Assembly: GCA_029262055.1 (NCBI GenBank)
Contig: JAJDAD010000034.1
Location: forward strand, 1 to 64,000
From: Candidatus Zhuqueibacterota bacterium
Lineage (GTDB): Bacteria > Zhuqueibacterota > Zhuqueibacteria > Oceanimicrobiales > Oceanimicrobiaceae
Direction of reading: 5' to 3'
Length of the DNA stretch: 64,000 bases
The position numbers and the translations under genes were made by a program. The notes beneath the pieces are model-generated. The model had not been told where the DNA came from. It did not search any database and was given only the letters and a program-made list of their open reading frames with translations. Of the stretch, positions 1-64,000 are shown one piece after another. The number at the start of each line of letters is the position of its first letter. The stretch's first letter is position 1.

Positions 1-1
1 A

Positions 2-994
2 CCTGACACGACCGGAATTTATACAAACGATACAGGTTCTTCCGACACCTTTGTCATGAGTTGGGATGTCAACGGCGAATGGTACTTTGCCAGTATCATC
101 GGCGGTGGTGAGGATATTACCGGTAATGACGTCGCCAGCGATCCGGAAGGCAATATCTATGTTACAGGAGATTTCTCAGGCACGGCCAGCTTTGTAAATT
201 CCGATATAACCGTGACAGCAAATGGCGATCTTGTAAATGGCTACCTTGTAAAATACGATCTTAACGGCAATACTTTATGGGCAAGACAATTCGGCGACCA
301 AACCTTTGCAAAGGGTAGCAGGATTGTCGTTGACGAAAACGGCAACAGCTATATAGTTGGCCTGTTTTCTGAAAAGGCGGTGTTCGATGCAGAGGGCGGG
401 AGCCCGGTTGTATTAACATCCAATGCGCTCACCGATATGTTTGTTGCCAAGTACGATACCGAAGGTAATTTTGAGTGGGTCAAACAAATAGACGGCAGCG
501 GCACCGAAGGCCTGGATCTGATCACCAGCGAGCAGGTTCCGGTTGGGACTAACCCGATTCAGTTGCTTTACAACCGCGGCGAACTGATCATCAGCGGTGA
601 TTTCAACGACATGCTCTTCCTGGATAACTTTGAGTTGGATTCCGGCGAAAACAGCCAATCTGGATTTGTCGCAACCTTAAATATCTCCGGTAACCCGACT
701 GGTATTGCGGACGATCCATCTACCGTGATAACGGATTTCAGGTTGCAGCAGAACTATCCGAATCCGTTCAATCCTGCTACTACTTTGAAATTTGCATTAC
801 CGCGGGAAGAAAATGTAACCATCGATATTCTTAATTCCCTGGGCCAAAGGGTGGAGACATTGGTCAACACCAGGCTAGCAAGCGGCAGCCACGAAGTGGT
901 GTGGGATGCTTCCGGGCAGGCTTCGGGCTTGTATTTCTACATGTTTAAGGCTGGTCAACGGACAGAAACGAAAAGAATGCTGCTGCTGAAATAG
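2..994 (+). CDS. Secreted beta-propeller protein with C-terminal sorting domain (5' truncated)
   Basis: The frame is open to the left edge of the window, so the N-terminus is missing; the first internal ATG is at 56. The visible part has repeats of the form GNIYVTGDFSG and GNSYIVGLFSE, typical of SBBP (seven-bladed beta-propeller) repeats. After a linker, the last 85 or so residues form a sorting domain starting near QQNYPNPFNP and ending in basic residues and LLLK, as in type-IX-like cargo of FCB bacteria. I infer a surface or secreted protein; its ligand is unknown. A perfect 7-bp hairpin follows the stop. Confidence 0.85.
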   Translation, partial: PDTTGIYTNDTGSSDTFVMSWDVNGEWYFASIIGGGEDITGNDVASDPEGNIYVTGDFSGTASFVNSDITVTANGDLVNGYLVKYDLNGNTLWARQFGDQTFAKGSRIVVDENGNSYIVGLFSEKAVFDAEGGSPVVLTSNALTDMFVAKYDTEGNFEWVKQIDGSGTEGLDLITSEQVPVGTNPIQLLYNRGELIISGDFNDMLFLDNFELDSGENSQSGFVATLNISGNPTGIADDPSTVITDFRLQQNYPNPFNPATTLKFALPREENVTIDILNSLGQRVETLVNTRLASGSHEVVWDASGQASGLYFYMFKAGQRTETKRMLLLK

Positions 995-1010
995 TATCAT
1001 ATGACCACAT

Positions 1011-1051
1011 GAGACGACAAACTGCCGGAGGATTGACAACCCTCCGGTCTC
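1011..1051 (+). terminator. Hairpin after the beta-propeller gene
   Basis: CCGGAGG (1025-1031) and CCTCCGG (1041-1047) are perfect complements, and an outer GAGAC/GTCTC pair (1011-1015, 1047-1051) extends the stem. There is no T-tract, so a role in termination or mRNA 3' protection is inferred only. The stem ends exactly at the ATG at 1052, which argues against that ATG being the start of the next gene. Confidence 0.4.
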
Positions 1052-1303
1052 ATGCCTTCTGGGACGCTCTTGTGTTCCGCTTCTCTTGCGACGGACCTCC
1101 TTTTCCTGAATGGCAGAATGTCCGAGTTACTTCCTGAGCAAGGCGACATTAGTCGGCTCTCCTCCTTCCGGTGCAGTCCTGGCCGGAAGGACCCTCCGGG
1201 TTGCCATCCGCCGGCTAATGCATTTCCTTCATATTCTCAAGCCCCACCATTTCCCGACCGTAATGCAAGCAAAGGTCTTTTCCGTTCCTCATTGGTCGAA
1301 GTT

Positions 1304-2530
1304 ATGGATGAAACTACCAGGACTGTGCGCAGGATGTACGAGTCGTACCCGTATCCGATGGGTTCGCCACAGTTTCGCACGTTTTCCGATGCACGTCTGC
1401 TTTTGAGTTTGCTCGACTGTCCGGGTGCCACCGGGCGACAGTTACGCGTTTTGGATGCGGGATGCGGTCGCGGACTTGGCGTCATTGGCAGCGCCGTGAC
1501 TCAGCCCGACGTAAGGTTTGTGGGCGCCGATATGAACCGCACCGCCCTGGCCGAGGCGCGGGCTAGCGCCGCCCGGCTTGGTCTAAAGAATGTCGAGTTT
1601 GTCGAGTGCGACCTGATGACGCTGGATGGGTTACCCGTCCCTGAGGGTGGGTTCGATGTCATTTATTCACTCGGCGTTGTCCATCACATGTCGGACCCTG
1701 CAAGTGGTTTGGGAAATCTGAAAAAGATTCTGTCACCGCTGGGAGTTATCGCATTTATGGTGTACGCCAGCCTGGGCCGCCAGCCTCTTATTCGGCTGCA
1801 AAACGGCATTAGCGGCCTGTTTGAGAACGATGAGCCTCTGTCCGAACGGATTGCCGCAGGCAGGGAATTAGCCGATCAAATGCGCGACGGAGTTCTATCT
1901 TCAACATACTGGCGGGACACCGCAGACGTCCATGAAATAGAATTTGTCGATCGCTGTTTGAACGTCAATGAGACCGATTACGACATTCAGTCTCTGTGGC
2001 AACTATTCCAGGGCGCTGGCCTCGAGTTCGTTCGCTGGTTTGAGCCGGACGACTGGGACATTGCCAAACATCTGCCGGCCGGTGAAGTTCTGAATCGTGC
2101 CCAAAAGTTGCCAATGTTTGAACAGTATCGCGTACTGGAACAGGCGACCTGGCGCAATTCCTTTGAGCTCGTCCTTGCGCCCGGAGGAAGTGAGCGCCGG
2201 CGCGCGTTATCTGCTGCGGATTGCCAGCAAGCCTGGTTTGCCGTCAACCCAGATGTTGCCTTCCACTTAGAAACACGCAATCCCTGGAACAACCACCGCA
2301 TCGAGAAGCTCTCGTACAAATTGCGCCACCGGCAACCTGTCAGCATCGGCAACGGCGCGCTGTCAATTGCTGTGCTTTTGCTACAAAAACAGATCGGTGC
2401 TTTTGAGGGTGCCGCTTTTGTGCAGGCAATGGAACAGGAAGGTGTCCAGAGGGATGTTGCTGTAGAAATCCTCTTACAACTCTTGCAATCGGAAGTTATT
2501 TTTTCTCCACACGCGGCGCACTTACATTAG
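1304..2530 (+). CDS. Class I SAM-dependent methyltransferase
   Basis: Start chosen at ATG 1304, which opens with MDETTRTVRRMYESYPYP; the frame is open back to an ATG at 1052, but those 84 residues look non-coding and begin at the edge of a hairpin. Motif I is VLDAGCGRG (residues 49-57), followed by an acidic strand end (FVGADMN) and the post-motif SLGVVHHM. The N-terminal MYE.YPYP motif is seen in methyltransferases acting on small molecules or proteins. The C-terminal 170 residues contain no domain I recognise. Substrate unknown. It sits alone between the propeller gene and the TonB receptor promoter. Confidence 0.75.
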   Translation: MDETTRTVRRMYESYPYPMGSPQFRTFSDARLLLSLLDCPGATGRQLRVLDAGCGRGLGVIGSAVTQPDVRFVGADMNRTALAEARASAARLGLKNVEFVECDLMTLDGLPVPEGGFDVIYSLGVVHHMSDPASGLGNLKKILSPLGVIAFMVYASLGRQPLIRLQNGISGLFENDEPLSERIAAGRELADQMRDGVLSSTYWRDTADVHEIEFVDRCLNVNETDYDIQSLWQLFQGAGLEFVRWFEPDDWDIAKHLPAGEVLNRAQKLPMFEQYRVLEQATWRNSFELVLAPGGSERRRALSAADCQQAWFAVNPDVAFHLETRNPWNNHRIEKLSYKLRHRQPVSIGNGALSIAVLLLQKQIGAFEGAAFVQAMEQEGVQRDVAVEILLQLLQSEVIFSPHAAHLH

Positions 2531-2624
2531 CCCGCACTTTTCATCAACTGCCTTTTTCGGTTAGACCTCTGCGTCCACAGGTTTTCGGTTTTCTACTATA
2601 ATCCCGGAAAACCTGAATAATTCC

Positions 2625-2653
2625 TTGACAAAAATCTGTTCTGTACTTATATT
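2625..2653 (+). promoter_or_regulatory. Sigma-70 promoter of the TonB-receptor leader
   Basis: TTGACA (2625-2630), a 17-nt spacer and TATATT (2648-2653) are seen directly. Transcription would start near 2660 and give an untranslated leader of about 300 nt before the receptor ATG at 2959. The leader contains the alternative hairpins listed separately. Confidence 0.65.
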
Positions 2654-2682
2654 CCCGCCAACTAAAATTACATGTATGCAAT

Positions 2683-2778
2683 ATGACTCAGATATTTCAA
2701 AACAGCATTTTCGAGATAAAGCCGTTCATCATGTGGTGTCCAAGGATGTGCTGCGCTCATTCGAGATGTGGGTTTTGA
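2683..2778 (+). CDS. Possible Cys-rich leader peptide
   Basis: A 31-codon frame lies within the receptor leader; its last 15 codons, from an internal ATG at 2731, read MWCPRMCCAHSRCGF then TGA. Four cysteines in the last 15 residues and a stop codon just 3' of the antiterminator octamer (2765-2772) would suit translation-coupled attenuation. There is no good ribosome binding site before either ATG, so this may be chance. Confidence 0.2.
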   Translation: MTQIFQNSIFEIKPFIMWCPRMCCAHSRCGF

Positions 2779-2840
2779 ACGAATAACTAATACTTCGTAA
2801 ATCACAGCCCACATCCTGCAGCACGATGTGGGCTTTTTTT
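2741..2840 (+). promoter_or_regulatory. Putative transcription attenuator (terminator/antiterminator) in the TonB-receptor leader
   Basis: A terminator hairpin is formed by AGCCCACATC (2806-2815) and GATGTGGGCT (2825-2834) followed by seven T (2834-2840). The octamer GATGTGGG also occurs upstream at 2765-2772 and can pair with the same CCCACATC (2808-2815), supported by an inner ACGAA/TTCGT pair (2779-2783, 2794-2798). GTGCTGC at 2748-2754 is complementary to the terminator loop GCAGCAC (2818-2824). The two pairings exclude each other, as in attenuators and riboswitches. No known riboswitch consensus was recognised; ligand or sensor unknown. Confidence 0.5.
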
Positions 2841-2958
2841 ATGCAAAATTCAAAAAAACCGGGAGGGATTATGGTTGTCATGCGAATGTAGACTGTTTGG
2901 TTTTTTCAAAGTGGTTTTGGCATCAAACAATCAACTAACATAACAACGAGGGATTCAG

Positions 2959-5676
2959 ATGAAAACGATCACTAGTAGTAACGGCGCGGGATGGTATCTG
3001 CCGATCCTCCTCCTCCTGGGTATTACCACATTTTCAGGGCTTGCATTTGCGCAGGGACAGACTGTAACCGGTGTTATCACTTCGGCGGAGGACAATTCGC
3101 CGCTGCCGGGTGCAAACATCCTGATCAAAGGAACGACTACCGGTACGTCGACAGCCCCGGACGGCAGTTTTGAGTTGACCGTACCTTCGGGCGATGTGAC
3201 CCTGGTCATCTCTTACATCGGTTTTAAGACTGAGGAAATAGCTTTGAACGGTCAGGAAACCCTGGCAGTCGTCCTAACCGTGAACATCGAAGAGATGGCT
3301 ACGGTTATGGTCGTTGGCAGCAGGAATGCCAACCGTACGGCACTCAACACGCCAGTTCCCGTCGATATTCTTGATGTCCGGGAATTGCAGAAACTGGCGC
3401 CGCAGGTCGATGTCAATCAGATTCTGACCTATGTTGCACCTTCGTTCAACTCCACCCGGCAGTCCTCATCTGATGGCACGGAGCACATCGACCCGGCCTC
3501 GCTGCGCGGCCTGGGCCCGGATCAGGTGTTAGTGCTGATCAACGGCAAGCGCCGGCACAACACCTCTCTGGTAAACAATCAGCAGACCGTGGGCAATGGT
3601 TCCGTAGGTACGGATCTAAATGCCATCCCGACTTTCGCAATTGAGAGAATCGAAGTGCTGCGCGACGGTGCTGCGGCGCAATACGGCTCGGATGCAATCG
3701 CCGGCGTGATCAATGTCGTGCTGAAGTCCAATGTTGACCAGGGCGAAAGCAGTTTGACCGTAGGCGGCACATCCGAGGGCGACGGTGAAAATGTGCAATA
3801 CAACGCCAATTACGGCTTCAGGGTCGGACAGGGCGGTTTCTTTAACATTACGGGCGAGTATCTCAAGCGTCAGGATACCAACCGAACTCAGAATCATGAG
3901 CTGGTCATTTTCGATCAGGCGGAATTCGGCAACTTCTTTGCGTATGCCTTTAGCAATGATAATGCGAGATCCATCGACGATCAGATTCTGTCTGAACGCG
4001 GCTTGACCCGCGACGATTTCGATTTCAGGATCGGCAGCGCCCAGGTTGAAGATGCCGGCGTTTTCTTTAACACCATGATTCCTGTGAGCAGTGGCGCTGA
4101 GTTTTACGGTTTTGGCGGACTGAGTTATCGCGACGGACGCGGCTCCGGATTTCGCCGGTTGCCGAGCGACACGGACAACAACGTCGCCAGTATCTTCCCG
4201 AATGGCTTTCAGCCGGAGACACAGTCCAACATCCTCGACAAGTCGCTGGCATTTGGCATTCGCGGGCCGCTTAAAGGCTGGGACGTTGACCTGAGCAATA
4301 CTTTCGGTAGCAACCGGTTTGACTATACGATTAACAACACGGTCAATGCCTCTCTGGGCGATGCCAGTCCCACCAGCTTTGAGGCCGGTGGGCATGAGTT
4401 CAGCCAGAACACCACGAACCTGGATCTCACGCGCTATTACCCCAAGGCCTTTGATGGCGCAATCCGGGGCCTGAATGTGGCCCTCGGCGGTGAGTTCCGT
4501 GTCGACCGTTATGAGATTAATGCCGGCGAGGAGGGGTCGTACGCCGATTTCGATGGTGTCGGCACTGGCAAGACCGGCGGCGCACAATCTTTTCCGGGCT
4601 TTCGTCCCGACAACGAGGTCGACCGTTTCAGAACCAACGTAGCGGCTTACGCGGATGTCGAGGTCGATTTTACCGAGCAGTTCCTGCTGGCAGGCGCGGT
4701 GCGTTATGAAGATTACAGCGATTTTGGCGAAACCGTGAACGGCAAGATTGCCGCCCGGGTGAGTCCTTCCAATCGTTTCGCCCTGCGCGGTGCGGTTAGC
4801 ACAGGCTTCCGCGCACCTTCGTTGCACCAGTCGTTTTTTAACACAATCACCGTCGACATCGTGGATGGCGTGTTGGGCAACACCGGCGTCTTCCGCAACG
4901 ACAGCCGTCTGGCAAATTTCCTTGGAATTCCCCAGTTGAAAGAGGAGACCTCAGTCAGCGCGAGTGCCGGTTTCACGGCCACTCCGCTAGAGAACCTCAG
5001 CATCAGCGTCGACGCCTACATCATCAATGTCGATGACAGGATCGTGCTCACTGGAGCATTCGGCAATGATCCTTTCGGTGGACCGATTCCTGAGCTAGTC
5101 TCCCTCTTTCAGCAGGTAGGCGCGAACAGTGGCCGCTTTTTTACAAACGCAGTGGACACCGAGACCAAAGGCCTGGACCTAATTGCGACCTACGACCTCA
5201 ACCTGGGTCAGAGCGATTTGCGCTTTTCTTTGGCTGCCAATTTCAATGACAACGAAGTCCAGGATCGCCTGAACATCCCCGCAGCCTTGGTAGGCCAGGA
5301 GGATATTTACTTCGGACCGCAGGAAAGAAGTTTGATCGAAACCAATAACCCGGATACGAAAATCAACCTGACACTGGACTACAAAATCGACCGCTTTTCG
5401 GCGTTGCTGCGCAATGTCTATTTTGGCGAAATCACGCGGGACGGTTTTCCCTTTGGCGATGTCCAAAAGCATGACGCGAAAATCGTCACTGACGTTAGTT
5501 TGTCGTATCAAATCAATCCCAACCTGGGCCTGACGGTGGGCGGAAATAACATCTTTGACGTTTTCCCGGATGACCAGATCTTCGAAAACAGCTTCTTTGG
5601 CGTATTCAGGTACGCCCCGGTACAACACGGCTTTGAAGGCTCCTACTTCTTCGGAAGGCTGTCGGTCGGACTCTAG
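2959..5676 (+). CDS. TonB-dependent receptor with carboxypeptidase-regulatory domain
   Basis: 905 residues. A signal peptide ends near AFA-QGQ (about residue 31). Next comes a CarboxypepD_reg-like beta-sandwich (about 32-115, with GVITSAEDNSPLPGANI), a plug domain (about 125-235, containing LRGLGPDQVLVLINGKRR and IERIEVLRDGAAAQYGSDAI) and a long beta-barrel ending SYFFGRLSVGL. It is an outer-membrane active transporter; the substrate cannot be told from sequence, and no SusD partner lies beside it. A GAGGG ribosome site sits 6 nt before the ATG. Expression is probably controlled by the 2625 promoter and the leader attenuator. Confidence 0.93.
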   Translation: MKTITSSNGAGWYLPILLLLGITTFSGLAFAQGQTVTGVITSAEDNSPLPGANILIKGTTTGTSTAPDGSFELTVPSGDVTLVISYIGFKTEEIALNGQETLAVVLTVNIEEMATVMVVGSRNANRTALNTPVPVDILDVRELQKLAPQVDVNQILTYVAPSFNSTRQSSSDGTEHIDPASLRGLGPDQVLVLINGKRRHNTSLVNNQQTVGNGSVGTDLNAIPTFAIERIEVLRDGAAAQYGSDAIAGVINVVLKSNVDQGESSLTVGGTSEGDGENVQYNANYGFRVGQGGFFNITGEYLKRQDTNRTQNHELVIFDQAEFGNFFAYAFSNDNARSIDDQILSERGLTRDDFDFRIGSAQVEDAGVFFNTMIPVSSGAEFYGFGGLSYRDGRGSGFRRLPSDTDNNVASIFPNGFQPETQSNILDKSLAFGIRGPLKGWDVDLSNTFGSNRFDYTINNTVNASLGDASPTSFEAGGHEFSQNTTNLDLTRYYPKAFDGAIRGLNVALGGEFRVDRYEINAGEEGSYADFDGVGTGKTGGAQSFPGFRPDNEVDRFRTNVAAYADVEVDFTEQFLLAGAVRYEDYSDFGETVNGKIAARVSPSNRFALRGAVSTGFRAPSLHQSFFNTITVDIVDGVLGNTGVFRNDSRLANFLGIPQLKEETSVSASAGFTATPLENLSISVDAYIINVDDRIVLTGAFGNDPFGGPIPELVSLFQQVGANSGRFFTNAVDTETKGLDLIATYDLNLGQSDLRFSLAANFNDNEVQDRLNIPAALVGQEDIYFGPQERSLIETNNPDTKINLTLDYKIDRFSALLRNVYFGEITRDGFPFGDVQKHDAKIVTDVSLSYQINPNLGLTVGGNNIFDVFPDDQIFENSFFGVFRYAPVQHGFEGSYFFGRLSVGL

Positions 5677-5704
5677 TCCAATCACGGCAAGTTAGAAATA
5701 CAAA

Positions 5705-5740
5705 AAAGGGCCGCTCTCATTTGAGGGTGGCCCTTTCTAT
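5705..5740 (+). terminator. Rho-independent terminator of the TonB receptor
   Basis: AAAGGGCC (5705-5712) pairs with GGCCCTTT (5729-5736), with additional CTC/GAG pairing in the loop. Flanking A and T runs mean it could also serve the convergent gene ending at 5770. Confidence 0.7.
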
Positions 5741-5769
5741 TTGCGTATCTCAATTGCTTCACTGAAGGT

Positions 5770-7128
5770 TCAGTTCAAGAATTTGGTCAACTCCGCAAGC
5801 GAAGGATCCTGTGAAGTGGTGCCGACGTGAACCATGAACGGTTCATGCGGCAGGTGGTAATCCTTGGTCGACAATTTCCAGTAAAGCAAGCCGCGAAGCA
5901 GCCTGTTGCTAAACTCCCGGTTTGCTTCGTACAGTGCATTGATCGCCAATGCCCTTTCCTGGAAATCGATCGGTTGATCTTCCCAGCTTATGAAACGCTT
6001 CTTATCCTCGTCCTGAATCAGGCTGAAGCCGGTTGCCTGCCAGGGCTCAAAAGTGGAATGACGACGGTAGGTGTAGCCCAACTCTGTGAAGATGACCTCT
6101 TTATCAGAAATCCCCTGAGCCTGTCTGAAATCATCGATTCCGGTGAGAATACTCTTCCAGCCAACCCGCAAGGAATCTTTGAGGACACCCTCCGAAGCCC
6201 GTTGAAATTCGTTTCTGAGCTTGAAGTATGCGTTTATGCCGATGAAATCCAGGTGTTGCCAAAAAGCCACCTCCTGGTAACTGTCAAAGTTTGCAGCATA
6301 ACTCAGTTGTCCCGAGTAGATCTCTCTAACTCCTTTGATCAGGCTTACCCATTCCCGTAGCAGCAGTTGTCGTCGCTCATTGATTTTCAGTAGGGGTGAG
6401 GTGTCTGCCGTGAAACCGGCTTGGCCGGCCCAAACCTCGTGGGCATTTTGCCGCGCGTCGATATAGGCTTCCGGGGTTTCGTAGTTGCCGCTGCCGCGTA
6501 CCCAGAGGTGGCGTTTTTCGATTGAGTCAGCGAAGGCCAGCATCTCCTGTTTGGCGCGCAGTTGCTTTTCCGTGTTGGTGTAGTAGTCGACCAACAAAGG
6601 CAGCGAGTCGATTTTTGTGGTCGCTGTCAGGGAATTCAACTCGCTTGCCAGCACCAGAATGTCGACTCCCTCACGTTCACAGATTCCAGCCCATTTTCCC
6701 GCAAAAAGTGAATAGCGTTCAAACCAGGTCTTGACCTGTTCATCGTTTTGCGGAGCGATCAGGCCGTGCCATAGGAATTCATTCTCAGGGAATTTGCTGT
6801 CAAGCAGTGTGCGCAGTACCAGAACAACATTGAGCCCTTGAGATTTTGCGGCACGAATCTCGCCGATTACCGATGTATCTGCCGCATCGAACCAGAGGGA
6901 GTCACTATCCCAGGAGGCTTGCCTGCAATAGACCGTCGTTGCCACGGTGTTCATGCCGCTTTGGTCCAGCGTTTCAGCCCAGTCATCCTGATCGGGTTCG
7001 TTGACTTGCACACCGCCGAGATAAAAACTAGGTCCGTTGTCGGTTCGGCAGGCAAGTTGGGTGAATAAAAGTAAAATAAAAGCGACGGAATAGGAGGGGT
7101 GGCGTTTGACGATTTGAGGGATTTTCAA
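5770..7128 (-). CDS. Lipoprotein with glycoside-hydrolase-like TIM barrel (GH113-like)
   Basis: 452 residues. The N-terminus has a hydrophobic segment ending FTQLAC, a plausible though imperfect lipobox. The body has TIM-barrel features of GH113-type enzymes: GMNTVATTVYC near the start, DILVLASELNSL (possible acid/base Glu), DFIGINAYFKL and IFTELGYTYR (possible nucleophile Glu). GH113 is known for beta-mannanases, but family membership here is inferred from motif layout only and the substrate is unknown. It lies downstream of the exported SAM hydrolase gene, separated by 378 bp with nested hairpins, so co-transcription is uncertain. Confidence 0.6.
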   Translation of the reverse strand: MKIPQIVKRHPSYSVAFILLLFTQLACRTDNGPSFYLGGVQVNEPDQDDWAETLDQSGMNTVATTVYCRQASWDSDSLWFDAADTSVIGEIRAAKSQGLNVVLVLRTLLDSKFPENEFLWHGLIAPQNDEQVKTWFERYSLFAGKWAGICEREGVDILVLASELNSLTATTKIDSLPLLVDYYTNTEKQLRAKQEMLAFADSIEKRHLWVRGSGNYETPEAYIDARQNAHEVWAGQAGFTADTSPLLKINERRQLLLREWVSLIKGVREIYSGQLSYAANFDSYQEVAFWQHLDFIGINAYFKLRNEFQRASEGVLKDSLRVGWKSILTGIDDFRQAQGISDKEVIFTELGYTYRRHSTFEPWQATGFSLIQDEDKKRFISWEDQPIDFQERALAINALYEANREFSNRLLRGLLYWKLSTKDYHLPHEPFMVHVGTTSQDPSLAELTKFLN

Positions 7129-7506
7129 CGGTGCTCCATTCTGTGTTGTTTTTCTAAAGAGACACGCCGGTCATAAATATCGGCACTTGTCATTCGAACA
7201 TATCATAACCATCTTTTCGATCGCTTTGTTTCAATAAACTCAGTTGTTTAAAGAAAAATACGATATTGGCTCTGTACGGAGGTCAACACGATGTGAGCAA
7301 AGCATGGATTGTCATATTTTGGACTTGACACCCAGGACGGAATGCATCACGCAACGGAACTGCACCCGGTAAGGAAGCAGTTCCGCGCGTAATTTGGTAG
7401 TGCTTCCTTGTGTGGAAGAATACCCACGGCCCTGTGACGATGGTAGTTTCCGGTCATTCCTTCTGCTTGAAACCGGCGTTGACGCTCACGTCCCTTCGAC
7501 TCTCAC
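7129..7506. other. Intergenic region with nested inverted repeats
   Basis: No gene seen. CGGAACTGC (7355-7363) pairs perfectly with GCAGTTCCG (7377-7385), while AAGGAAGC (7371-7378) pairs with GCTTCCTT (7403-7410). The two stems overlap and cannot form together. On the minus strand this lies in the 5' region of the glycosidase-like gene. Confidence 0.45.
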
Positions 7507-8424
7507 TCAATCACCTCTCGAAACGTCGGCTTTCCAGATCTCGATATTCCAATCCGGTCCTGACCCGATGTGGTACTTACCGGCAAAACTGCCCTGGTTC
7601 AAGGCGATTGAGACGTGGTTGAGACTGTTCAGGTAGAGCAGGGGTTTGCCGATTTCGACCTCACCGAAGGTCGGCTGGTACGGCAGAGTCTGCTGCGTCA
7701 CAATCCTGTCGCCCTGGGATATGCGCACCTTCACATCCTGACCGTGCTCGATGGCCATTTCCTTGAATGTGGCGCGGTCGATGTTGGTCCAGATGTTGCC
7801 GTATTGGATATCGAGGATGGGGATGTTGCCAAAGAGCACGTTGTCCTCAATCTTGGCTCTTTGGTATTCGATTGTCACTACTTTTTGTTCCAGTTCCGGC
7901 CCTACATCGGAGAAGTCGATAATGCCCGCTGCCAGCCGGGCGCCGGTGTAGGCGTAGACGTCCCGTCCGTGAAAGGTGTAGGATTTCTCCGAATTCTTGC
8001 GGCGATTCACCGCTTCGTCAATTTCCCGGATACTTGCGATTCCCAGTCTTTCTGCAATGAGAGTGAGCGTGCCGTTGTCCGGCGTGACGAAGTAATGACC
8101 CGATTCGGTTTTAAGAACAACGGACTTTCTCTCTGTGCCTACGCCGGGGTCCACCACGGAAACAAACACCGTGCCCGAGGGCCAGTACTCTGCCGTCTGC
8201 AATAAGCGCTGTGCCGCCTCCCAGACGTTGAAGGCCGGAATGTCGTGGGTAAGATCGTACATTTTGAGGTCCGGTGAAATTCCGGCAGCCACACCCCGCA
8301 TAGATGCCACGGCAGCATCTTTAATGCCGAAGTCAGATTGAAAGACCAGAGGCGCGGTGTCGCTTTTGGGATTCGTACATGCAAACGCGAAGGCGAGAAG
8401 GATGAGTAGTGGTAGCTTTTTCAT
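7507..8424 (-). CDS. Exported SAM hydrolase / SAM hydroxide adenosyltransferase (DUF62)
   Basis: 305 residues. Family hallmarks are clear: QSDFG near the start, DLTHDIP, VVDPGVGTER, TPDNGTLT and FHGRDVYA. The Asp and Arg of DPGVGTER, seven residues apart, and the His of FHGRD match the Asp-Arg-His triad known from characterised DUF62 enzymes, which split S-adenosylmethionine into adenosine and methionine; these enzymes are related to fluorinase. Unusually, the protein begins with a lipoprotein-type signal (MKKLPLLILLAFAFAC), placing it outside the cytoplasm, where SAM is not expected. Start ATG and signal are unambiguous. Confidence 0.85.
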   Translation of the reverse strand: MKKLPLLILLAFAFACTNPKSDTAPLVFQSDFGIKDAAVASMRGVAAGISPDLKMYDLTHDIPAFNVWEAAQRLLQTAEYWPSGTVFVSVVDPGVGTERKSVVLKTESGHYFVTPDNGTLTLIAERLGIASIREIDEAVNRRKNSEKSYTFHGRDVYAYTGARLAAGIIDFSDVGPELEQKVVTIEYQRAKIEDNVLFGNIPILDIQYGNIWTNIDRATFKEMAIEHGQDVKVRISQGDRIVTQQTLPYQPTFGEVEIGKPLLYLNSLNHVSIALNQGSFAGKYHIGSGPDWNIEIWKADVSRGD

Positions 8425-8526
8425 TTAAGCTCCTGTTTTATGCAAGAAGTTACATTCTGTCATACTTTGGGCTGACCAGCCGGTTCTACTGCTTTTAGCG
8501 AAGTTGTTGGGCTCAAAAAAATAAAC

Positions 8527-8542
8527 CCAACCTACGGTGGCT
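8527..8542. repeat. 16-bp repeat, copy 1 (REP-like palindrome)
   Basis: CCAACCTACGGTGGCT occurs here and again at 9326-9341, on either side of the toxin-antitoxin pair. This copy belongs to a palindromic context with GTTGGG upstream and CCCAAC, and GTTGGGT again at 8601-8607. Similar palindromes ending in a CCCAACCTACG motif are widespread intergenic repeats. Confidence 0.6.
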
Positions 8543-8629
8543 ATCTTTTTCGCTCACTGGGGAAGGCGGCAATGCACCAGTGAATGACATTGTTGGGTGA
8601 GCATTTCTACGAGCGAGCATATTTTCTAT

Positions 8630-8674
8630 TTGATTACTCAGCATTAATTGCGTACAATAAAATGTCATTATTGT
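8630..8674 (+). promoter_or_regulatory. Promoter and operator of the toxin-antitoxin pair
   Basis: TTGATT (8630-8635), 17-nt spacer and TACAAT (8653-8658) form a good promoter. A perfect inverted repeat, ACAATAA (8654-8660) and TTATTGT (8668-8674) with a 7-nt centre, overlaps the -10 box. This is the usual place for autorepression by a Phd/YefM antitoxin; binding is inferred. Confidence 0.6.
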
Positions 8675-8693
8675 TTTACAATGAGGATAAACC

Positions 8694-8984
8694 ATGGATT
8701 CATTTGATTTGAACAATATCCGCCCTCTAACTGATTTTCGAAATAACATGAAAGACTACATCAAGGAGCTTAACGATAACAAAAAGCCAATCATCCTAAC
8801 CCAGCATGGCAAGAGTGCCGCTGTTTTGCTTGACGCTGAGAAATATCAAGAAATCCAGGATCAGCTTGAATTCATGCGCAAAGTAGCAATTGGCATAAGC
8901 GAATATAAGAATAAGTCATTTCTCTCAATTTCTGAAGTCTTTGACGGCTTGGAGGAAGCAATTCAACGGTCGGACCAGAAATGA
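8694..8984 (+). CDS. Type II antitoxin, Phd/YefM family
   Basis: 96 residues. The N-terminal part (IRPLTDFRNNMKDYIKELNDNKKPIILTQHGKSAAVLLDAEKY) is the classic Phd/YefM DNA-binding fold; the acidic helical C-terminus would wrap the toxin. A GAGGA ribosome site precedes the ATG. The stop overlaps the toxin start (ATGA at 8981), so the two are translationally coupled. It is expected to repress its own promoter through the palindrome at 8654-8674. Confidence 0.9.
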   Translation: MDSFDLNNIRPLTDFRNNMKDYIKELNDNKKPIILTQHGKSAAVLLDAEKYQEIQDQLEFMRKVAIGISEYKNKSFLSISEVFDGLEEAIQRSDQK

Positions 8985-9265
8985 CAGTTGTCTTCAGCCC
9001 GCAAGCTAATCAGGATCTGCTGGAAATCGTCCGGTTCATTTCGAAAGATAAGCCCGGCGCCGCGCGTGCCTGGATGAGCGCATTGAGAAAATCAGTCGAC
9101 AAACTTGCGAAGTTTCCCCAGTTGGGTCGAGTCGTCCCCGAATATGGGGATGAGACCATTCGGGAGCTTCTTAAAGGACAATATCGCATCGTATATAAAA
9201 TTGACAGTCCGAAGAAGACAATTGCTGTTTTGACGGTCCATCATTCGATGCGTCCATTGTCCTAA
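8981..9265 (+). CDS. Type II toxin, RelE/ParE family
   Basis: 94 residues. Starts MTVVFSPQANQDLLEIVRFISKDKPGAA and continues through KFPQLGRVVPEY, ELLKGQYRIVYKID and VLTVHHSMRPL, the standard ParE/RelE signature with the P-x-x-G-R loop and RIVY strand. Members inhibit gyrase (ParE) or cleave mRNA (RelE); the LGRVVPE and HHSMR pattern favours ParE but does not prove it. Coupled to the antitoxin by a 4-bp overlap. Confidence 0.9.
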   Translation: MTVVFSPQANQDLLEIVRFISKDKPGAARAWMSALRKSVDKLAKFPQLGRVVPEYGDETIRELLKGQYRIVYKIDSPKKTIAVLTVHHSMRPLS

Positions 9266-9325
9266 GGCCGACCCTATGCTCCACAGCCATACGGGTTGCC
9301 AGCGATTGCAGCCAAGCAAGTGAAT

Positions 9326-9341
9326 CCAACCTACGGTGGCT
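9326..9341. repeat. 16-bp repeat, copy 2
   Basis: Identical to CCAACCTACGGTGGCT at 8527-8542. It lies 60 bp after the toxin stop, so the pair of repeats brackets the toxin-antitoxin module in direct orientation. Confidence 0.6.
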
Positions 9342-9353
9342 TTCATATCCTTA

Positions 9354-9809
9354 TTATCCGGACATCTTCTCCAACAACCCGTTGTGGTTCTCTTCAAAAA
9401 AAAGCTCGATATGACTTGGGACATCATTCCAATCTATATCGAATGTTGATGCGGTTTTCGTTCTACTCAAAATTAATCCACGTTTTTTGTAATGATAATG
9501 AATATAGAATGTGTTGCCTGTCTTGAGGGCAACATGGAGAATGTTGGAATCACTAGGAACATATCCAATACCGGGATCGCAATATTCATTCCCATTTTCT
9601 TGCAGGAGGTCTCGTTCCTTTTCTAATGCCAACCAATCAGCCTTTTTGAAAGCAGAGATAGCATCATTCAAACCAACTCGATCGAAATCTTCCGAACTGA
9701 AATTTGCCCTCTGAATCCAATATCCACTTTTCATCCTATTCTCTGTCATTGCCATAAATGTTTGCGAGGTCACTTCCACCATGAAGGAAAGAAATATCTC
9801 AAAAACCAT
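9354..9809 (-). CDS. Hypothetical protein
   Basis: 151 residues as an open frame; the true start may be the ATG at 9749 (MTENRMKSGYWIQR), since the first 20 residues look unlike the rest and no start has a clear ribosome site. The body is mixed alpha/beta, rich in charged and aromatic residues, with IHYHYKKRG near the centre. I recognise no family. Base composition is A+T-richer than neighbours, and it lies just left of the duplicated peptidase end. Confidence 0.55.
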   Translation of the reverse strand: MVFEIFLSFMVEVTSQTFMAMTENRMKSGYWIQRANFSSEDFDRVGLNDAISAFKKADWLALEKERDLLQENGNEYCDPGIGYVPSDSNILHVALKTGNTFYIHYHYKKRGLILSRTKTASTFDIDWNDVPSHIELFFEENHNGLLEKMSG

Positions 9810-9810
9810 C

Positions 9811-9938
9811 CGCCGGGTGACTGATTCTCCGGCAACCCTGCCGAATGTCCTTAAGCTTACCCGCGCTCTGTTTTATCCCGATTTGTCCAGGTCGGGGCCT
9901 ACCAAATCTTGGCCAGCAAACTATCCGGCCTACGCATC
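9811..9938 (-). pseudogene. Duplicated 3' end of the M13 peptidase gene plus downstream flank
   Basis: The 40 bases at 9899-9938 match 17124-17163 at 38 positions and encode, on the minus strand, MRRPDSLLAKIW and a stop, exactly the last 12 residues of the M13 peptidase. Similarity continues more weakly through about 85 bp of downstream flank (compare 17036-17123). Nothing upstream in the gene is present. It is a remnant or an attachment-like duplication, and marks the left edge of the accessory block. Confidence 0.75.
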
Positions 9939-9967
9939 TTTGTGCTACCACTTAACTTAAGCTGGCT

Positions 9968-10023
9968 TCCCAAGACAATCCAACACGCCGCTTTAGGCGC
10001 CGGTTGAATTTGCTTTGTTAGGC
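9968..10023 (-). other. attC-like site 1 (after alpha/beta hydrolase 1)
   Basis: Read on the minus strand it starts GCCTAAC (10023-10017, a perfect R'' core), then an arm containing AATTCAAC (10010-10003) that pairs with GTTGGATT (9984-9977) except for one G-T, with a central CGCC/GGCG hairpin, and ends in a degenerate core at 9974-9968. At 56 bp it has the size of a minimal attC. It lies 133 bp past the hydrolase stop. Structural inference only. Confidence 0.4.
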
Positions 10024-10155
10024 ATAGTCTCTGAAGCCGCCAGCCACGCGACTTCCTTTCTCATCTGCCAAGGGCACAGGCGATCTTGTTTTTGCATTAG
10101 CATCGTCAGTGGCTCGGGCCGTTGTCGTACCGCATGAGGCGAGTAGGTGCGCACA

Positions 10156-11688
10156 CTACTTGTTCTTGGACTCCAAATAGCCTTGCACACGCTTATTCGA
10201 AGGATCCAATTCCAGAGACTTCCTGAAGCTTGCTGTTTTGCTGTCATCGTCCCCCATTCCCCAGTAAACATTTCCAAGCATCTCGTAAACACGAGCGGAA
10301 TTAGGGTAGAGAGCCGCCGCAAACTGTAAAGCCTCCTCAGCCTCTGGAAAGTGATGCCACGACCAAAGGATCAGCTCTCCAACTCGGATAAGGGTCTTCT
10401 CTTTATAGGCATCTGGCGTTATCGCGCGCGCCGATCGTACTGCTTGTTTTGCTTCCTCTCCGTTTCCATCAAGAAACAGCTTGATCAGTTCGGAGGTGTT
10501 TGGTGGTGCTGGACGCCCGCCGCTAAATTCCACCGATACATCGCTGCGATTCTGCTTGGTCCAATTGACCAAATCGCGAAGATGAGTTGAATTTTCCCTG
10601 AGATAGCCGTCAAGAAATCCGAGTACAAATCTGTTGTTGATCGCATAGAGCGTATCCTTCGCCGTCGGGGCACGTTGTCCGGTTGGGTTTTTTGGCGCGT
10701 ATCGGCGAGACACAACATCGAAATGAGCCAGGGTGGGGAAAGAGAGAAGGTATTTGTCAGCAAATTTCAGCGAGTCATAAAAGCCGTGTTTTTTGCGTGC
10801 ACGAATGTTGTCGCTGGTTGCCACGTACAAGATTGGCTTAGTCATTTTGATGATGTCGTAATCCGGCACCGAGACGATGAGGTCGCGCCACACTTCTACG
10901 GAGCTGTCCAGGCTGATGATGGCATCAACAGAGGCGTCACGCATGCCTGCTAAAACTGCTGCCATGCCACCCCAGCTATGGCCCATTAACGCTACAGGCC
11001 CGATCGCCTGCTTGAATTGCCGGGTCATGTAAGCGAGGGTGAACTGCATATCGCGCACCTGCGTTTCGATTCCGAGGGGACCCGTATCCATCATTCTGGG
11101 TGCAACGCCGAATGATGGGTGCGACGCAACGATATAGCCGTGACTGGCAAGATATTCATACAGCCTGACATTCCCTCTGACGCTAGCGATCATGCTGGGG
11201 CCGTAAACCACCAGTGGGTGCTGACCTGCGGCCAACGGAGGCGAACCCTTGGTAGCACCGACTTTTGTTCCCAGCATCTTTCGCACGTCAGATGCAGATC
11301 GCCCGCGCCTTGTGGAGATGGTTACAAGAGAATCCAGGTGTCGGTGTAGTTCATCCTCGCTCCAGGAATCAAGAGCTCGGTCAATTCTTGATAGAAACGT
11401 ATAGTCACCAACCGTCAGGTGAGCTAATGTTTCGGTTGGTGCAGCGGGATACCAGATACTGATTTGAATTGGACGCGGATTCGTGCCATCACTTTTATTT
11501 TGGGTATGAGGTACGGGTTCATAATACCGTCCATAATCATATGTCATTATAGAACGAAAGCCCACTGGGTGTGGACCCAACTCCAGTGCATCTGTGTCGA
11601 ACGAGGACTTAGACTGAAGGCTCGAAATAGTCAGGACACACAGGGTGACTACAAGATACGCTCTTGAGTGCGCAAAACCATACAGCAT
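10156..11688 (-). CDS. Exported alpha/beta hydrolase with TPR tail (protein 1)
   Basis: Start set at ATG 11688, which has a GGAG site and opens a signal peptide; the frame is open to 11733. 510 residues. HPLVVYGPSM and GHSWGG (nucleophile elbow) with LDSSVEVW and LAHFDV give a Ser-Asp-His hydrolase of the PAF-acetylhydrolase/dienelactone-hydrolase type. The C-terminal 90 residues contain a TPR-like unit (NSARVYEMLGNVYWGMGD). Substrate unknown. A second hydrolase-TPR protein is encoded at 13029-14552; the two share layout but little obvious sequence. Probably a gene cassette: an attC-like site follows. Confidence 0.75.
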   Translation of the reverse strand: MLYGFAHSRAYLVVTLCVLTISSLQSKSSFDTDALELGPHPVGFRSIMTYDYGRYYEPVPHTQNKSDGTNPRPIQISIWYPAAPTETLAHLTVGDYTFLSRIDRALDSWSEDELHRHLDSLVTISTRRGRSASDVRKMLGTKVGATKGSPPLAAGQHPLVVYGPSMIASVRGNVRLYEYLASHGYIVASHPSFGVAPRMMDTGPLGIETQVRDMQFTLAYMTRQFKQAIGPVALMGHSWGGMAAVLAGMRDASVDAIISLDSSVEVWRDLIVSVPDYDIIKMTKPILYVATSDNIRARKKHGFYDSLKFADKYLLSFPTLAHFDVVSRRYAPKNPTGQRAPTAKDTLYAINNRFVLGFLDGYLRENSTHLRDLVNWTKQNRSDVSVEFSGGRPAPPNTSELIKLFLDGNGEEAKQAVRSARAITPDAYKEKTLIRVGELILWSWHHFPEAEEALQFAAALYPNSARVYEMLGNVYWGMGDDDSKTASFRKSLELDPSNKRVQGYLESKNK

Positions 11689-11812
11689 GTTTATCTCCGA
11701 TAAATTTTGCCAAATCCTGTCCTTTACGTTCAAACACTAGTACTTTTGTTTCGGAAGAACCCCACTCTCCAGGCTCTTCTTTGTCATTTCTTTATCCTCT
11801 TCCGTTTCTTCT

Positions 11813-11891
11813 CCCTAACCGCCTTGCTCACCGAAAAATCAGGAGTGTAGCGAGGAATTCATCCGAGTGTAGGTGTAGCAATTTGTCATGC
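11813..11891 (-). other. attC-like site 2 (after AlkC/AlkD-like gene)
   Basis: On the minus strand: a degenerate core GCATGAC (11891-11885), arm TTGCTACACC (11881-11872), 39-nt centre, arm GGTGAGCAA (11832-11824), spacer and core GTTAGGG (11819-11813). The two arms are complementary apart from one extra A in the first, which is the extrahelical-base feature of integron attC sites. It begins 28 bp after the stop of the gene at 11919. Confidence 0.4.
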
Positions 11892-11918
11892 TCTTGCCCG
11901 ATGAGAAACCATGCATTT

Positions 11919-12770
11919 CTATCTCCGTAACTTTGCTGCCGCCCTGATCTTTAGTGCAGCTTCATCTTTCTTCCTGGCGGGATGTCGAAGTGCGTGTCGA
12001 ATAAGCCATTTCATGTCATCGGATGAGTCCACTAGCCACCGTCTACAAATTCCAAACACTAAATCGGGATGATCTTTCGCAATATCCCCGAGATGATTCG
12101 CAACGCTACGACGCACATAGAGACTCTGATCATCTTTTAGTATTTCCAGCATAGGAAGTACAGGACTGGGGTTCGCGATAAATGATGGAATCCGTTTTGC
12201 CCAGGGCAACCTAGGGCGAGTGCCTTCTGAGCAAAGCCTACGAACATGAGGATCGGGGTCAGATACCCATTCAAGCAGTCGCGCCAGAGTGCGCTCTTGT
12301 GCCTGTATTAAGAATGGACGGATGGAAAATTCCGAACTAAACCGTTTTGTGAGTTCATATTGCGCCTTCATTGAAATCTCAAATGGATCTCGTCCATTGT
12401 TATTCCCTATGTCCAACCCATACTCAGCAACAAAGGAGACATGAGGTAGATAAAAAAATACTTCGAGCCCATTGTCTTCAGTATTCGATAGTGGCGGTGT
12501 CAAAGATGCCAAAAGGATATCTATAGCCGCTTCATATTCATCAGGTAAGAATTGATGAAGCACCACAGCGAATTTTCGACCTCTCTCTAGAATGCCTAAT
12601 GGCTCTATGCCAGCTAATGCGTGTCTACAAAACAATTCGCCATCAAACTCTGTATGTACAAGTGAAATATTGTGTGCCAAACATTCAGCCGCCTCCTGCC
12701 CAAGCAAGTATTTAAGAGGTGCGCCCTTCTGTATTGATTTCGGCGCAGCAGGTATACGTGGTGTAGTCAT
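11919..12770 (-). CDS. DNA alkylation repair protein, AlkC/AlkD-like HEAT-repeat glycosylase
   Basis: 283 residues from ATG 12770 (a TTG at 12776 is possible). All-helical with HEAT-like repeats; the segment EGTRPRLPWAKRIPSF, then LYVRRSVANHLGDIAKDHPDLV and MKWLIRHALRH, is characteristic of the AlkC/AlkD family, which removes cationic alkylated bases (3-methyl and 7-methyl purines) without base flipping. Activity is inferred from family. Minus-strand member of the accessory array, followed by an attC-like structure. Confidence 0.75.
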   Translation of the reverse strand: MTTPRIPAAPKSIQKGAPLKYLLGQEAAECLAHNISLVHTEFDGELFCRHALAGIEPLGILERGRKFAVVLHQFLPDEYEAAIDILLASLTPPLSNTEDNGLEVFFYLPHVSFVAEYGLDIGNNNGRDPFEISMKAQYELTKRFSSEFSIRPFLIQAQERTLARLLEWVSDPDPHVRRLCSEGTRPRLPWAKRIPSFIANPSPVLPMLEILKDDQSLYVRRSVANHLGDIAKDHPDLVFGICRRWLVDSSDDMKWLIRHALRHPARKKDEAALKIRAAAKLRR

Positions 12771-13028
12771 TAACAAGGCTTACTTGCAGGTTTGAATATG
12801 GGGCATAATCATGGGCTCTGCTGCGCGCGGCCTTCAAGCCCCCTTATTACAGGCACAAAAGTCCTTATGATTACAGAACGAAATCACGGCACGCACCCTG
12901 CGCGTCAGACAGCGGCTATTTTTTGAGCCATTATTAGTCATAAAGTCTGTATAATTACGCGGATGATCAGGACATTCGTCGCTGCATTTCAGGCCATTTT
13001 GGAAAAGTCTGAAAGGTATCTATTTGGT
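12771..13028. other. Gap in the accessory array without a gene
   Basis: No open frame of interest. GGCTT (12776-12780) and AAGCC near 12835 could form weak attC-like arms, but no convincing core was found. Confidence 0.3.
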
Positions 13029-14552
13029 TCACTGCTGAGCTTGGTTGATGATTTCCCAAAATCTGGGGCTGTCATGCAACGGGTTTAATCTTTCATCCTT
13101 TTCAATTGTTTCCCTGCTAGCCCAGTTGCCTTTTACAGCACAAGCCAGGGCTTCCAGGGCCGCTTCCGTTTGCCTGAGCTGGGATTGTGCTTGTGCCAGC
13201 CAACAACATACACGAGGGAAATTCGGATAAATCTGCTGGGCCAGTTTCAGCATTCCAACCGCACGAGTATAATCTTCTCTTTCCATGTAATCTCGCGGTT
13301 CATAAAATGCGAAATCCGCAAAGGCATGCGCCAGCATTCGGCGGGCAGCATTTGAAAGATCCGGATTTGTTGTGTCGGCAGCTTCCTCCTTCAAAGAAAT
13401 GATATTTAATCGCTTTAACGCCTTTTCCTGCTTGAGGTTTTTTTTGCTTTTACGGTAATCCTGCCTGAATTTCGCGACGGTCTTCTGGTATTTATAAAAT
13501 CTTTGCCTTAACTGATTACGAGTTTTTTGCAAACGTTTGACGGTCTTGTCTTGCGCCAGTTTGTCCATTTGTTGGCGTGCTTCTGCTGCCACCGGGTTGC
13601 CCTGGCAGTCAGCAGCCACTTCCCGATAGCGCCGCATGGCATCAAGCAATAAGCCTTGCTGTTCCAATACCTGGGCGCTTTGAAGATACTCTGAACACAT
13701 AGAGTCCATCCAGGCTGAATTGCGCACAGCGAGACCCGAACGCATGGCTTGATACTGCAGCCACTCAATTGTCTTTTCTGCAATGCTTTTTGGCGGCCAT
13801 GAGTGAAAACCGTCAAAAGTTTTAAAACGATGTGCAATACGGGTGGTGTCGAGTTCTTGATCCAGCCGACGGGCGTTGTCATAATTGAAGTCACCCGTCC
13901 CTGCAACACCGAAGTAAGCGAGAGGTCGCTGCATCAGCAATGTGGCTTGAACTTGACGTGTAGAAAGTGATAGCCCGCTACCGACCCCGACAATCCCGGC
14001 CAGGGCACCATCCAATTGCGAAGCTGTTGCCCAGGCATAGTGCGCCGTCCCTGAAAAGCCTACAAGGTATAGCCGAGAAGTATTCGCTTTAAATTTTACC
14101 TGGGCGTCGAATAGCATAGAGTTAAGCGCCCGGTCATTGACCGCTATCGCCGAGTCAGCATCGCTGAGAGTATTATATGAGCTCATAACGATATAGCCTA
14201 GCCGTTCGGCTGCCTCCCGAAACAATGCCATGGGCACCAGGGCTCTGCCACGCGGATCCATCAGGAAAAGGACGGGGAGCGAACTCTCTTTGTTATGTAT
14301 GGAAGGGAGATAAAGTGCGTACCGCTGGGTAGCATCTGTAGAGGCAACCATTGTTTTATAAAACTGGCCAGATGCACTTGTAGCGGGAGTCGTTTGGGTC
14401 AATACAAACAAGATTGCCGGCAAGAAGCACCAAGGAATCCAGTGTTGAGATTGTAGATCGAAAATCCAAAATCGAAATTGTGAAATCTTCCAACGAACTA
14501 CGACTTGCTCTTTTCGATTTTGAGAAATTGGCTTTTGTATCTTAAATTTCAT
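13029..14552 (-). CDS. Exported alpha/beta hydrolase with TPR tail (protein 2)
   Basis: 507 residues as drawn; the first 35 residues derive from A-rich repetitive DNA and the real start may be internal, before the hydrophobic WCFLPAILFVL segment that looks like a signal peptide. An esterase-like domain follows (LPVLFLMDPRGRA, nucleophile motif GFSGTA, late GFHSWPP carrying a possible catalytic His). After about residue 280 come coiled-coil-like, Lys-rich and TPR-like helices. Function unknown; similar in plan to the protein at 10156-11688. Its start lies 14 bp from attC-like site 3, as expected for a cassette start. Confidence 0.65.
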   Translation of the reverse strand: MKFKIQKPISQNRKEQVVVRWKISQFRFWIFDLQSQHWIPWCFLPAILFVLTQTTPATSASGQFYKTMVASTDATQRYALYLPSIHNKESSLPVLFLMDPRGRALVPMALFREAAERLGYIVMSSYNTLSDADSAIAVNDRALNSMLFDAQVKFKANTSRLYLVGFSGTAHYAWATASQLDGALAGIVGVGSGLSLSTRQVQATLLMQRPLAYFGVAGTGDFNYDNARRLDQELDTTRIAHRFKTFDGFHSWPPKSIAEKTIEWLQYQAMRSGLAVRNSAWMDSMCSEYLQSAQVLEQQGLLLDAMRRYREVAADCQGNPVAAEARQQMDKLAQDKTVKRLQKTRNQLRQRFYKYQKTVAKFRQDYRKSKKNLKQEKALKRLNIISLKEEAADTTNPDLSNAARRMLAHAFADFAFYEPRDYMEREDYTRAVGMLKLAQQIYPNFPRVCCWLAQAQSQLRQTEAALEALACAVKGNWASRETIEKDERLNPLHDSPRFWEIINQAQQ

Positions 14553-14565
14553 TTCTGCTATTGGA

Positions 14566-14680
14566 ACATAAGGCCTGGCTGTGCCACGCCGCTCTCTTCT
14601 CTTGATTCAATGACCTTCCGAACCACCGAGCCCAAAAATCACGCACGAAGGTAGGCGTCGGCACAAGCCATGAGTTAGGC
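14566..14680 (-). other. attC-like site 3 (after double-CDGSH gene), best structured
   Basis: Minus strand: perfect R'' core GCCTAAC (14680-14674), 4-nt spacer, arm GGCTTGTGCC (14669-14660), G, ACGCC; on the far side GGCGT, GGCACAGCC (14585-14577), spacer and a poor core. The arms pair over 14 bp with two unpaired bases (T and G) on one side, which is the extrahelical-base pattern of integron attC sites. The spacing GCCTAAC-N11-GCCGACGC equals that I recall for classical aadA attC sites. Confidence 0.5.
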
Positions 14681-14784
14681 AAGGGCTGACGTCAGCCACC
14701 CAACTCTCAAAATTTCATGTCCGGCGCACCCGGCGCAGGAAGGTCGGTGTTCATTCTTGTCTTTTCCAATTAGGAGGCGATGTT

Positions 14785-15420
14785 TCAATTCCCATCATCT
14801 TTGAATTCTATATGCCAATGCGTGCCATCACAAAAGGGTTTGTTCTTAGAGCCGCCGCAACGGCACATCGTAAAATGCTCAGTTGAAGCACCCTCTGCGC
14901 GTGTGGTATCGATCAGATCCGGTCCGCCGGACACGACATAGGGGCCATTTGGTGCGACAAAGACGCTCGGTTCGCCGTCTCGGTCGGTGTGTTCCGCATC
15001 CTCGACCGAGTAACTCAGGGCTCCTGACGGGCACTTTTGAATCGTCGCGATGATCTCGTCCGCACCCCCAGCGTCAGGATGAATCCACGGCTCTTCTTTA
15101 AGCCGGAAAACCGAACTGAGGCCATCGGTGCAACGGCCGGCATGTGCACAAATACCGCGGTTATCGTGAATCGTGATTTTCTTGCCGGCGTAGTTCTCCC
15201 GCTTATCCTCGATGCGCCCTGCAATTTTGGCAGACGAAAATCCAATTTTTGCGTGTGTCCCGTCGCAAAACGGCTTGTTAGCCGACCCGCCGCATCGACA
15301 TAGAGCCATGGTCTCTTTGGTTTCGATGGGCCCCTTTTGATTGGCGAGATTCTTGAGATCTTTCAGCAAATAGGGCCCGTTAGGAGTTGGGGTAATACTT
15401 GGCTTGTTCTCTAAACTCAT
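14785..15420 (-). CDS. CDGSH - ferredoxin-like - CDGSH iron-sulfur protein
   Basis: Start at ATG 15420, with AGGAG 7 nt upstream; the frame is open to 15531 but that part looks non-coding. 211 residues. Two CDGSH motifs of the form CRCGGS-x-NKPFCDGTH lie near residues 40-56 and 188-204, each with the Cys3-His set for a 2Fe-2S cluster. Between them, CAHAGRC and CPSGAL form a divergent Fer4-type cluster site (Fer4_19-like). Such proteins are thought to act in redox or iron-sulfur transfer; exact role unknown. Cytoplasmic. Followed by attC-like site 3. Confidence 0.85.
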   Translation of the reverse strand: MSLENKPSITPTPNGPYLLKDLKNLANQKGPIETKETMALCRCGGSANKPFCDGTHAKIGFSSAKIAGRIEDKRENYAGKKITIHDNRGICAHAGRCTDGLSSVFRLKEEPWIHPDAGGADEIIATIQKCPSGALSYSVEDAEHTDRDGEPSVFVAPNGPYVVSGGPDLIDTTRAEGASTEHFTMCRCGGSKNKPFCDGTHWHIEFKDDGN

Positions 15421-15572
15421 GTGAATCTCCTTTCCTTTATCTGGTTCGGTACATGGCCGCCAACAATCCCTCGAAAAACTGTTCTTTCTTTCACAGATTC
15501 TGAGTTGACTAACACCGGGCGAAGTCGTCAAGCCGCCGTTTTCGGCGGGTGTGGTCGGTCTTCAGTCATTTG

Positions 15573-15965
15573 TCACGCCAATTCATATTCAAATTCGTAG
15601 AAATGCTGACCACTTTCGATGTCTATTGACATTGTGCCTGTTAACCCTAAAAGTTCGCCAGTACCTGAATCAGGAACAATTTCAAGAAGCAGACGGTCTT
15701 TGCCTTTGTCCATTATTCCAAAATGCTGCAATACAAAACTCCCCAGTTTTCCTGAAAGAGTGCCTTGAACTTGCTCAATAGCAACGTAACCAGCCGAACC
15801 CTTAACAGCAGTCATTGCGCTTAACATTTCCCCCGTGCTTTTTGCCTCAAGTTCCCCGTGGAATGATTTGTCTATCGACATTCTCCCCATGTCTATTCCA
15901 TGTTTTCCCTCTACGAAGAAGTCAAGGGGACTGAGACTAACGTCAAATTTTCCTGATATTTTCAT
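15573..15965 (-). CDS. DUF3224 family protein
   Basis: 130 residues from ATG 15965, with GGAG 6 nt upstream. A single beta-barrel-like domain: MKISGKFDV, GSAGYVAIEQVQGTLSGKLGSFVLQHFGIM, then VPDSGTGELLGLTGTM and a tail HFYEFEYEL, which fits DUF3224 over its full length. Members may be allene-oxide-cyclase-like or ligand-binding; function unknown. A CCGCCG/CGGCGG hairpin and a weak attC-like arrangement start at its stop codon. Confidence 0.75.
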   Translation of the reverse strand: MKISGKFDVSLSPLDFFVEGKHGIDMGRMSIDKSFHGELEAKSTGEMLSAMTAVKGSAGYVAIEQVQGTLSGKLGSFVLQHFGIMDKGKDRLLLEIVPDSGTGELLGLTGTMSIDIESGQHFYEFEYELA

Positions 15966-16102
15966 ATCTTCTCCACTATGAAGGTACAAGGTCGATCATG
16001 TTTTGGCTGACCAATTTGACCTACTGTCAGTGGCCTGGCATTCTGCATGAGCGGCTGAGTAAACGAGAGGTCCGCTATACGGTGAATCTAGTGTGGGAAT
16101 TA

Positions 16103-16354
16103 TCATTGAATTGTAGTGTAGCCTTCTGTCCAATGGTCTTCACCCAAGTTGAATTCATCTACATAGAAACCGTTCTCTTCATCATCAGTCATCGGGTCTA
16201 TCAGCTTCGGAAAGTCAGAGAACCCTGGCTGAGTCTTGAGTCTTTCAATTGCTTCCAATGCTTCTTCTTTGGATTCGTAGATACCAATAACCTTAACGTC
16301 TTCGCGTTCATCTGTGCGACTATGCAGATGTTGAAGTAAGAATACCGTTTTCAT
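16103..16354 (-). CDS. Small conserved protein, DUF7336-like
   Basis: 83 residues: MKTVFLLQHLHSR, DVKVIGIYESKEEALEAIERLKTQPGF, then a C-terminal GFYVDEFNLGEDHWTEGY. This pattern (LLQH, VK-IG-Y-S, HWTEGF) recurs in small uncharacterised proteins often found beside toxin-antitoxin and immunity genes. Function unknown. Minus-strand member of the accessory array. Confidence 0.65.
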   Translation of the reverse strand: MKTVFLLQHLHSRTDEREDVKVIGIYESKEEALEAIERLKTQPGFSDFPKLIDPMTDDEENGFYVDEFNLGEDHWTEGYTTIQ

Positions 16355-16434
16355 AAATACCCGACTATTGGATTGTCACGCCCTCTCCGTAGGGGATATG
16401 ATCCCTTTCCGTTTGTTATGAGATATATTATGGT

Positions 16435-16989
16435 TCATATCACTATGCCACCAGCACGCGCCAAGTCAATGATATCCTCAATATCAGATCCATCATAAAT
16501 TGGCTGACCAAATGGAAAGCCAAAGTAGTTTTTGTGAATCAAGTTGAGCGCAACCCACATGCGTTCAAGAATGTGGTTGAATTCATCTCCAGTTATATTG
16601 GCCTCATTCCACACGCCTGAGGGAGAAAACACCTTTTGTTTGTCGATGTGAAAATGTGTTTTGTCTCTGACTATTTTCAATTTCTCAGATAAATCTCTTA
16701 TATCGGATAGTTCAAGAGAGTGACTTTTCAGTGCGAGATTAACAGTCCTTTCGTCGCATTTTACCAAATACCAAAAAGACGTACAATCTGGGTGCATATC
16801 AAGGACCTTACTTGCGTGAGCAATCATATCATTGAATAGGGCTAAGGAGCAGTAAGAAAAGAATCCCCAACTTGTGCGCGGAGCAACGCGACAGATTTCG
16901 TTGTATGCGTTTCGCTTTGATATTGCGAAACGAACTTCATGGAGAAGCCGTGTGAGGGCCCTACCGTACTTGTCATCACCCTGATTCAT
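16435..16989 (-). CDS. HEPN-like helical protein (AbiU2-like)
   Basis: 184 residues, all helical and A+T-rich at the DNA level. R108 and H114 in VRDKTHFHID form an R-x5-H motif, as in HEPN RNases and the AbiU2 phage-defence family, and the surrounding layout (early FFSYCSLALFNDMIAHASKVLD helix, late tyrosine/tryptophan-rich helix) fits AbiU2-like proteins. A role in RNA cleavage or phage defence is inferred from the motif alone. No partner antitoxin is obvious. Confidence 0.5.
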   Translation of the reverse strand: MNQGDDKYGRALTRLLHEVRFAISKRNAYNEICRVAPRTSWGFFSYCSLALFNDMIAHASKVLDMHPDCTSFWYLVKCDERTVNLALKSHSLELSDIRDLSEKLKIVRDKTHFHIDKQKVFSPSGVWNEANITGDEFNHILERMWVALNLIHKNYFGFPFGQPIYDGSDIEDIIDLARAGGIVI

Positions 16990-17035
16990 ATTTTGGATAG
17001 CATATTTATGAAGGTGCTAAAACTTCAGAACTTAT

Positions 17036-17163
17036 CTGGCGGACTCTCGATTCCCCGACAACCTACAGAATGTCGTTGGGGCAACCCTCGCTCTACTCTC
17101 TTCGGGTTTGTCCGAGTCGTGTACTACCAAATCTTAGCCAGCAAGCTATCCGGCCTACGCATC
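17036..17163 (-). repeat. Right copy of the duplicated M13 peptidase 3' end and flank
   Basis: Partner of 9811-9938; the 40-bp core 17124-17163 differs at two positions. It contains the last 12 codons and stop of the intact peptidase gene. The two copies bound about 7.1 kb of accessory genes in direct orientation. Confidence 0.7.
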
Positions 17164-19142
17164 GCGGCACCAGGCTGCACGTCGAAGGCAGCAAAGAACT
17201 CCGGCATATTGGTGAGGGGACCGACGGCGCGCAGGCCGCCGGGTGCATGCGGATCCGTCTTAACCTGGTTTAACAAAGCGTCGTCACGATGTTTGGTGCG
17301 CCACGAAGTAGCATAGGATAGAAAAAAGCGCTGTTCCGGCGTAAAACCATCAATTTCGCCCGGATGTCCGTCCTTGGCTAGTGCAATTTGAAGTGCATCA
17401 AAAGCAACAGCCAGGCCCCCGAGATCGGCAATGTTTTCGCCGAGCGTAAGCTTGCCGTTGACATTGACGCTGTCCAGAACCACGTAGTTGTCGAATTGTT
17501 TTTCAACGATGACGGTTTTCTCGGTGAACATTTTCTGATCCTCGTCCGCCCACCAATTGCTCAAGTTGCCGTCAGCGTCAAACAGGCTGCCCTTGTCATC
17601 AAAGCCGTGCGTGATTTCGTGACCGATAACCGCACCCATAGCGCCGTAGTTTACTGCCAGATCGGCCTTGGGATCAAAGAAAGGCGGCTGTAAAATGCCG
17701 GCGGGAAAGACAATCTCATTGTTCAACGGGTGGAAATATGCGTTTACCGTGGGCGGACTCATACCCCATTCGCTTTTGTCGACCGGCTTGCCGAGCTTTT
17801 TCATATTACGGTCAAACTCGAATTCATTCGCCCGGATGACATTTTCTACGTAAGACTCGGTCCTGACTTCCAGGGCAGAGTAGTCGCGCCATTTGTCCGG
17901 AAAGCCGATTTTCTGAACCATCTTTTCGAGCTTGGCGAAGGCCTGCTCTTTGGTTGCGGCGCTCATCCAATCCAACTTCTCGATGCGATTGCGAAAGGCT
18001 GTGCGGAGATCCGTGACCATTTGGTTGGCCTTTGATTTTGCTTCCGCAGGGAAGTATTTTTCAACATAGAGCTGGCCCAGCGATTCACCTAACGCGGCGT
18101 CGGTCATCTCGGCGAGACGTTTCCAGCGCGGTTTGAGCTCTTTGGTGCCGCGCAAGACCGTCTGGAAGAAAGCAAAGTCCTGTTCGACGAAATCAGAATT
18201 GAGGTAGGGCGCCATCGCGTTAACCAGGTGCCAGCGCATGTACGTCCGCCAATCGTCGATGCTCACCGAGGTCAGCAGCGCGCTGAGTTCCTGGAAGAAC
18301 TCCGGTTGCGCCAGTACGAAGTAATCCAGGTCACTTGCTCCCAGGTCCGCAAAATGCCGCTGCCAGTCAATGTTCGGGGTCTCTCTGAGCGCCTGTTTGA
18401 AAGTCCGCGGATTATACCACGCCGCGAGATCGCGGAGTCTTACCCGGGTCCACGAGGCTTCAGCCATCTGCGTTTCGATGCGCATGACAGTGGCCGCGGC
18501 GTTCGCTCCAGCTGTAGAGTCCTCCCCGAGAAGTTCGAACATTTTGCCCAAATGCGTGAGATACTCGCTTCTGTAATTGGCAAAGCGCTCACCCTCGTCG
18601 AGATAGTAATCCCGGTCCGGCATTCCCAGTCCACCCTGGAAGGCGTAGACCGCTGTGCTGTCGCTGTTCTTGAAATCGGCTTCTACAAAAACACTGAATA
18701 GAGCGCCGGTGCCGAGCCTCTGATGGTTGGCCGCGACCTTCAGAACATCATCAAAGTTTTTGACCTGGGCGATTTCATCAAGATGGGTTTGCAACGGCGC
18801 AATGCCGGTTTCTTCGATTCGGGCCGAGTCCATGCCCGTACGATAGAAGTCACCGACCTTTTGTGCGTTGCTGCCGGGTTCGTGATCTCCCGCCGCAACC
18901 TCGACCAACAGGCTGCGCAGAATCTCTTTGTTTCTGTCACGCAGCTCCGAAGCGATGCCCCAACGGCTTTCGCTTTCAGGAATCGTGGTATTCTTCAACC
19001 AGTTTCCGTTCGCGTACTGATAGAAATCTTCGGTTGGATCAACTGTTTTGTCAAGATTAGCCAGGTCTATCCCGTGCTTTTCGCCGCCACATGCAAGCGT
19101 CAGCATGGCAGCGGCGTACAAGAAAATGATTCTTATTCTCAT
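17124..19142 (-). CDS. M13 family zinc metallopeptidase (neprilysin-like lipoprotein)
   Basis: 672 residues from ATG 19142, with GAGG upstream (GTG 19154 possible). Signal with lipobox-like LTLAC, then the Peptidase_M13_N helical domain and the catalytic domain. HEITH (about 508-512) gives two zinc ligands, GENIADLGG (568-576) the third (Glu), and SWRTKH with the tail NMPEFFAAFDV is typical. M13 enzymes cut peptides outside the cytoplasm. Its 3' end is the sequence duplicated at 9811-9938. Confidence 0.95.
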   Translation of the reverse strand: MRIRIIFLYAAAMLTLACGGEKHGIDLANLDKTVDPTEDFYQYANGNWLKNTTIPESESRWGIASELRDRNKEILRSLLVEVAAGDHEPGSNAQKVGDFYRTGMDSARIEETGIAPLQTHLDEIAQVKNFDDVLKVAANHQRLGTGALFSVFVEADFKNSDSTAVYAFQGGLGMPDRDYYLDEGERFANYRSEYLTHLGKMFELLGEDSTAGANAAATVMRIETQMAEASWTRVRLRDLAAWYNPRTFKQALRETPNIDWQRHFADLGASDLDYFVLAQPEFFQELSALLTSVSIDDWRTYMRWHLVNAMAPYLNSDFVEQDFAFFQTVLRGTKELKPRWKRLAEMTDAALGESLGQLYVEKYFPAEAKSKANQMVTDLRTAFRNRIEKLDWMSAATKEQAFAKLEKMVQKIGFPDKWRDYSALEVRTESYVENVIRANEFEFDRNMKKLGKPVDKSEWGMSPPTVNAYFHPLNNEIVFPAGILQPPFFDPKADLAVNYGAMGAVIGHEITHGFDDKGSLFDADGNLSNWWADEDQKMFTEKTVIVEKQFDNYVVLDSVNVNGKLTLGENIADLGGLAVAFDALQIALAKDGHPGEIDGFTPEQRFFLSYATSWRTKHRDDALLNQVKTDPHAPGGLRAVGPLTNMPEFFAAFDVQPGAAMRRPDSLLAKIW

Positions 19143-19232
19143 CGTGTTCCTCACATTTGAGTTTACTAACGATTTATCTAAAAGCGCAGTTTGATGTCAC
19201 GGCCCGTTATCATCGCACTGTTCGCTCCAGCG

Positions 19233-20957
19233 TTACAAAGCCGGGTGTTTCAAATGAAAATCAGTGGCATCCTGATAGGCCTTGGCCAGCGCCAGTGTCT
19301 CGGTTTCTCCGTACAACTTTCCGACGAAGCTAATGCTGGTAGGTGAGCCGTTTGGTTTGAAACCGTTCGGCACAACTACTTGCGGATGGCCGGTTAGATT
19401 TGTTAGAAGCAGATTGTTGCCCATGAACGACGGCGTCACGTAGACATCGATGTCCGCCATGAGATCAGCCATAGCTTTCATCACCATTGTCCGTACACGA
19501 TTGGCCTGAATATATTCCACCGCCGGGATCAAGCGTGACTGTCTGAAGACATTGGGCCAGGCGTTTTCGATTTGCCGGACCAGTTGATCGTCGCGGCCGC
19601 TGCGTGTCAAATCATCAAAAGCGGCGCCAGCCTCCGCGGTCAGAATGAAAGACAGGGCCTCAATCGGGTAGTCCGGCAGCTCGATGGGAACCAGCTCTAT
19701 GCCCAAGGAGCGCAATCGGTCCAGGCTGTCGAAGTCGAATTGCCGCCACTCCTGGTTCTCCTCCCGCTCCCGGTCGAAGTCGCTTTTCAGGTAAGCCACC
19801 TTTAGTTTGGTGACATCGCGGCCCGCATCCCACTGATAAGGAATATCCGCCACAGTCGTGTCTTCACCATCCGGACCAGAGATTGCCTCTAACACCAGGG
19901 CGCAGTCTTCCGCGGTTCGGCACATCGGTCCGAGCTTGTCCATGCTCCAACTCAACGCCATGGCGCCGCTCCTGCTCACGCGTCCAAAGGTCGGCCGCAA
20001 CCCGGTTACACCGCAACGGGTAGATGGCGAGACAATCGATCCCCAGGTCTCCGAGCCGATTGCGAAGCCCACCAGGCCTGCTGCTACCGCCGAGCCGGGC
20101 CCTGCCGACGAGCCGCTCGACCCCTCCTCCAGGTTCCACGGGTTGCGGGTTTTGCCGCCAAACCAGACATCACCCCAGGCGAGGGCGCCGAGCGTAAGTT
20201 TGGCAACCAGGACTGCGCCTGCTTCCTCGAGGCGTTGCACGACAGTGGCATTTTGGTTGATGGTCTGGTCTTTATATGGCATTGCGCCCCAGGTGGTTTT
20301 GTAGCCTGCAACGGCCAGCAAATCTTTTGCGCCCCACGGGATGCCATGTAAGGGGCTGCGGTACTTACCGGCCGCTATCTCAGCATCTGCCCGCGCGGCT
20401 TGCTGCAACGCCAACTCCTCGGTCAAGGTGATGACGCATCTTAGTTTCGGATCCAGGCGGCGCAGGCGTTCGATGTACATCCGGGTCAAGTCAGTAGAAG
20501 TGATTTGTTTGGTATGCAGTAAATGTCCCAGGTCCGTAACCGGCCAAAACGCGACATCGTCAAGATTCTTCGGAGCCTGCACATCGCTGGTGCGATTCAC
20601 CCGGGTCGTCTTTTGTCCGCTCGCGTATTTCATTCCGGGTATCCTGGGGTCAAAATTCAAAGCCGGCGGTACGCTGTTGTCCACGGCGACCGACCGTAGC
20701 GTCTCGTAATTGCTGAGAAGTTCGTCCAGCCCGTTTAGCATCAGGTCCCGCTCTTCTTCGGTAAAATCCAGTCCGGCCAGATCTTCGGCTTGCGAGAGCA
20801 TTTCCCGGGTAATGCGTAGCTCTTTTTCTTCTTGTAAGCGCGCCCATAAAATGCCCGGGAGGAGCGTGGCAGACAGTCCGGCCTTGGAAAAATAGGACAG
20901 GAAACGGCGGCGAGTCAGGTTTGCCATCCGAGCGAGTTCAATTTGTTGAGAAGGCAT
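19233..20957 (-). CDS. Tat-exported amidase (amidase signature family)
   Basis: 574 residues. N-terminus carries a twin-arginine signal (TRRRFLSYFSKAG followed by a hydrophobic stretch). The amidase-signature core shows the Lys of GIPWGAKDLLAV and the Ser-rich EEGSSGSSAGPGSAVAAGLV with GSETWGSIVSPS, giving the Ser-cisSer-Lys triad. Related to GatA, but the signal peptide and isolated context point to hydrolysis of an external amide rather than tRNA amidation. Substrate unknown. Confidence 0.9.
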   Translation of the reverse strand: MPSQQIELARMANLTRRRFLSYFSKAGLSATLLPGILWARLQEEKELRITREMLSQAEDLAGLDFTEEERDLMLNGLDELLSNYETLRSVAVDNSVPPALNFDPRIPGMKYASGQKTTRVNRTSDVQAPKNLDDVAFWPVTDLGHLLHTKQITSTDLTRMYIERLRRLDPKLRCVITLTEELALQQAARADAEIAAGKYRSPLHGIPWGAKDLLAVAGYKTTWGAMPYKDQTINQNATVVQRLEEAGAVLVAKLTLGALAWGDVWFGGKTRNPWNLEEGSSGSSAGPGSAVAAGLVGFAIGSETWGSIVSPSTRCGVTGLRPTFGRVSRSGAMALSWSMDKLGPMCRTAEDCALVLEAISGPDGEDTTVADIPYQWDAGRDVTKLKVAYLKSDFDREREENQEWRQFDFDSLDRLRSLGIELVPIELPDYPIEALSFILTAEAGAAFDDLTRSGRDDQLVRQIENAWPNVFRQSRLIPAVEYIQANRVRTMVMKAMADLMADIDVYVTPSFMGNNLLLTNLTGHPQVVVPNGFKPNGSPTSISFVGKLYGETETLALAKAYQDATDFHLKHPAL

Positions 20958-21114
20958 GGGATGATTCCTTACGTACTTTGGGTGAGAGGCGGGCAGCCTG
21001 CCTGTAGTGACAAAAAATCAACATTTACCTTACGAAGTAAGTGATTTATCTGATATTGTCAACGAAAGGAGAGTGAATAAAAGGGGAAGAAATGATTTAA
21101 TACAGCGGTAGAAA

Positions 21115-21145
21115 CAAAAAAGCCCTGGCTAAAGATAGCCAGGGC
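21115..21145 (-). terminator. Terminator of the cold-shock gene
   Basis: On the minus strand GCCCTGGCTA pairs with TAGCCAGGGC (21145-21136 and 21131-21122) around a 4-nt loop and is followed by seven T. Confidence 0.85.
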
Positions 21146-21168
21146 ATATAACTCGGTTTCTGTGTGTC

Positions 21169-21369
21169 TTATACTTTGGAGACGTTTGAAGCTTGTAGTC
21201 CTTTGGGACCTTCCTCGACATCAAACTGAACCTTGTCGCCTTCATCCAGGGACCTGTAGCCGTCGCCCTGAATTGCGTTGTAGTGAACAAAGACGTCATC
21301 GCCTTCTTCTCTGGTGATAAAACCATAACCCTTAGAGCCGTTAAACCACTTAACAGTTCCTGTTTCCAT
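21169..21369 (-). CDS. csp: Cold-shock domain protein
   Basis: 66 residues from ATG 21369 (GAGG 6 nt upstream; ATG 21381 is in frame but lacks a site). RNP1 KGYGFI and RNP2 VFVHYNAI are intact; length equals the CspA family. Single-stranded nucleic-acid chaperone. Transcribed from a strong promoter about 180 nt upstream, leaving a long 5' leader as in cspA-type genes. Confidence 0.95.
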
Positions 21370-21554
21370 TGAAAACCTCACTAAAAATGTGTTTTGTTAC
21401 GTACAACTGTGTCCCAGCCAATCCGAACAAAAAAAAATCGTCTTGAGCGGTGAACGCATACCACTCTCCACGAGTTTTTTTCTTAGTATAGTGTTTTTGA
21501 ACGTCTTTTCACCAGAACAGGAAGGCGAACACCAGGTACATTTAATTAACGCTG

Positions 21555-21583
21555 ATTATAATATTTTATTTTTTTAAATGCAA
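21555..21583 (-). promoter_or_regulatory. Promoter of the cold-shock gene with long leader
   Basis: Minus strand TTGCAT (21583-21578), 17-nt spacer, TATAAT (21560-21555), in very A+T-rich DNA. The resulting leader of about 180 nt is much longer than needed for translation and fits thermosensing leaders of cspA genes. The rest of the 433-bp gap to rlmH holds no gene. Confidence 0.6.
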
Positions 21584-21749
21584 GCGAAATTTTTAGTTAA
21601 TTTCAGCAATGTATTTTCCTTTCTCGGGTCAGTATCCGGAGTCTCATTGGGCGTGGTTGTTATGACGTTTGAATCACGTCAGACAGCGAGTCCACGCAAA
21701 ACGCGGCAACACCGGGACTTTAGTGGTGGCCAATAGCAGTAAAAAATTC

Positions 21750-21779
21750 TTGGTTAATCTTGATCGGGAAGACTATATT
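21750..21779 (+). promoter_or_regulatory. Candidate promoter for rlmH
   Basis: TTGGTT (21750-21755), 18-nt spacer and TATATT (21774-21779), ending 24 nt before the rlmH open frame. Confidence 0.4.
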
Positions 21780-21802
21780 GCGGCTATGTCTTTCCTGAAT
21801 AG

Positions 21803-22312
21803 ATGCCGTGGACACTTGGGTCGAAACATGGGGTTGTCCTCTTGTTGATCAAGCTTCTCACCGTCGGCAAAACAAAATCGAAATACTGGCAAGCGGCCGA
21901 ATCAGACTTCAAAGAACGCGTGAAACGGTACGCCAGGCTGGAAGAGGTCATTGTGAAGGAGGCGCGCCAAAAAAGCCACCCGAATACTGCGCTGGTAAAG
22001 CGGGAAGAGGCTGAAGCGCTCCTCAAGAAGACGAACCGTGATGAATTTGTGGTGGTCCTGCACGAGGAGGGCCGCCAGGTGAAGTCGTCACAACTGGCCG
22101 AGCTCGTTCGTGAGAAGACCGTTAGGGGGCAGAGCCGTTTCACCTTTATTATCGGAGGCCCTCTTGGCCTGGCGGAGGAATTGCTGGCGCGCGCCGACCT
22201 GATATTGTCCTTGTCCAGATTGACCTTCACGCATGAAATGGCCAAGACTATTCTGCTTGAGCAGATCTATCGTGTTTTCACCATTCTGAATGACGAGAAC
22301 TACCATAAGTGA
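21803..22312 (+). CDS. rlmH: 23S rRNA (pseudouridine-1915-N3)-methyltransferase RlmH
   Basis: 169 residues from ATG 21803; typical family members start at the LIKLLTVG strand, so translation may begin at a TTG at 21842 or 21845. The SPOUT knot is clear: TFIIGGPLGLAEELL, LSLSRLTFTHEMAKTILLEQIYRVF and the terminal YHK. It methylates pseudouridine 1915 in helix 69 of mature 70S ribosomes. Upstream of ispH by 81 bp to its ATG, same strand. Confidence 0.93.
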   Translation: MPWTLGSKHGVVLLLIKLLTVGKTKSKYWQAAESDFKERVKRYARLEEVIVKEARQKSHPNTALVKREEAEALLKKTNRDEFVVVLHEEGRQVKSSQLAELVREKTVRGQSRFTFIIGGPLGLAEELLARADLILSLSRLTFTHEMAKTILLEQIYRVFTILNDENYHK

Positions 22313-22393
22313 ATTCGCCTGCCTGGTTTGCGTTTTATCCCGGCCAGGGGATTCCCATTGACTTTCGACCTTTATTGCTTATATTTTCCGATT

Positions 22394-23671
22394 ATGAAGA
22401 ACTACTTCGACACACCTCCTGAAAAAGACAGGAAAGGAAAGGACAGTATCGAAACGACTGCGACGGACGGTTTGCGATTCTTTCAACGCGGGCTAGGCCT
22501 GAAGAAAGAAGTGCAAGAGATTTTGAAACGAGAATACTATAGTGACCTCGTCGAGTACTTGCGGGCGCATGACTTCAAGCTGACGATGGAGGGGACCACA
22601 GTACATCTGGCGAGAGAGTTTGGTTTTTGTTACGGCGTTGATCGGGCGGTGGATTACGCCTATCAAACCCGGGAAAAATTCCCCGACAGACGCATCTTTC
22701 TCACGGGAGAGATCATACACAACCCGCATGTCAACCAGCGAATGCTTGACATGGGGATCGAATTCCTGGGAGGGCAGTACAGCAACGGTACCGACCACGA
22801 TGATCTGAGTGAGGCGGACGTTGTCGTTCTTCCCGCTTTCGGAGTTTCTATCCAGGAGTACGAAGGTCTCAAGCAAAGAAATTGTATCCTGGTCGATACC
22901 ACCTGCGGGTCGGTCCTCAATGTCTGGAAACGTGTGACTTATTATGCCAGAAACGGTTACACGTCGATCATTCACGGTAAGTACTTTCACGAAGAAACCA
23001 TTGCAACCAGTTCCCAGGCTCTGAAGTATCCGGACGGTCGGTATCTGGTCGTGCGCGACATGCAAGAGGCACAGGCGGTTTGTGAGTATGTCCTCGCCGG
23101 TGGCGACAAACAAGCTTTCCTGAAACGATTCGAGAACGCCGTGTCAGATGGATTCGACCCTGATTTACATCTACAGAAAGTGGGGGTTGCCAATCAGACA
23201 ACCATGCTCAGTAGCGAGTCTTTGGCCATTGCCGACAAACTCGAAGCAGTCATGCAAAAAAAACATGGCTCGAAGAATCTTGATGAGCATTTCCTCACCT
23301 TTGATACGATCTGCAGCGCCACGCAGGACCGGCAGGACGCTGTTCTCGATTTGGTCGACAAGGAGAAACTCGACCTGATGCTGGTCATCGGTGGATTCAA
23401 CAGCAGCAATACCAATCATTTAGCCGTAATCGCCGCGAGGCACGTCCCCACTTACCATATCGCTGACCCCGGCTGCCTCCTGAGCAGTGACGAGATCAAG
23501 CACAAGAGAATCGGCAGTCAGGAGATTGTTGCAACAACAGGCTGGCTCCCGCACGGCAAAGCCGTCATTGGAATCACTGCCGGAGCGTCAACACCGAACC
23601 TGAGAATCGGTGAAGCGATTGAAAAAATCCTTGTCTACCGCGGCGTCGACCTCAACAAGGTCATTGCTTGA
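22394..23671 (+). CDS. ispH: 4-hydroxy-3-methylbut-2-enyl diphosphate reductase, long plant/cyanobacterial-type
   Basis: 425 residues from ATG 22394; the frame is open to 22328. Three cluster cysteines are present: C79 (FGFCYGVDRA), C171 (DTTCGSV) and C307 (DTICSATQDRQ). The last step of the MEP isoprenoid pathway, using a 4Fe-4S cluster. It is about 110 residues longer than E. coli IspH, with an N-terminal extension of about 70 residues and inserts, matching the long plant/cyanobacterial form. No clear ribosome site. Confidence 0.93.
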   Translation: MKNYFDTPPEKDRKGKDSIETTATDGLRFFQRGLGLKKEVQEILKREYYSDLVEYLRAHDFKLTMEGTTVHLAREFGFCYGVDRAVDYAYQTREKFPDRRIFLTGEIIHNPHVNQRMLDMGIEFLGGQYSNGTDHDDLSEADVVVLPAFGVSIQEYEGLKQRNCILVDTTCGSVLNVWKRVTYYARNGYTSIIHGKYFHEETIATSSQALKYPDGRYLVVRDMQEAQAVCEYVLAGGDKQAFLKRFENAVSDGFDPDLHLQKVGVANQTTMLSSESLAIADKLEAVMQKKHGSKNLDEHFLTFDTICSATQDRQDAVLDLVDKEKLDLMLVIGGFNSSNTNHLAVIAARHVPTYHIADPGCLLSSDEIKHKRIGSQEIVATTGWLPHGKAVIGITAGASTPNLRIGEAIEKILVYRGVDLNKVIA

Positions 23672-23796
23672 GCTATGCTGCCCGGCAAGCCGGTCTCTGC
23701 CGGTTCGCTCCTCTCCCTCAAACTGTTGCGCCATTACAAAGTCCGGTCAACATTATTCTACGGTTTGAAACCAGTCACTTCGAACGCTAGAAACCG

Positions 23797-26670
23797 ATGA
23801 ACGAAATCGAACAGGAATTGCGCCGCGAGACAACCGGCGAAGTCCGTTTCGACCGCGTGTCGAGGACCCTGTACAGTACGGACGCCAGCATCTATGAAAT
23901 CGAGCCACTGGGTGTGGTCATCCCGAAAAGCGTCGACGACCTGCAAGCCGCTGTTGAAATCGCCTACAGACACGGCGTTCCGCTCATCGCGCGTGGCGGC
24001 GGGACAAGCATTGTCGGAAACTCAATTGGTGCCGGAATTGTCGTGGACTGCTCGAAATATCTCAACCGGGTTCTCGAGGTCAATCCCGAGGAGAGTTGGG
24101 TGCGTGTGCAGCCCGGGGTGGTGCTCGACCAATTAAACGCCCATTTGCGCGGATACGGACTTCTCTTCGGGCCTGATGTGGCGAGCAGCAGCAGAGCCAA
24201 CATCGGCGGGATGCTTGGAAATAACTCATGCGGCGCGCATTCAATCATCCACGGGAAAACGGTTGACCACATTCTGCAACTCCGGGTTTTGCTTTCGAAT
24301 GGCGACGATGCCACGCTTGCCGCTGTCAGTGCCGCGGAATGGCAGCGCCGCTGTGCCGGTGAGAATGGCGTTCTCAATACCATTTACAGCACCCTAGATC
24401 GTATAATCTCTGAAAACAGCAGTGAAATCGGAAAGCGCTTCCCGAAGATCCTGCGGCGGGTCGCCGGCTACAACCTCGATGAGTTTGTGCGACAGGAACA
24501 CCGCAACCTGGCCAAACTCGTCGTCGGATCTGAAGGCACCCTGGCCGTTATCAGCGAAGCCAAACTCAATCTGGTGCCGCTGAAACGCCACAGCGTGCTG
24601 GCAGTGATTCACTTTCGCGACCTGATGACAGCCTTGTCGGCCACCAGCGCGGTGAGTGAATTCGCCCCAAGTGCAATCGAATTGTTGGACAACAACGTCC
24701 TCGACCTGACGCGTGGGACCATGGAATTTGCCCGTCGGCTCACCTTCGTCGATGGCTTGCCGGCAGCGTTGCTCGTGGTTGAATTTCAGGGAGATTCTCA
24801 GAATGAACTAGGCGATAGGTTGGACAAACTGAGTCGCTTCCTGAACAAAGAGAGAATCGGCTATTACACGTACCTGGCAAAGAGCCGGGAACAGCAGGAG
24901 AATGTCTGGTACATACGGAAAGCGGGTCTGGGACTGCTCATGGGCACGCGCGCAGACCGCAAACCGGTCGGGTTCATCGAAGATTCTGCGGTTGCTCCGG
25001 AGCGTCTGCCGGAATATATCGAGCGGCTGGATGAGATCGTGCGTTCACTTGGCACCGAGGCGGCTTACTACGCACACGCGAGTGTCGGATGCCTGCATAT
25101 CCGGCCACGACTCAACTTGAAAGATGCGCACGATGTTGACGTAATGGCGCAAATAGCCGAGCAGGTCAGCAGCCTGGCCCTGGAATTTGGCGGCACCATC
25201 AGTGGTGAGCACGGCGATGGCCTCGCCCACAGTTGCTGGAATGACAAGATGTTCGGCAAGCAACTTTACCAGGCATTTCGCGAGGTCAAGCGCGCGTTTG
25301 ACCCGAAGAACATCCTCAATCCGGGCAAGGTCGTTGACGCACAGTTTCTCACGGAAAATTTTCGGGCGGCACCGAGGCCCGAGCTGAAGGTGATTGAGCC
25401 GTTTTTCAGTTACCGCGTTGAGGGCAGCTTCGAAAAGGCAGTAGAGTCTTGCAACGGCAACGGATTCTGCAGGAAGATTGGTTCCGGAACGATGTGTCCT
25501 TCCTATATGGTAACTTTGGAGGAAAATGATTCAACGCGCGGACGCGCCAACGCGCTGCGTGCATTCTTGAACGGCAAGGCAGACCCAAAGGGGTTCACCG
25601 GTCCCGAGCTTTACCGGACCTTGGATCTGTGTGTGGCATGCAAGGGATGTAAAGGGGAATGTCCCTCCAATATCGACATGGCCAAGTTGAAGTATGAGTT
25701 CCTCTACCAGCACCACCAGGCACATGGCTTGTCATTCAGGGATCGATTGTTTGGCGATATTGCGCGCCTGAGTCGCCTGGCAGGGGGCACAGCCCCGGCC
25801 TCCAACTGGATTGCCAATTCGTGGCCTATGCGCCAGCTCCTGCACGCAGCCCTGGGTATCCACCGGGCAAGGAGTTTGCCCACATTTGCGCGTACCAGCT
25901 TTGAGCAGTGGTTCAGAAATCGTCCCGAGCAGGAAGTCAGGCGCGGCGGCGCCAAGGTGGTCTTTTTCCACGACACCTTCGTCAACTATAATTACCCAAG
26001 GCTGGGAATCGCAGCGGTGCAGGTTTTGGAGGCATCAGGCTATGAAGTGATCTTAGCGCAGCACAGGTGCTGTGGCCGACCTTTTACCTCTAAAGGTATG
26101 CTTGACCAAGCCAGGAGTAATGCACAGTTTAATGTTGATAAGCTTTACACATACGCAGAAAAGGGCTATCCCATTGTTGGTCTGGAGCCAAGTTGTATTT
26201 TGACCTTTCGGGATGAATATCCCGATATGCTGGCAGGCCCGAAGGTCGAGAGCGTGGCAAGTAGTACTTTCTTGTTTGAAGAGTTTTTGACCCGCAAAGC
26301 CCCGGCTGACGGCGGCTTACCCGCATTTAGAAGACCCGACAAGAAGTTGTTGTTGCACGGGCATTGCCATCTAAAAGCCCTCTTAGGAAACCAGCCGACC
26401 GTGGACTTGTTGCGGCTTTTGCCGGATGTTGAAGTGGAGGTGGTCGATTCCGGTTGCTGCGGCATGGCCGGCTCATTTGGATTCGAGAAGGAGCACTACG
26501 AGATATCGCTGGCGATGGGGCGCCGAAAGCTCTTTCCTGCGGTAGCCGTAAAAGACAACGGGTGGCAAATCGTAGCTTCCGGGGTCTCGTGCAGGCAGCA
26601 GATAGAACATGGCACCGGACGCTTGGCGCTGCATCCTGTGGAGGTGCTGGCACAAAACCTCCGCACGTGA
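23797..26670 (+). CDS. FAD-linked oxidase fused to Fe-S and CCG domains (glycolate/D-lactate dehydrogenase-like)
   Basis: 957 residues. Order: FAD_binding_4 (about 35-240, ARGGGTSIVGNSIGAGIV and NNSCGAHSIIHGKT), FAD-oxidase C-terminal domain (about 270-530, GTISGEHGDG), two Fe-S motifs (CNGNGFCRKIGSGTMCPSY and CVACKGCKGECPSN), then two CCG-type cysteine-rich halves (CCGRPF, CCGMAGSFG). This is the GlcD-GlcF or D-lactate dehydrogenase (YdiJ-like) fusion, which oxidises a 2-hydroxyacid and passes electrons to the quinone pool. Substrate cannot be fixed from sequence. Confidence 0.9.
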   Translation: MNEIEQELRRETTGEVRFDRVSRTLYSTDASIYEIEPLGVVIPKSVDDLQAAVEIAYRHGVPLIARGGGTSIVGNSIGAGIVVDCSKYLNRVLEVNPEESWVRVQPGVVLDQLNAHLRGYGLLFGPDVASSSRANIGGMLGNNSCGAHSIIHGKTVDHILQLRVLLSNGDDATLAAVSAAEWQRRCAGENGVLNTIYSTLDRIISENSSEIGKRFPKILRRVAGYNLDEFVRQEHRNLAKLVVGSEGTLAVISEAKLNLVPLKRHSVLAVIHFRDLMTALSATSAVSEFAPSAIELLDNNVLDLTRGTMEFARRLTFVDGLPAALLVVEFQGDSQNELGDRLDKLSRFLNKERIGYYTYLAKSREQQENVWYIRKAGLGLLMGTRADRKPVGFIEDSAVAPERLPEYIERLDEIVRSLGTEAAYYAHASVGCLHIRPRLNLKDAHDVDVMAQIAEQVSSLALEFGGTISGEHGDGLAHSCWNDKMFGKQLYQAFREVKRAFDPKNILNPGKVVDAQFLTENFRAAPRPELKVIEPFFSYRVEGSFEKAVESCNGNGFCRKIGSGTMCPSYMVTLEENDSTRGRANALRAFLNGKADPKGFTGPELYRTLDLCVACKGCKGECPSNIDMAKLKYEFLYQHHQAHGLSFRDRLFGDIARLSRLAGGTAPASNWIANSWPMRQLLHAALGIHRARSLPTFARTSFEQWFRNRPEQEVRRGGAKVVFFHDTFVNYNYPRLGIAAVQVLEASGYEVILAQHRCCGRPFTSKGMLDQARSNAQFNVDKLYTYAEKGYPIVGLEPSCILTFRDEYPDMLAGPKVESVASSTFLFEEFLTRKAPADGGLPAFRRPDKKLLLHGHCHLKALLGNQPTVDLLRLLPDVEVEVVDSGCCGMAGSFGFEKEHYEISLAMGRRKLFPAVAVKDNGWQIVASGVSCRQQIEHGTGRLALHPVEVLAQNLRT

Positions 26671-26726
26671 GCCAATGTGAAGCGGACGGAACGCCACGCA
26701 TCATCCAGGACGGGAGACATTCAATA

Positions 26727-27971
26727 ATGACTAAATGCTGTTTGTTTATCCTGTTGTGTTCTGCGATTTGCACAGCACAACCGACAATTTTACAAAAATC
26801 AGGGCAGCGCACTCCAACGGAAGTCCGGGCACTGGTCATCTATGCTTGCGACAGCGATGATCACTATCCATTCCCAACGCAAGGTTTTCGTGACTCGCTG
26901 TATACTCGGATGTCGGATTACTTTACGAGCATGTCTTATGGCAAGCATCGCTTGATGTTCAGCGAGGCGACCCATGGGGGAGGTTTCTTTGTCAGTGAAC
27001 ATCCTTCTTCCTACTACAAAAAGAACCACGACAAGGCGGTTCATGAGCGCGGGTTTGCCATGTTCAATGCAGAAATCCTACAAATGGTGAAGTCTGAATA
27101 TGGCCCGGATCTGTTTCGTGATGTGGACATGATCATTCTGTTCGGCACCGACGCCGGGCGCGGCTGGTATGTGCGCAACGCGAACGCGACCGGGTACGGC
27201 ATGCTTGGTATCGATTTTGAAGCGGGGGGCAACTTTTTCGGGCGACGGCAACGACAGGGTGGACTGACATTGGAAATTGGCTCCGATGTCGGCACTGCCG
27301 ATCCCGATGACGACATTGCGATCAGAACCGAGGAGATCTATTGGACCCTCGCGCATGAGTACGGCCACTGGCTGGGGCTCGGTCATCGCGGCCGCAACCT
27401 CGGTTTGTACTCTCTGATGGTTCGTCAATTACATGGCAATACGCGTATGCCGGAATTTGGGCCACCGCCTTTGGACTTGTTTCACATCATACAGTTGGGG
27501 TGGCTGGATGCGACTGACGCTTCCCGGGTGATTGCCATCTCTATGGAGAACAGTGCGACCTTGGTCGAATTGCAGCAAATCCGAGCTCGTTCCGAGCCGG
27601 TTGTGTTGCAGATTGATCTGGCCGGCGCACGCGAAAGTCTTTTCATCACGTACCACAGCCGGGAGGAGAACCCCTTTGATGCAGTGTATGCCGGAGAAGG
27701 GCTGCTGGTGTGGCACAAACGCGCCGGCAGAATTGATTTGCGCTGCGGGCTTTCCGAAGGGAAAACCGGGAAGGACCATCTGGATGAGGGAGTCGACCTG
27801 AGCGGACGGCCCGGCGACTTCCTGGACGCTTCGCAGGGAGAAGTTGTCCTTTACGAACGGGCTCAGAATAGTGGCGGGAAGAGCGTGCTAGCCCTGCCGA
27901 AGAGAATTATCGCACACAACATTCAGCCCGGACCTGAAGACGTCTCTTTTGCAGTTCGGTTTGAACAGTAA
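26727..27971 (+). CDS. Secreted M6-like metallopeptidase
   Basis: 414 residues from ATG 26727, which opens a signal peptide; the frame is open back to 26454 inside the preceding gene. The zinc motif HEYGHWLGLGH has the long HExxHxxGxxH form; the flanking MLGIDFEAGG and LFHIIQLGWLDA with a C-terminal beta domain (LFITYHSREENPFD, GLLVWHKRAG) match M6 (immune inhibitor A-like) proteases. No C-terminal sorting domain is seen. Extracellular proteolysis inferred. Confidence 0.8.
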   Translation: MTKCCLFILLCSAICTAQPTILQKSGQRTPTEVRALVIYACDSDDHYPFPTQGFRDSLYTRMSDYFTSMSYGKHRLMFSEATHGGGFFVSEHPSSYYKKNHDKAVHERGFAMFNAEILQMVKSEYGPDLFRDVDMIILFGTDAGRGWYVRNANATGYGMLGIDFEAGGNFFGRRQRQGGLTLEIGSDVGTADPDDDIAIRTEEIYWTLAHEYGHWLGLGHRGRNLGLYSLMVRQLHGNTRMPEFGPPPLDLFHIIQLGWLDATDASRVIAISMENSATLVELQQIRARSEPVVLQIDLAGARESLFITYHSREENPFDAVYAGEGLLVWHKRAGRIDLRCGLSEGKTGKDHLDEGVDLSGRPGDFLDASQGEVVLYERAQNSGGKSVLALPKRIIAHNIQPGPEDVSFAVRFEQ

Positions 27972-28050
27972 ATGTTGTGAGATATCGCTTGACTTTGGCT
28001 GATTCAGCGGCTAAATTCTCCTCGATTTGCACCGATCCACAGACTCAATT

Positions 28051-28698
28051 ATGGCAGCGGAAAAGAACAAGCTTGCGCTACAGGTTGTAGAACTTCTTGA
28101 CAAGGCGTATCCTGAGGCCCGCCAGGAACTCGACTTCTCAAATGCATTCGAGCTCCTGGTCGCGACTATTCTCGCGGCACAGTGCACGGATGTACGGGTA
28201 AACCAGGTTACGCAAAGTCTCTTCAAGAAGTACCCATGTCCAGGGTCATTTTTGGATGCCGACTCAGCGGAAATTGAGCAAGACATTCGCTCGATTCCTT
28301 TTTTTCGTAACAAGGCGAAGGGCATTCTGGGCTGCTGTCGCATCCTCGTGGATGAGTACGGCGGTGAGGTGCCGAATTCGGTCGAGCAGCTGGTTGCTCT
28401 GCCTTATGTCGGCCGCAAGACTGCCAACATCGTGCTCGCGAACGCGATGAATATCCCCGCGATTGGCGTCGATACACACACGATCAGGGTGCCAAACCGC
28501 CTCGGACTGGTATCGGGGAAGAATCCTGACAAAATCGAAAAAGCGCTCTGCGACCTGCTGCCTGAGGAGCTGTGGAACCGAGGGAACATTGTTATTCAAT
28601 GGCATGGCCGTTATACCTGTAAGGCAAAAAAACCGCTTTGTTCTGAGTGTGCAATCTACGATTTGTGTCAATGGGAAGAGAAAGTGGAACAACAATGA
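28051..28698 (+). CDS. nth: Endonuclease III
   Basis: 215 residues from ATG 28051 (TTG 28027 also in frame). HhH region LPYVGRKTANIVL carries the catalytic Lys, and GVDTHTIRV the catalytic Asp. The C-terminal CKAKKPLCSECAIYDLC is the C-x6-C-x2-C-x5-C 4Fe-4S loop. Bifunctional glycosylase/AP lyase for oxidised pyrimidines. Confidence 0.96.
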   Translation: MAAEKNKLALQVVELLDKAYPEARQELDFSNAFELLVATILAAQCTDVRVNQVTQSLFKKYPCPGSFLDADSAEIEQDIRSIPFFRNKAKGILGCCRILVDEYGGEVPNSVEQLVALPYVGRKTANIVLANAMNIPAIGVDTHTIRVPNRLGLVSGKNPDKIEKALCDLLPEELWNRGNIVIQWHGRYTCKAKKPLCSECAIYDLCQWEEKVEQQ

Positions 28699-28740
28699 CG
28701 GACATTGGATGTCTGTCTGCATTAAGTAAGGAGACTAGCA

Positions 28741-29130
28741 ATGGCGCTTGAGTTTGATGATGAAGCCCGGGGAGCGGGAGAATATGATGACCTCGATGGG
28801 GAACATTTTCCCATCGCTGATGTTGTTTCTCTGGGGTCAATTGTGAATGTTCTGATCCGGAAAGGCATTTGCACACCAGAAGAGCTTTACGAAGAGGAAC
28901 AAAAACGCCGGGATGAGTATCGGAAGACGCAAGACGCAACCATTGCCCGGACGGAAAGACCTGATGCAAAAAACGGCAATGGTGTCCACCGACACCGGAA
29001 ATCTGGATGGCTTAAACGCAAAATGAGCAAGAAACGATGGACCCGTCGTTTAGGTACCAGACTTTTTGGGTGGGAGTGGAAAAAGGTGAAACACCAGCGA
29101 ACAAAAGGAGAAAGTGCAGAACCGCAATAA
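28741..29130 (+). CDS. Hypothetical protein, acidic N-terminus and basic C-terminus
   Basis: 129 residues; AGGAG 8 nt before the ATG supports the start. Residues 1-30 are acidic, the middle contains VSLGSIVNVLIRKGICTPEELYEEEQKRRDEY (a helix pair), and the tail is strongly basic (RHRKSGWLKRKMSKKRWTRR). No family recognised. Starts 42 bp after nth and overlaps the next gene by 17 bp, so it belongs to this operon. Confidence 0.6.
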   Translation: MALEFDDEARGAGEYDDLDGEHFPIADVVSLGSIVNVLIRKGICTPEELYEEEQKRRDEYRKTQDATIARTERPDAKNGNGVHRHRKSGWLKRKMSKKRWTRRLGTRLFGWEWKKVKHQRTKGESAEPQ

Positions 29131-29896
29131 AAATCCCCTCATGAAAGGACTTCTGCTCGGCATTGCCGGGTTTCTGCTCCTCATGCCCGGCGCCGGGTTT
29201 TCCCAGGCAGCATTTCCCAGCCCGGTAGGCTTCGTCAATGACTTTGCCGAAGTGATTTCTCCGGGCGTTGAAAGTCAAATCAATGCAATTTGCCTTGATT
29301 TACGCCAGAAGACCGGGGCCCAGCTCGTGGTCGTAACGGTGAAAACAGTCGGCGATGAGCACTATGTGGCCTACGCCAACAAACTGTTTGAAGCATGGGG
29401 AATTGGTGAAAAGGGAAAAGACAACGGCGTGCTGCTTCTACAGACCATTCAGGAAAGAAGTTTTTGGATGGAAATAGGTTACGGTTTGGAGGGCCTCATT
29501 CCGGACGGTCTCGCTGGCCAGATTCGCGATCAACATGTATTTCCCCATTTCCGCGCAGGCGATGCCGGGGCCGGACATCTTAGCGGCGTCAAGGCAGTGG
29601 CCGGTTTGATTGCCAAAGACGCCGGAGTTGAAATCACGGGAGCAGTTGCGCCGGTCGTGCGGCGAGGTACGCCCAAGCGCCAGCGTGGCAGAGGGAAGTT
29701 CGTATCTTTGTTGTTCATGGCCCTGTTCTTTCTATTAGCACGAAGGGGCCGGGGCGGTCTCCTGCCTTTACTATTGCTCGGGGGGTTAAGCGGCGGATCC
29801 CGTCATCACGGTCATTCCGGTGGCGGTTTTGGTGGCGGCTTTGGCGGCTTTGGCGGCGGGATGAGCGGCGGTGGCGGCGCCGGCGGAAGTTATTGA
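29114..29896 (+). CDS. TPM domain protein (YgcG-like), membrane anchored
   Basis: GTG start at 29114 with GGAG close by; ATG 29141 is an alternative. 260 residues: signal segment (LLLGIAGFLLLMPGAGFSQA), TPM_phosphatase domain (about 40-175; VNDFAEVISPGVESQINA and EIGYGLEGLIPDGLAGQI), a transmembrane helix around 195-210 and a Gly-rich tail ending GGGGAGGSY. TPM proteins are linked to photosystem repair and to LemA; here a LemA gene follows one gene later. Role in envelope homeostasis inferred. Confidence 0.88.
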   Translation: MQNRNKNPLMKGLLLGIAGFLLLMPGAGFSQAAFPSPVGFVNDFAEVISPGVESQINAICLDLRQKTGAQLVVVTVKTVGDEHYVAYANKLFEAWGIGEKGKDNGVLLLQTIQERSFWMEIGYGLEGLIPDGLAGQIRDQHVFPHFRAGDAGAGHLSGVKAVAGLIAKDAGVEITGAVAPVVRRGTPKRQRGRGKFVSLLFMALFFLLARRGRGGLLPLLLLGGLSGGSRHHGHSGGGFGGGFGGFGGGMSGGGGAGGSY

Positions 29897-29910
29897 AAAG
29901 AGGATAGCAA

Positions 29911-30642
29911 ATGCCCAGAATTCCTAAATCACCTGAAGAGATTTTTGACAAGTTTTCTGAAGATGTTCAGTCAGTCTTCGGCGCTGAGTTACTGTCCATT
30001 TTACTTTTCGGCAGTGGCGCAAAAGGTGAATATGTAGCAGGTAAGTCAGACATCAATTTTTTGATTGTCCTGTCCAAAGACGGCGCGAATCGCCTGGAAA
30101 AAGCAATTCCGGTCGTAGAAAAATGGGGCAAAGTAGGTGTGGCCACGCCCCTGATCCTGACCAGAGAATACATTGATTCGGCTCTGGATACCTTCCCGAT
30201 AGAGTTTTTGGATATCAAAGAATTTCATCAGCTCGTCTTCGGGGAAAATCCGGTCGAACAAATCACAATTGACAAAGGCGATCTGCGGCGACAAATAGAG
30301 CGTGAGCTGCGTGGTAAGCTCGTCTATTTACGCACGGGCCTGCTTTCTTCTGGTAACGACAAAACCCGTCTGCTGCAAATGTTGTCTGCTTCGGTAAGTG
30401 CGTTCGTTCCGATTTTTGAGGGCTTGCTCCATTTGGAAGGTGAACCACTCACAAAGAACAGGTCGGATGTTTTTCGACGCACGGCGGCAGAGTTCAAGCT
30501 TAACGAATCTGTATTCGGTCAACTCATCCATGTCAAGAGCGGCGCCTGGCATGGCTCGATTGTGCAACTTCGTGAGCTGACTTCTTCGTACATTCAAGAG
30601 GTCGGGGTTCTGGTTGAGCGGGTTGACCAGATGGGGAAATGA
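29911..30642 (+). CDS. Nucleotidyltransferase-fold protein
   Basis: 243 residues. FGSGAKGEYVAGKSDINFLIV (split by family rule: GSGAKG then KSDINFLIV) is the MNT/Pol-beta signature, with the first carboxylate pair reduced to D-x-N, so catalytic ability is uncertain. The C-terminal half is helical, as in kanamycin-nucleotidyltransferase-like proteins. Lies between TPM and LemA genes in one operon; the partner or substrate is unknown. Confidence 0.7.
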   Translation: MPRIPKSPEEIFDKFSEDVQSVFGAELLSILLFGSGAKGEYVAGKSDINFLIVLSKDGANRLEKAIPVVEKWGKVGVATPLILTREYIDSALDTFPIEFLDIKEFHQLVFGENPVEQITIDKGDLRRQIERELRGKLVYLRTGLLSSGNDKTRLLQMLSASVSAFVPIFEGLLHLEGEPLTKNRSDVFRRTAAEFKLNESVFGQLIHVKSGAWHGSIVQLRELTSSYIQEVGVLVERVDQMGK

Positions 30643-30714
30643 GCATCATATCTCATTTGTTTTGGCAAAGATAATGGTCGCGGCTTTGGGCTGCCCTAAC
30701 CTTAAGAGGTATAC

Positions 30715-31338
30715 ATGGGAAAAGGAATGAAGATATTCTTAGGCATTGTTGCGGTTCTTTTAGTACTTGGATTTATCGCGTACAAATCCGTAACCGGAAC
30801 GTACAATTCACTCGTTGTTCTAGACGAGGGGATCAACGGCGCCTGGTCGCAGGTCCAGAATGTCTACCAGCGGCGTTCTGACCTGATCCCAAACCTGGTG
30901 TCGACGGTCAAAGGGTATGCCTCCCATGAAAAGGAAACGCTGGAAGCGGTGGTGCAAGCGCGGGCCAGTGCAACACGGCCGCAGATAAATGCCGCGGGAA
31001 TACTGCAGAACCCACAGTTGTTCCAACAGTTTGAACAGGCACAAGGCCAACTCTCTTCAGCGTTGGGACGCCTGATGGTCGTGGTGGAGAAATACCCGGA
31101 TTTGAAAGCGAACGTTAACTTCGTCCGCCTGCAGGATGAGTTGGCGGGCACCGAAAACCGTATCACGGTTGAGCGTCGCCGTTTCAACCAAACGGTTCAG
31201 GGGTACAATCAGAAAGTGCGAACATTCCCAACCTTGCTTTTTGCCAATATGTTTGGCTTTCAACAGCGTCCTTATTTTGAGGCCAGTCCTGAAGCGCAAA
31301 CCGTACCAAAAGTCGATTTTTCGACCGGCAGCAATTGA
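30715..31338 (+). CDS. lemA: LemA family protein
   Basis: 207 residues. One N-terminal transmembrane helix, then the LemA core: YNSLVVLDEGINGAWSQVQNVYQRRSDLIPNLV (shown in parts), KETLEAVVQARA, LKANVNFVRLQDELAGTENRI and RRRFNQTVQGYN. A four-helix cytoplasmic or periplasmic domain of unknown biochemical role. Third in the TPM-nucleotidyltransferase-LemA cluster. Confidence 0.92.
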   Translation: MGKGMKIFLGIVAVLLVLGFIAYKSVTGTYNSLVVLDEGINGAWSQVQNVYQRRSDLIPNLVSTVKGYASHEKETLEAVVQARASATRPQINAAGILQNPQLFQQFEQAQGQLSSALGRLMVVVEKYPDLKANVNFVRLQDELAGTENRITVERRRFNQTVQGYNQKVRTFPTLLFANMFGFQQRPYFEASPEAQTVPKVDFSTGSN

Positions 31339-31480
31339 GTGGTGCCGGTATGATTGTTGCTATCCAACCTGCGTAAATCGTGGCAAATAACAATGGATTG
31401 GATATTCTAAGCTAGACGATTTGGATGTCAAGTGAACGTTCGTGTAACACTATTGTCCCGATGTACAGAGTTTTACCTCA

Positions 31481-31535
31481 GGCTACCATTGCAAAGCGGT
31501 GGCCTTTTTTCTTGGGCCCCTACGGACTCGGCCCA
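31481..31535 (+). terminator. Terminator between lemA and gdhA
   Basis: GGCTACC (31481-31487) pairs with GGTGGCC (31498-31504, one G-T) and six T follow. A second stem, TGGGCC/GGCCCA (31513-31518, 31530-31535), comes directly after. The 306-bp gap has no gene. Confidence 0.6.
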
Positions 31536-31629
31536 TTCAGTATGTTTTGTTACAAAGCCACAGCAACACGCTTCTCTCAGTTTCGAGAATGTATTTCCTA
31601 TTTTGAATGTTTCAACCGCATACAGCTAA

Positions 31630-33006
<1,377 letters not shown>

Positions 33007-33040
33007 AGCGTCGATCTTTCCGTAACAGTCTGCCCGGAAT

Positions 33041-33079
33041 CTGAGCGCTCTCAACGTCGATTTGTCGGTGAGCGCTCAG
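33041..33079. repeat. 10-bp perfect inverted repeat after gdhA
   Basis: CTGAGCGCTC (33041-33050) and GAGCGCTCAG (33070-33079) with a 19-nt loop, between gdhA and the receiver-PPDK gene. No T-tract; it could be a terminator-like stem or a binding site. Confidence 0.5.
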
Positions 33080-33107
33080 GTTTGGGCCTCCACAATCATG
33101 GATCCCA

Positions 33108-36100
33108 GTGCCGGAAAACAAGAGAAACTCAAAGTCAGCAGAGAGTGAAGGTCTAAGCCGGTTCAACCCGTATTGGTTGGAGCAGGGGTATGGTGCGCGC
33201 CTGCACCTGTTTCAAAACCTGATGCGGTACCGTATCCGAAGTGTCCTGCTGGTTTCGAGTCTGTACGACCTTTACCTTCTCGAGGAAGACGGCCGGCTCT
33301 ACGAACTCCTGCGTGAAGAGTACCAGGGGTTAAGCCTGACCCATATCCCGGAGTTGACGCGCGTTTCCAGTGGCAGAAAGGCACTTGAACTTGCGAAGAG
33401 CAGCAATCACTTCGATCTGATCATCGTTACGTTGCATGTCAAGGACATGCCGGTCCATAAGTTTGCGAAACGGGTCAGAGACGCCGGTCTCGATATACCT
33501 TTGGTGATTCTGGCCTATGACCATCGCGAACTTGCCGAGCTTTCCGTACGTCATGATTTGTCACTTTTCGATCAGGTCTTCGTCTGGCAGGGTGACTTCC
33601 GGCTCATCATAGCCATTATCAAGTACATCGAAGACAGGCGCAATATCAAGCATGATACGGAAACCGTCGGTGTTCAGACCATCATCCTGGTAGAGGATCG
33701 TGTACGGTACTACTCGTCTTTCCTACCACTCATTTATGTAGAACTGTTCAAGCAGGCTCAGCGGCTAATCTCCGAGGGGCTCAACCTTTCTCATAAATTC
33801 CTGCGCATGCGCGCACGCCCGAAAATTCTTCTCTGCACCAATTACGAAGAAGCCTGGGCATACTTCAGGAAATATCGAGAGCACGTCCTGGGTATCATTT
33901 CCGACATCAACTATCCCAGAAATGGAAAGCACGATCCGGAGGCAGGCCTGAAGTTTGCCCGCAATGTCAAGAGGAAGAGCTTTGACATTCCGATCTTGCT
34001 GCAGTCCAGTAATCCGGACAACGAGCAAAAAGCATTTGACCTGGGATGCTCATTCCTGCTGAAAGAGTCGTCCACGATGCTCAAGGAATTGCGCGGGTTT
34101 ATGATCGATCATTTCGGCTTCGGGGATTTCATTTTTCGTACGCGTGATGGCACCGAGGTCGGCCGGGCTGACGATTTGCGCAGCTTGGAAGAACGCCTGC
34201 GCAGTGTTCCGGATGAGAGCATCGCCTATCACAGCGAGCAGAATCACTTTTCAAATTGGCTAAAAGCGCGCACTGAGTTCTGGCTCGCCTATCAACTGCG
34301 ACCGGTGCACCTGGAGGATTTTGAATCTGTACAGGGGCTTCGTCAAGAGCTCATCGATTCTTTGCAGCAGTACAGAATAAACCGGCAGCGTGGCGTCATT
34401 ACTGATTTCAGTAAGGACACCTTTTATCCAATGAGCAGTTTCTCCAGAATCGGGGGAGGCTCTCTGGGCGGCAAGGCGCGCGGCTTGAGCTTTCTGAACA
34501 AGTTGATTTACAACTATAAGCTCAACAACAAGTTTGAAGGCGTAGAAGTACATGTCCCGCCTGCGATCGCGCTGGGTGCGGATGTCTTTGATCAGTTTAT
34601 TGACGAAAACGACTTGCAGCAGTTCGCCCTCAACTGTACGGATGACCAGGAGCTAAATCGTAGGTTCCTCGCAGCAGAACGATTTCCTCCCGACGCCTTG
34701 TTTCAACTAAAACAGTTTTTGGAGTTAATTCGGATTCCGCTGTCGGTCCGCTCTTCCAGCCTGCTGGAAGATTCCCAGTATTTTCCGTTTGCCGGCGTCT
34801 ATCAGACCCTCATGCTCCCCAACAACCACAGCAATGAAAATGTACGATTGTTTGAATTGCTTAACGCCATCAAGCGGGTTTACGCGTCCACCTACTCGCA
34901 GAGCGCCAAGGATTATTTCGAGGCGACTTCTTACCGGCTCGAAGAAGAGAAGATGGCCGTGGTCATTCAAAAGATGGTCGGGGCCCGGCATGGTAGACGA
35001 TTCTATCCCGATTTTGCTGGTGTGGCCAAGTCTTTTAACTTTTACCCAACCGCTCCACAGGAGGCCAGCGACGGCATCGTGTCTCTGGCCCTCGGTCTTG
35101 GCAAGACTGTGGTGGACGGTGGACAGCACGTCAAGTTTTGCCCGGCACACCCGCAAGTCCTGCCACAGTTCAACTCCATTGAGGTGGCATTACGCAATAA
35201 CCAGCAGGATTTTTATGCACTAAACCTCGACGGGAAAATCTCGGATCTAAGTGCTGCCGAAGACACGCTCATACAGAGCTTTACCCTGAAATCAGCAGAG
35301 GAAGACGGCACGCTGAAATATGCAGGTTCCACATATTCACCAGAAAACGATGCGATCTTCGATGGCATTTCGAGGTCGGGACAACGCATGGTGACGTTCG
35401 CCCCCATCCTGAAACACCGGTTGTTTCCTCTGCCTGCAATGATGCAGTACATTTTGGAAATGGGGAGTTGGGCAATGGGCGTACCAGTCGAAATCGAGTT
35501 TGCCGCTTCACTCTCGATACCGGAAGGCAGTAAACGGAAGCTGAGCCTTCTTCAAATGCGGCCATTGGTACAACGGCAAGACATGGGCAAATTAGAGGTT
35601 GACGAGGACAGGCAATCTCAGTTGATCTGCAGAAGTGATCAGATATTGGGTCATGGGTTTGTAGACGACGTTCACGACATCGTTGTGGTTGATCCGGATC
35701 GTTTCGATCGTCTCAAGAGCCATGAGGTGGCGCAGGAACTGACGGTTATGAACCACAAGCTTGTGGCGCGGCAGCGGCCCTATTTGCTGGTCGGCGTGGG
35801 AAGGTGGGGCTCATTGGATCCGTTTCTTGGTATCCCGATTCGCTGGGAGCAGATTTCCGGCGCCCGCGTGATCGTTGAGGCGGGTCTTAAGGATATGGTA
35901 GTAACCCCCTCACAAGGTTCCCATTTTTTCCACAACCTAACCTCATTTCAGGTGGGCTATTTTACCGTCGGCGCTCCTCGCGCTGACTCATTCATTGACT
36001 GGAATTGGCTATCTGCGCAACGTGCGGTTCGCAAACTGAAGTACGTCCGCCACTTACATTTCAAGCAGCCGGTTGTGGTCAAAATGAACAGCAGAAAACG

Positions 36101-36137
36101 TGTTGGTGTCATTCTGAAGCCTGACGGCAAAGCTTAA
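33108..36137 (+). CDS. Double receiver domain fused to PEP/pyruvate-binding (PPDK N-terminal) domain
   Basis: 1009 residues. Residues about 44-175 form a receiver-like domain whose phospho-acceptor is replaced by Thr (T108 in DLIIVT). Residues about 190-335 form a second receiver with an intact Asp (D266 in LGIISDINYP) and Lys (K319). After a linker, about 430-880 is a PPDK/PEP-synthase N-terminal ATP-grasp-type domain: GGGSLGGKARG (449-459) and SVRSSSLLEDSQYFPFAGVY (546-565). The phosphohistidine domain and the PEP-binding barrel of true PPDK are absent. Function is unknown; ATP-dependent phosphotransfer controlled by phosphorylation is a plausible inference. Start could be slightly downstream. 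Confidence 0.8.
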   Translation: MPENKRNSKSAESEGLSRFNPYWLEQGYGARLHLFQNLMRYRIRSVLLVSSLYDLYLLEEDGRLYELLREEYQGLSLTHIPELTRVSSGRKALELAKSSNHFDLIIVTLHVKDMPVHKFAKRVRDAGLDIPLVILAYDHRELAELSVRHDLSLFDQVFVWQGDFRLIIAIIKYIEDRRNIKHDTETVGVQTIILVEDRVRYYSSFLPLIYVELFKQAQRLISEGLNLSHKFLRMRARPKILLCTNYEEAWAYFRKYREHVLGIISDINYPRNGKHDPEAGLKFARNVKRKSFDIPILLQSSNPDNEQKAFDLGCSFLLKESSTMLKELRGFMIDHFGFGDFIFRTRDGTEVGRADDLRSLEERLRSVPDESIAYHSEQNHFSNWLKARTEFWLAYQLRPVHLEDFESVQGLRQELIDSLQQYRINRQRGVITDFSKDTFYPMSSFSRIGGGSLGGKARGLSFLNKLIYNYKLNNKFEGVEVHVPPAIALGADVFDQFIDENDLQQFALNCTDDQELNRRFLAAERFPPDALFQLKQFLELIRIPLSVRSSSLLEDSQYFPFAGVYQTLMLPNNHSNENVRLFELLNAIKRVYASTYSQSAKDYFEATSYRLEEEKMAVVIQKMVGARHGRRFYPDFAGVAKSFNFYPTAPQEASDGIVSLALGLGKTVVDGGQHVKFCPAHPQVLPQFNSIEVALRNNQQDFYALNLDGKISDLSAAEDTLIQSFTLKSAEEDGTLKYAGSTYSPENDAIFDGISRSGQRMVTFAPILKHRLFPLPAMMQYILEMGSWAMGVPVEIEFAASLSIPEGSKRKLSLLQMRPLVQRQDMGKLEVDEDRQSQLICRSDQILGHGFVDDVHDIVVVDPDRFDRLKSHEVAQELTVMNHKLVARQRPYLLVGVGRWGSLDPFLGIPIRWEQISGARVIVEAGLKDMVVTPSQGSHFFHNLTSFQVGYFTVGAPRADSFIDWNWLSAQRAVRKLKYVRHLHFKQPVVVKMNSRKRVGVILKPDGKA

Positions 36138-36206
36138 TCGCTCACATCTCTCACTTCATGAATAGCAATTACTGATAGGTTTTACAGAAGTTAAGCAAAT
36201 TCCCTC

Positions 36207-36218
36207 TCCCGGCCGGGA
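36207..36218. repeat. 12-bp perfect palindrome
   Basis: TCCCGGCCGGGA, extended by CCCTC and GGGG on its sides, in the gap between the receiver-PPDK gene and the convergent copper cluster. Likely a terminator-type stem, although no T-run follows. Confidence 0.4.
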
Positions 36219-36284
36219 GGGGATAACACATGGAAACCGGATGCCTCAGACGGAGGAAACCAAGTGAGAAATATTGGTTAATCA

Positions 36285-36306
36285 TAAAACGGCAGCAATC
36301 GCTGCT
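36285..36306 (-). terminator. Terminator of the copper/nitrate cluster
   Basis: Minus strand GCAGC (36305-36301), 4-nt loop, GCTGC (36296-36292), followed by C, G and TTTTA, 15 bp past the NrtS-like stop. Confidence 0.5.
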
Positions 36307-36319
36307 ACCGGTCCGCACT

Positions 36320-36565
36320 TCATTCCTCTTGTTTCTTGTTTTGCGCATGTGACCTTTGCAGGGTCTGGACGCTTGATAGCGTCGATACGATGTAGGGTAC
36401 CATGAACGTCAGCCCCATTTTTGCCAACATGGTGGTGCTGACCTGACCGTACAGCAATGCGTCTGCATGATTGATTATGATCAGAATTGGCCCTACCACG
36501 ACCGCGTAGCCGAGTGCTCTTTTTACCACTGATGGTCGCAACGCATATTTGAGCTTCTCTTTCAT
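36320..36565 (-). CDS. nrtS: NrtS-like small membrane protein (nitrate/nitrite transporter)
   Basis: 81 residues with two transmembrane helices: RALGYAVVVGPILIIINHADALLYG and a second around MGLTFMVPYIVST. The order A-L-VG-IL--INH-DA followed by K-GLT--VPY-VST is the NrtS pattern, a small nitrate/nitrite uptake protein described from marine cyanobacteria. Here it is the last gene of a copper-delivery cluster, so a nitrate role is inferred from family only. Confidence 0.65.
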   Translation of the reverse strand: MKEKLKYALRPSVVKRALGYAVVVGPILIIINHADALLYGQVSTTMLAKMGLTFMVPYIVSTLSSVQTLQRSHAQNKKQEE

Positions 36566-36614
36566 GTCACGGGACCTTCTTCAGTGAGCATTTGTTAGTA
36601 ATTCCGGCAAAATA

Positions 36615-37136
36615 CTACGGAGTGCGGACCGTTGATTTTGTCACAATTTTTCCGCTCAGCTCAAACTCAAATTCAAGCTCAAACACCATGCCGGGTGTCA
36701 GTGACTCGTTCAGGCCGAGCAACATGATGTGATAATCCGCTGGCTTGAATTCAATTTTTGCGCCCGGTGGAATCGTGACGCCATCCTTTATTGGGCGCAT
36801 GGTCATCCGGTCATCCTGCATAACCGTACGGTGTATTTCCGCCACGGTACAAACCGGTGAAGAAACCGCCACCAGGCGGTCCGGGCTGCCCCCGCGATTG
36901 TGAAGGTCAAAGTAGACGACGCCGTTCACCTGCATTTGAGCAGAAGAGTGCCCGGCGTGTTCACCTGAGTGCTGCATGGTTTCAGCAGCTCTGGACCAGA
37001 CGTTTTCTACGGCAATGGCCGGAGCGCCCGCTTTCTGGTCCAGGCATCCGGATGCAGTAAACATGGCTGCAATCACCACATACTGGACAATCCGGGCAAC
37101 TGCTCTGCCCCTGACTTGTTTTTCATTCATTCTCAT
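36615..37136 (-). CDS. Periplasmic copper chaperone PCu(A)C lipoprotein
   Basis: 173 residues; ATG 37136 has GGAG 6 nt upstream. Lipobox TASGC. The copper motif H-x-M...M-x-M...H-x-M appears as AEIHRTVMQDDRMTMRP and YHIMLLGL; an extra His/Met-rich stretch (MQHSGEHAGHSSAQMQ) precedes it. Delivers Cu(I) to the CuA site of cytochrome oxidase together with SCO proteins. Downstream of the SCO1 gene by 50 bp. Confidence 0.9.
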   Translation of the reverse strand: MRMNEKQVRGRAVARIVQYVVIAAMFTASGCLDQKAGAPAIAVENVWSRAAETMQHSGEHAGHSSAQMQVNGVVYFDLHNRGGSPDRLVAVSSPVCTVAEIHRTVMQDDRMTMRPIKDGVTIPPGAKIEFKPADYHIMLLGLNESLTPGMVFELEFEFELSGKIVTKSTVRTP

Positions 37137-37186
37137 ATCAATCTCCGTTGAGTAAATCCAACACTTTTGCAGTGCCTGCTCTGTTC

Positions 37187-37771
37187 TCAGCCCTTGAGCA
37201 GGAGGCGAATGTCGTGGACCATGTCTTCGACGCTGGAATCATTCGAAATGCCCAGTCGCCAGTTCCCTGCGCGGTCGAACACGAAAATTCGCGACGTATG
37301 GTTGACCAGGTACCCGGCCGCACCTTCGGACACTTTCACCACTTCACGGTAAATCCCATAACCGGCATAAGCTGTCTTGAGGTCATCCGGAGTTCCGGTC
37401 AACCCAATGAAACTGTCGCTAAAAACAGCAAGATGAGTTTTGAGCTTTTCCTGCGTGTCCCGCTCCGGATCCACCGTAATATAGACAAACTCGACCTCTG
37501 AGTTTTGCTCCCCCAATTGCTTCTCTATTTGCTTCCATTTTGATAGAGTCAAAGGGCAAACATCCGGGCAAAACGAAAAGCCAAAAAAGATCAGGACGAC
37601 TTTCCCCTTTTGCTCACTCAGGGTGAACGGTTGGCCATGTTGGTCCGTAAGCGTGAAATCCGTTGTCGGTAAGCCCTCTAACTCGGTCCCTCTAAAAGCA
37701 TCATCGGTCTGGCACGCGAATAAAGCCAGCATGAACAACATGAAAACGCTGCGAATCATTTTCCGTTTCAT
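37187..37771 (-). CDS. SCO1/SenC family copper metallochaperone, lipoprotein
   Basis: 194 residues. Signal with lipobox LFAC; thioredoxin fold with CPDVCP copper motif (in GFSFCPDVCPLTL) and the conserved His in YLVNHTSRIFV. Needed for CuA assembly in cytochrome c oxidase. Between the cytochrome c gene (75 bp) and PCuAC gene (50 bp), same strand. Confidence 0.94.
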   Translation of the reverse strand: MKRKMIRSVFMLFMLALFACQTDDAFRGTELEGLPTTDFTLTDQHGQPFTLSEQKGKVVLIFFGFSFCPDVCPLTLSKWKQIEKQLGEQNSEVEFVYITVDPERDTQEKLKTHLAVFSDSFIGLTGTPDDLKTAYAGYGIYREVVKVSEGAAGYLVNHTSRIFVFDRAGNWRLGISNDSSVEDMVHDIRLLLKG

Positions 37772-37846
37772 CGTTGTGTCTTTCCGTTATTGGTTTAAGT
37801 TTGCCGAGTCCGTGTCTTCATTCTGCACAAAAGGACTCAAGTCGAA

Positions 37847-38296
37847 TTATTCTTCTTCAATTAGTGACCGAACGTAAAGGTAAACTGCGACAATGTCATT
37901 TTCTGATAACACTGCTCCCCAGGCGGCCATCGCGGTTCCGGGACTGCCTTGCCGGATGATGTGTAACCGGGCCTGCTCTGAAAAGAAGTTGGCTTGTCGC
38001 GGATCGGTCAAGTCGGATGGACGCTCAGACAAAGTCAGTGCCGAAAGGCCGTCCGCTTTGCCTCTAGGCCCGTGGCAGGGCCCACAAATCTGCCCGAAAA
38101 GCTCGGCCCCACGCTGTAGCTGCGCCTTGGTTGCTGGTGCGACGGCTTTATCGTACTTACTGCCCAGTTCTGTCCGCAGGCGTTCACGCGTGAGACCCAG
38201 GCGCTGCCACTGTTCGGAGCTAATCGGCCTGGGCACTTCGCGGCACGCAAGCTGCGCTAGGAGCAGCGCGGCGATTATCGTCAATCGGGTTAACAT
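37847..38296 (-). CDS. Cytochrome c lipoprotein
   Basis: 149 residues. Lipobox QLAC, single haem motif CGPCH (ICGPCHGPRGKADG) and a late Met in GTAMAAWG as likely axial ligand; class I small cytochrome. Probably an electron carrier to the oxidase served by the neighbouring copper chaperones. Confidence 0.9.
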   Translation of the reverse strand: MLTRLTIIAALLLAQLACREVPRPISSEQWQRLGLTRERLRTELGSKYDKAVAPATKAQLQRGAELFGQICGPCHGPRGKADGLSALTLSERPSDLTDPRQANFFSEQARLHIIRQGSPGTAMAAWGAVLSENDIVAVYLYVRSLIEEE

Positions 38297-38502
38297 TTAA
38301 TCTTGATCTTCATGGTTGGTGCAATGTTATCGGTTGCCATGTATGAGCACGAATCCTTTGTGCATCAAAAAATGCTCATACTCATCGTCGGTGTATTGAG
38401 TCTCAACCGTCGACGCGCTACCCGCGTCGTCCTTTGAAGGGCATGCTTCACCAAAGCAGTACGACGGAAGAAACGCACGTGCGTCGCCTGGCGGTTGAGA
38501 TT

Positions 38503-38937
38503 TCAGATGGGGAGTTGACGTGGTGGGCGGAAAACATAGCTTTGTACGTTCTTCGTGTGCAGTCGCTCTATGGTGACATAAGAAATCTTTGGCGTTGAAT
38601 GTGGGTTCGGTGCGTTGTCCAAGAATGTGAGGAGACCTGGCTCAGTTCCTGCCAGGAGAGCCGGCGGGTTGGTTCCGGAACATTGTACGAATGCGAGACC
38701 CTTTGCATGCTTGTGCGGACTCGCCTCGGACGCGATGCTTCTTACCGAACAAATGTCTTGCTGATTGGCGTGAAAGTGGTCAGGGCAAGCGCATGTGACA
38801 CAGGAGCAGGCCAGTTCCGTTCCTGACGTGTAATTCGATAATAAGGGGGAGACAGTGGGGATATTGCACAAGTTCAGTGCGAGACAAACCCCAAGAAGCA
38901 CTGCCGTTAGCTTTCGCACGTAGAGATTAGGTTTCAT
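38503..38937 (-). CDS. Exported Cys/His-rich protein, possible copper binder
   Basis: 144 residues. A signal peptide (KLTAVLLGVCLALNLC) is followed by a metal-ligand cluster CSCVTCACPDHFH and later HKH. The tail YVFRPPRQLPI resembles the end of DUF2946-like exported proteins. No firm family. First gene of the copper cluster on the minus strand; copper binding is inferred from ligands and context. Confidence 0.6.
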   Translation of the reverse strand: MKPNLYVRKLTAVLLGVCLALNLCNIPTVSPLLSNYTSGTELACSCVTCACPDHFHANQQDICSVRSIASEASPHKHAKGLAFVQCSGTNPPALLAGTEPGLLTFLDNAPNPHSTPKISYVTIERLHTKNVQSYVFRPPRQLPI

Positions 38938-39100
38938 TTTCTGTGAATGGTTCAGGCTGACGGGGAACCTATGTAATCAAGTTGTAACATTCAAGCAGAA
39001 AATCAACAGCCCAATTCTTTGACATTCATGGTAGCCTGGATTGCCGCTGCCTGCGCAAGCAACACCCGCACGAGCAAAGCGTGCTTCCGGCCTGTAGGTT

Positions 39101-40855
39101 CTATTTGAGAAAAAGAACCCTGCCGCTTTCTACGCGGGTGCTTGTGCGCACACGGTACACATAGAGCCCGGTGCTGACTTCGACACGATCCTTATCCCTG
39201 CCGTTCCACGGTATTTCATAGTGGTCGGCCCTTTGCTCCTTATCAACAAGTGTGACGATCTCCTGCCCGAGCATGTTGAAAATCTTGAGCTCAACATGTG
39301 AGTCGGCTGGCAGGTCATAAGGGATCGTTGTCAGAGAATTGAATGGGTTCGGGAATGCCGGCAGGAGTGCAAAGCGCTCAACCATGGGGGACGAGATCAG
39401 CTTGTCCAGCCTCTCAAAAGCAGCGGCGCCATCAATGACGCCCCATCCGAGGTCATTGTCCGGATCAGAAGCGTTGTTGGCGGTCTCTTTCAGAATAGTT
39501 ATCAGGAGTGAATTTGTAGCCGTCGGAAAAGCTTCCAGTAGCAGGGCAGCAGTCCCGGCCACCAGCGGGCAGGAAAAAGAAGTGCCATTCAGGTTCAGGT
39601 AACTGCCCGGCCGGGTGTGATCGACGGTGAGCACCAGGCTCCCCATTGCAAACACTTCTGGTTTAGTCCGACCGTCCGCGGTGGGCCCGGTTGAACTGAA
39701 GTTGGTCGGCTTGCCGCCGACCGTGACAGCACCGACACACAGGACGTTTTCTCCATCGCAAGGCGCCCCGAGCGTGTTGTCATCGAGTCCGGACGGGCCA
39801 TCATTGCCCGCTGAATTCACGACCAGAATTCCCCTGCTGGCTGCGATCTCCGCACCAATCGTGGAAATGGCTGTCTGGCCGTCCATTTGATCCGCGGTGT
39901 ATCCTGCTTCACCGTCCGTAAAACCGAAACGGTAGCCCAGTGAACTACTGATGATTTCTGCGCCCAGGCTGTCGGCCCACTCGGCTGCGGCGACCCAGTT
40001 GTCCTCCTCGACATGCCGTTCGAAGTCGGTGTTTTCAGTCTTGGCCAGAATAAAACTGGCGCCATAGGCCGGACCGATGAGTTGTCCTTCCTGAAAACCT
40101 GCAATCACCCCCAGGGTCCAGCTGCCGTGGTTTCCCACGCCCATTTGGCCTGGCTGATCATCGACGTTGTTGTCGCCATTTACAAAATCCCTGGTCGCCA
40201 GGATGTTCAGGTGATCCAGCGCGTCGTGCTCCAAAAAATTAAATCCTGCATCCAGCATAGCGATGATGACACCGGTGCCATCGAGTCCCTTCTCATGCAA
40301 GCTCGGAACGTTGATCTGCAGATTTTGTCCCAGCGACGGGCCGTAATCCAACGCCTGCGAGGAGTGGACAGAACTGAGTTTTGGCGCGGGCTCCTTTTGG
40401 TGAACAGGGTGAATGACTTTTCCCCGGTGTACGATGTCTATCTTGGCAACAAACTCCAGATGTGCGAGTTCTGCAAGTTGGGAGGGCGTCGCATGCACAG
40501 AAACGGCATTGAGCCAGCGTGAGGTGTGACGGACTCTCGATGAGAGACGGGCCACATGCTCACGGTACCGCACAGAAACCGGCAGGTCAAACTGGTCGAC
40601 CAGGCGGCTGCGGCGATGCCGTAAACGTCTCTTGCGATTCCGTGGGGAAAGCTTGCTCTCTTCGACTTCAAGCCTGCGGCTGATGTCGGGACCTTTATCC
40701 GTAAAGAAAACCCAAGCGGTAAGCTGGTCACGCTGAAGGGCGGAATCTATAGCAGATTGTAGCTTTCGAGTGAACTTGTCCCGGTCTTGCGAAAAGACAG
40801 CAGAACACAAACATATTGAGGACACCACGACAATGGTCGTCTTGAAATATTTCAT
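39101..40855 (-). CDS. Secreted subtilisin-like serine peptidase (S8) with sorting domain
   Basis: 584 residues from ATG 40855, which opens a signal peptide; the frame is open to 40948. Catalytic Asp in VIIAMLDAGFN, His in GNHGSWTLGVIAG, oxyanion Asn in VNSAGNDG and Ser in NGTSFSCPLVAG. An I9-like propeptide region precedes it. The C-terminal 80 residues (FPNPFNSLTTIPYDLP, LDLKIF-like strand, GLYVYRV, GRVLFLK) are a sorting domain like that of the 2-994 gene. Confidence 0.93.
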   Translation of the reverse strand: MKYFKTTIVVVSSICLCSAVFSQDRDKFTRKLQSAIDSALQRDQLTAWVFFTDKGPDISRRLEVEESKLSPRNRKRRLRHRRSRLVDQFDLPVSVRYREHVARLSSRVRHTSRWLNAVSVHATPSQLAELAHLEFVAKIDIVHRGKVIHPVHQKEPAPKLSSVHSSQALDYGPSLGQNLQINVPSLHEKGLDGTGVIIAMLDAGFNFLEHDALDHLNILATRDFVNGDNNVDDQPGQMGVGNHGSWTLGVIAGFQEGQLIGPAYGASFILAKTENTDFERHVEEDNWVAAAEWADSLGAEIISSSLGYRFGFTDGEAGYTADQMDGQTAISTIGAEIAASRGILVVNSAGNDGPSGLDDNTLGAPCDGENVLCVGAVTVGGKPTNFSSTGPTADGRTKPEVFAMGSLVLTVDHTRPGSYLNLNGTSFSCPLVAGTAALLLEAFPTATNSLLITILKETANNASDPDNDLGWGVIDGAAAFERLDKLISSPMVERFALLPAFPNPFNSLTTIPYDLPADSHVELKIFNMLGQEIVTLVDKEQRADHYEIPWNGRDKDRVEVSTGLYVYRVRTSTRVESGRVLFLK

Positions 40856-41120
40856 TCTTCTCTGAGATTCTTGAATTGGTTTCTGCCCTTTTGGGCCCAT
40901 CAGGAGACACAAGACAGGAAATATGAGGAAGATTACGAAGATTTGCAAGACTTAACTGAGTTCGATTTCTCTCCAGCAGTCCATTTCTGTGTTTCCAGTC
41001 TCAGTTCAACCCGGCATTGCATCATTCGCAGGAATCTACCTCCAGCGGAATAGCTAACCCTACGCTATTGGGCATACAGGAATCCTCTTTTTGATTCAAA
41101 CGACGCATTGTCGTATACTG

Positions 41121-41969
41121 CTACTGACCAGGAGCAGGTAACATCTCCTCGCCAAGCATTTCGCGGATCCTTTTCGTCCAATCTTGCTGGGCCCGGTCTT
41201 TTGTGCCAAAGTCCGTTTGAATGTCGTAAAGCTCAGTGATACCTTCCGCCCAGCCGGCATCAATCCACTTAGACCGCCCGAGTTCGCTGATGACACTCTC
41301 GAACTTTCCCTGGTCTGCAAGACGTTCGACCAACTCACGCCCTATCTCTGACATAGCAGCCTGGTCCCTGGAGACAGACTCTGACAATTGAAGATTCAAC
41401 TCACCTTGTGTTGCAAGTTCGATTAGAGCTTGATTAGCGAGGTCGGCTCGAGTCTGCCAACGTCTGCGGCCAAGCTCTACAATATCAAAATGGCCCTGTT
41501 CGTGCTGCAGAAGCTCGCTCACTTCATCTATAACTCTACCCGAGCGTTCTTTCCAAAACCATGTGGCACTGTGAAGGCCGGAATATTTCACAGTGATGAG
41601 CGCTTTGGTTTTACTGACGGCTAGCGCCGAACACTCGACTTCCCACCAGCTTTCCCAAATACCCGTCGTCCAAATGGTTACCTTCGGATTGGCTAGCGCT
41701 ATTTCGGCAGGGAGTCTTTCTTGTACTTCGAAATCGGCCAAAGTTAGTTTTTCCGGCCATGGCTTCTTGTCGGGATGGGGCCTTGCTGTGTCTGCGGAAA
41801 ATTCTCTCACAATTATGGCCAGCCCGCCGGCAGTATTAGGTGGGGGGAATGTCGCATCAAAACACCTAAACTCAGGCTGCCCAATATCTTGAGCCCTAAC
41901 CCCGGCAACCGGGTGCAGGAGGCAAAGATAGAGGACTAAACTGATTCCTCGTTGAAGTATTCTGTATAT
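41121..41969 (-). CDS. Exported HEQGH protein (DUF922-like), apparent ATA start
   Basis: LLQHEQGHFDIVELGRR is the DUF922-type zinc-protease motif. The first recognised start is GTG 41810, but the frame stays open upstream and encodes a clear signal peptide (ISLVLYLCLLHPVAGVRAQ) plus DATFPPPNTAGG. The only codon with a ribosome site (AGGAGG, 5 nt spacing) in front of that signal is ATA at 41969-41967; no ATG, GTG or TTG exists between it and the upstream stop. Either ATA is used, or ATG was lost by mutation or sequencing error. Downstream of the motif are helices of unknown role. Confidence 0.6.
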   Translation of the reverse strand: MYRILQRGISLVLYLCLLHPVAGVRAQDIGQPEFRCFDATFPPPNTAGGLAIIVREFSADTARPHPDKKPWPEKLTLADFEVQERLPAEIALANPKVTIWTTGIWESWWEVECSALAVSKTKALITVKYSGLHSATWFWKERSGRVIDEVSELLQHEQGHFDIVELGRRRWQTRADLANQALIELATQGELNLQLSESVSRDQAAMSEIGRELVERLADQGKFESVISELGRSKWIDAGWAEGITELYDIQTDFGTKDRAQQDWTKRIREMLGEEMLPAPGQ

Positions 41970-42119
41970 GGTCGCCTCCTGCCTCTATCAACTGTGTTGG
42001 ATGGCGCGAAACAAATTGAATCTGTGCAATGTGCTCTGCATTGTCTCAAAATGAGCGCTAAATGTTTATCAATCGCCGCACCGATTTGTGGGCAGAAAGC
42101 CATGCGGTTAGGCCATGAC

Positions 42120-43994
42120 TCAACCCTGCCAGTTAAGGATTTTGTCGATGGTGCCGGCCGCCACGGAATGATAGGTCGGCCGGGCCTTGCGGTAGATGAG
42201 CCGGGCCATTTCCATCATCGCGGGATTTGCAGCCATTCGTTCGTACAGCGGTTGCAAGAATTTGCGGCGCCCCATTGAGGTCAGAAAATTTTCCAGCGCC
42301 GGATAGGCGGGTTCGTATTGATTGACGATGGCGTGTGCCAGCCAGGCGTTCAGGATTTCCGAATTGCCGCTGTTGCTGAAGTTAAACGCACGGTCCAGGT
42401 CGCGCATCTGTTTGGTGTCCAGGCCTTCGGGTAGGTTGCGCAGAAAGTGCAGCCAATGGTGCGTGGTCCAGCCATTTGTATCAATGGATTTGGCAGAAGC
42501 TCCTTCTTGCCAACGGCCGATCTGTGCTTCCACGAGCTGGAATTGGTCCGATTGTGCCAGCGCAACGTTCTCCGGCACGCCCGGGTTGTAAATCCATGCA
42601 TCTGCCTGGAGACTTTGTTCCATCTCTTGGTTTCCGGCAAGCAGTTCCTTTTTCAGGTATGAAACGAAAGCTTCGGTTGTGGCCGGTTTGAATGCAAACT
42701 TATCGAAATAGTTGCGCAGGAATGTATCCCACTTCTCACGTCCGACGGTGGCTTCAATCGTGCGCAGAAAGAAGTGTCCCTTATCATAGGCAATCGCGGT
42801 CATGCCATCATCAGGGTCGCGACCGTCGAGATTCAACTTAAGGTGTGTATCTTTGCTGTCGAACCCCATGTTAGCCAGGCTTTTCTGCAGATCCTGATAG
42901 CTCAGGGCCGCCAGCATTTCCGCATAGTTTTTGCCGTAGACTTCTTCCATGATTCGATGCTCAAAATAGGTTGTGAAGCCTTCGTTGAGCCAGAAATCAT
43001 CCCAGGTCGCATTGGTCACCAGGTTGCCGGACCAGGAATGGGCAAGTTCGTGTGCGATCAGCGCCACCAGTGACTTGTCACCCGCGAGAACTGTGGGGGT
43101 GGCAAAGGTCAGGCGCGGGTTCTCCATACCGCCGAATGGAAAACTCGGCGGCAGGACAATGATATCATAGCGACCCCAGCGGTACGGTCCGTAGAGTTTT
43201 TCCGCAGCCTCGATCATGGTCTCGGTATCTTCGAATTCGGCTGCGGCCTTGCCCACCACCGACGGTTCCGCATAGACGCCGCTTCTTGCGCCAACCGCGC
43301 GGAATTCCAGGTCACCAACGGCAAGTGCCAGCAGGTAGGCCGGTACCGGTTGCGGCATGTTGAAGTGGTAGACGCCGTCCGCGGTTTTTTCAGTCGGGTT
43401 TTCAGCACTCATTACTGCCATAAGTTCCGGATCGGTTCTGATGGTCCCGGAGTAGGTCATTCTGATTCCGGGGCTATCCTGGCACGGGATCCAAGTACGT
43501 GCGAGAATTGCCTGCGACTGCGTGAACAGGAAGGGGTGTTTGCCTCCGGCGGTTTGCTCAGGCGCCAGCCATTGCACGGCCGCGGCTTGCGGCGACGACT
43601 CATAAAAGATCGTGACCGATTTGGTTTCGGGGCTGATTTCAACAATCAAGGGCTTGCCGAGAAATTCTTGCTCTGCGCCAAACCTGAAGTTGGTCTCCGC
43701 ACCGCTGTCGTCGAGCAAGACTTTACTCACGGTAAGATCCCGGCTATCGAGAAAAAGTTCTTTGCTGTTCGTGTGGTTTGCAAGTATCAGTTTTGCCGTA
43801 CCGCCTAGCTTGTTGGTGGCAAAATCAACAGCCAAATCCAAGTCAAGGTGCTCTACGGCCACTTCGTTAGGCTTGGCGTATGAATGCGGATCACGGGCGT
43901 ATACCATGTCCTGTTCGGGTTCCTGGCATGCGAAAGAAAAGACGGTACAAATCACGGCGATAACATACAGATAAGGTAGCTTACGTGGGATCAT
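42120..43994 (-). CDS. M1 family aminopeptidase, lipoprotein (leukotriene-A4-hydrolase-like)
   Basis: 624 residues from ATG 43994 with GGAG 6 nt upstream. Lipobox FSFAC. Exopeptidase motif GGMENPRLTF and zinc motif HELAHSW with the Glu ligand in TTYFEHRIMEEVYG. The helical C-terminal domain resembles LTA4 hydrolase/aminopeptidase B. Cleaves N-terminal residues from peptides outside the cytoplasm. Confidence 0.94.
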   Translation of the reverse strand: MIPRKLPYLYVIAVICTVFSFACQEPEQDMVYARDPHSYAKPNEVAVEHLDLDLAVDFATNKLGGTAKLILANHTNSKELFLDSRDLTVSKVLLDDSGAETNFRFGAEQEFLGKPLIVEISPETKSVTIFYESSPQAAAVQWLAPEQTAGGKHPFLFTQSQAILARTWIPCQDSPGIRMTYSGTIRTDPELMAVMSAENPTEKTADGVYHFNMPQPVPAYLLALAVGDLEFRAVGARSGVYAEPSVVGKAAAEFEDTETMIEAAEKLYGPYRWGRYDIIVLPPSFPFGGMENPRLTFATPTVLAGDKSLVALIAHELAHSWSGNLVTNATWDDFWLNEGFTTYFEHRIMEEVYGKNYAEMLAALSYQDLQKSLANMGFDSKDTHLKLNLDGRDPDDGMTAIAYDKGHFFLRTIEATVGREKWDTFLRNYFDKFAFKPATTEAFVSYLKKELLAGNQEMEQSLQADAWIYNPGVPENVALAQSDQFQLVEAQIGRWQEGASAKSIDTNGWTTHHWLHFLRNLPEGLDTKQMRDLDRAFNFSNSGNSEILNAWLAHAIVNQYEPAYPALENFLTSMGRRKFLQPLYERMAANPAMMEMARLIYRKARPTYHSVAAGTIDKILNWQG

Positions 43995-44213
43995 TCTAAA
44001 CTCCAATTGGCTGTGCGGTCTGTCTGGCGTCAATATAGGATCAGGGGCAGGAAACAGCAAGAAAAAATATCAACTGGCGATATAGAATCTTGCTTTTGGG
44101 GAATGATTTGGTAACTTTTGAGGTTGGTCAATCTGACCGGCGTAAACAGTCCACGAAATCCCAAAGGGAGATGAGTCAGACAACAACGCTACTGAAGAAG
44201 ACGACAGAACAAA

Positions 44214-45428
44214 ATGAGCTACAATGGCAAAGCACTGGCTGAACAGATAGACACTATTGTTGCCAATACTAAAGATAGAATAATAGAAACCCGGAGACAT
44301 TTTCACCAGTATCCGGAGGTTGGCTGGAAAGAGCTGAAAACCTCGGGTTATCTGATCGATCTCTTGGCCGGGCAGGGTATAGCTGCCAGAAACGGGCTTT
44401 GCGGCACCAGCGTCATTGCGGAAATCAATGGCAGCGCTCCCGGCAAGACCATTGCCGTAAGGGCGGATATGGACGGTCTGCCGATTACCGACAGCAAGGG
44501 TGTGTCGTATGCCTCACGCATTCCGGGCGTGATGCATGCCTGCGGCCACGACTGCCACATGGCGATGGCGCTTGGCGTGGCAAATACTATCTCGCAGCTT
44601 AAGCTGGACTTTCCCGGGAGAGTCAAGTTCATCTTCCAACCTTGCGAGGAGTCTACCCCAAGTGGCGCCAGTGAGCTGGTAAAGGCCGGGGCGCTCGATG
44701 ACATCGATGCGGTCCTGGCATTTCATGTGGACCCTGAAATCCCGGCCGGCAAAATAGGGTTGCGCAGCGGTGTCCTGACGGCCTACTGCAATGAGTTTAT
44801 CATCACATTGACCGGCAGGACAGGGCATGCCGCCAGGCCACATCAGGCAGTGGACACCATTCACATGATGAGCAGGGTCCTAACCTCACTCTATGACATT
44901 GTCGGAAACCGGAGCAACCCGTTCGTACCCGGCGTCGTGACGATTGGCAAGATCGATGCGGGGACAAAGGCCAATGTCATTGCCGACAAGGTGACGATTC
45001 GCGGCACCATCAGAACGGTCGACGAAACATCCCGCAAAGAGATATTGGAGCGGACCGAAGGTATCGTCGAGTCTATCTCGCATTCTATGGGCGGCGGGTA
45101 TCAACTGGAGTTTCTCGAACCAATTCCTGCGGTCAACAACAACCATGCACTGATCAACCTTAGCCGGGAACTTGGCCTGAGCATGTTGGGAAAGGAGAAC
45201 ATCGTCCCCATCAAAGATGTCAGCATGGGGGGTGAAGATTTTGCCTGGTATCTGTCAAAGGCTCCCGGCGCGCTGATTCGACTGGGGACCGCCCGGGCTG
45301 GCAGGGCGGTCACACCGCTGCACACAAATACGTTTGATATTGACGAGACAGCGCTGCCCTTGGGTGTCGGACTCATGACCAGAGTTGTGCTGAAGTATCT
45401 TCTCGAGGACAACCTGGCGTTCAATTGA
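44214..45428 (+). CDS. M20 family amidohydrolase (hippurate / N-acyl-amino-acid type)
   Basis: 404 residues. Metal-site motifs VRADMDGLPI, MHACGHDCHMAMAL and PCEESTPSGA, then the lid domain (GRTGHAARPHQAVDTI) and SMGGEDFAWYL near the end. Family members release amino acids from N-acyl amino acids; the natural substrate is unknown. Cytoplasmic. 16 bp ahead of tilS. Confidence 0.92.
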   Translation: MSYNGKALAEQIDTIVANTKDRIIETRRHFHQYPEVGWKELKTSGYLIDLLAGQGIAARNGLCGTSVIAEINGSAPGKTIAVRADMDGLPITDSKGVSYASRIPGVMHACGHDCHMAMALGVANTISQLKLDFPGRVKFIFQPCEESTPSGASELVKAGALDDIDAVLAFHVDPEIPAGKIGLRSGVLTAYCNEFIITLTGRTGHAARPHQAVDTIHMMSRVLTSLYDIVGNRSNPFVPGVVTIGKIDAGTKANVIADKVTIRGTIRTVDETSRKEILERTEGIVESISHSMGGGYQLEFLEPIPAVNNNHALINLSRELGLSMLGKENIVPIKDVSMGGEDFAWYLSKAPGALIRLGTARAGRAVTPLHTNTFDIDETALPLGVGLMTRVVLKYLLEDNLAFN

Positions 45429-45444
45429 GCCAGTCGCCGCTACC

Positions 45445-46920
45445 ATGGCCTGGCTGCCGGAAACGCAGCGCAGGCTGTGTCTGCCGGTTGCGGTACTCCA
45501 CTTGCCAAAACTGACGAGGTATGTAATTCACCGGCTAGCCCACAGACTGTTTGAGGAGGTCAGAACAAGCGCACTGGTCGAATCTGGTGAGCACATCTTG
45601 CTTGCTGTGTCTGCTGGCCTGGACTCGATGGTGATGCTGCATCTTTTCCTCGAAATACAAACGTCGCTGGACCTCAAGCTGGAAGTTGTCCATCTCAATC
45701 ACGGATTACGCGGAGAGGAAGGAGAAGGAGACCAGCAATTCGTCTGCGAATTGTGCGCCTCCCTCAAGCTGTCATGCCACAGCAAGACTGAAGATGTGAG
45801 AGCTTTTTCGCGCCGGGACAAATTGTCAATCGAGGAGGCCGGCCGAACTCTACGCTACCGGTTTTTCACCGAGGTCTTAAGAAAAACAAGCGCCGCGAAA
45901 GTAGCCACCGCACACACTGCCGACGACCAGGCGGAGACCGTCATGGACCATTTTCTCAGGGGATCCGGGAGTGCCGGACTGGCCGGAATGCGCGACCACC
46001 GTCCCGAGGTCATCCGTCCGCTGCTCCGGTTTTCGCGACAGGAGCTGCAGGACTATATGGACGAGTGTAAGTTCCCGCATAGAGAAGACAGCTCAAACCG
46101 CGACCTCGCTTTCCGGCGCAATAGAATTCGTCACGAACTAATGCCATATCTGCGCCAACACTTTAACAGTAATCTGCTCAAGGGGTTAAATCAAACTGCG
46201 TCAATCTTTCAGGAAATCGAAGATTTCCTGGTCGCAGAAGGACAAAAGGCGTTGAATTCAGGGGTACTTTTACAGCAGAAAAAGGACATAATTATTCTTG
46301 ATCCCCAAGCTTTTTTGGACTATACTTACCTTGTCCAAAAGTACATTATCTACAATTGTTACGCTGGACTTCTAATAAAGCGCAGCCGAATTGACTGCGC
46401 TTTTATGCAGCAAATCTTAGATCTGATTGCCCGCCGCAAAGTCGGAACTCGTGCAATCCTCGATTCGAATTTTGAGTTGTTGATCGACCATGACGGCATC
46501 GTTTTTTTGCGACGAGAAACAGCGTCGCCAGGTAAGGTGGACGTTGGTATAGAACAGTCGAGTGTCGTTGAATACGGAAAATATAGGCTCAAGTGGTCAA
46601 TTTCAGGCCGGAGCCATAAAACCAGGTTTCTCGACGATACCCGAATAGAGTGCTTTGATTATGATAAAACCGGCCCGCAGCTTACGTTGCGGACTTGCAT
46701 GCCGGGCGACGCGTTCTTTCCATTGAACCTTGGTGGCAAGAAGAAAGTTGGTGACTTCTTTTCCGACTCGAAAGTGCCCCTCCGGTTACGACAAGAGATT
46801 CCGATTTTGGAAAATGAACTGGGGATTTTGTGGATTTGCGGCCTCCGCATCGACGATCGGTTCAAAGTAACAGAAAAGACAATGAATATTCTGACACTGG
46901 AGTTAACTGAGTCTTCATAA
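45445..46920 (+). CDS. tilS: tRNA(Ile)-lysidine synthase
   Basis: 491 residues as drawn; the conserved part starts about residue 45, so an internal start is possible. P-loop AVSAGLDSMVML (SGGxDS type, second Gly as Ala), LNHGLRGEE, THTADDQAETVMDHFLRGSG-like AHTADDQAET, and the C-terminal TilS domain (MPGDAFFPLNLGGKKKVGDFF). Makes lysidine in the anticodon of tRNA-Ile(CAU). Stop overlaps the hpt start (TAATG). Confidence 0.95.
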   Translation: MAWLPETQRRLCLPVAVLHLPKLTRYVIHRLAHRLFEEVRTSALVESGEHILLAVSAGLDSMVMLHLFLEIQTSLDLKLEVVHLNHGLRGEEGEGDQQFVCELCASLKLSCHSKTEDVRAFSRRDKLSIEEAGRTLRYRFFTEVLRKTSAAKVATAHTADDQAETVMDHFLRGSGSAGLAGMRDHRPEVIRPLLRFSRQELQDYMDECKFPHREDSSNRDLAFRRNRIRHELMPYLRQHFNSNLLKGLNQTASIFQEIEDFLVAEGQKALNSGVLLQQKKDIIILDPQAFLDYTYLVQKYIIYNCYAGLLIKRSRIDCAFMQQILDLIARRKVGTRAILDSNFELLIDHDGIVFLRRETASPGKVDVGIEQSSVVEYGKYRLKWSISGRSHKTRFLDDTRIECFDYDKTGPQLTLRTCMPGDAFFPLNLGGKKKVGDFFSDSKVPLRLRQEIPILENELGILWICGLRIDDRFKVTEKTMNILTLELTESS

Positions 46921-47468
46921 TGGCGATAGAGGAAACACGAAAGTTTGTAGAAACAGGCGAGTACGAAGTACTGTTGTCCGCCGATGAGATTCGCAACAAA
47001 GTGAAAGAACTGGGTAAGCAGCTCTCGTCAGACTACGAGGGCAAGTGTCCTATTCTCATCGGGGTATTGAACGGCAGCTTCATTTTTTGCGCAGACCTGT
47101 TCCGCGAGATTACCATTGATTGTGAGGTGGACTTCATCAAAATATCAAGCTACGGCGAGGCAATGGAGACCTCCGGCCGGGTAAGATTGCGCAAGGATAT
47201 CGACGCGCATCTCAACGGTCGCCATGTGGTTGTGGTTGAGGATATTGTCGATTCAGGCTACTCGGTTAATTATCTGAGAGAGAAGATGGAGAAAGCCAAT
47301 CCTGCGTCTCTGAAGTTTGTTTCACTATTATTGAAGGAGGGAACGGCCAGAACCGAGTATCAAATCGATTACGTCGGTTTCAGAATACCGAACCGGTTCG
47401 TTGTGGGTTACGGTTTGGACTATGCGCAGAAATACAGAAATCTACCGGCCGTCTATTTAATGGACTAG
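46920..47468 (+). CDS. hpt: Hypoxanthine phosphoribosyltransferase
   Basis: 182 residues. PRPP loop VVVVEDIVDSGYSV, early GVLNGSFIF and terminal FVVGYGLDYAQKYRNLP are diagnostic. Purine salvage. The gene order tilS-hpt-ftsH is widely conserved in bacteria. Confidence 0.96.
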   Translation: MAIEETRKFVETGEYEVLLSADEIRNKVKELGKQLSSDYEGKCPILIGVLNGSFIFCADLFREITIDCEVDFIKISSYGEAMETSGRVRLRKDIDAHLNGRHVVVVEDIVDSGYSVNYLREKMEKANPASLKFVSLLLKEGTARTEYQIDYVGFRIPNRFVVGYGLDYAQKYRNLPAVYLMD

Positions 47469-47470
47469 TA

Positions 47471-47499
47471 TTGACACTGCGACTGTAAATATGTGAATA
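47471..47499 (+). promoter_or_regulatory. Candidate promoter for ftsH
   Basis: TTGACA (47471-47476), 17-nt spacer and TGAATA (47494-47499), in the 52-bp gap after hpt. The -35 is perfect, the -10 weak. Confidence 0.35.
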
Positions 47500-47520
47500 A
47501 ATAAAAAGGTATGGCTAAGC

Positions 47521-49506
47521 TTGGATAAAAGAAAAACAAAGAAACCTACCGGTTCCGGTAAAAAGTCTCCCAAGAAAGACGAAAATTTTCAGTGGAAAAA
47601 AGCTACGCGCACGCTGACTTTCTGGCTGCTCATTATCATTGTCTCAATTTGGATCTCGCAGCGGTTTGGCTATGAAGAAAAAGGGGCGCAGGACATCTCC
47701 TACAGCCAGTTCCTGGAACATCTTGAGAATGGGGAGATCGCCGAGGCTATTATCGAAGACAAGGCGTTTCATGGTAAATTAAAGGAAGGTACACGTGGCC
47801 AGGCCAGCGGTAGCGCGGGCACCTACGACAAGTTCAAGGTGATGTTACCGGAGGCGCCGAAAGTCGAGACTGCTCAGAAGTGGAGCGAGGAACAAAGCAT
47901 TCAGCTCGAATTCAAGCAGAATTCGCAAGACTGGTGGAGCTATGTCTTCAATCTCCTGCCCTGGATCTTGTTTGGTGTGTTCTGGATTTTCATTCTGCGC
48001 AGAATGCAGGGTGGCGGCGCAAAGGGCATCTTTTCTTTCGGCAAATCTAAAGCCAAGATGTTGACCGAAAATCAAAGCAAGGTCACGTTTGATGACGTGG
48101 CCGGCGCAGAAGAGGCCAAGCAGGAATTACGCGAGATTATCGAGTTCCTCAAAGATCCGGATCGGTTTCAGAAGTTGGGCGGGAAAATTCCGAAAGGCGC
48201 CTTGTTGCTTGGGCCTCCCGGTACCGGCAAGACGCTTCTGGCTAAGGCTGTCGCAGGAGAAGCAAGTGTGCCTTTCTTCAGTATGTCTGGCGCTGATTTT
48301 GTGGAGATGTTTGTTGGGGTCGGTGCCAGTCGTGTGCGCGACCTTTTTGATCAGGGAAAAAAGAATGCACCGTGTATCATCTTTATCGATGAGGTCGATG
48401 CTGTCGGCCGTACGCGTGGCGCCGGACTGGGTGGCGGACACGACGAGCGCGAACAGACACTGAATCAACTGCTCGTGGAGATGGATGGGTTTGACTCCAA
48501 TGAGGGTGTGATTCTGATAGCTGCTACAAACCGTCCCGATGTACTGGATCAGGCACTGTTACGGCCAGGGCGCTTTGACCGCCAGATCGTTGTAGACCGC
48601 CCGGATGTCCGTGGCCGGGAAGGAATCCTCAAGGTGCACAGCCGCAACATCCCCATTTCAAAAGATGTCGATCTCGGAGTGCTTGCCAAAGGCACACCAG
48701 GGTTCTCCGGTGCGGATTTGGCTAATCTCGTGAATGAAGCTGCCTTGCTTGCCGCGCGCTACAACAAGAAGGTCGTAGACATGACCGACTTTGAGTACGC
48801 CAAAGACAAAGTCATGATGGGCGCGGAAAGGAAGAGCATGCTTATCACCGAAGAGGAAAAACGTTTGACGGCGTATCACGAAGCCGGCCACGTGCTGGTC
48901 GCGAAATTCACCAAAGGGACGGATCCGGTGCACAAGGTTACGATTATACCGCGGGGCCGGGCCCTGGGCGTAACCACGACTTTACCGATCGATGAAAAAC
49001 ACAATTACTCTAAAACCTACTGTGAAGGCATGTTGGTACATTTGCTCGGCGGACGCGCAGCCGAAGAGATCGTGATGAAGGAGTTGACGACCGGCGCCGG
49101 CAACGATATTGAACGGGCCACAAACCTAGCCAGGAAAATGGTGTGCGAATGGGGAATGTCCGGGCGTGTCGGCCCCCTGACTTTTGGGAAAAAGGATGAA
49201 GAGATATTCCTGGGACGTGAATTTGCCCGCCAGGCGGAGCACAGTGAAAAAACCGCCGAACTGCTGGATTCCGAAATAAAGAGAATTGTGCAAACAGCAG
49301 AAAAGAAGGCGCTGGCCATCGTCGAGAAACACACGGACCAACTGCATGCTTTGGCAAAGGCTTTGCTTGAACGAGAAATTCTCGACGGTATGGAAATCGA
49401 CAAAATCCTCAAAGGCGAAACTCTGGAGCCGCTTGAGCCGAAGAAGAACTCCAAGAAGCGGGCTCCGAGCAAGAAAGAGCCAACCGTTGCAGATGATATA
49501 GAGTAG
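47521..49506 (+). CDS. ftsH: ATP-dependent zinc metalloprotease FtsH
   Basis: 661 residues. Two transmembrane helices (about 32-46 and 140-158) around a periplasmic domain, AAA+ domain (Walker A GPPGTGKT at 231-238, Walker [13 protein letters not shown], arginine-finger region [11 protein letters not shown]) and zinc motif HEAGH (453-457). Quality control of membrane proteins. The start is odd: TTG 47521. An ATG at 47511 with AAGG close upstream reads MAKL and then a stop, but would join this frame if one G of the GG at 47523-47524 were absent. Confidence 0.96.
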
Positions 49507-49560
49507 CCCCGGCGGCCATTGTCTGGGCCAGTTTCCCAATATCGTGGTAGCGTAGAAATG

Positions 49561-49606
49561 AAAAGAGTTAAACTTGAGTATCCAGGCCTGTTTAACTCTT
49601 TTTTTT
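49561..49606 (+). terminator. Terminator of ftsH
   Basis: AAAAGAGTTAAAC (49561-49573) and GTTTAACTCTTTT (49590-49602) form a 13-bp perfect stem with a T-run to 49606. Confidence 0.85.
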
Positions 49607-49643
49607 GCCGGACAGTGACAGCAAACGATCCAGGACGGTTCCG

Positions 49644-50498
49644 GTGACGCCACATGAAGTGAAATTCGAATGCTCAGGGGTTATGCTGGACCTGGCAAGC
49701 AAGACTCACATAATGGGGATCATCAATTGTACGCCGGATTCGTTCTTTTCCGGCAGCAGGAGACCCCAGGCGCAAGACGCCGTTGAGTTAGGTAAGTGCA
49801 TGGTCGAGGAGGGCGCTGATTTTCTCGATATTGGCGGAGAGTCATCGCGCCCGGGTGCGGAACCGGTGTCGGTCGAGGAAGAACTTGAGCGTGTAGTTCC
49901 AGTGGTGGAGCGACTTGCGCAGGATGTGCCGGTTCCGATTTCAGTAGATACCTGCAAATGGCAAGTGGCTGAGGCCGCACTTGCAGCCGGCGCGCATCTG
50001 GTCAATGATATCAGCGCTCTCAGGTTTTCTCCGGATATGGCCCGCGTCGTCTCCGCAAAAGGCGCAGGCATCATTCTGATGCACATGCAGGGCAAACCCA
50101 GGGACATGCAGGTGGCTCCTGGTTACGATGACGTCACCGGTGAGGTCACGAGATTCTTGCAGCAGCAGGCCGGTGTTGCGATGCAGGCGGGCATCTCGCG
50201 TGCGCAAATAGTGCTGGACCCTGGCATTGGTTTCGGCAAGCGCTTGCATGACAACTACCTCCTTATTCGTGACCTGGCAGCCGTCAGGGAGACTGGATTT
50301 CCGGTCCTGGTTGGGGCTTCGAGAAAATCCATGTTGAGCCGGGTTTTGGATTTACCGCCGGACCGCTGTCTGGAAGGAACTCTGGCGATTCACACGGCCG
50401 CCATTTTGAACGGTGCCAACATCCTGCGGGTGCATGACGTAGCCGCCGCCCGGCAGGCAGCGCAGATCACAGATTACTTTTTAAGGATCAGAGAATAG
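49644..50498 (+). CDS. folP: Dihydropteroate synthase
   Basis: 284 residues from GTG 49644 (AGGA 8 nt upstream); TTG 49605 is in frame but lies in the ftsH terminator. IMGIINCTPDSFFSG, FLDIGGESSRPGA, SVDTCKWQVAEAAL, LVNDISALR and LDPGIGFGK are all family motifs. Joins p-aminobenzoate to pterin in folate synthesis; the sulfonamide target. Six bp before cdaA. Confidence 0.96.
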   Translation: MTPHEVKFECSGVMLDLASKTHIMGIINCTPDSFFSGSRRPQAQDAVELGKCMVEEGADFLDIGGESSRPGAEPVSVEEELERVVPVVERLAQDVPVPISVDTCKWQVAEAALAAGAHLVNDISALRFSPDMARVVSAKGAGIILMHMQGKPRDMQVAPGYDDVTGEVTRFLQQQAGVAMQAGISRAQIVLDPGIGFGKRLHDNYLLIRDLAAVRETGFPVLVGASRKSMLSRVLDLPPDRCLEGTLAIHTAAILNGANILRVHDVAAARQAAQITDYFLRIRE

Positions 50499-50504
50499 TC
50501 CACA

Positions 50505-51296
50505 ATGGGTGAACATTTCGCGCTTTTTCATATCGGATTCATCAAAGTAACCTTTTTTGACCTCCTGGATGTCATGGTTATGACGGTGATCCTCTACAAG
50601 CTCTACATCTTTGTTCGGGGATCACGCGCAGCTCAGATGTTTGTCGGGCTTGTCCTGATCTTCTTCGCGTCTCTGATCGCGAGGCTGTTCAACATGAGTG
50701 GCATGACCTGGATTTTTGACAGCCTGAAGACGGTTTGGCTGGTTGCTTTTGTCATTATTTTTCAGCCTGAATTGCGCAGAATGCTCATTTTCCTCGGGCA
50801 AAGCCGACTGATCAGATATTTCGTAAAAGTGTCGAGCCAAAGGACCTTCGACGAGGTGACCAAAGCGGCCGTCGAATTGTCAAACAGGCGGTTTGGTGGC
50901 TTGATCGTTGTGACGCGGGACACAGGGGTAAAGTCAATCGTGGAAACCGGCATGCAGATACAAGCCGAGGTCTCTTCGGAACTCATTACCTCGATTTTCA
51001 ACCCGAAATCGCCGCTGCACGATGGGGCTGTCATCATCCAAAATGACCTGATCCAGGCGGCCAAATGCATTCTCCCTCTCAGTCAGTCAACATCGATCGA
51101 CCCACGGCTGGGCACCCGGCATCGCGCCGCGGTTGGACTTGCTGAGGAGTCCGATGCCATCATCATCGTCATCTCGGAGGAGACGGGAAAAATCGCAGTC
51201 GCGAAGGAGGGGATTCTTATTCAGGACCTGGACAAGGTTGCGATCAGGGCGGTGCTTTATACTGCGTTTAACGTTGATTCGGATTCAAGCAACTAG
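50505..51296 (+). CDS. cdaA: Diadenylate cyclase CdaA
   Basis: 263 residues. Three N-terminal transmembrane helices, a short coiled linker and the DAC domain with DGA (PLHDGAVII) and RHR (LGTRHRAAVGL) motifs. Makes cyclic di-AMP from two ATP. folP-cdaA pairing is common in Bacteroidota-related phyla. The last bases overlap the convergent symporter stop (CTAG). Confidence 0.95.
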   Translation: MGEHFALFHIGFIKVTFFDLLDVMVMTVILYKLYIFVRGSRAAQMFVGLVLIFFASLIARLFNMSGMTWIFDSLKTVWLVAFVIIFQPELRRMLIFLGQSRLIRYFVKVSSQRTFDEVTKAAVELSNRRFGGLIVVTRDTGVKSIVETGMQIQAEVSSELITSIFNPKSPLHDGAVIIQNDLIQAAKCILPLSQSTSIDPRLGTRHRAAVGLAEESDAIIIVISEETGKIAVAKEGILIQDLDKVAIRAVLYTAFNVDSDSSN

Positions 51297-52771
51297 CCGC
51301 CCTTTCCCTTGTCGGGCGAAATATAGGCAATGAAACTCCCCAGCAACGCCCACACAATGTAACCCAATTCAGTTTCTGCCAGCCACTCTGGCTGCAGCCC
51401 TTGCAGGCCGCCATTTTTTTCAAGGAAGTAAAGTCCCAACGTGGCAAGAAAACCCACCACCGCTGCCCGCCGCACCCTGGTGGCGTTGGAGCTCTTGAGG
51501 AACAGAGCCAGCATTGGAATGGCAATCGTGGTGGTGAGAATCCCCGATGACAAATAGAATACATCCCACAGTGATTCGGTGAACAGGGCATAAACATAGG
51601 CAACGCCGACGGCGGCCGCAGAACTGAGCCTGGCCACGGTTTTGCGTTTGAATTTGTGTCCATTGAGCCCGGGTTCTATCAGGTCGTAAGACAGCGACAG
51701 CGCTACGACGTTGCCGCAAGTGTCTATGGTTGACATGGAGGCCGCGGCCAGCCCACCGATGAGCATTATCCCGAGCCCGGCTGAGGCATGACGATCGATG
51801 AAGACGGCGAAGATCGCCGCGCCATCGTTTAGTATCTCCGGGACTTCTGACCCGGCAGGCGGATAAAGAGACAAGGCAGCCAGGCCGATCAGCATTGGGA
51901 AGATTGCGATGAAAAGCACAGAGTTGACCGTGGCGATCAGGATTCCAAGGCGCGCCGCTTTATCGCTCCGAGCCGCTTGCAGGCGCAGCCAGATGTCCGT
52001 CTCCACAATCCAGCCCGGAAGGTACGCCACCACTGTCATAAAAATGAGCGCAGGCCCGGCAGCAAGAATGGCCCACGCCGATTGTTGCGTCTTTGCGGGT
52101 GCCGGGATTGTGCTGATGACTTCGTGCAGCGGGCGCGCCGAAAGCGCGGCGTCACCGGCCACCCACGCAATGGCCGTAATAAAAAAGGCCACGAGAACAA
52201 ATTGCACTTTGTCGGTGCTTACCACTGCTGAAAAGCCACCCATGTACGAGTAGCCGGCAACCACAAGCGCGACAAAAGCCAATATCAGGTGAAACGGCAG
52301 ATGCAGAATGGGGGAAAGTATTTGTGCTGCGGCATAGATTTCAGCGCCGCCCCAGACGACGAACACAAACGCGAGGGGCAACGCCAGGTAGGCGCGCAGA
52401 CTCGCTCCGAATCGTTGAGCGATCATCTCCGGCTGGGAAAATGCCGGAAGTCGGCGAAAGTATGGCGTCAGGACATAGTAGATGCACATGACCACAAGCC
52501 ACGGCACCGCCAGCAGCCAGAGCGAACTTAAGCCATACCAGTAAACCAGTTGCACCGCGTAAACACACGACCAACTGATAGACATGAAACTCGCGGAGAT
52601 CGACAAGCCCGTGCTCCAGGCCCCCAGCTTTCTGCCGGCTGCCCAAAAGGCTGTATTGCTCTTCTCATCGCGACTACTGCGGAAGCCACGCCAGCCGAGA
52701 AACAGAACCAACAGGCTGTAGAGCAGGATGCAGGCCCAGTAGGCCCACAATAAGGCTTGGTCTTTACTCAA
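51293..52771 (-). CDS. Sodium:solute symporter family protein
   Basis: 492 residues with about 13 predicted hydrophobic helices. SSS-family marks: WAAGRKLGAWSTGLSISASFMSISW, VAGYSYMGGFSAVVSTDKVQ and LIGGLAAASMSTIDTCGN (each read in part). Substrate unknown. Starts 5 bp after the adenosyltransferase gene stop, so the two form an operon. Confidence 0.9.
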   Translation of the reverse strand: MSKDQALLWAYWACILLYSLLVLFLGWRGFRSSRDEKSNTAFWAAGRKLGAWSTGLSISASFMSISWSCVYAVQLVYWYGLSSLWLLAVPWLVVMCIYYVLTPYFRRLPAFSQPEMIAQRFGASLRAYLALPLAFVFVVWGGAEIYAAAQILSPILHLPFHLILAFVALVVAGYSYMGGFSAVVSTDKVQFVLVAFFITAIAWVAGDAALSARPLHEVISTIPAPAKTQQSAWAILAAGPALIFMTVVAYLPGWIVETDIWLRLQAARSDKAARLGILIATVNSVLFIAIFPMLIGLAALSLYPPAGSEVPEILNDGAAIFAVFIDRHASAGLGIMLIGGLAAASMSTIDTCGNVVALSLSYDLIEPGLNGHKFKRKTVARLSSAAAVGVAYVYALFTESLWDVFYLSSGILTTTIAIPMLALFLKSSNATRVRRAAVVGFLATLGLYFLEKNGGLQGLQPEWLAETELGYIVWALLGSFIAYISPDKGKGG

Positions 52772-52776
52772 AGGAG

Positions 52777-53343
52777 CTAAGCCTCTTTACGCCAGAGAAT
52801 GTCCGCGCAGCCGGCCAGGTGGTTTTCGTAACGGGCCAGGACAAACAAAGCATCTGATAGCCGGTTTATGTAGGGCAGGACGAATTCACCCAGTGCTTCC
52901 TCCTGCGATAACTCGACCAGGAGGGTCTCTGCGCGGCGGCAAACGCAGCGGGCCTGGTGCAGAAATGCCGCTGCCTGCGTGCCGCCCGGTAGAATGAAGT
53001 CCGCGAGCGGGGCCAGATCTTTGAGCAGACGGTCGATGAGATTCTCCAGGAAGGTGACTGATTCGGCCTGCACACCCTTGACTTTCAGATTTGCCTTATC
53101 CGTCTCCAAAATGCAGAGATCGCCGCCCAGGGTGAAAAGTTGATGCTGTACGGCTTGCAGGGCATCTGCGACGGGTGGTTTTGGGCCAGCCGCCAGAGCG
53201 AGTCCAAGTGTGGAGTTGAGTTCATCGACGCAGCCGTACGCACGAATGCGCAGGGCGTCTTTCCTCAAGATCTGCCCGCCGCCCAGGCGGGTTTCACCAC
53301 TGTCCCCGTTGCGCGTATAAACTTTTGTGATTCTGTATGCCAT
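52777..53343 (-). CDS. Cob(I)alamin adenosyltransferase, PduO type
   Basis: 188 residues. VYTRNGDSGETRLGGG is the ATP-binding signature; RCVCRRAETLL and YINRLSDALFVLARYEN complete the PduO/MMAB fold. Makes adenosylcobalamin. Pairing with a solute symporter may link to a B12-dependent catabolic pathway elsewhere. The 362-bp region upstream (53344-53705) holds no further gene, only the kinase promoter. Confidence 0.95.
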   Translation of the reverse strand: MAYRITKVYTRNGDSGETRLGGGQILRKDALRIRAYGCVDELNSTLGLALAAGPKPPVADALQAVQHQLFTLGGDLCILETDKANLKVKGVQAESVTFLENLIDRLLKDLAPLADFILPGGTQAAAFLHQARCVCRRAETLLVELSQEEALGEFVLPYINRLSDALFVLARYENHLAGCADILWRKEA

Positions 53344-53628
53344 AGTGTTTTCTCATGTTTGCCGGGAGTGTCTCGCCTGGCCAACTCGTGACCCGGTCTT
53401 GATCGCATTGAAAATAGTCGACCACCGGCTATCGATCAAGCAAATTATCCCTTGCTGCACTATTCATAAACTACCCTTGTTGTCATCCTGGAAGGATCTT
53501 CTTTGGATAAAATCCGTGCCCGTTGAATACTACTGGACCTGTTCAAAAAGGATTCCTCCTGAATGACTGTGGTGGTTAGATTTGTGCACAATACGCTGAT
53601 TCGTGAATAATCCAGGCTAGCTTTTCCC

Positions 53629-53657
53629 TTGACATTGACCCGGGTCGACCCTACAAT
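53629..53657 (+). promoter_or_regulatory. Promoter of the histidine kinase gene with palindromic spacer
   Basis: TTGACA (53629-53634), 17 nt and TACAAT (53652-53657). The last 10 nt of the spacer are the perfect palindrome GGGTCGACCC (53642-53651), a likely operator position. Confidence 0.6.
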
Positions 53658-53705
53658 AACGTTTAGCCAAAATACTTTCGCGAAAGACACCCACCTTTGC
53701 TCTAG

Positions 53706-55118
53706 ATGAAAATCTTCCAAAAGCTAATCCTGTTGTTGCTTCTCCTGACGGCTGGCGTTTACGGTGCGTCGACCTGGTTTTTTGCCTCTGCGTTGTATTC
53801 ACTGAAAAGTGAGCACGCACGCAACTCGGCCATGCTCCTCGCCCAGCGTCTACGACATCAGTTGGAAACGAATCGTACTGCAATGTCAAATGAACGGCAG
53901 AGAACTGTAATTGAGAATGTCGCGCGCAATGATGTCGGCTTTGCCCGGCTCGAAAACCTGTGGGTGTTGGAGGACGGACAGCGCCCGGCTTTTGCCCTGC
54001 GCACAGGACCGGCCGCATCTTCCCCGGATTTTACTTTGAAGCCGGCAGCGGCGAAAATCGATTTGCAGCGGCAGGTGGGAGGGGACAGTTACATCGCATG
54101 TTGGAAAGTCACGCCCGCCTCCGGACAGTGGATTCAGGCCCGGATACTGGCGCCCGAATCCCTGGACTCACTGCAACACAATTTAGCGCTAAAACTCTAC
54201 ATGATTGGTTTAGGGGGAATTGTCGGGGTGGTTCTCGTTGGGTTTGTCGGCTCCAGAGTGCTTCGTGCTCCTATAAGACGAATCGACGAAGCCATGACTA
54301 ACATCGTCAACCGGCGCTACGGTTTCAGGTTGAAGGGGCGGCCGAGCGACGAATTTAGCGGGACTTACGAGAAGGTCAACAAAGCGTTGACCCGGCTGGA
54401 GCAACTCGACTCTGTGCAGAGAACAGCGGTCCGGCGCAAGAATACTCTCCTCAACGAACTGAAGACGATTTCCCGCTTTCTCGATATCATGGCACATGAA
54501 ATCAAGAACCCTCTGCACGCCTTGGCCCTGAATCTGGATGTTCTCAAAACCAAGATCCAGCGCAGCAAGATCCGGCTTGATGCCGGTAAGCAGATCAAGA
54601 TTCTCGAAAAAGAGATGGAGCATCTGCAGGAGGTTGTGCAGGGGTTTTTGCGCTACTTCAGACCCGGCGTGCCGCAAAAGGAACGGGTAGAGGTCAACCG
54701 GCTGATCAAAGACGTGTGTGAAATGGCAGGCGGCGAAGCGGAGAAGAATCTCGTCAAGCTCGAAACCCGGCTTGGCAAAGGGCTGAGCGAAATCTTCGTA
54801 GACCGCGGACAGTTCCAGCAGGCGTTGCACAACATCATTCTTAATGGCATCCACGCGAGCGCAAAAAACACCAAGCTTTTTGTGCGCTCCTGGAGCAAGG
54901 GCAAGCGTGTGCTCGTTTCCGTTCGGGACGAGGGCAGTGGCATGTCCCGTGAAGAATTGCGTCAGGTATTCGATCTCTATTTCACGACCAAGAAGAACGG
55001 CTCCGGAATTGGTCTGCCGATTTCGAAACGCATGGTGGAGGCAAATGGTGGAGAACTGGAGGTAGAGAGCAAGTCAGGGAAAGGAACGACGGTGACCTTT
55101 CTCTGGAACGCTGTCTGA
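53706..55118 (+). CDS. Membrane sensor histidine kinase
   Basis: 470 residues. Two transmembrane helices (about 6-28 and 160-185) flank a periplasmic sensor of about 130 residues; then HAMP (RAPIRRIDEAMTNIV), HisKA with the phospho-His in IMAHEIKNPLHALAL and HATPase_c (HNIILNGIHAS, VRDEGSGMS, GSGIGLPISKRM). It is followed after 150 bp by an NtrC-type regulator, its probable partner. The signal is unknown. Confidence 0.93.
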   Translation: MKIFQKLILLLLLLTAGVYGASTWFFASALYSLKSEHARNSAMLLAQRLRHQLETNRTAMSNERQRTVIENVARNDVGFARLENLWVLEDGQRPAFALRTGPAASSPDFTLKPAAAKIDLQRQVGGDSYIACWKVTPASGQWIQARILAPESLDSLQHNLALKLYMIGLGGIVGVVLVGFVGSRVLRAPIRRIDEAMTNIVNRRYGFRLKGRPSDEFSGTYEKVNKALTRLEQLDSVQRTAVRRKNTLLNELKTISRFLDIMAHEIKNPLHALALNLDVLKTKIQRSKIRLDAGKQIKILEKEMEHLQEVVQGFLRYFRPGVPQKERVEVNRLIKDVCEMAGGEAEKNLVKLETRLGKGLSEIFVDRGQFQQALHNIILNGIHASAKNTKLFVRSWSKGKRVLVSVRDEGSGMSREELRQVFDLYFTTKKNGSGIGLPISKRMVEANGGELEVESKSGKGTTVTFLWNAV

Positions 55119-55268
55119 GCGCACAGGCGGCATTCAGGGACATTGAACGAAATCTCCCTTAGAAGGGAGACAGGTGCTCGCTCGTCCAGAGCGAAAAGCA
55201 GAGGATGTTCGCCCCTAAGGATGCTGGAGTATCCTGGTTTTTTGAACTATTAAGACTAAATGTGAAGG

Positions 55269-56648
55269 ATGGTTTTGCCAAAGACCAAAATACTCATCGC
55301 CGATGATGACTCATCGATTACCGAAGGCCTCTCTGAATTGCTGCAGCTTGCCGGTTACGATACGGTGACCGTAAATCAGAGCAACCAGGCCCTGAAGTTG
55401 CTGTTGAGCGGGAAGTTCAGTGTGGGACTTATCGATTTGATGATGCCGCGCATGACCGGCCTGGACCTGCTACGTAAGTGCAAAGCGGAAAACGTCCTGA
55501 CCGAGATCATCATCATCACCGGCAAGGGCTCGGTCACCACAGCGGTGCAAGCCATGAAAGAGGGCGCCTACGACTATCTCGCAAAACCGGTTGAGCCCGA
55601 CAGAATCAGGTCTTTGGTGCCGAAAGCCGTTGAGCGCTACCAATTGGTGGTAGGCAATCGCAGCCTCAAGTCGAAGGCCGAGCGCCTGGAAGAAACCCTG
55701 AAGCACATGTCGACTTTTGAGGACATGATCGGTGAACATGAGAGAATACATGCGGTGTTTCGCACCATCGATGCGGTAGCCGGCACCACGGCCAGCATCT
55801 TGATCTCCGGCGAAAGTGGGACGGGAAAAGAGCTGGTCGCGAAAGCCGTTCACCGGAAAAGTCCGCGTAAGGACGGGCCATTCATTGCGGTGAACTGTTC
55901 CGCTCTGCCGAGAGACATTCTCGAAAACGAGCTTTTCGGCCACGAGAAGGGCGCGTTTACCGGGGCGGTGAAGGAGAAGATAGGCTGCTTTGAAATGGCG
56001 GACAACGGCACCCTGTTTTTGGATGAAATAGGAGAGATGCCGGTTGACACGCAGGCCAAGCTGCTGCGTGTGCTGGAAGAGCATTCATTCCGGCGCCTGG
56101 GCGGCTCGACCGAGGTCCGCGTCGATGTGCGTGTGGTGGCCGCAACCAATCGCGACCCGCAGGAGGCCATGCGACAAGGGACTCTGCGCGAAGACCTCTA
56201 TTTCCGCTTGAGTGTCATGGAGATCGACATGCCTCCACTGCGGGAGAGAAACAGCGATGTGCCGTTGCTTGCCGCAGCATTCTTGAAGAATTCCAACAAG
56301 AAGAACGGCAAAGCAATTACCGGTTTTTCAGATCGGGCCAACGCTGCGTTGATGAGCTATCTTTGGCCTGGTAATATCCGGGAGCTGAAAAATGCGGTCG
56401 AGCGGGCGGTGATTCTCTGCAATGAATCGCAAATCGGGCTTGAATACCTGCCTCGACAAATGCTGTCTTTGGACGCTGGAAGCAGTGTTAGCGAAATTCA
56501 AATAAACCGGCCATTGCAGGAAATCGAGCGGGATGTGATCTTCCGGACGTTGGAGCAGACCAACAACAACAAGACCAAAGCAGCGAAGGTTTTGGGGATC
56601 AGTCTGAAAACGCTGCACAATAAGCTGAACAAGTATTTCTTGGACTGA
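55269..56648 (+). CDS. Sigma-54-dependent response regulator, NtrC family
   Basis: 459 residues. Receiver domain (1-120) with acidic DDD at 12-14, phospho-Asp D56 and Lys in YLAKPVEP; AAA+ domain with GESGTGKE, the sigma-54 contact GAFTGA and Walker B GTLFLDEIGEMP; Fis-type HTH at the C-terminus (NNNKTKAAKVLGISLKTLHNKL). Activates sigma-54 promoters on phosphorylation, most likely by the preceding kinase. Confidence 0.96.
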   Translation: MVLPKTKILIADDDSSITEGLSELLQLAGYDTVTVNQSNQALKLLLSGKFSVGLIDLMMPRMTGLDLLRKCKAENVLTEIIIITGKGSVTTAVQAMKEGAYDYLAKPVEPDRIRSLVPKAVERYQLVVGNRSLKSKAERLEETLKHMSTFEDMIGEHERIHAVFRTIDAVAGTTASILISGESGTGKELVAKAVHRKSPRKDGPFIAVNCSALPRDILENELFGHEKGAFTGAVKEKIGCFEMADNGTLFLDEIGEMPVDTQAKLLRVLEEHSFRRLGGSTEVRVDVRVVAATNRDPQEAMRQGTLREDLYFRLSVMEIDMPPLRERNSDVPLLAAAFLKNSNKKNGKAITGFSDRANAALMSYLWPGNIRELKNAVERAVILCNESQIGLEYLPRQMLSLDAGSSVSEIQINRPLQEIERDVIFRTLEQTNNNKTKAAKVLGISLKTLHNKLNKYFLD

Positions 56649-56741
56649 CTCTTTGTGCTGTTTAAAGAAGGGAATTGCACAAGAATTATTTACTCAGAGG
56701 GATTTTTCAGACTCGCACTTTCATAATGCTCAGATCAGGAA

Positions 56742-57332
56742 ATGACTCCTAAGAACTCATTGCAGTCTCTGCTAACAGAGATTCATGCCTGTACCATTTG
56801 CGAGGCCCATCTGGAAGATGGGTCCCGGCCGGTATTGCAGATACATCAGAATGCGAGAGTGCTAATCGCGGGGCAAGCTCCCGGAAGAAAAGTGCATGAA
56901 ATGGGCGTGCCTTTCGACGATGCCAGCGGCCGGCGTCTGCGTGAGTGGATGGGCGTGACGCGTGACGTCTTTTACGACCCGGAGCAGATAGCCATTGTGC
57001 CGATGGGCTTTTGCTATCCGGGAACAGGAAAGTCCGGCGACCTTCCGCCACGCCCGGAATGTGTGCCTGCGTGGCGCGAACGAGTCCTTGGCCACCTGCC
57101 GCGCCTCGAAGTGACGTTGGTTATCGGCATGTACGCACAAGCATATCATCTGACCCGGGACCACTCTCGCGTGACAGAGACGGTGCGGTCTTGGGGTTTC
57201 TACTGGCCGAAAGTCGTTCCGCTTCCGCACCCAAGCCCGCGCAATAACATTTGGCTTCAACGAAATCCCTGGTTTAGCAAAGAACTACTCCCCATGCTTC
57301 GGCAGCGCATTTCCCATGTACTTGCGGATTGA
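56742..57332 (+). CDS. Uracil-DNA glycosylase family protein
   Basis: 196 residues. GQAPGRKVHEMGVPFDDASGRRLREW (in part) is the motif-1 region, and LPHPSPRNNIWLQRNPWF the motif-2 region with the key His. Four cysteines (ACTIC near 17-20, FCYPG, PEC) could hold a 4Fe-4S cluster, as in family 4/5 enzymes. DNA repair is inferred; this subgroup is less studied and might process another substrate. Confidence 0.75.
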   Translation: MTPKNSLQSLLTEIHACTICEAHLEDGSRPVLQIHQNARVLIAGQAPGRKVHEMGVPFDDASGRRLREWMGVTRDVFYDPEQIAIVPMGFCYPGTGKSGDLPPRPECVPAWRERVLGHLPRLEVTLVIGMYAQAYHLTRDHSRVTETVRSWGFYWPKVVPLPHPSPRNNIWLQRNPWFSKELLPMLRQRISHVLAD

Positions 57333-57437
57333 TTTGCCGAAACAGTCCAACAAAGGATCTCCAAAAGACCAGCCAAAACTGCGCCGATCTTAGAAGTGTC
57401 AGGTCGCAGGTCCTGCGGTTTGGTTGGATATCCTCTC

Positions 57438-57491
57438 TTTCTGGTCAAGACAAAAAGTTACTATAATGGGTAGAATGTTACCGCATGCGGT
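57438..57491 (+). promoter_or_regulatory. Promoter and palindromic operator candidate upstream of the glucosidase
   Basis: TATAAT at 57462-57467 with a weak -35 17 nt upstream; ACCGCATGCGGT (57480-57491) is a perfect 12-bp palindrome near the expected transcription start. A second perfect palindrome TGTCCGGACA is at 57623-57632. The 367-bp region contains no gene. Confidence 0.4.
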
Positions 57492-57699
57492 GAGGTGCGG
57501 GGTCTTGGATTTGGTGCTCCCTGTTGTGGACCTACATAAAAACAACACGATAGGGTGTGCGGTACCGTTTGGCACAACTTTTGAACTATGCGAGCAGCGT
57601 TGTGTGAGGTTTTGACACTTGATGTCCGGACATTCAGACGGATAGTGGTTCGACTCAGAGCTGTGTCTCGTTGCGCTCTTACCAACATTTGGAGAGTAA

Positions 57700-60351
57700 A
57701 TGGCACCTGAAAATAAGCGACTCACGGAAGCAAGTACGAAAAGCAGAGACTGGAAAAAGTGGGGGCCTTACCTAACTGAAAGGCAGTGGGGAACCGTTAG
57801 AGAGGATTACAGTCCACATGGCAATGCGTGGGAACATGTGACTCACGATATGGCCCGCAGCAAGGCTTATCGCTGGGGCGAGGAAGGTATCGCGGGGATC
57901 AGTGATGACCGCCAACTTCTGTGCTTCTCCGTGGCGCTTTGGAATGGCAGAGACCCGATTCTGAAGGAACGAATCTTTGGATTGACCGGCAATGAGGGTA
58001 ACCACGGGGAAGATGCCAAAGAGTACTACTACTACCTGGACAGCACCCCGACGCATTCGTACATGAAGATGCTTTACAAGTATCCTCAACAGGAATTTCC
58101 ATATGCCCGGTTGGTTGAAGAGAATGGCCGGCGCGGAAAGGGTGACCCGGAGTTTGAATTGATCGACACCGGCTTGTTTGACAGCGACCGCTATTTTGAT
58201 GTGTTTGTGGAGTATGCCAAGGCCGACCCTGAAGATATTCTGATTCGCGTGACCGCACACAACCGCGGCCCTGAAGAGGCTTCGCTCAACTTGCTGCCCC
58301 AGATCTGGTTTCGTAATACCTGGTCCTGGGATCCGGCAAGCGCCAAGCCGAGGATGTCAAAATCCGGTGACAACTCACTTCTGATTGACCATGCTGAGCT
58401 GGGAAAGATGTGGCTGTATTGCGAAGACCGCCCGGAATTGCTGTTTTGTGAGAATGAAAGTAACGCGCAGCGGTTGTACGGCGCAGGCAATGCAAAAGGA
58501 TATTTCAAGGATGGTATCAATGACTATCTTATACACGGAAACCAAAAGGCCGTAAATCCTAAACAGGTGGGAACCAAGGCCGCCGCCAATTACGCTCAGA
58601 CGATTTCGCCGGGAAACTTCACCGAACTGCGGCTACGCCTGAGTAAATCCAAGCAGGCCAAACCCTTCCAGCAGTACAAACAAATTTTCGCGACTCGTCT
58701 CAAAGAAGGAGACGAATTCTATGGAGAGCTGCAAAGCAATATCAGGAACGCGGACGAACGCAATGTGCAGCGCCAGGCGCTGGCCGGCATGTTGTGGTCG
58801 AAGCAGTTTTTCTACTACGATGTCAGTCAGTGGATAAACGGCGATCCCGGCCAACCGGAACCTCCGGCTGAAAGGCGAAAGGGTCGCAACCACGAATGGC
58901 TGCATCTGAACAACGCAGAAATCATCTCGATGCCGGACAAATGGGAGTATCCCTGGTATGCTGCCTGGGATCTGGCATTTCATTGCATTCCCCTGGCGAC
59001 GGTCGATACTGAGTTCGCGAAAGAGCAGCTTCTTCTGCTTACCCGTGAGTGGTACATGCATCCCAACGGTCAGTTGCCTGCTTATGAATGGGCGTTCGGG
59101 GATGTCAATCCGCCGGTGCACGCCTGGGCCACGTGGCGGGTCTACAAGATCGATGAGAAGGCAAACAATGGCACAGGCGATCGCGACTTTCTGGAGCGCG
59201 TTTTCCACAAACTCCTTCTCAATTTCACCTGGTGGGTCAATCGCAAGGATGAAGCGGGCAACAACATCTTTCAGGGCGGATTCCTGGGCTTGGACAATAT
59301 CGGCGTGTTTGACCGCAGCTCTGAGCTACCCACGGGCGGCCATATCGATCAGTCCGACGGCACCAGTTGGATGGCCATGTTTTCACTGAACATGATGCGT
59401 ATCGCTTTGGAGCTGTCTCTGACCAAACCGATCTACCAGGACATGGCTACGAAGTTTCTGGAGCATTTCTTCTACATCGCCGGCGCCATGACCAATAGCG
59501 GCGGCGAAGGCATCGACTTGTGGGATGATGAAGACGAGTTTTACTACGACACGCTGCACTGTCCCAACGGCAATCTGATTAGACTTAAGATCCATTCCAT
59601 GGTTGGCCTGATTCCCATGTTTGCCGTTGAAACGCTGGAGCCGGAATTCCTGGAAAAGGTCCCCGAATTCAAAGAAAGACTCGAATGGTTTCTCAACTAT
59701 CGAACTGACCTGGCGAGTCTCGTATCGCGATGGCATGAACCTGGTTTGGGCGAGCGGCGACTGCTCTCGTTGCTGCGCGGGCACCGTATGAAACGCCTTC
59801 TGAAGCGGATGTTGGACGAGACGGAGTTCCTGTCGGACTACGGCGTGCGCGCTTTGTCGAAGTACCATCAGGAGCAGCCTTACGTTTTTAATACCAATGG
59901 CCAAGAATTCAAAGTAACTTATCAGCCCGGCGAGTCTGACACCGGCTTGTTTGGTGGGAATTCGAATTGGCGGGGTCCAATTTGGTTTCCGGTCAACTTT
60001 CTGATTATCGAGTCGCTGCAGAAGTTTCATCACTACTACGGGGACGATTTCAAAATCGAGTGCCCCACTGGTTCCGGCAACTATGCCACTATTCTTGAAG
60101 TTGCCAACGAGCTAAGCAACCGCCTGGCGCGCCTTTTTCTGAGAGATGAAAGTGGGAAGCGGCCGGTATTTGGAGACAATGACAAATTTCAGACCGACCC
60201 GCATTTCCGCGACTATGTTTTGTTTTATGAGTACTTTCACGGCGATAACGGCCGCGGCGTAGGTGCATCCCATCAAACCGGCTGGACCGGGGTCGTCGCG
60301 AAACTATTACAACCCAGAAGGCCTGAGGAAAAAGGCAAGAAAAAGCAATAA
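57700..60351 (+). CDS. GH63-type glucosidase (MGH1-like)
   Basis: 883 residues without a signal peptide. [61 protein letters not shown] (in part) and [11 protein letters not shown] fit the bacterial GH63 (MGH1-like) family, an inverting alpha-glucosidase with an (alpha/alpha)6 barrel. Likely releases glucose from glucosylated metabolites or oligosaccharides in the cytoplasm. Followed after 41 bp by a glucose-dehydrogenase-like SDR. Confidence 0.85.
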
Positions 60352-60392
60352 GAACCAAAGATGACAATCGGAAACTTAGAGGATAGCAAGAA

Positions 60393-61250
60393 ATGAGTAA
60401 CTCCAAGCTAGAGAAATACCCGGACGTTGTAATGCCTAAATGCGAGCCCCTGAAGATTCTGAAGAATCAAAAAGCGCTCGTGACCGGTGCCAATTCCGGA
60501 ATAGGCAAAGCCGTGGCGATTGCCCTGGGCGAGGCCGGCGCTGATGTTGTCGTCAACTACCGTTCCGGGGAAGACGCCGCTCAAGAGGTGGTTGATATAA
60601 TCGCGGAGTTTGGGAGCCGGGCCATCGCATATCAGGCGGATGTCTCGCAAGAAGATCAAGTAACTGCAATGTTCAAGAAAATGTTTGAAGAATTTGGTAC
60701 GGTAGATATCCTGGTAAACAATGCCGGTCTACAGCAGGACGCCCCTTTTGACGAGATGACCTTGCAGCAGTGGAACACGGTCCTGAATGTGAATCTTACG
60801 GGTCAATTTCTGTGTGCCCGTGAGGCGGTACGCGAATTCAAAAGGCGCGGTGTGGTCGAAGACGTGTCAAGTTCAGCCGGCAAGATCATTTGCATGAGTT
60901 CAGTTCATGAAACCATACCGTGGGCTGGTCATGTCAACTATGCCGCTTCGAAAGGGGGCGTGATGTTGATGATGAAGAGCATTGCCCAGGAGGTCGGACC
61001 GTATCGCATCCGGGTGAACAGTATCGCTCCCGGCGCAATTCGCACGCCCATAAATACCGAGGCCTGGAGCACTCCCGAGGCCTACGATGCTCTTATGGAG
61101 CTGGTACCCTACCGGCGCATCGGCGAACCTGAAGATATTGGTCGGGCGGCTGTCTGGCTTGCCTCGGACTTATCGGACTATGTCAATGGCACAAGCTTGT
61201 TCGTTGACGGCGGTATGACGCTTTATCCAGGTTTTGCAACGGGCGGTTGA
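60393..61250 (+). CDS. Short-chain dehydrogenase, glucose 1-dehydrogenase type
   Basis: 285 residues. Cofactor motif TGANSGIGKA, NNAG, catalytic Ser (MSSVHE), Tyr/Lys in YAASK and the tail NGTSLFVDGGMTLYPGF shared with Bacillus glucose 1-dehydrogenases. N-terminal 25 residues are extra. Expected to oxidise beta-D-glucose to gluconolactone with NAD(P). Same operon as the glucosidase. Confidence 0.87.
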   Translation: MSNSKLEKYPDVVMPKCEPLKILKNQKALVTGANSGIGKAVAIALGEAGADVVVNYRSGEDAAQEVVDIIAEFGSRAIAYQADVSQEDQVTAMFKKMFEEFGTVDILVNNAGLQQDAPFDEMTLQQWNTVLNVNLTGQFLCAREAVREFKRRGVVEDVSSSAGKIICMSSVHETIPWAGHVNYAASKGGVMLMMKSIAQEVGPYRIRVNSIAPGAIRTPINTEAWSTPEAYDALMELVPYRRIGEPEDIGRAAVWLASDLSDYVNGTSLFVDGGMTLYPGFATGG

Positions 61251-61276
61251 GCAATATATAGCATTTCGGATTTAAG

Positions 61277-61419
61277 GTCATTCTGAGCGCGAAGTGACGG
61301 ATTGTGCTGTCAGGAAATCCATGAAAGCGCGAAGAATCTTCGAGTGGCTGGGGAGATTCTTCGCACACAGTCGGTCCCATGCAGAAACACGGAATTTTGC
61401 ACCCTGTGCTCAGGATGAC
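61277..61419. repeat. Palindromic repeat element (MITE-like)
   Basis: Ends are GTCATTCTGAGC (61277-61288) and GCTCAGGATGAC (61408-61419), inverted with one mismatch. Inside, GAAGAATCTTC and GAGATTCTTCGC add pairing. No coding capacity. Elements with these ends and a GAAGAATCT core are common intergenic repeats in many phyla. Confidence 0.65.
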
Positions 61420-61517
61420 ATGTAAGTAACTGTTTAGAATATAAATATGCAAGCGAGGGCATGAGTCAATATGTCAATGCCCATTAACTTTTCATCTTTC
61501 TTTGAAAGGAGTATGCT

Positions 61518-61715
61518 ATGATTTATGAAATCGGTGAGACTGCCGGAAAGGTTTGGCAAGTCTTAAACGACAATGGGGAGTCGACCCTAGCAAAAGTCAA
61601 AAAGCAAGTAGGCGCTTCAACTGAGGTCTTACATCAGGCGATTGGCTGGCTTGCGCGCGAGGACAAGTTGAATATCTCAAAGAAAGGATCTTCGGTCAAA
61701 TTTTCAGTGAAGTGA
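61518..61715 (+). CDS. Small winged-helix protein (DUF2582-like)
   Basis: 65 residues; AAGGAG 8 nt upstream. MIYEIGETAGKVWQVL, STLAKVKKQVGASTEVLHQAIGWLAREDKL and ISKKGSSVKFSV give a three-helix wing fold. Probably binds DNA. 35 bp before a lone receiver-like protein. Confidence 0.8.
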   Translation: MIYEIGETAGKVWQVLNDNGESTLAKVKKQVGASTEVLHQAIGWLAREDKLNISKKGSSVKFSVK

Positions 61716-61750
61716 TTCGAGAACGGCCATAACAGCGGGAGGATTTCAAT

Positions 61751-62095
61751 ATGGCTCGGATTCTGTTAAACGAGAGTGACCCAGTCCGCCGTCGGATGCT
61801 CAAAACACGTATCGAACGCAACGGCCACATTGTTCGGTCACTGAAGCGACCTCAGGAGATCGGCAAGATATCAGGCGAGACGGGAATCGACATTATGATT
61901 GTGGATATGGATGAACAGTCATTGGATGACCTTTCGGAGGAGGTTTCCAATTTGAACGGAATCAAACTGCTGCTGCAGGCAAGCCGCAACGACTTAAGAT
62001 TTGACTTTCGCTCCTGGATAGCAGATGACGTTTTCTGTAAAAGCGACCGGGGTGAAAATATGATGGTTGCGATAAACAAGGCACTGCGGTACTGA
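61751..62095 (+). CDS. Stand-alone receiver-like protein
   Basis: 114 residues. MARILLNESDPVRRRML has the first acidic residues, DIMIVDMDEQSLDDL carries a likely phospho-Asp and VFCKSDRG the conserved Lys. No output domain; it may work with the adjacent winged-helix protein. Kinase unknown. Confidence 0.7.
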   Translation: MARILLNESDPVRRRMLKTRIERNGHIVRSLKRPQEIGKISGETGIDIMIVDMDEQSLDDLSEEVSNLNGIKLLLQASRNDLRFDFRSWIADDVFCKSDRGENMMVAINKALRY

Positions 62096-62153
62096 CAGCA
62101 ATAATCATAACTAAAAAGAGTATTTGGTTCCTGAATTTGGGAGGAGATCAATC

Positions 62154-63065
62154 ATGTTAAAGACCGCAATGAGAACGTTTGTACCGGCATGTTTGTTGTT
62201 TGTCGCAATGTCGTCAAGTCAAGTGCACGCGCAGCAGGGATACCTGGTGAATGCGAATGATAAAGGCGTCATCATCGACGGTTACGACCCGGTTGCTTTT
62301 TTCACCGAAAAGAAACCTGTGCCCGGCGATCAAAAATATCAAACCGCGTACAACGGCGCTACCTATCATTTTACATCCGAAAAGAATTTGAAAGCATTCG
62401 TCAAGAATCCGGAAAAGTATGCCCCGCAATATGGTGGTTTCTGCGCGGTAGCGATGTCGATGGGCCATTTACAACCCATTGATGTCAGCCTGTTCGATGT
62501 AGTGGACGGAAAGCTATACCTGCAACGAAACGCCAAAGCGGCCGGCATGTGGAAAAAAATGGGCGCGAAAATGGCTATTGCGAAGGCTAATGAGAATTGG
62601 CCCAAAGTACATGCTAAACATAGCAGCTATCTGACTGCCGCTCAACTCAGCGACAATTTGGAGCTTTCCCTGGAAGCCGCAAAAGCGATGGTCGATGCTG
62701 GACGCAAGTATGCCAAAGAGCACAGAGCTCCCGGTGGCGCCATTGCTATCGTAGACGCAGGCGGCCATCTCCTCTACCTGGAGCGCCTGGATGGTACATT
62801 TCCGGCCGCTGCCATGGTTTCTTATGAAAAGGCGCGCACGGCAGCGATGTTTCGATTTCCCTCCAAGAAACTCGAGGACGCGATAATTGGCGGCAGAGGT
62901 TCTCTGGTAACCGTTGGCCACAATATGCTGCGTGGCGGGTTACCCATTCACTACCGGGGTCGTGTGGTTGGCGGTATCGGCGTAAGCGGGGCTGCCAGCG
63001 CCGACCAGGATGTTGAGATTGCCGCAGCCGGCATCAATGCTAAATTTGGTCAGGGAACCAACTGA
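62154..63065 (+). CDS. Exported YHS domain - GlcG/HbpS heme-binding domain fusion
   Basis: 303 residues from ATG 62154 (GGAGG upstream; the frame is open to 62124). Signal peptide to about residue 27, a YHS domain (about 30-140; GYDPVAFFTEKKPVPGD, YGGFCAVAMSMG) with one Cys, and a GlcG/HbpS domain (about 175-303; AIVDAGGHLLYLERLDG, GGRGSLVTVGHNMLRGGLPI, GGIGVSGA). HbpS-type proteins bind haem; the YHS part may bind metal. Role in metal or redox sensing outside the cell is inferred. Confidence 0.85.
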   Translation: MLKTAMRTFVPACLLFVAMSSSQVHAQQGYLVNANDKGVIIDGYDPVAFFTEKKPVPGDQKYQTAYNGATYHFTSEKNLKAFVKNPEKYAPQYGGFCAVAMSMGHLQPIDVSLFDVVDGKLYLQRNAKAAGMWKKMGAKMAIAKANENWPKVHAKHSSYLTAAQLSDNLELSLEAAKAMVDAGRKYAKEHRAPGGAIAIVDAGGHLLYLERLDGTFPAAAMVSYEKARTAAMFRFPSKKLEDAIIGGRGSLVTVGHNMLRGGLPIHYRGRVVGGIGVSGAASADQDVEIAAAGINAKFGQGTN

Positions 63066-63106
63066 GTATCCTTGAAGCCCTACAAATAACTCTCTTTCCC
63101 TCCAAC

Positions 63107-63138
63107 GATTGGTCTCCGCCAAAACGGGGAGGCCAATC
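63107..63138 (+). terminator. Hairpin after the YHS-GlcG gene
   Basis: GATTGGTCTCC (63107-63117) and GGAGGCCAATC (63128-63138) pair with one mismatch; no T-run follows. Confidence 0.4.
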
Positions 63139-63193
63139 AGGTAATGGTGGGCGCAGGGACTGGAAATCGATTCAATACGGAGGAAGATTATCC

Positions 63194-64000
63194 ATGCGGT
63201 TTTCCGAGATTAATCTCATAGTCTTTAGCCTTGCTTTGTGGCTGAACTTGCCTGGCCGGGACGTTCTTGCCCAGGAATCCGTCGAACTGGCCATCGGGAC
63301 ACCTGATGCGGTTGTTGACCTTAGAACCCAGGAAGGTGTCGACCTGCTCGACACGCAGTGGCGTTACAGTGACGCCCAAATCATCGAAAGCGATTTCAAC
63401 GCTCCGGGTCCGAAAGGCCAGGATAAACTGAAACTCTACCCGGCCGGCAAGCCGATCAAGACCAATGACATTGCACCAAAGGCCGGCGGTGCTGATTTTG
63501 ACGATAGCAAGTGGGAAGTGCTCAGCCCGCTATCCCTCGAGGAGAGGAGAGGTACGGGTAGGCTGTCGTTTAACTGGTATCGAATGAACGTTACGGTGCC
63601 CGCAAAGATAGCGAATTTCGATGCGACAGGTTCAACCGCAGTTCTTGAGATCGTCATCGATGATTATGCCGAGGTTTGGGTTGACGGCAAGCTGTCAAAA
63701 AGCTTTGGGCAGTCCGGTGGCTCTGTGGTCAAGGGCTGGAACGCAAGAAATCGGGTCGAACTCGGGAATGATCTGAGGCCAGGTCAACAGATTCAGATCG
63801 CGATTCTGGGAATCAACGGCCCCATGGCGGACATGCCGGATAACTACATCTGGATACGGTCGGCAGCGGTTGATTTCTATAAGGAAAGGCCGAAATTCAA
63901 GCACTGGCAGGATGTCGGCGAGATTGTGCGCATCGACCCTGCTCTCGACGAAATCATCGACCCTGAAGCCAAGATTGAGCGAATCGCGACGGGCTTTCAA
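63194..64000 (+). CDS. Exported SMP-30/gluconolactonase-like protein (3' truncated)
   Basis: Open from ATG 63194 (GGAGG 10 nt upstream) to the window edge, 269 codons. A signal peptide (LIVFSLALWLNLP, then VLAQ) is followed by a beta-sandwich sugar-binding-like domain (LSFNWYRMNVTVP, DDYAEVWVDGKLSKSFGQ, IAILGINGPMADMPDNYIWI in part). It ends in IDPEAKIERIATGFQ, the usual lead-in to an SMP-30/gluconolactonase propeller, which would lie beyond the window. This would hydrolyse a sugar lactone. Confidence 0.7.
   Translation, partial: MRFSEINLIVFSLALWLNLPGRDVLAQESVELAIGTPDAVVDLRTQEGVDLLDTQWRYSDAQIIESDFNAPGPKGQDKLKLYPAGKPIKTNDIAPKAGGADFDDSKWEVLSPLSLEERRGTGRLSFNWYRMNVTVPAKIANFDATGSTAVLEIVIDDYAEVWVDGKLSKSFGQSGGSVVKGWNARNRVELGNDLRPGQQIQIAILGINGPMADMPDNYIWIRSAAVDFYKERPKFKHWQDVGEIVRIDPALDEIIDPEAKIERIATGFQ

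Follow-up and report, generated by a model that had tools for sequence, protein, structure and literature searches.

Gene content and layout of the block

The window, the 64,000-nucleotide stretch of Candidatus Zhuqueibacterota contig C42 that was analysed, contains a run of genes between positions 9354 and 16989. ORF calls and domain searches place every one of these genes on the minus strand and assign them to mutually unrelated families, as the first-pass annotation of this DNA had stated. The block, bounded by an M13 peptidase gene on one side and by a detached copy of that gene's 3' end on the other, measures ~7 kb. Its features, together with the flanking ones, are as follows.

9354-9809, minus strand: 151-aa orphan, family not recognised, directly after repeat copy B
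9837-9944, minus strand: direct repeat copy B, the detached peptidase 3' end (MRRPDSLLAKIW-stop) plus flank, beginning 6 nt beyond site 3
9950-10023, minus strand: attC-derived site 3, downstream of the stop of the alpha/beta hydrolase gene
10156-11733, minus strand: alpha/beta hydrolase with C-terminal TPR, the cassette gene preceding site 3; likely start ATG at 11688
11815-11891, minus strand: attC-derived site 2, estX/marine type, downstream of the stop of the HEAT/AlkD-like gene
11919-12776, minus strand: HEAT-repeat, AlkC/AlkD-like protein, the cassette gene preceding site 2
13029-14552, minus strand: TPR / phospholipase-carboxylesterase-like protein, starting 12 nt after site 1
14564-14682, minus strand: attC-derived site 1, ~130-nt long family, downstream of the stop of the CDGSH gene
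14785-15531, minus strand: protein with Fer4_19 and two CDGSH domains, the gene preceding site 1; likely start ATG at 15420
15507-15581, minus strand: possible further decayed attC, unproven, ending in GTGTTAGTC, read from the sequence after the DUF3224 gene
15573-15989, minus strand: DUF3224 protein (domain match), with attC-like sites after its homologues in genomes G026 and G080
16103-16354, minus strand: DUF7336 small protein (domain match)
16435-16989, minus strand: HEPN / AbiU2-like protein, a weak match of 24.8 bits, under the cut-off of 26.8
17062-17169, minus strand: direct repeat copy A, the last codons plus 3' flank of the M13 peptidase gene (17124-19154)

Homologues of the gene at 11919-12776 carry the annotation DNA alkylation repair protein. 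Of the seven same-strand spacers in the 9354-16989 run, three hold an attC-derived site. The sites stand after the CDGSH, HEAT/AlkD-like and alpha/beta hydrolase genes, just where three structures had been pointed out in the first-pass annotation, and the cores named there are present too: GCCTAAC at 14564-14682 and 9950-10023, and GTTAGGG at 11815-11891. The four other spacers (12777-13028, the one following the DUF3224 gene, 15990-16102 and 16355-16434) yielded no provable attC, so that the cassette nature is demonstrated for part of the block only. The candidate at 15507-15581 has no significant homology, and in the plasmid searches 15460-15580 and 12777-13028 matched only unrelated sequence, Rhizobium genes and a position next to an E. 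coli IS5 transposase, for which reason no attC is claimed at either. IntI (TIGR02249) has no match on the window contig, and Rfam gave no match to either the window or the IntI loci described below.

Homology of the three sites to attC

As judged by comparison with attC sites from other DNA, all three sites are homologous to attC, consistently oriented and placed after genes, with core bases lost; integrons are present elsewhere in the genome and the phylum.

Site 1 belongs to a family of long attC sites. Its R'' core (GCCTAAC) is intact, as is the L''/L' stem with its extrahelical bases, while R' is decayed, reading CTTATG where relatives have GTTAGG. The stem described at the outset, 14 bp long and with two unpaired bases confined to one arm, recurs when the bottom strand of 14566-14681 is folded to minimum free energy. 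A covariance model (R2) built from four sites of the same-family relative G026 alone, and so independent of the window, scores site 1 at 85.3 bits (E = 2.2e-19). This is the sole copy in its own genome, and R2 matches elsewhere eight times in G026 and twice in G027. By blastn against 82 genomes of the phylum, site 1 has five matches in G026 and one in G027 at E-values of 1e-10 or better, the best being 1.4e-13 (G026, contig C30) and 4.8e-12 (G027); a search of 7.3 Gb of plasmid sequence gave it no match.

The four G026 copies are built as R'' (7), spacer (5), L'' (10, with one extrahelical base), loop, L' (9), spacer (4-5) and R' (7), which is the geometry of class 1 attC sites, and after several of the long-type copies in that genome a gene begins close by. 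On contig C30 of G026 a 227-aa gene has an attC on either side, a generic one at L099:14475-14532 (22.9 bits) and a long-type one at L099:13628-13759 (137.7 bits). The locus (L099 10488-14532) appears as a single cassette with two attC types, ~1.1 kb upstream of the orthologous M13 peptidase gene; cassettes thus adjoin the M13 peptidase gene in two genera, on opposite sides.

Site 2 is of a different type. In the same 7.3 Gb of plasmids it matches lone-cassette attC sites of marine Gammaproteobacteria, namely those of a Vibrio alginolyticus plasmid (76% identity across 76 nt, E = 2e-6), of Pseudoalteromonas (83% across 53 nt) and of Saccharobesus. It also matches the attC of estX (80% over 51 nt), a cassette found in hundreds of class 1 integron-bearing plasmids, in which the matches sit between estX and the next cassette gene. 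The generic attC model R1, described below, confirms the plasmid partners as attC, and in Pseudoalteromonas a second attC (43.9 bits) is found 1.7 kb beyond the match. Among the phylum genomes there is only a marginal 24-nt match. Site 2 is like the estX attC and the lone cassettes of the three marine genera both in sequence and in orientation relative to the gene. It differs from them in its decayed R'', GCATGAC for GCATAAC (TGAC for TAAC), in bases inserted in the left arm, in one extra G before R' (GTTAGGG), and in coming from a different phylum.

Site 3 retains a well-kept left arm (R'' GCCTAAC and L'', ~9978-10023) beside a decayed right arm in which R' is unrecognisable at the expected place. 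Only two plasmid matches were obtained at E <= 5 in the 7.3 Gb, the better one falling on the attC of the cassette that ends a class 1 array in E. coli JML285_P1 (83% over 36 nt). An intact attC of the same type from its own genome (contig C53, 1723-1782) is 88% identical over 26 nt. The E-values are 3.6e-4 to a homologue that was found by similarity to site 3 and 0.016 to an own-genome site found independently. Site 3 taken alone is weak, and is the weakest of the three.

When 333 kb of the own genome were searched with a set of intact attC sites, 11 of 11 matches at E < 0.05 fell in the three window sites, the array making up 2.4% of that sequence. Most of the queries had been retrieved by similarity to the window, the own-genome site at C53:1723 and the estX site being independent of it, so this control tests specificity, not discovery.

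Structure and covariance-model tests

Model R1 was built from 18 attC sites, 17 from class 1 integron cassettes and one from the integron of a relative (G049), none of them retrieved through the window, and it recovers known attC sites absent from its training set. Run on the array, as the first-pass annotation had advised for an attC model, it gave a single sub-threshold match (9978-10023, 12.0 bits, E = 0.25), and none of the three sites passes. Bottom-strand fold z-scores were -1.0, -0.3 and -1.0 for the window sites, compared with -3.6 and -2.2 for two intact attC controls. The folds of the three sites are no better than those of shuffled sequence, and the attC traits originally read from them as structures do not, by themselves, rise above chance. 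One-arm unpaired bases had been described at all three sites; an L''/L' stem with one-arm extrahelical base(s) is present in full at site 1 and partly at site 2, with none clear at site 3.

Nowhere in the window do both canonical cores (R'' RYYYAAC and R' GTTRRRY, complementary to each other) occur at their canonical places in a site: every site is missing part of the crossover core, and a strict R''/R' pattern scan of the window returned weak candidates only. Two marks of a canonical attC, complementary cores and a significant R1 match, are lacking at the three sites. What distinguishes the three as attC-derived is homology to bona fide attC sites combined with the right orientation after a gene; the proof of attC origin is this homology and not the fold. 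It had been proposed to give up the sites if neither a covariance hit nor a conserved fold was found. The homology searches overrule that rule, since decay removes exactly the features that such a test needs.

The fold and R1 results are what would be expected of chance hairpins or ordinary terminators in an operon-like run of vertically inherited genes. Against this stand the attC homologies of site 1 (E 2e-19) and site 2 (E 2e-6 in 7.3 Gb), which refute chance hairpins or terminators for these two sites, and the 333-kb control, in which all matches at E < 0.05 lie on the three sites. Vertical inheritance of the run accords poorly with a gene order that is not conserved in relatives and with the presence of DUF3224 in only six of the 82 phylum genomes. 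We regard this explanation as extremely unlikely.

The block had been described as possibly CALIN-like. That description stands as regards integron-cassette origin and absence of an integrase, given the attC homology, the orientation and the lack of IntI on the contig. It does not hold as regards the working definition, by which a CALIN has two or more detectable attC sites within 4 kb and no adjacent integrase, because none of the three sites passes the generic covariance model. Neither is the block a complete integron, with intI, attI and array at one locus: the IntI genes of this genome are on contigs C60 and C46.

Integrons elsewhere in the genome and phylum

A search of the genome for IntI and further sites, suggested alongside the covariance check, gave an IntI-like gene, an IntI fragment and two attC sites. 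The two intact attC sites lie on the minus strand of contig C53 (L185; 1723-1782 and 4382-4453, 34.1 and 27.8 bits), 2.6 kb apart. They form an intact two-attC CALIN at a contig end, with two detectable sites as the definition has it, in the order DUF1801 gene, attC, 807-aa kinase/TPR gene, attC, 189-aa gene, TIR-domain gene. Contig C60 (L001:280-1623) encodes a full-length, N-extended IntI-like protein (364 bits) with two SAM-like N-terminal matches. Proteins with such an N-terminal extension recur in G024, G028, G029, G041, G053 and G015, in open frames of ~447-490 aa. A canonical IntI on C46 (L002, C46:5743-6174; 215 bits) is cut to its C-terminal half. A CCAACCTAC repeat and a transposase of the RAYT type (Y1_Tnp) directly adjoin this fragment, and the IntI gene looks as though the transposase had interrupted it.

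Integrons are common in the host phylum, and the initial view of these phyla as an unusual place for them has to be abandoned: an integron integrase scores over the NCBIfam cut-off in 35 of the 82 genomes, and attC sites occur at E <= 0.003 in 24. In G028, of the same family, contig C133 (L186) carries seven attC sites in 5 kb among small unrelated genes, a plain cassette array, and in G049 and G077 attC sites lie near canonical IntI. Two homologues of the DUF3224 gene are followed by such sites, one in G026 (contig C25), where the stop codon is also the start of an attC-like site (15.7 bits, E 0.045), and one in G080 (contig C234; attC downstream, 30.9 bits, E 4.5e-6). Among the papers searched, none joins integrons or attC with KSB1 or Zixibacteria.

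The full-length IntI-like protein of C60 raises the question of whether the block could be a working CALIN, its cassettes still mobilisable by IntI in trans, the more so as IntI1 in E. coli was able to recruit archaeal CALIN cassettes (PMC9668308). R' or R'' is, however, incomplete at every one of the three sites. Furthermore, no attC was found less than 20 kb from the C60 gene, nor any intact attC close to the N-extended-type loci examined in relatives, the exception being one partial match 3.8 kb from the gene in G028 (contig C142). A working CALIN is, in our judgement, very unlikely.

Interpretation and comparison with known systems

It is highly probable that the block is a degenerate CALIN, the remnant of an integron cassette array lacking an integrase of its own, which arose by capture in trans or by stranding and in which genes were retained and cores lost. 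Cassettes with different attC types would have been captured by an IntI acting in trans, or stranded from their platform. The genes would then have stayed, presumably kept by selection, as the attC sites lost one or both crossover cores. With these cores lost, IntI can probably no longer excise the cassettes, and the array is probably immobile at present.

CALINs as defined by IntegronFinder (PMC9024848) share with the block unrelated genes in one orientation, attC-type sites between them and no adjacent intI; the attC sites here, by contrast, have decayed below covariance-model detection and are revealed by homology only. The cassettes of CALINs are still capturable by exogenous IntI (PMC9668308). 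The integron cassettes are of an already known kind, and the decay of their attC sites is the state that the present case adds.

Long attC repeats of the VCR-like type belong to the sedentary chromosomal integrons of Vibrio. In its general features the site 1 family resembles them, being also ~130 nt long and recurrent in one genome, with a conserved loop and canonical arms. Unlike them, the G026 copies are scattered over contigs and not gathered in one long array.

Integron cassettes have reached an uncultured phylum in which integrases and attC are common, and one attC type of this block resembles those of marine Gammaproteobacteria and of clinical class 1 integrons. Decayed arrays of this sort escape covariance-model searches and can be recovered with the attC types of the genome or family itself; cassette capture is consequently undercounted as a source of fixed chromosomal genes.

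The flanking repeat and the route of arrival

The two copies of the repeat on either side of the block are 95% identical in their coding part (37 of 39 positions, both differences synonymous) and 66% identical in the flank (41 of 62; Fisher p = 6e-4). No convincing third copy exists in the own genome. The gene order around the peptidase (PepO) is not conserved in G025 and G026, and no empty site is readable there.

A direct repeat of a gene's 3' end flanking a block is typical of genomic islands, and a phage-type tyrosine recombinase might have inserted one at the peptidase 3' end, the repeats being attL and attR and the cassettes carried by chance. No integrase gene is present in or beside the block, however, and the similarity of the repeats runs on into the flank at ~66%, unlike a short identical att core. 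Such an island is rather unlikely as an explanation.

For the cassette-array remnant, the two peptidase 3'-end copies suggest arrival by homologous recombination. Coding constraint would not be expected to persist in a dead duplicate, from which we infer that the copies are two lineages' versions of one gene end. Since the flanking copies differ in this way, the block may have entered as a circle, by a single homologous crossover with the 3' end of the peptidase gene, a step proposed with less confidence than the capture by IntI. Site 3 ends 6 nt from copy B, which would fit a circle closed between an attC and the peptidase gene. A hybrid route between lineages can be imagined, in which an attC would recombine in the IntI manner with a secondary site lying within the peptidase gene, and the circle so formed would then integrate by homology at the peptidase 3' end. 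This seems rather doubtful; if true, it would spread integrase-less cassette blocks without any integrase in the recipient.

Beyond the far end of the block, a plus-strand Phd/ParE toxin-antitoxin pair (8694-9265) lies between 32-nt direct repeats at 8514-8545 and 9313-9344 (81%). One of these repeats resembles the sequence beside the RAYT gene of C46.

Follow-up and report, generated by a model that had tools for sequence, protein, structure and literature searches.

A receiver–ATP-grasp protein encoded beside glutamate dehydrogenase in two bacterial phyla is a candidate phosphotransfer regulator of its neighbour

In this work we describe a family of bacterial proteins in which response-regulator receivers are joined to a PEP-synthase-type ATP-grasp core, and whose genes usually lie beside a gene for glutamate dehydrogenase (GDH). 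The starting point was an open reading frame directly downstream of gdhA in the window, the whole stretch of 64,000 nucleotides that was analysed. A functional link of the family to GDH is strongly supported, and the gdhA neighbour is the strongest evidence for our reading of the protein. Since receivers and a PEP-synthase-type engine are joined in a protein whose relatives usually adjoin a GDH gene, we propose a switch acting on GDH: the protein would be a regulatory phosphotransfer protein dedicated to the neighbouring dehydrogenase, with its receivers gating an ATP-grasp/histidine engine, a reading that we hold to be evenly poised between right and wrong. The features concerned, in window positions, are as follows.

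31645..33006, + strand: gdhA, glutamate dehydrogenase, 453 aa, the conserved upstream neighbour (ELFV_dehydrog, E 1e-82)
33032..33087, + strand: hairpin in the 101-bp gap between gdhA and the F gene (10-bp perfect inverted repeat, 33041-33050/33070-33079)
33108..36137, + strand: receiver-receiver-DUF5752-like-ATP-grasp-C-terminal protein ("F type"), 1009 aa, GTG start (ORF call, Pfam, model)
33234..33644, + strand: receiver 1, residues 43-179, degenerate, with Thr108 at the Asp position (fold Z ~14)
33669..34133, + strand: receiver 2, residues 188-342, with the site E196/D197, D266, S300 and K319 intact (fold Z 14.4)
34164..34433, + strand: DUF5752-like linker, residues 353-442 (Pfam, E 5.5e-6 and E 3.3e-8)
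34404..35579, + strand: PPDK/PEP-synthase-type ATP-grasp domain, residues 433-824, with K456, R548, T567, E797, Q816 and R818 (PPDK_N, fold)
35583..36134, + strand: C-terminal domain, residues 826-1009, candidate divergent phosphohistidine swivel domain, with R899, E924 and H939
35922..35924, + strand: His939 codon, candidate phospho-acceptor, kept in 130/133 core proteins

Near-full-length relatives in many genomes rule out a chance ORF or an annotation artefact, and an alignment of 57 near-full-length F-type sequences (that of the window among them, and a few genes represented twice) spans the full ORF, the relatives being 41-69% identical. In the window's phylum 49 of 69 genomes have a family match at E<=0.001 (three to five of the weak matches, to canonical PEP synthases, were left out of the member counts by form given below); in a second phylum, to which the genome G078 with the Ignavibacteriaceae contig L030 belongs, 49 of 296 have one at E<=1e-20. 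Further members belong to the Myxococcota, Elusimicrobiota and Acidobacteriota. Four architectures share the core. The F form is receiver-receiver-core, as in the window; the S form is the receiver-less core alone (~585 aa); the N form joins a different N-terminus to the core (767-1086 aa) and sometimes carries a C-terminal nucleotidyltransferase; and the C, or split, form consists of a ~550-aa core and a separate ~480-aa receiver protein encoded in the neighbouring gene. With four truncated proteins dropped and a few genes represented twice, these make up a set of 133 core proteins (F 68, S 21, N 37, C 7). The N-terminal part of the N form matches no Pfam family and may be a GAF-like sensor. 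At all seven split loci the receiver gene adjoins the core gene, a similar DUF5752-like stretch sits in the receiver protein, and the acidic pair, Asp and Lys of the second receiver are kept in 7/7. Receivers and core, either parts of one chain or products of adjoining genes, evidently work together.

The position of the F gene after gdhA, offered as a hint by the sequence-only reading of the same DNA, reflects a linkage that is strongly conserved in two phyla. In the window the F gene lies 111 bp from the ELFV domain of gdhA. Among the GDH matches listed for the window's phylum, one falls within 1.5 kb of 31/36 F genes (a count that includes some partial genes), 8/11 S genes, 6/21 N genes and 0/6 C genes, and within 5 kb of 13/21 N and 2/6 C genes; in the second phylum the 1.5-kb counts are 39/47 for F, 3/4 for a divergent F group, 9/11 for S and 7/11 for N. 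Over both phyla, 13 of 83 F genes, about one in six, have no listed GDH match within 1.5 kb, and for the members from Myxococcota, Elusimicrobiota and Acidobacteriota no GDH was found in the flanking DNA covered. As a control, none of the 150 PEP-utilizers_C genes (canonical dikinase/EI) listed from the same 69 genomes lies within 5 kb of a listed GDH match, and the chance rate of GDH proximity is ~0.4% per gene. Where an upstream GDH could be labelled, it is on the same strand as the F gene in 54/55 cases.

The partner enzymes are of several kinds. Besides the 453-aa gdhA type there is a form of 446 aa, which shares 65% identity with a 453-aa one; two shorter kinds, of 417 and 428 aa, share ~30% identity with gdhA; and an NAD-GDH of 952 aa carries Pfam domains of its own. 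The receiver-less and split forms are found by such other GDHs, ~30% identical or larger. One five-gene cluster (L128:1725-12413) has the order GDH446-F-GDH453-F-GDH417, dehydrogenases alternating with receiver-dikinase proteins. In a tree of 66 F proteins (window left out; 19 of the 66 without a labelled upstream GDH, partly from contig ends), one clade has 11 A446, no A453 and six unlabelled upstream positions, and the other 29 A453, one A446 and five unlabelled. The upstream-GDH label changes 15 times over this tree, compared with a mean of 28.2 when labels are shuffled, and none of 200 shuffles was as low. At loci with both copies each F paralogue groups with its own GDH type, so that dehydrogenase and F protein appear to have been inherited largely as pairs. 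What such neighbourhoods show is a functional link, not the identity of a substrate.

Other genes of the window were rejected as partners: the NTP_transf_2 gene at 29911, LemA, TPM, endonuclease III, SCO1 and PCuAC each recur at 1-3 of 57 loci compared (L002-L058, many with short flanks), against 45/57 for gdhA. The first of these (29911-30642, ~1 kb upstream of gdhA) encodes a 243-aa protein in which Asn replaces the second Asp of the DxD motif, and is probably unrelated to the F gene because it is near only 2/57 relatives. A role in defence was likewise set aside, a single weak PADLOC match (E 0.0097) having been obtained. The hairpin between gdhA and the F gene (fold z -2.56, with 2/200 shuffles as stable) has no T run and could bring about differential expression of gdhA and the F gene; an Rfam scan of 31300-36700 returned no match.

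The S, N and C forms also point to regulation. The S and N genes overlap or nearly do so, the gaps in 18 pairs being -4 in nine, -7 in five and -82, -14, -8 and +6 in the rest (an L101 pairing with a gap of -7314, a mis-pairing, was left out). A nucleotidyltransferase motif (GS...DID) ends 17 of the 21 N proteins longer than 1000 aa (e.g. L131:6374-9565), GRWGS-motif matches in L111 and L125 not being taken as this motif, and Pfam NTP_transf_2 was found in both long N proteins scanned. Beside 13 of 36 N genes lies an opposite-strand gene homologous to a single metallophosphoesterase gene, Pfam Metallophos having been verified on one of them. N-form genes that bear the motif often have such a phosphoesterase-like gene beside them, next to GDH and the S form, and this combination at a GDH locus is reminiscent of the covalent control of glutamine synthetase. 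A lone receiver protein (L111:10508-11002; PF00072, E 1.7e-21) is encoded directly upstream of one GDH-S-N operon. At L101 (2403-3980), L103, L105 and L107 the split form has in its vicinity a glutamate-synthase-like protein of 525 aa (PF01645), which is another enzyme of the glutamate node, and some split-form loci are near genes for redox-complex subunits.

A Pfam scan of the 1009-aa protein returned PPDK_N at residues 452-833 (E 2e-38), DUF5752 at 353-442 and a Response_reg match at 229-315 that falls below the gathering score (E 1.1e-4). The full-length AlphaFold2 model, built from a 38-sequence alignment, has a mean pLDDT of 81.9 and a pTM of 0.66, and its structural alignment with VIA is the source of the fold Z scores given here for the receivers and the ATP-grasp domain. 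Both receiver assignments of the sequence-only reading, one degenerate with Thr108 and one intact with D266 and K319, are borne out by these folds and by conservation across 67 F-type sequences (de-duplicated, window included). Position 108 is Thr in 58, Met in six, Ser in two, Trp in one and Asp in none. In receiver 2, E196, D266 and K319 are kept in 67/67 and D197 in 64/67 (Asn in three), and position 300 is Ser or Thr throughout. Receiver 2 therefore combines the fold, acid pair, Asp, Thr/Ser and Lys of a response regulator, and receiver 1 lacks the Asp.

The PEP/pyruvate-binding ATP-grasp-like domain recognised earlier is equally well founded, since besides the PPDK_N match its fold resembles PEP synthase (2ols, Z 26.4), rifampin phosphotransferase (5hv1, Z 26.2) and PPDK (1dik, Z 19.1). 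K456, R548, T567, E797 and Q816 are present in 67/67 F-type sequences and R818 in 66/67; K456 and R548 are invariant in all 133 core proteins across the four architectures, and R818 is replaced by Thr in 7/7 C-form proteins. In an alignment with rifampin phosphotransferase, R548 and T567 fall opposite Arg117 and Thr136; K456, which lies outside that alignment, we take to be the equivalent of its Lys22 through the shared GGK motif, and E797 is presumably the counterpart of its Glu297. In that enzyme activity needs Lys22, Arg117 and Thr136, and Glu297 is non-essential (PMC4844700). Loss of the ATP site, the weak point singled out by the sequence-only reading, is ruled out by this conservation across 67 F-type and 133 core proteins, the site being intact in all relatives.

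In joining receivers to a dikinase-type nucleotide domain that reading was correct, but it overlooked the short DUF5752-like stretch and the C-terminal domain. It had further described the protein as lacking both the PEP and the phosphohistidine domains. The former holds: PEP-utilizers_C (the barrel, PF02896) has no Pfam match at E<=1 in the 1009-aa protein, and ~185 residues remain after the ATP-grasp domain. An ordinary PEP synthase is ruled out, the protein having no barrel and separate PEP-utilizers_C genes occurring elsewhere in the same genome (G000:C74, G000:C2). The latter is doubtful, however, because although PEP-utilizers (the His domain) also has no match at E<=1, what follows the ATP-grasp domain is a separate domain with swivel-type best structural matches and a near-invariant histidine, His939.

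This C-terminal domain includes a block (GRWGSxDPxLGIP...E...PSxGSHFFxN) that is among the best conserved in the protein, and across the four architectures its identity falls to 20-30%; the only exceptions to His939 among the 133 core proteins are two gaps and one Tyr, all in the N form. Modelled alone, residues 826-1009 reach a pLDDT of 87.6 and a pTM of 0.87, and the top five VIA matches are 2e28 (Z 6.9), the extra C-terminal domain of a Bacillus pyruvate kinase, and 2fm4 (6.4), 5lu4 (6.3), 1vbg (6.3) and 5jvj (6.0), all of the PPDK phosphoryl carrier domain; a sixth, of the unrelated GroEL-type chaperonin fold, lies just under them at Z 5.8. His939 is at the start of the second helix in this model (in the full-length model it falls within a low-confidence stretch), and we take this placement and the order of strands and helices to be those of a swivel domain. 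Foldseek gave no match to the domain model at E<=0.001, profile comparison with 13 real PEP-synthase swivel domains gave a probability of 0.3%, the best match among PDB sequences was at E 0.39, and no Pfam family, PF00391 included, matched at E<=10. Because the VIA scores are modest and Foldseek and profile comparison lend no backing, we regard the domain only as a candidate divergent phosphohistidine domain, an identification that we hold to be somewhat more likely than not. The protein may thus have a phospho-carrier after all.

On the mechanism that we propose, the ATP-grasp domain would bind ATP and phosphorylate a carrier histidine, most likely His939 of the swivel-like domain, in a step modelled on PEP synthase, PPDK and rifampin phosphotransferase. 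With no pyruvate/PEP barrel available as acceptor, the phosphate would pass to a protein, of which the adjacent GDH is the likeliest, or else a phosphorylation-dependent contact would set GDH activity. The intact receiver would take phosphate at D266 from a histidine kinase and gate the engine, and the degenerate receiver 1 may be a dimerisation or docking part.

The same GDH linkage would be expected of a nucleotide-sensing pseudo-kinase or allosteric subunit, which would sense ATP/ADP with its ATP-grasp domain and alter GDH activity by binding to the enzyme, without phosphotransfer. The missing acceptor barrel agrees with this, as does the putative standing of a histidine domain to which Foldseek and profile comparison give no match; however, the triphosphate-positioning residues K456, R548, T/S567 and E797 are kept together with His939 in four architectures, even as C-terminal identity falls to the level given above, and such conservation exceeds the needs of a pure binding role. 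We consider this alternative unlikely. It is quite unlikely, in our view, that the family consists of metabolic enzymes, that is, ATP-dependent phosphotransferases or ligases acting on a small-molecule metabolite of the GDH reaction (2-oxoglutarate, glutamate or ammonia). Characterised PPDK_N enzymes such as PEP synthase, PPDK, rifampin phosphotransferase and the prodigiosin ligases do act on small molecules, and the split form has a glutamate-synthase-like gene nearby, but the ~585-aa S form has no substrate-binding barrel or equivalent domain, and fusion to receivers or other N-terminal modules fits regulation better.

No histidine kinase was seen among the conserved neighbour gene clusters of the family loci, which is compatible with a self-contained phosphorelay: the ATP-grasp/histidine engine would load D266 in cis, replacing the kinase, and phospho-D266 would be the output to GDH or another partner. 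Receivers in general accept phosphate from phosphohistidine, and an intact one is present in the same chain, or in the adjacent gene of the split form; nevertheless receivers are absent from the chains of the S and N forms, and we judge this scheme decidedly unlikely. That the gene merely shares the gdhA promoter, with no functional tie to GDH, is scarcely credible: vertical inheritance can preserve neighbours and some relatives are away from GDH, yet different GDH kinds are paired with different architectures, duplication has occurred as pairs, the linkage spans two phyla, none of the 150 control genes shows it, and the other window neighbours are not conserved.

Our preferred reading, a phosphotransfer regulator dedicated to GDH, brings together parts of known kinds, whose combination and dedication to GDH appear new to us. 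With PEP synthase and PPDK the F protein shares the PPDK_N ATP-grasp domain and its catalytic residues, and its C-terminal domain stands where the PPDK phosphoryl carrier domain does and bears a weak structural resemblance to it; it differs from them in having no PEP/pyruvate barrel or PEP-utilizers Pfam match, in the receivers in front, and in its pairing with GDH. With rifampin phosphotransferase it shares the ATP-grasp fold, the aligned Arg and Thr and a candidate histidine near the C-terminus; unlike that enzyme it has no rifamycin-binding domain, and its C-terminal domain has no sequence match. Because the C-terminal domain directly follows the ATP-grasp domain, there is no room for the ~430-residue rifamycin-binding domain. 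In the fold and phospho-site of receiver 2 it resembles response regulators with enzymatic outputs, and in its two successive receivers PleD (Foldseek ranks 3-11), but its output is a dikinase-type ATP-grasp core and its first receiver lacks the Asp. Dedicated protein control of a glutamate-node enzyme is known from regulators of GDH or glutamine synthetase such as GarA/OdhI, Thermus APRTh and GlnD/GlnE, and in the EI-Ntr of the nitrogen PTS a sensor domain is linked with a phosphohistidine carrier; to our knowledge none of these has an ATP-grasp dikinase core or a receiver fusion. No description of the family or of its GDH link was found in the full-text literature (open-licence PMC papers), and to that extent the earlier statement that there is no characterised example stands.

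A bolder possibility, which we hold to be rather unlikely, is that the family as a whole represents ATP-grasp-based phosphohistidine signalling. In this reading a barrel-less dikinase core, equipped for sensing with receivers or a different N-terminal module and in some cases with a nucleotidyltransferase, one per enzyme, would reversibly control GDHs as the counterpart of GlnD/GlnE and nitrogen-PTS control of the glutamine branch.

GDH is a meeting point of carbon and nitrogen metabolism, and in most bacteria beyond a few models little is known of its control. A conserved partner of several GDH kinds, found in two phyla with outliers elsewhere, is a concrete candidate for a GDH regulator. If the proposal is right, two-component systems would have acquired a signalling output made from the ATP-grasp machinery of PEP synthase, and a function would be gained for part of the proteins now annotated merely as "PEP/pyruvate-binding domain".
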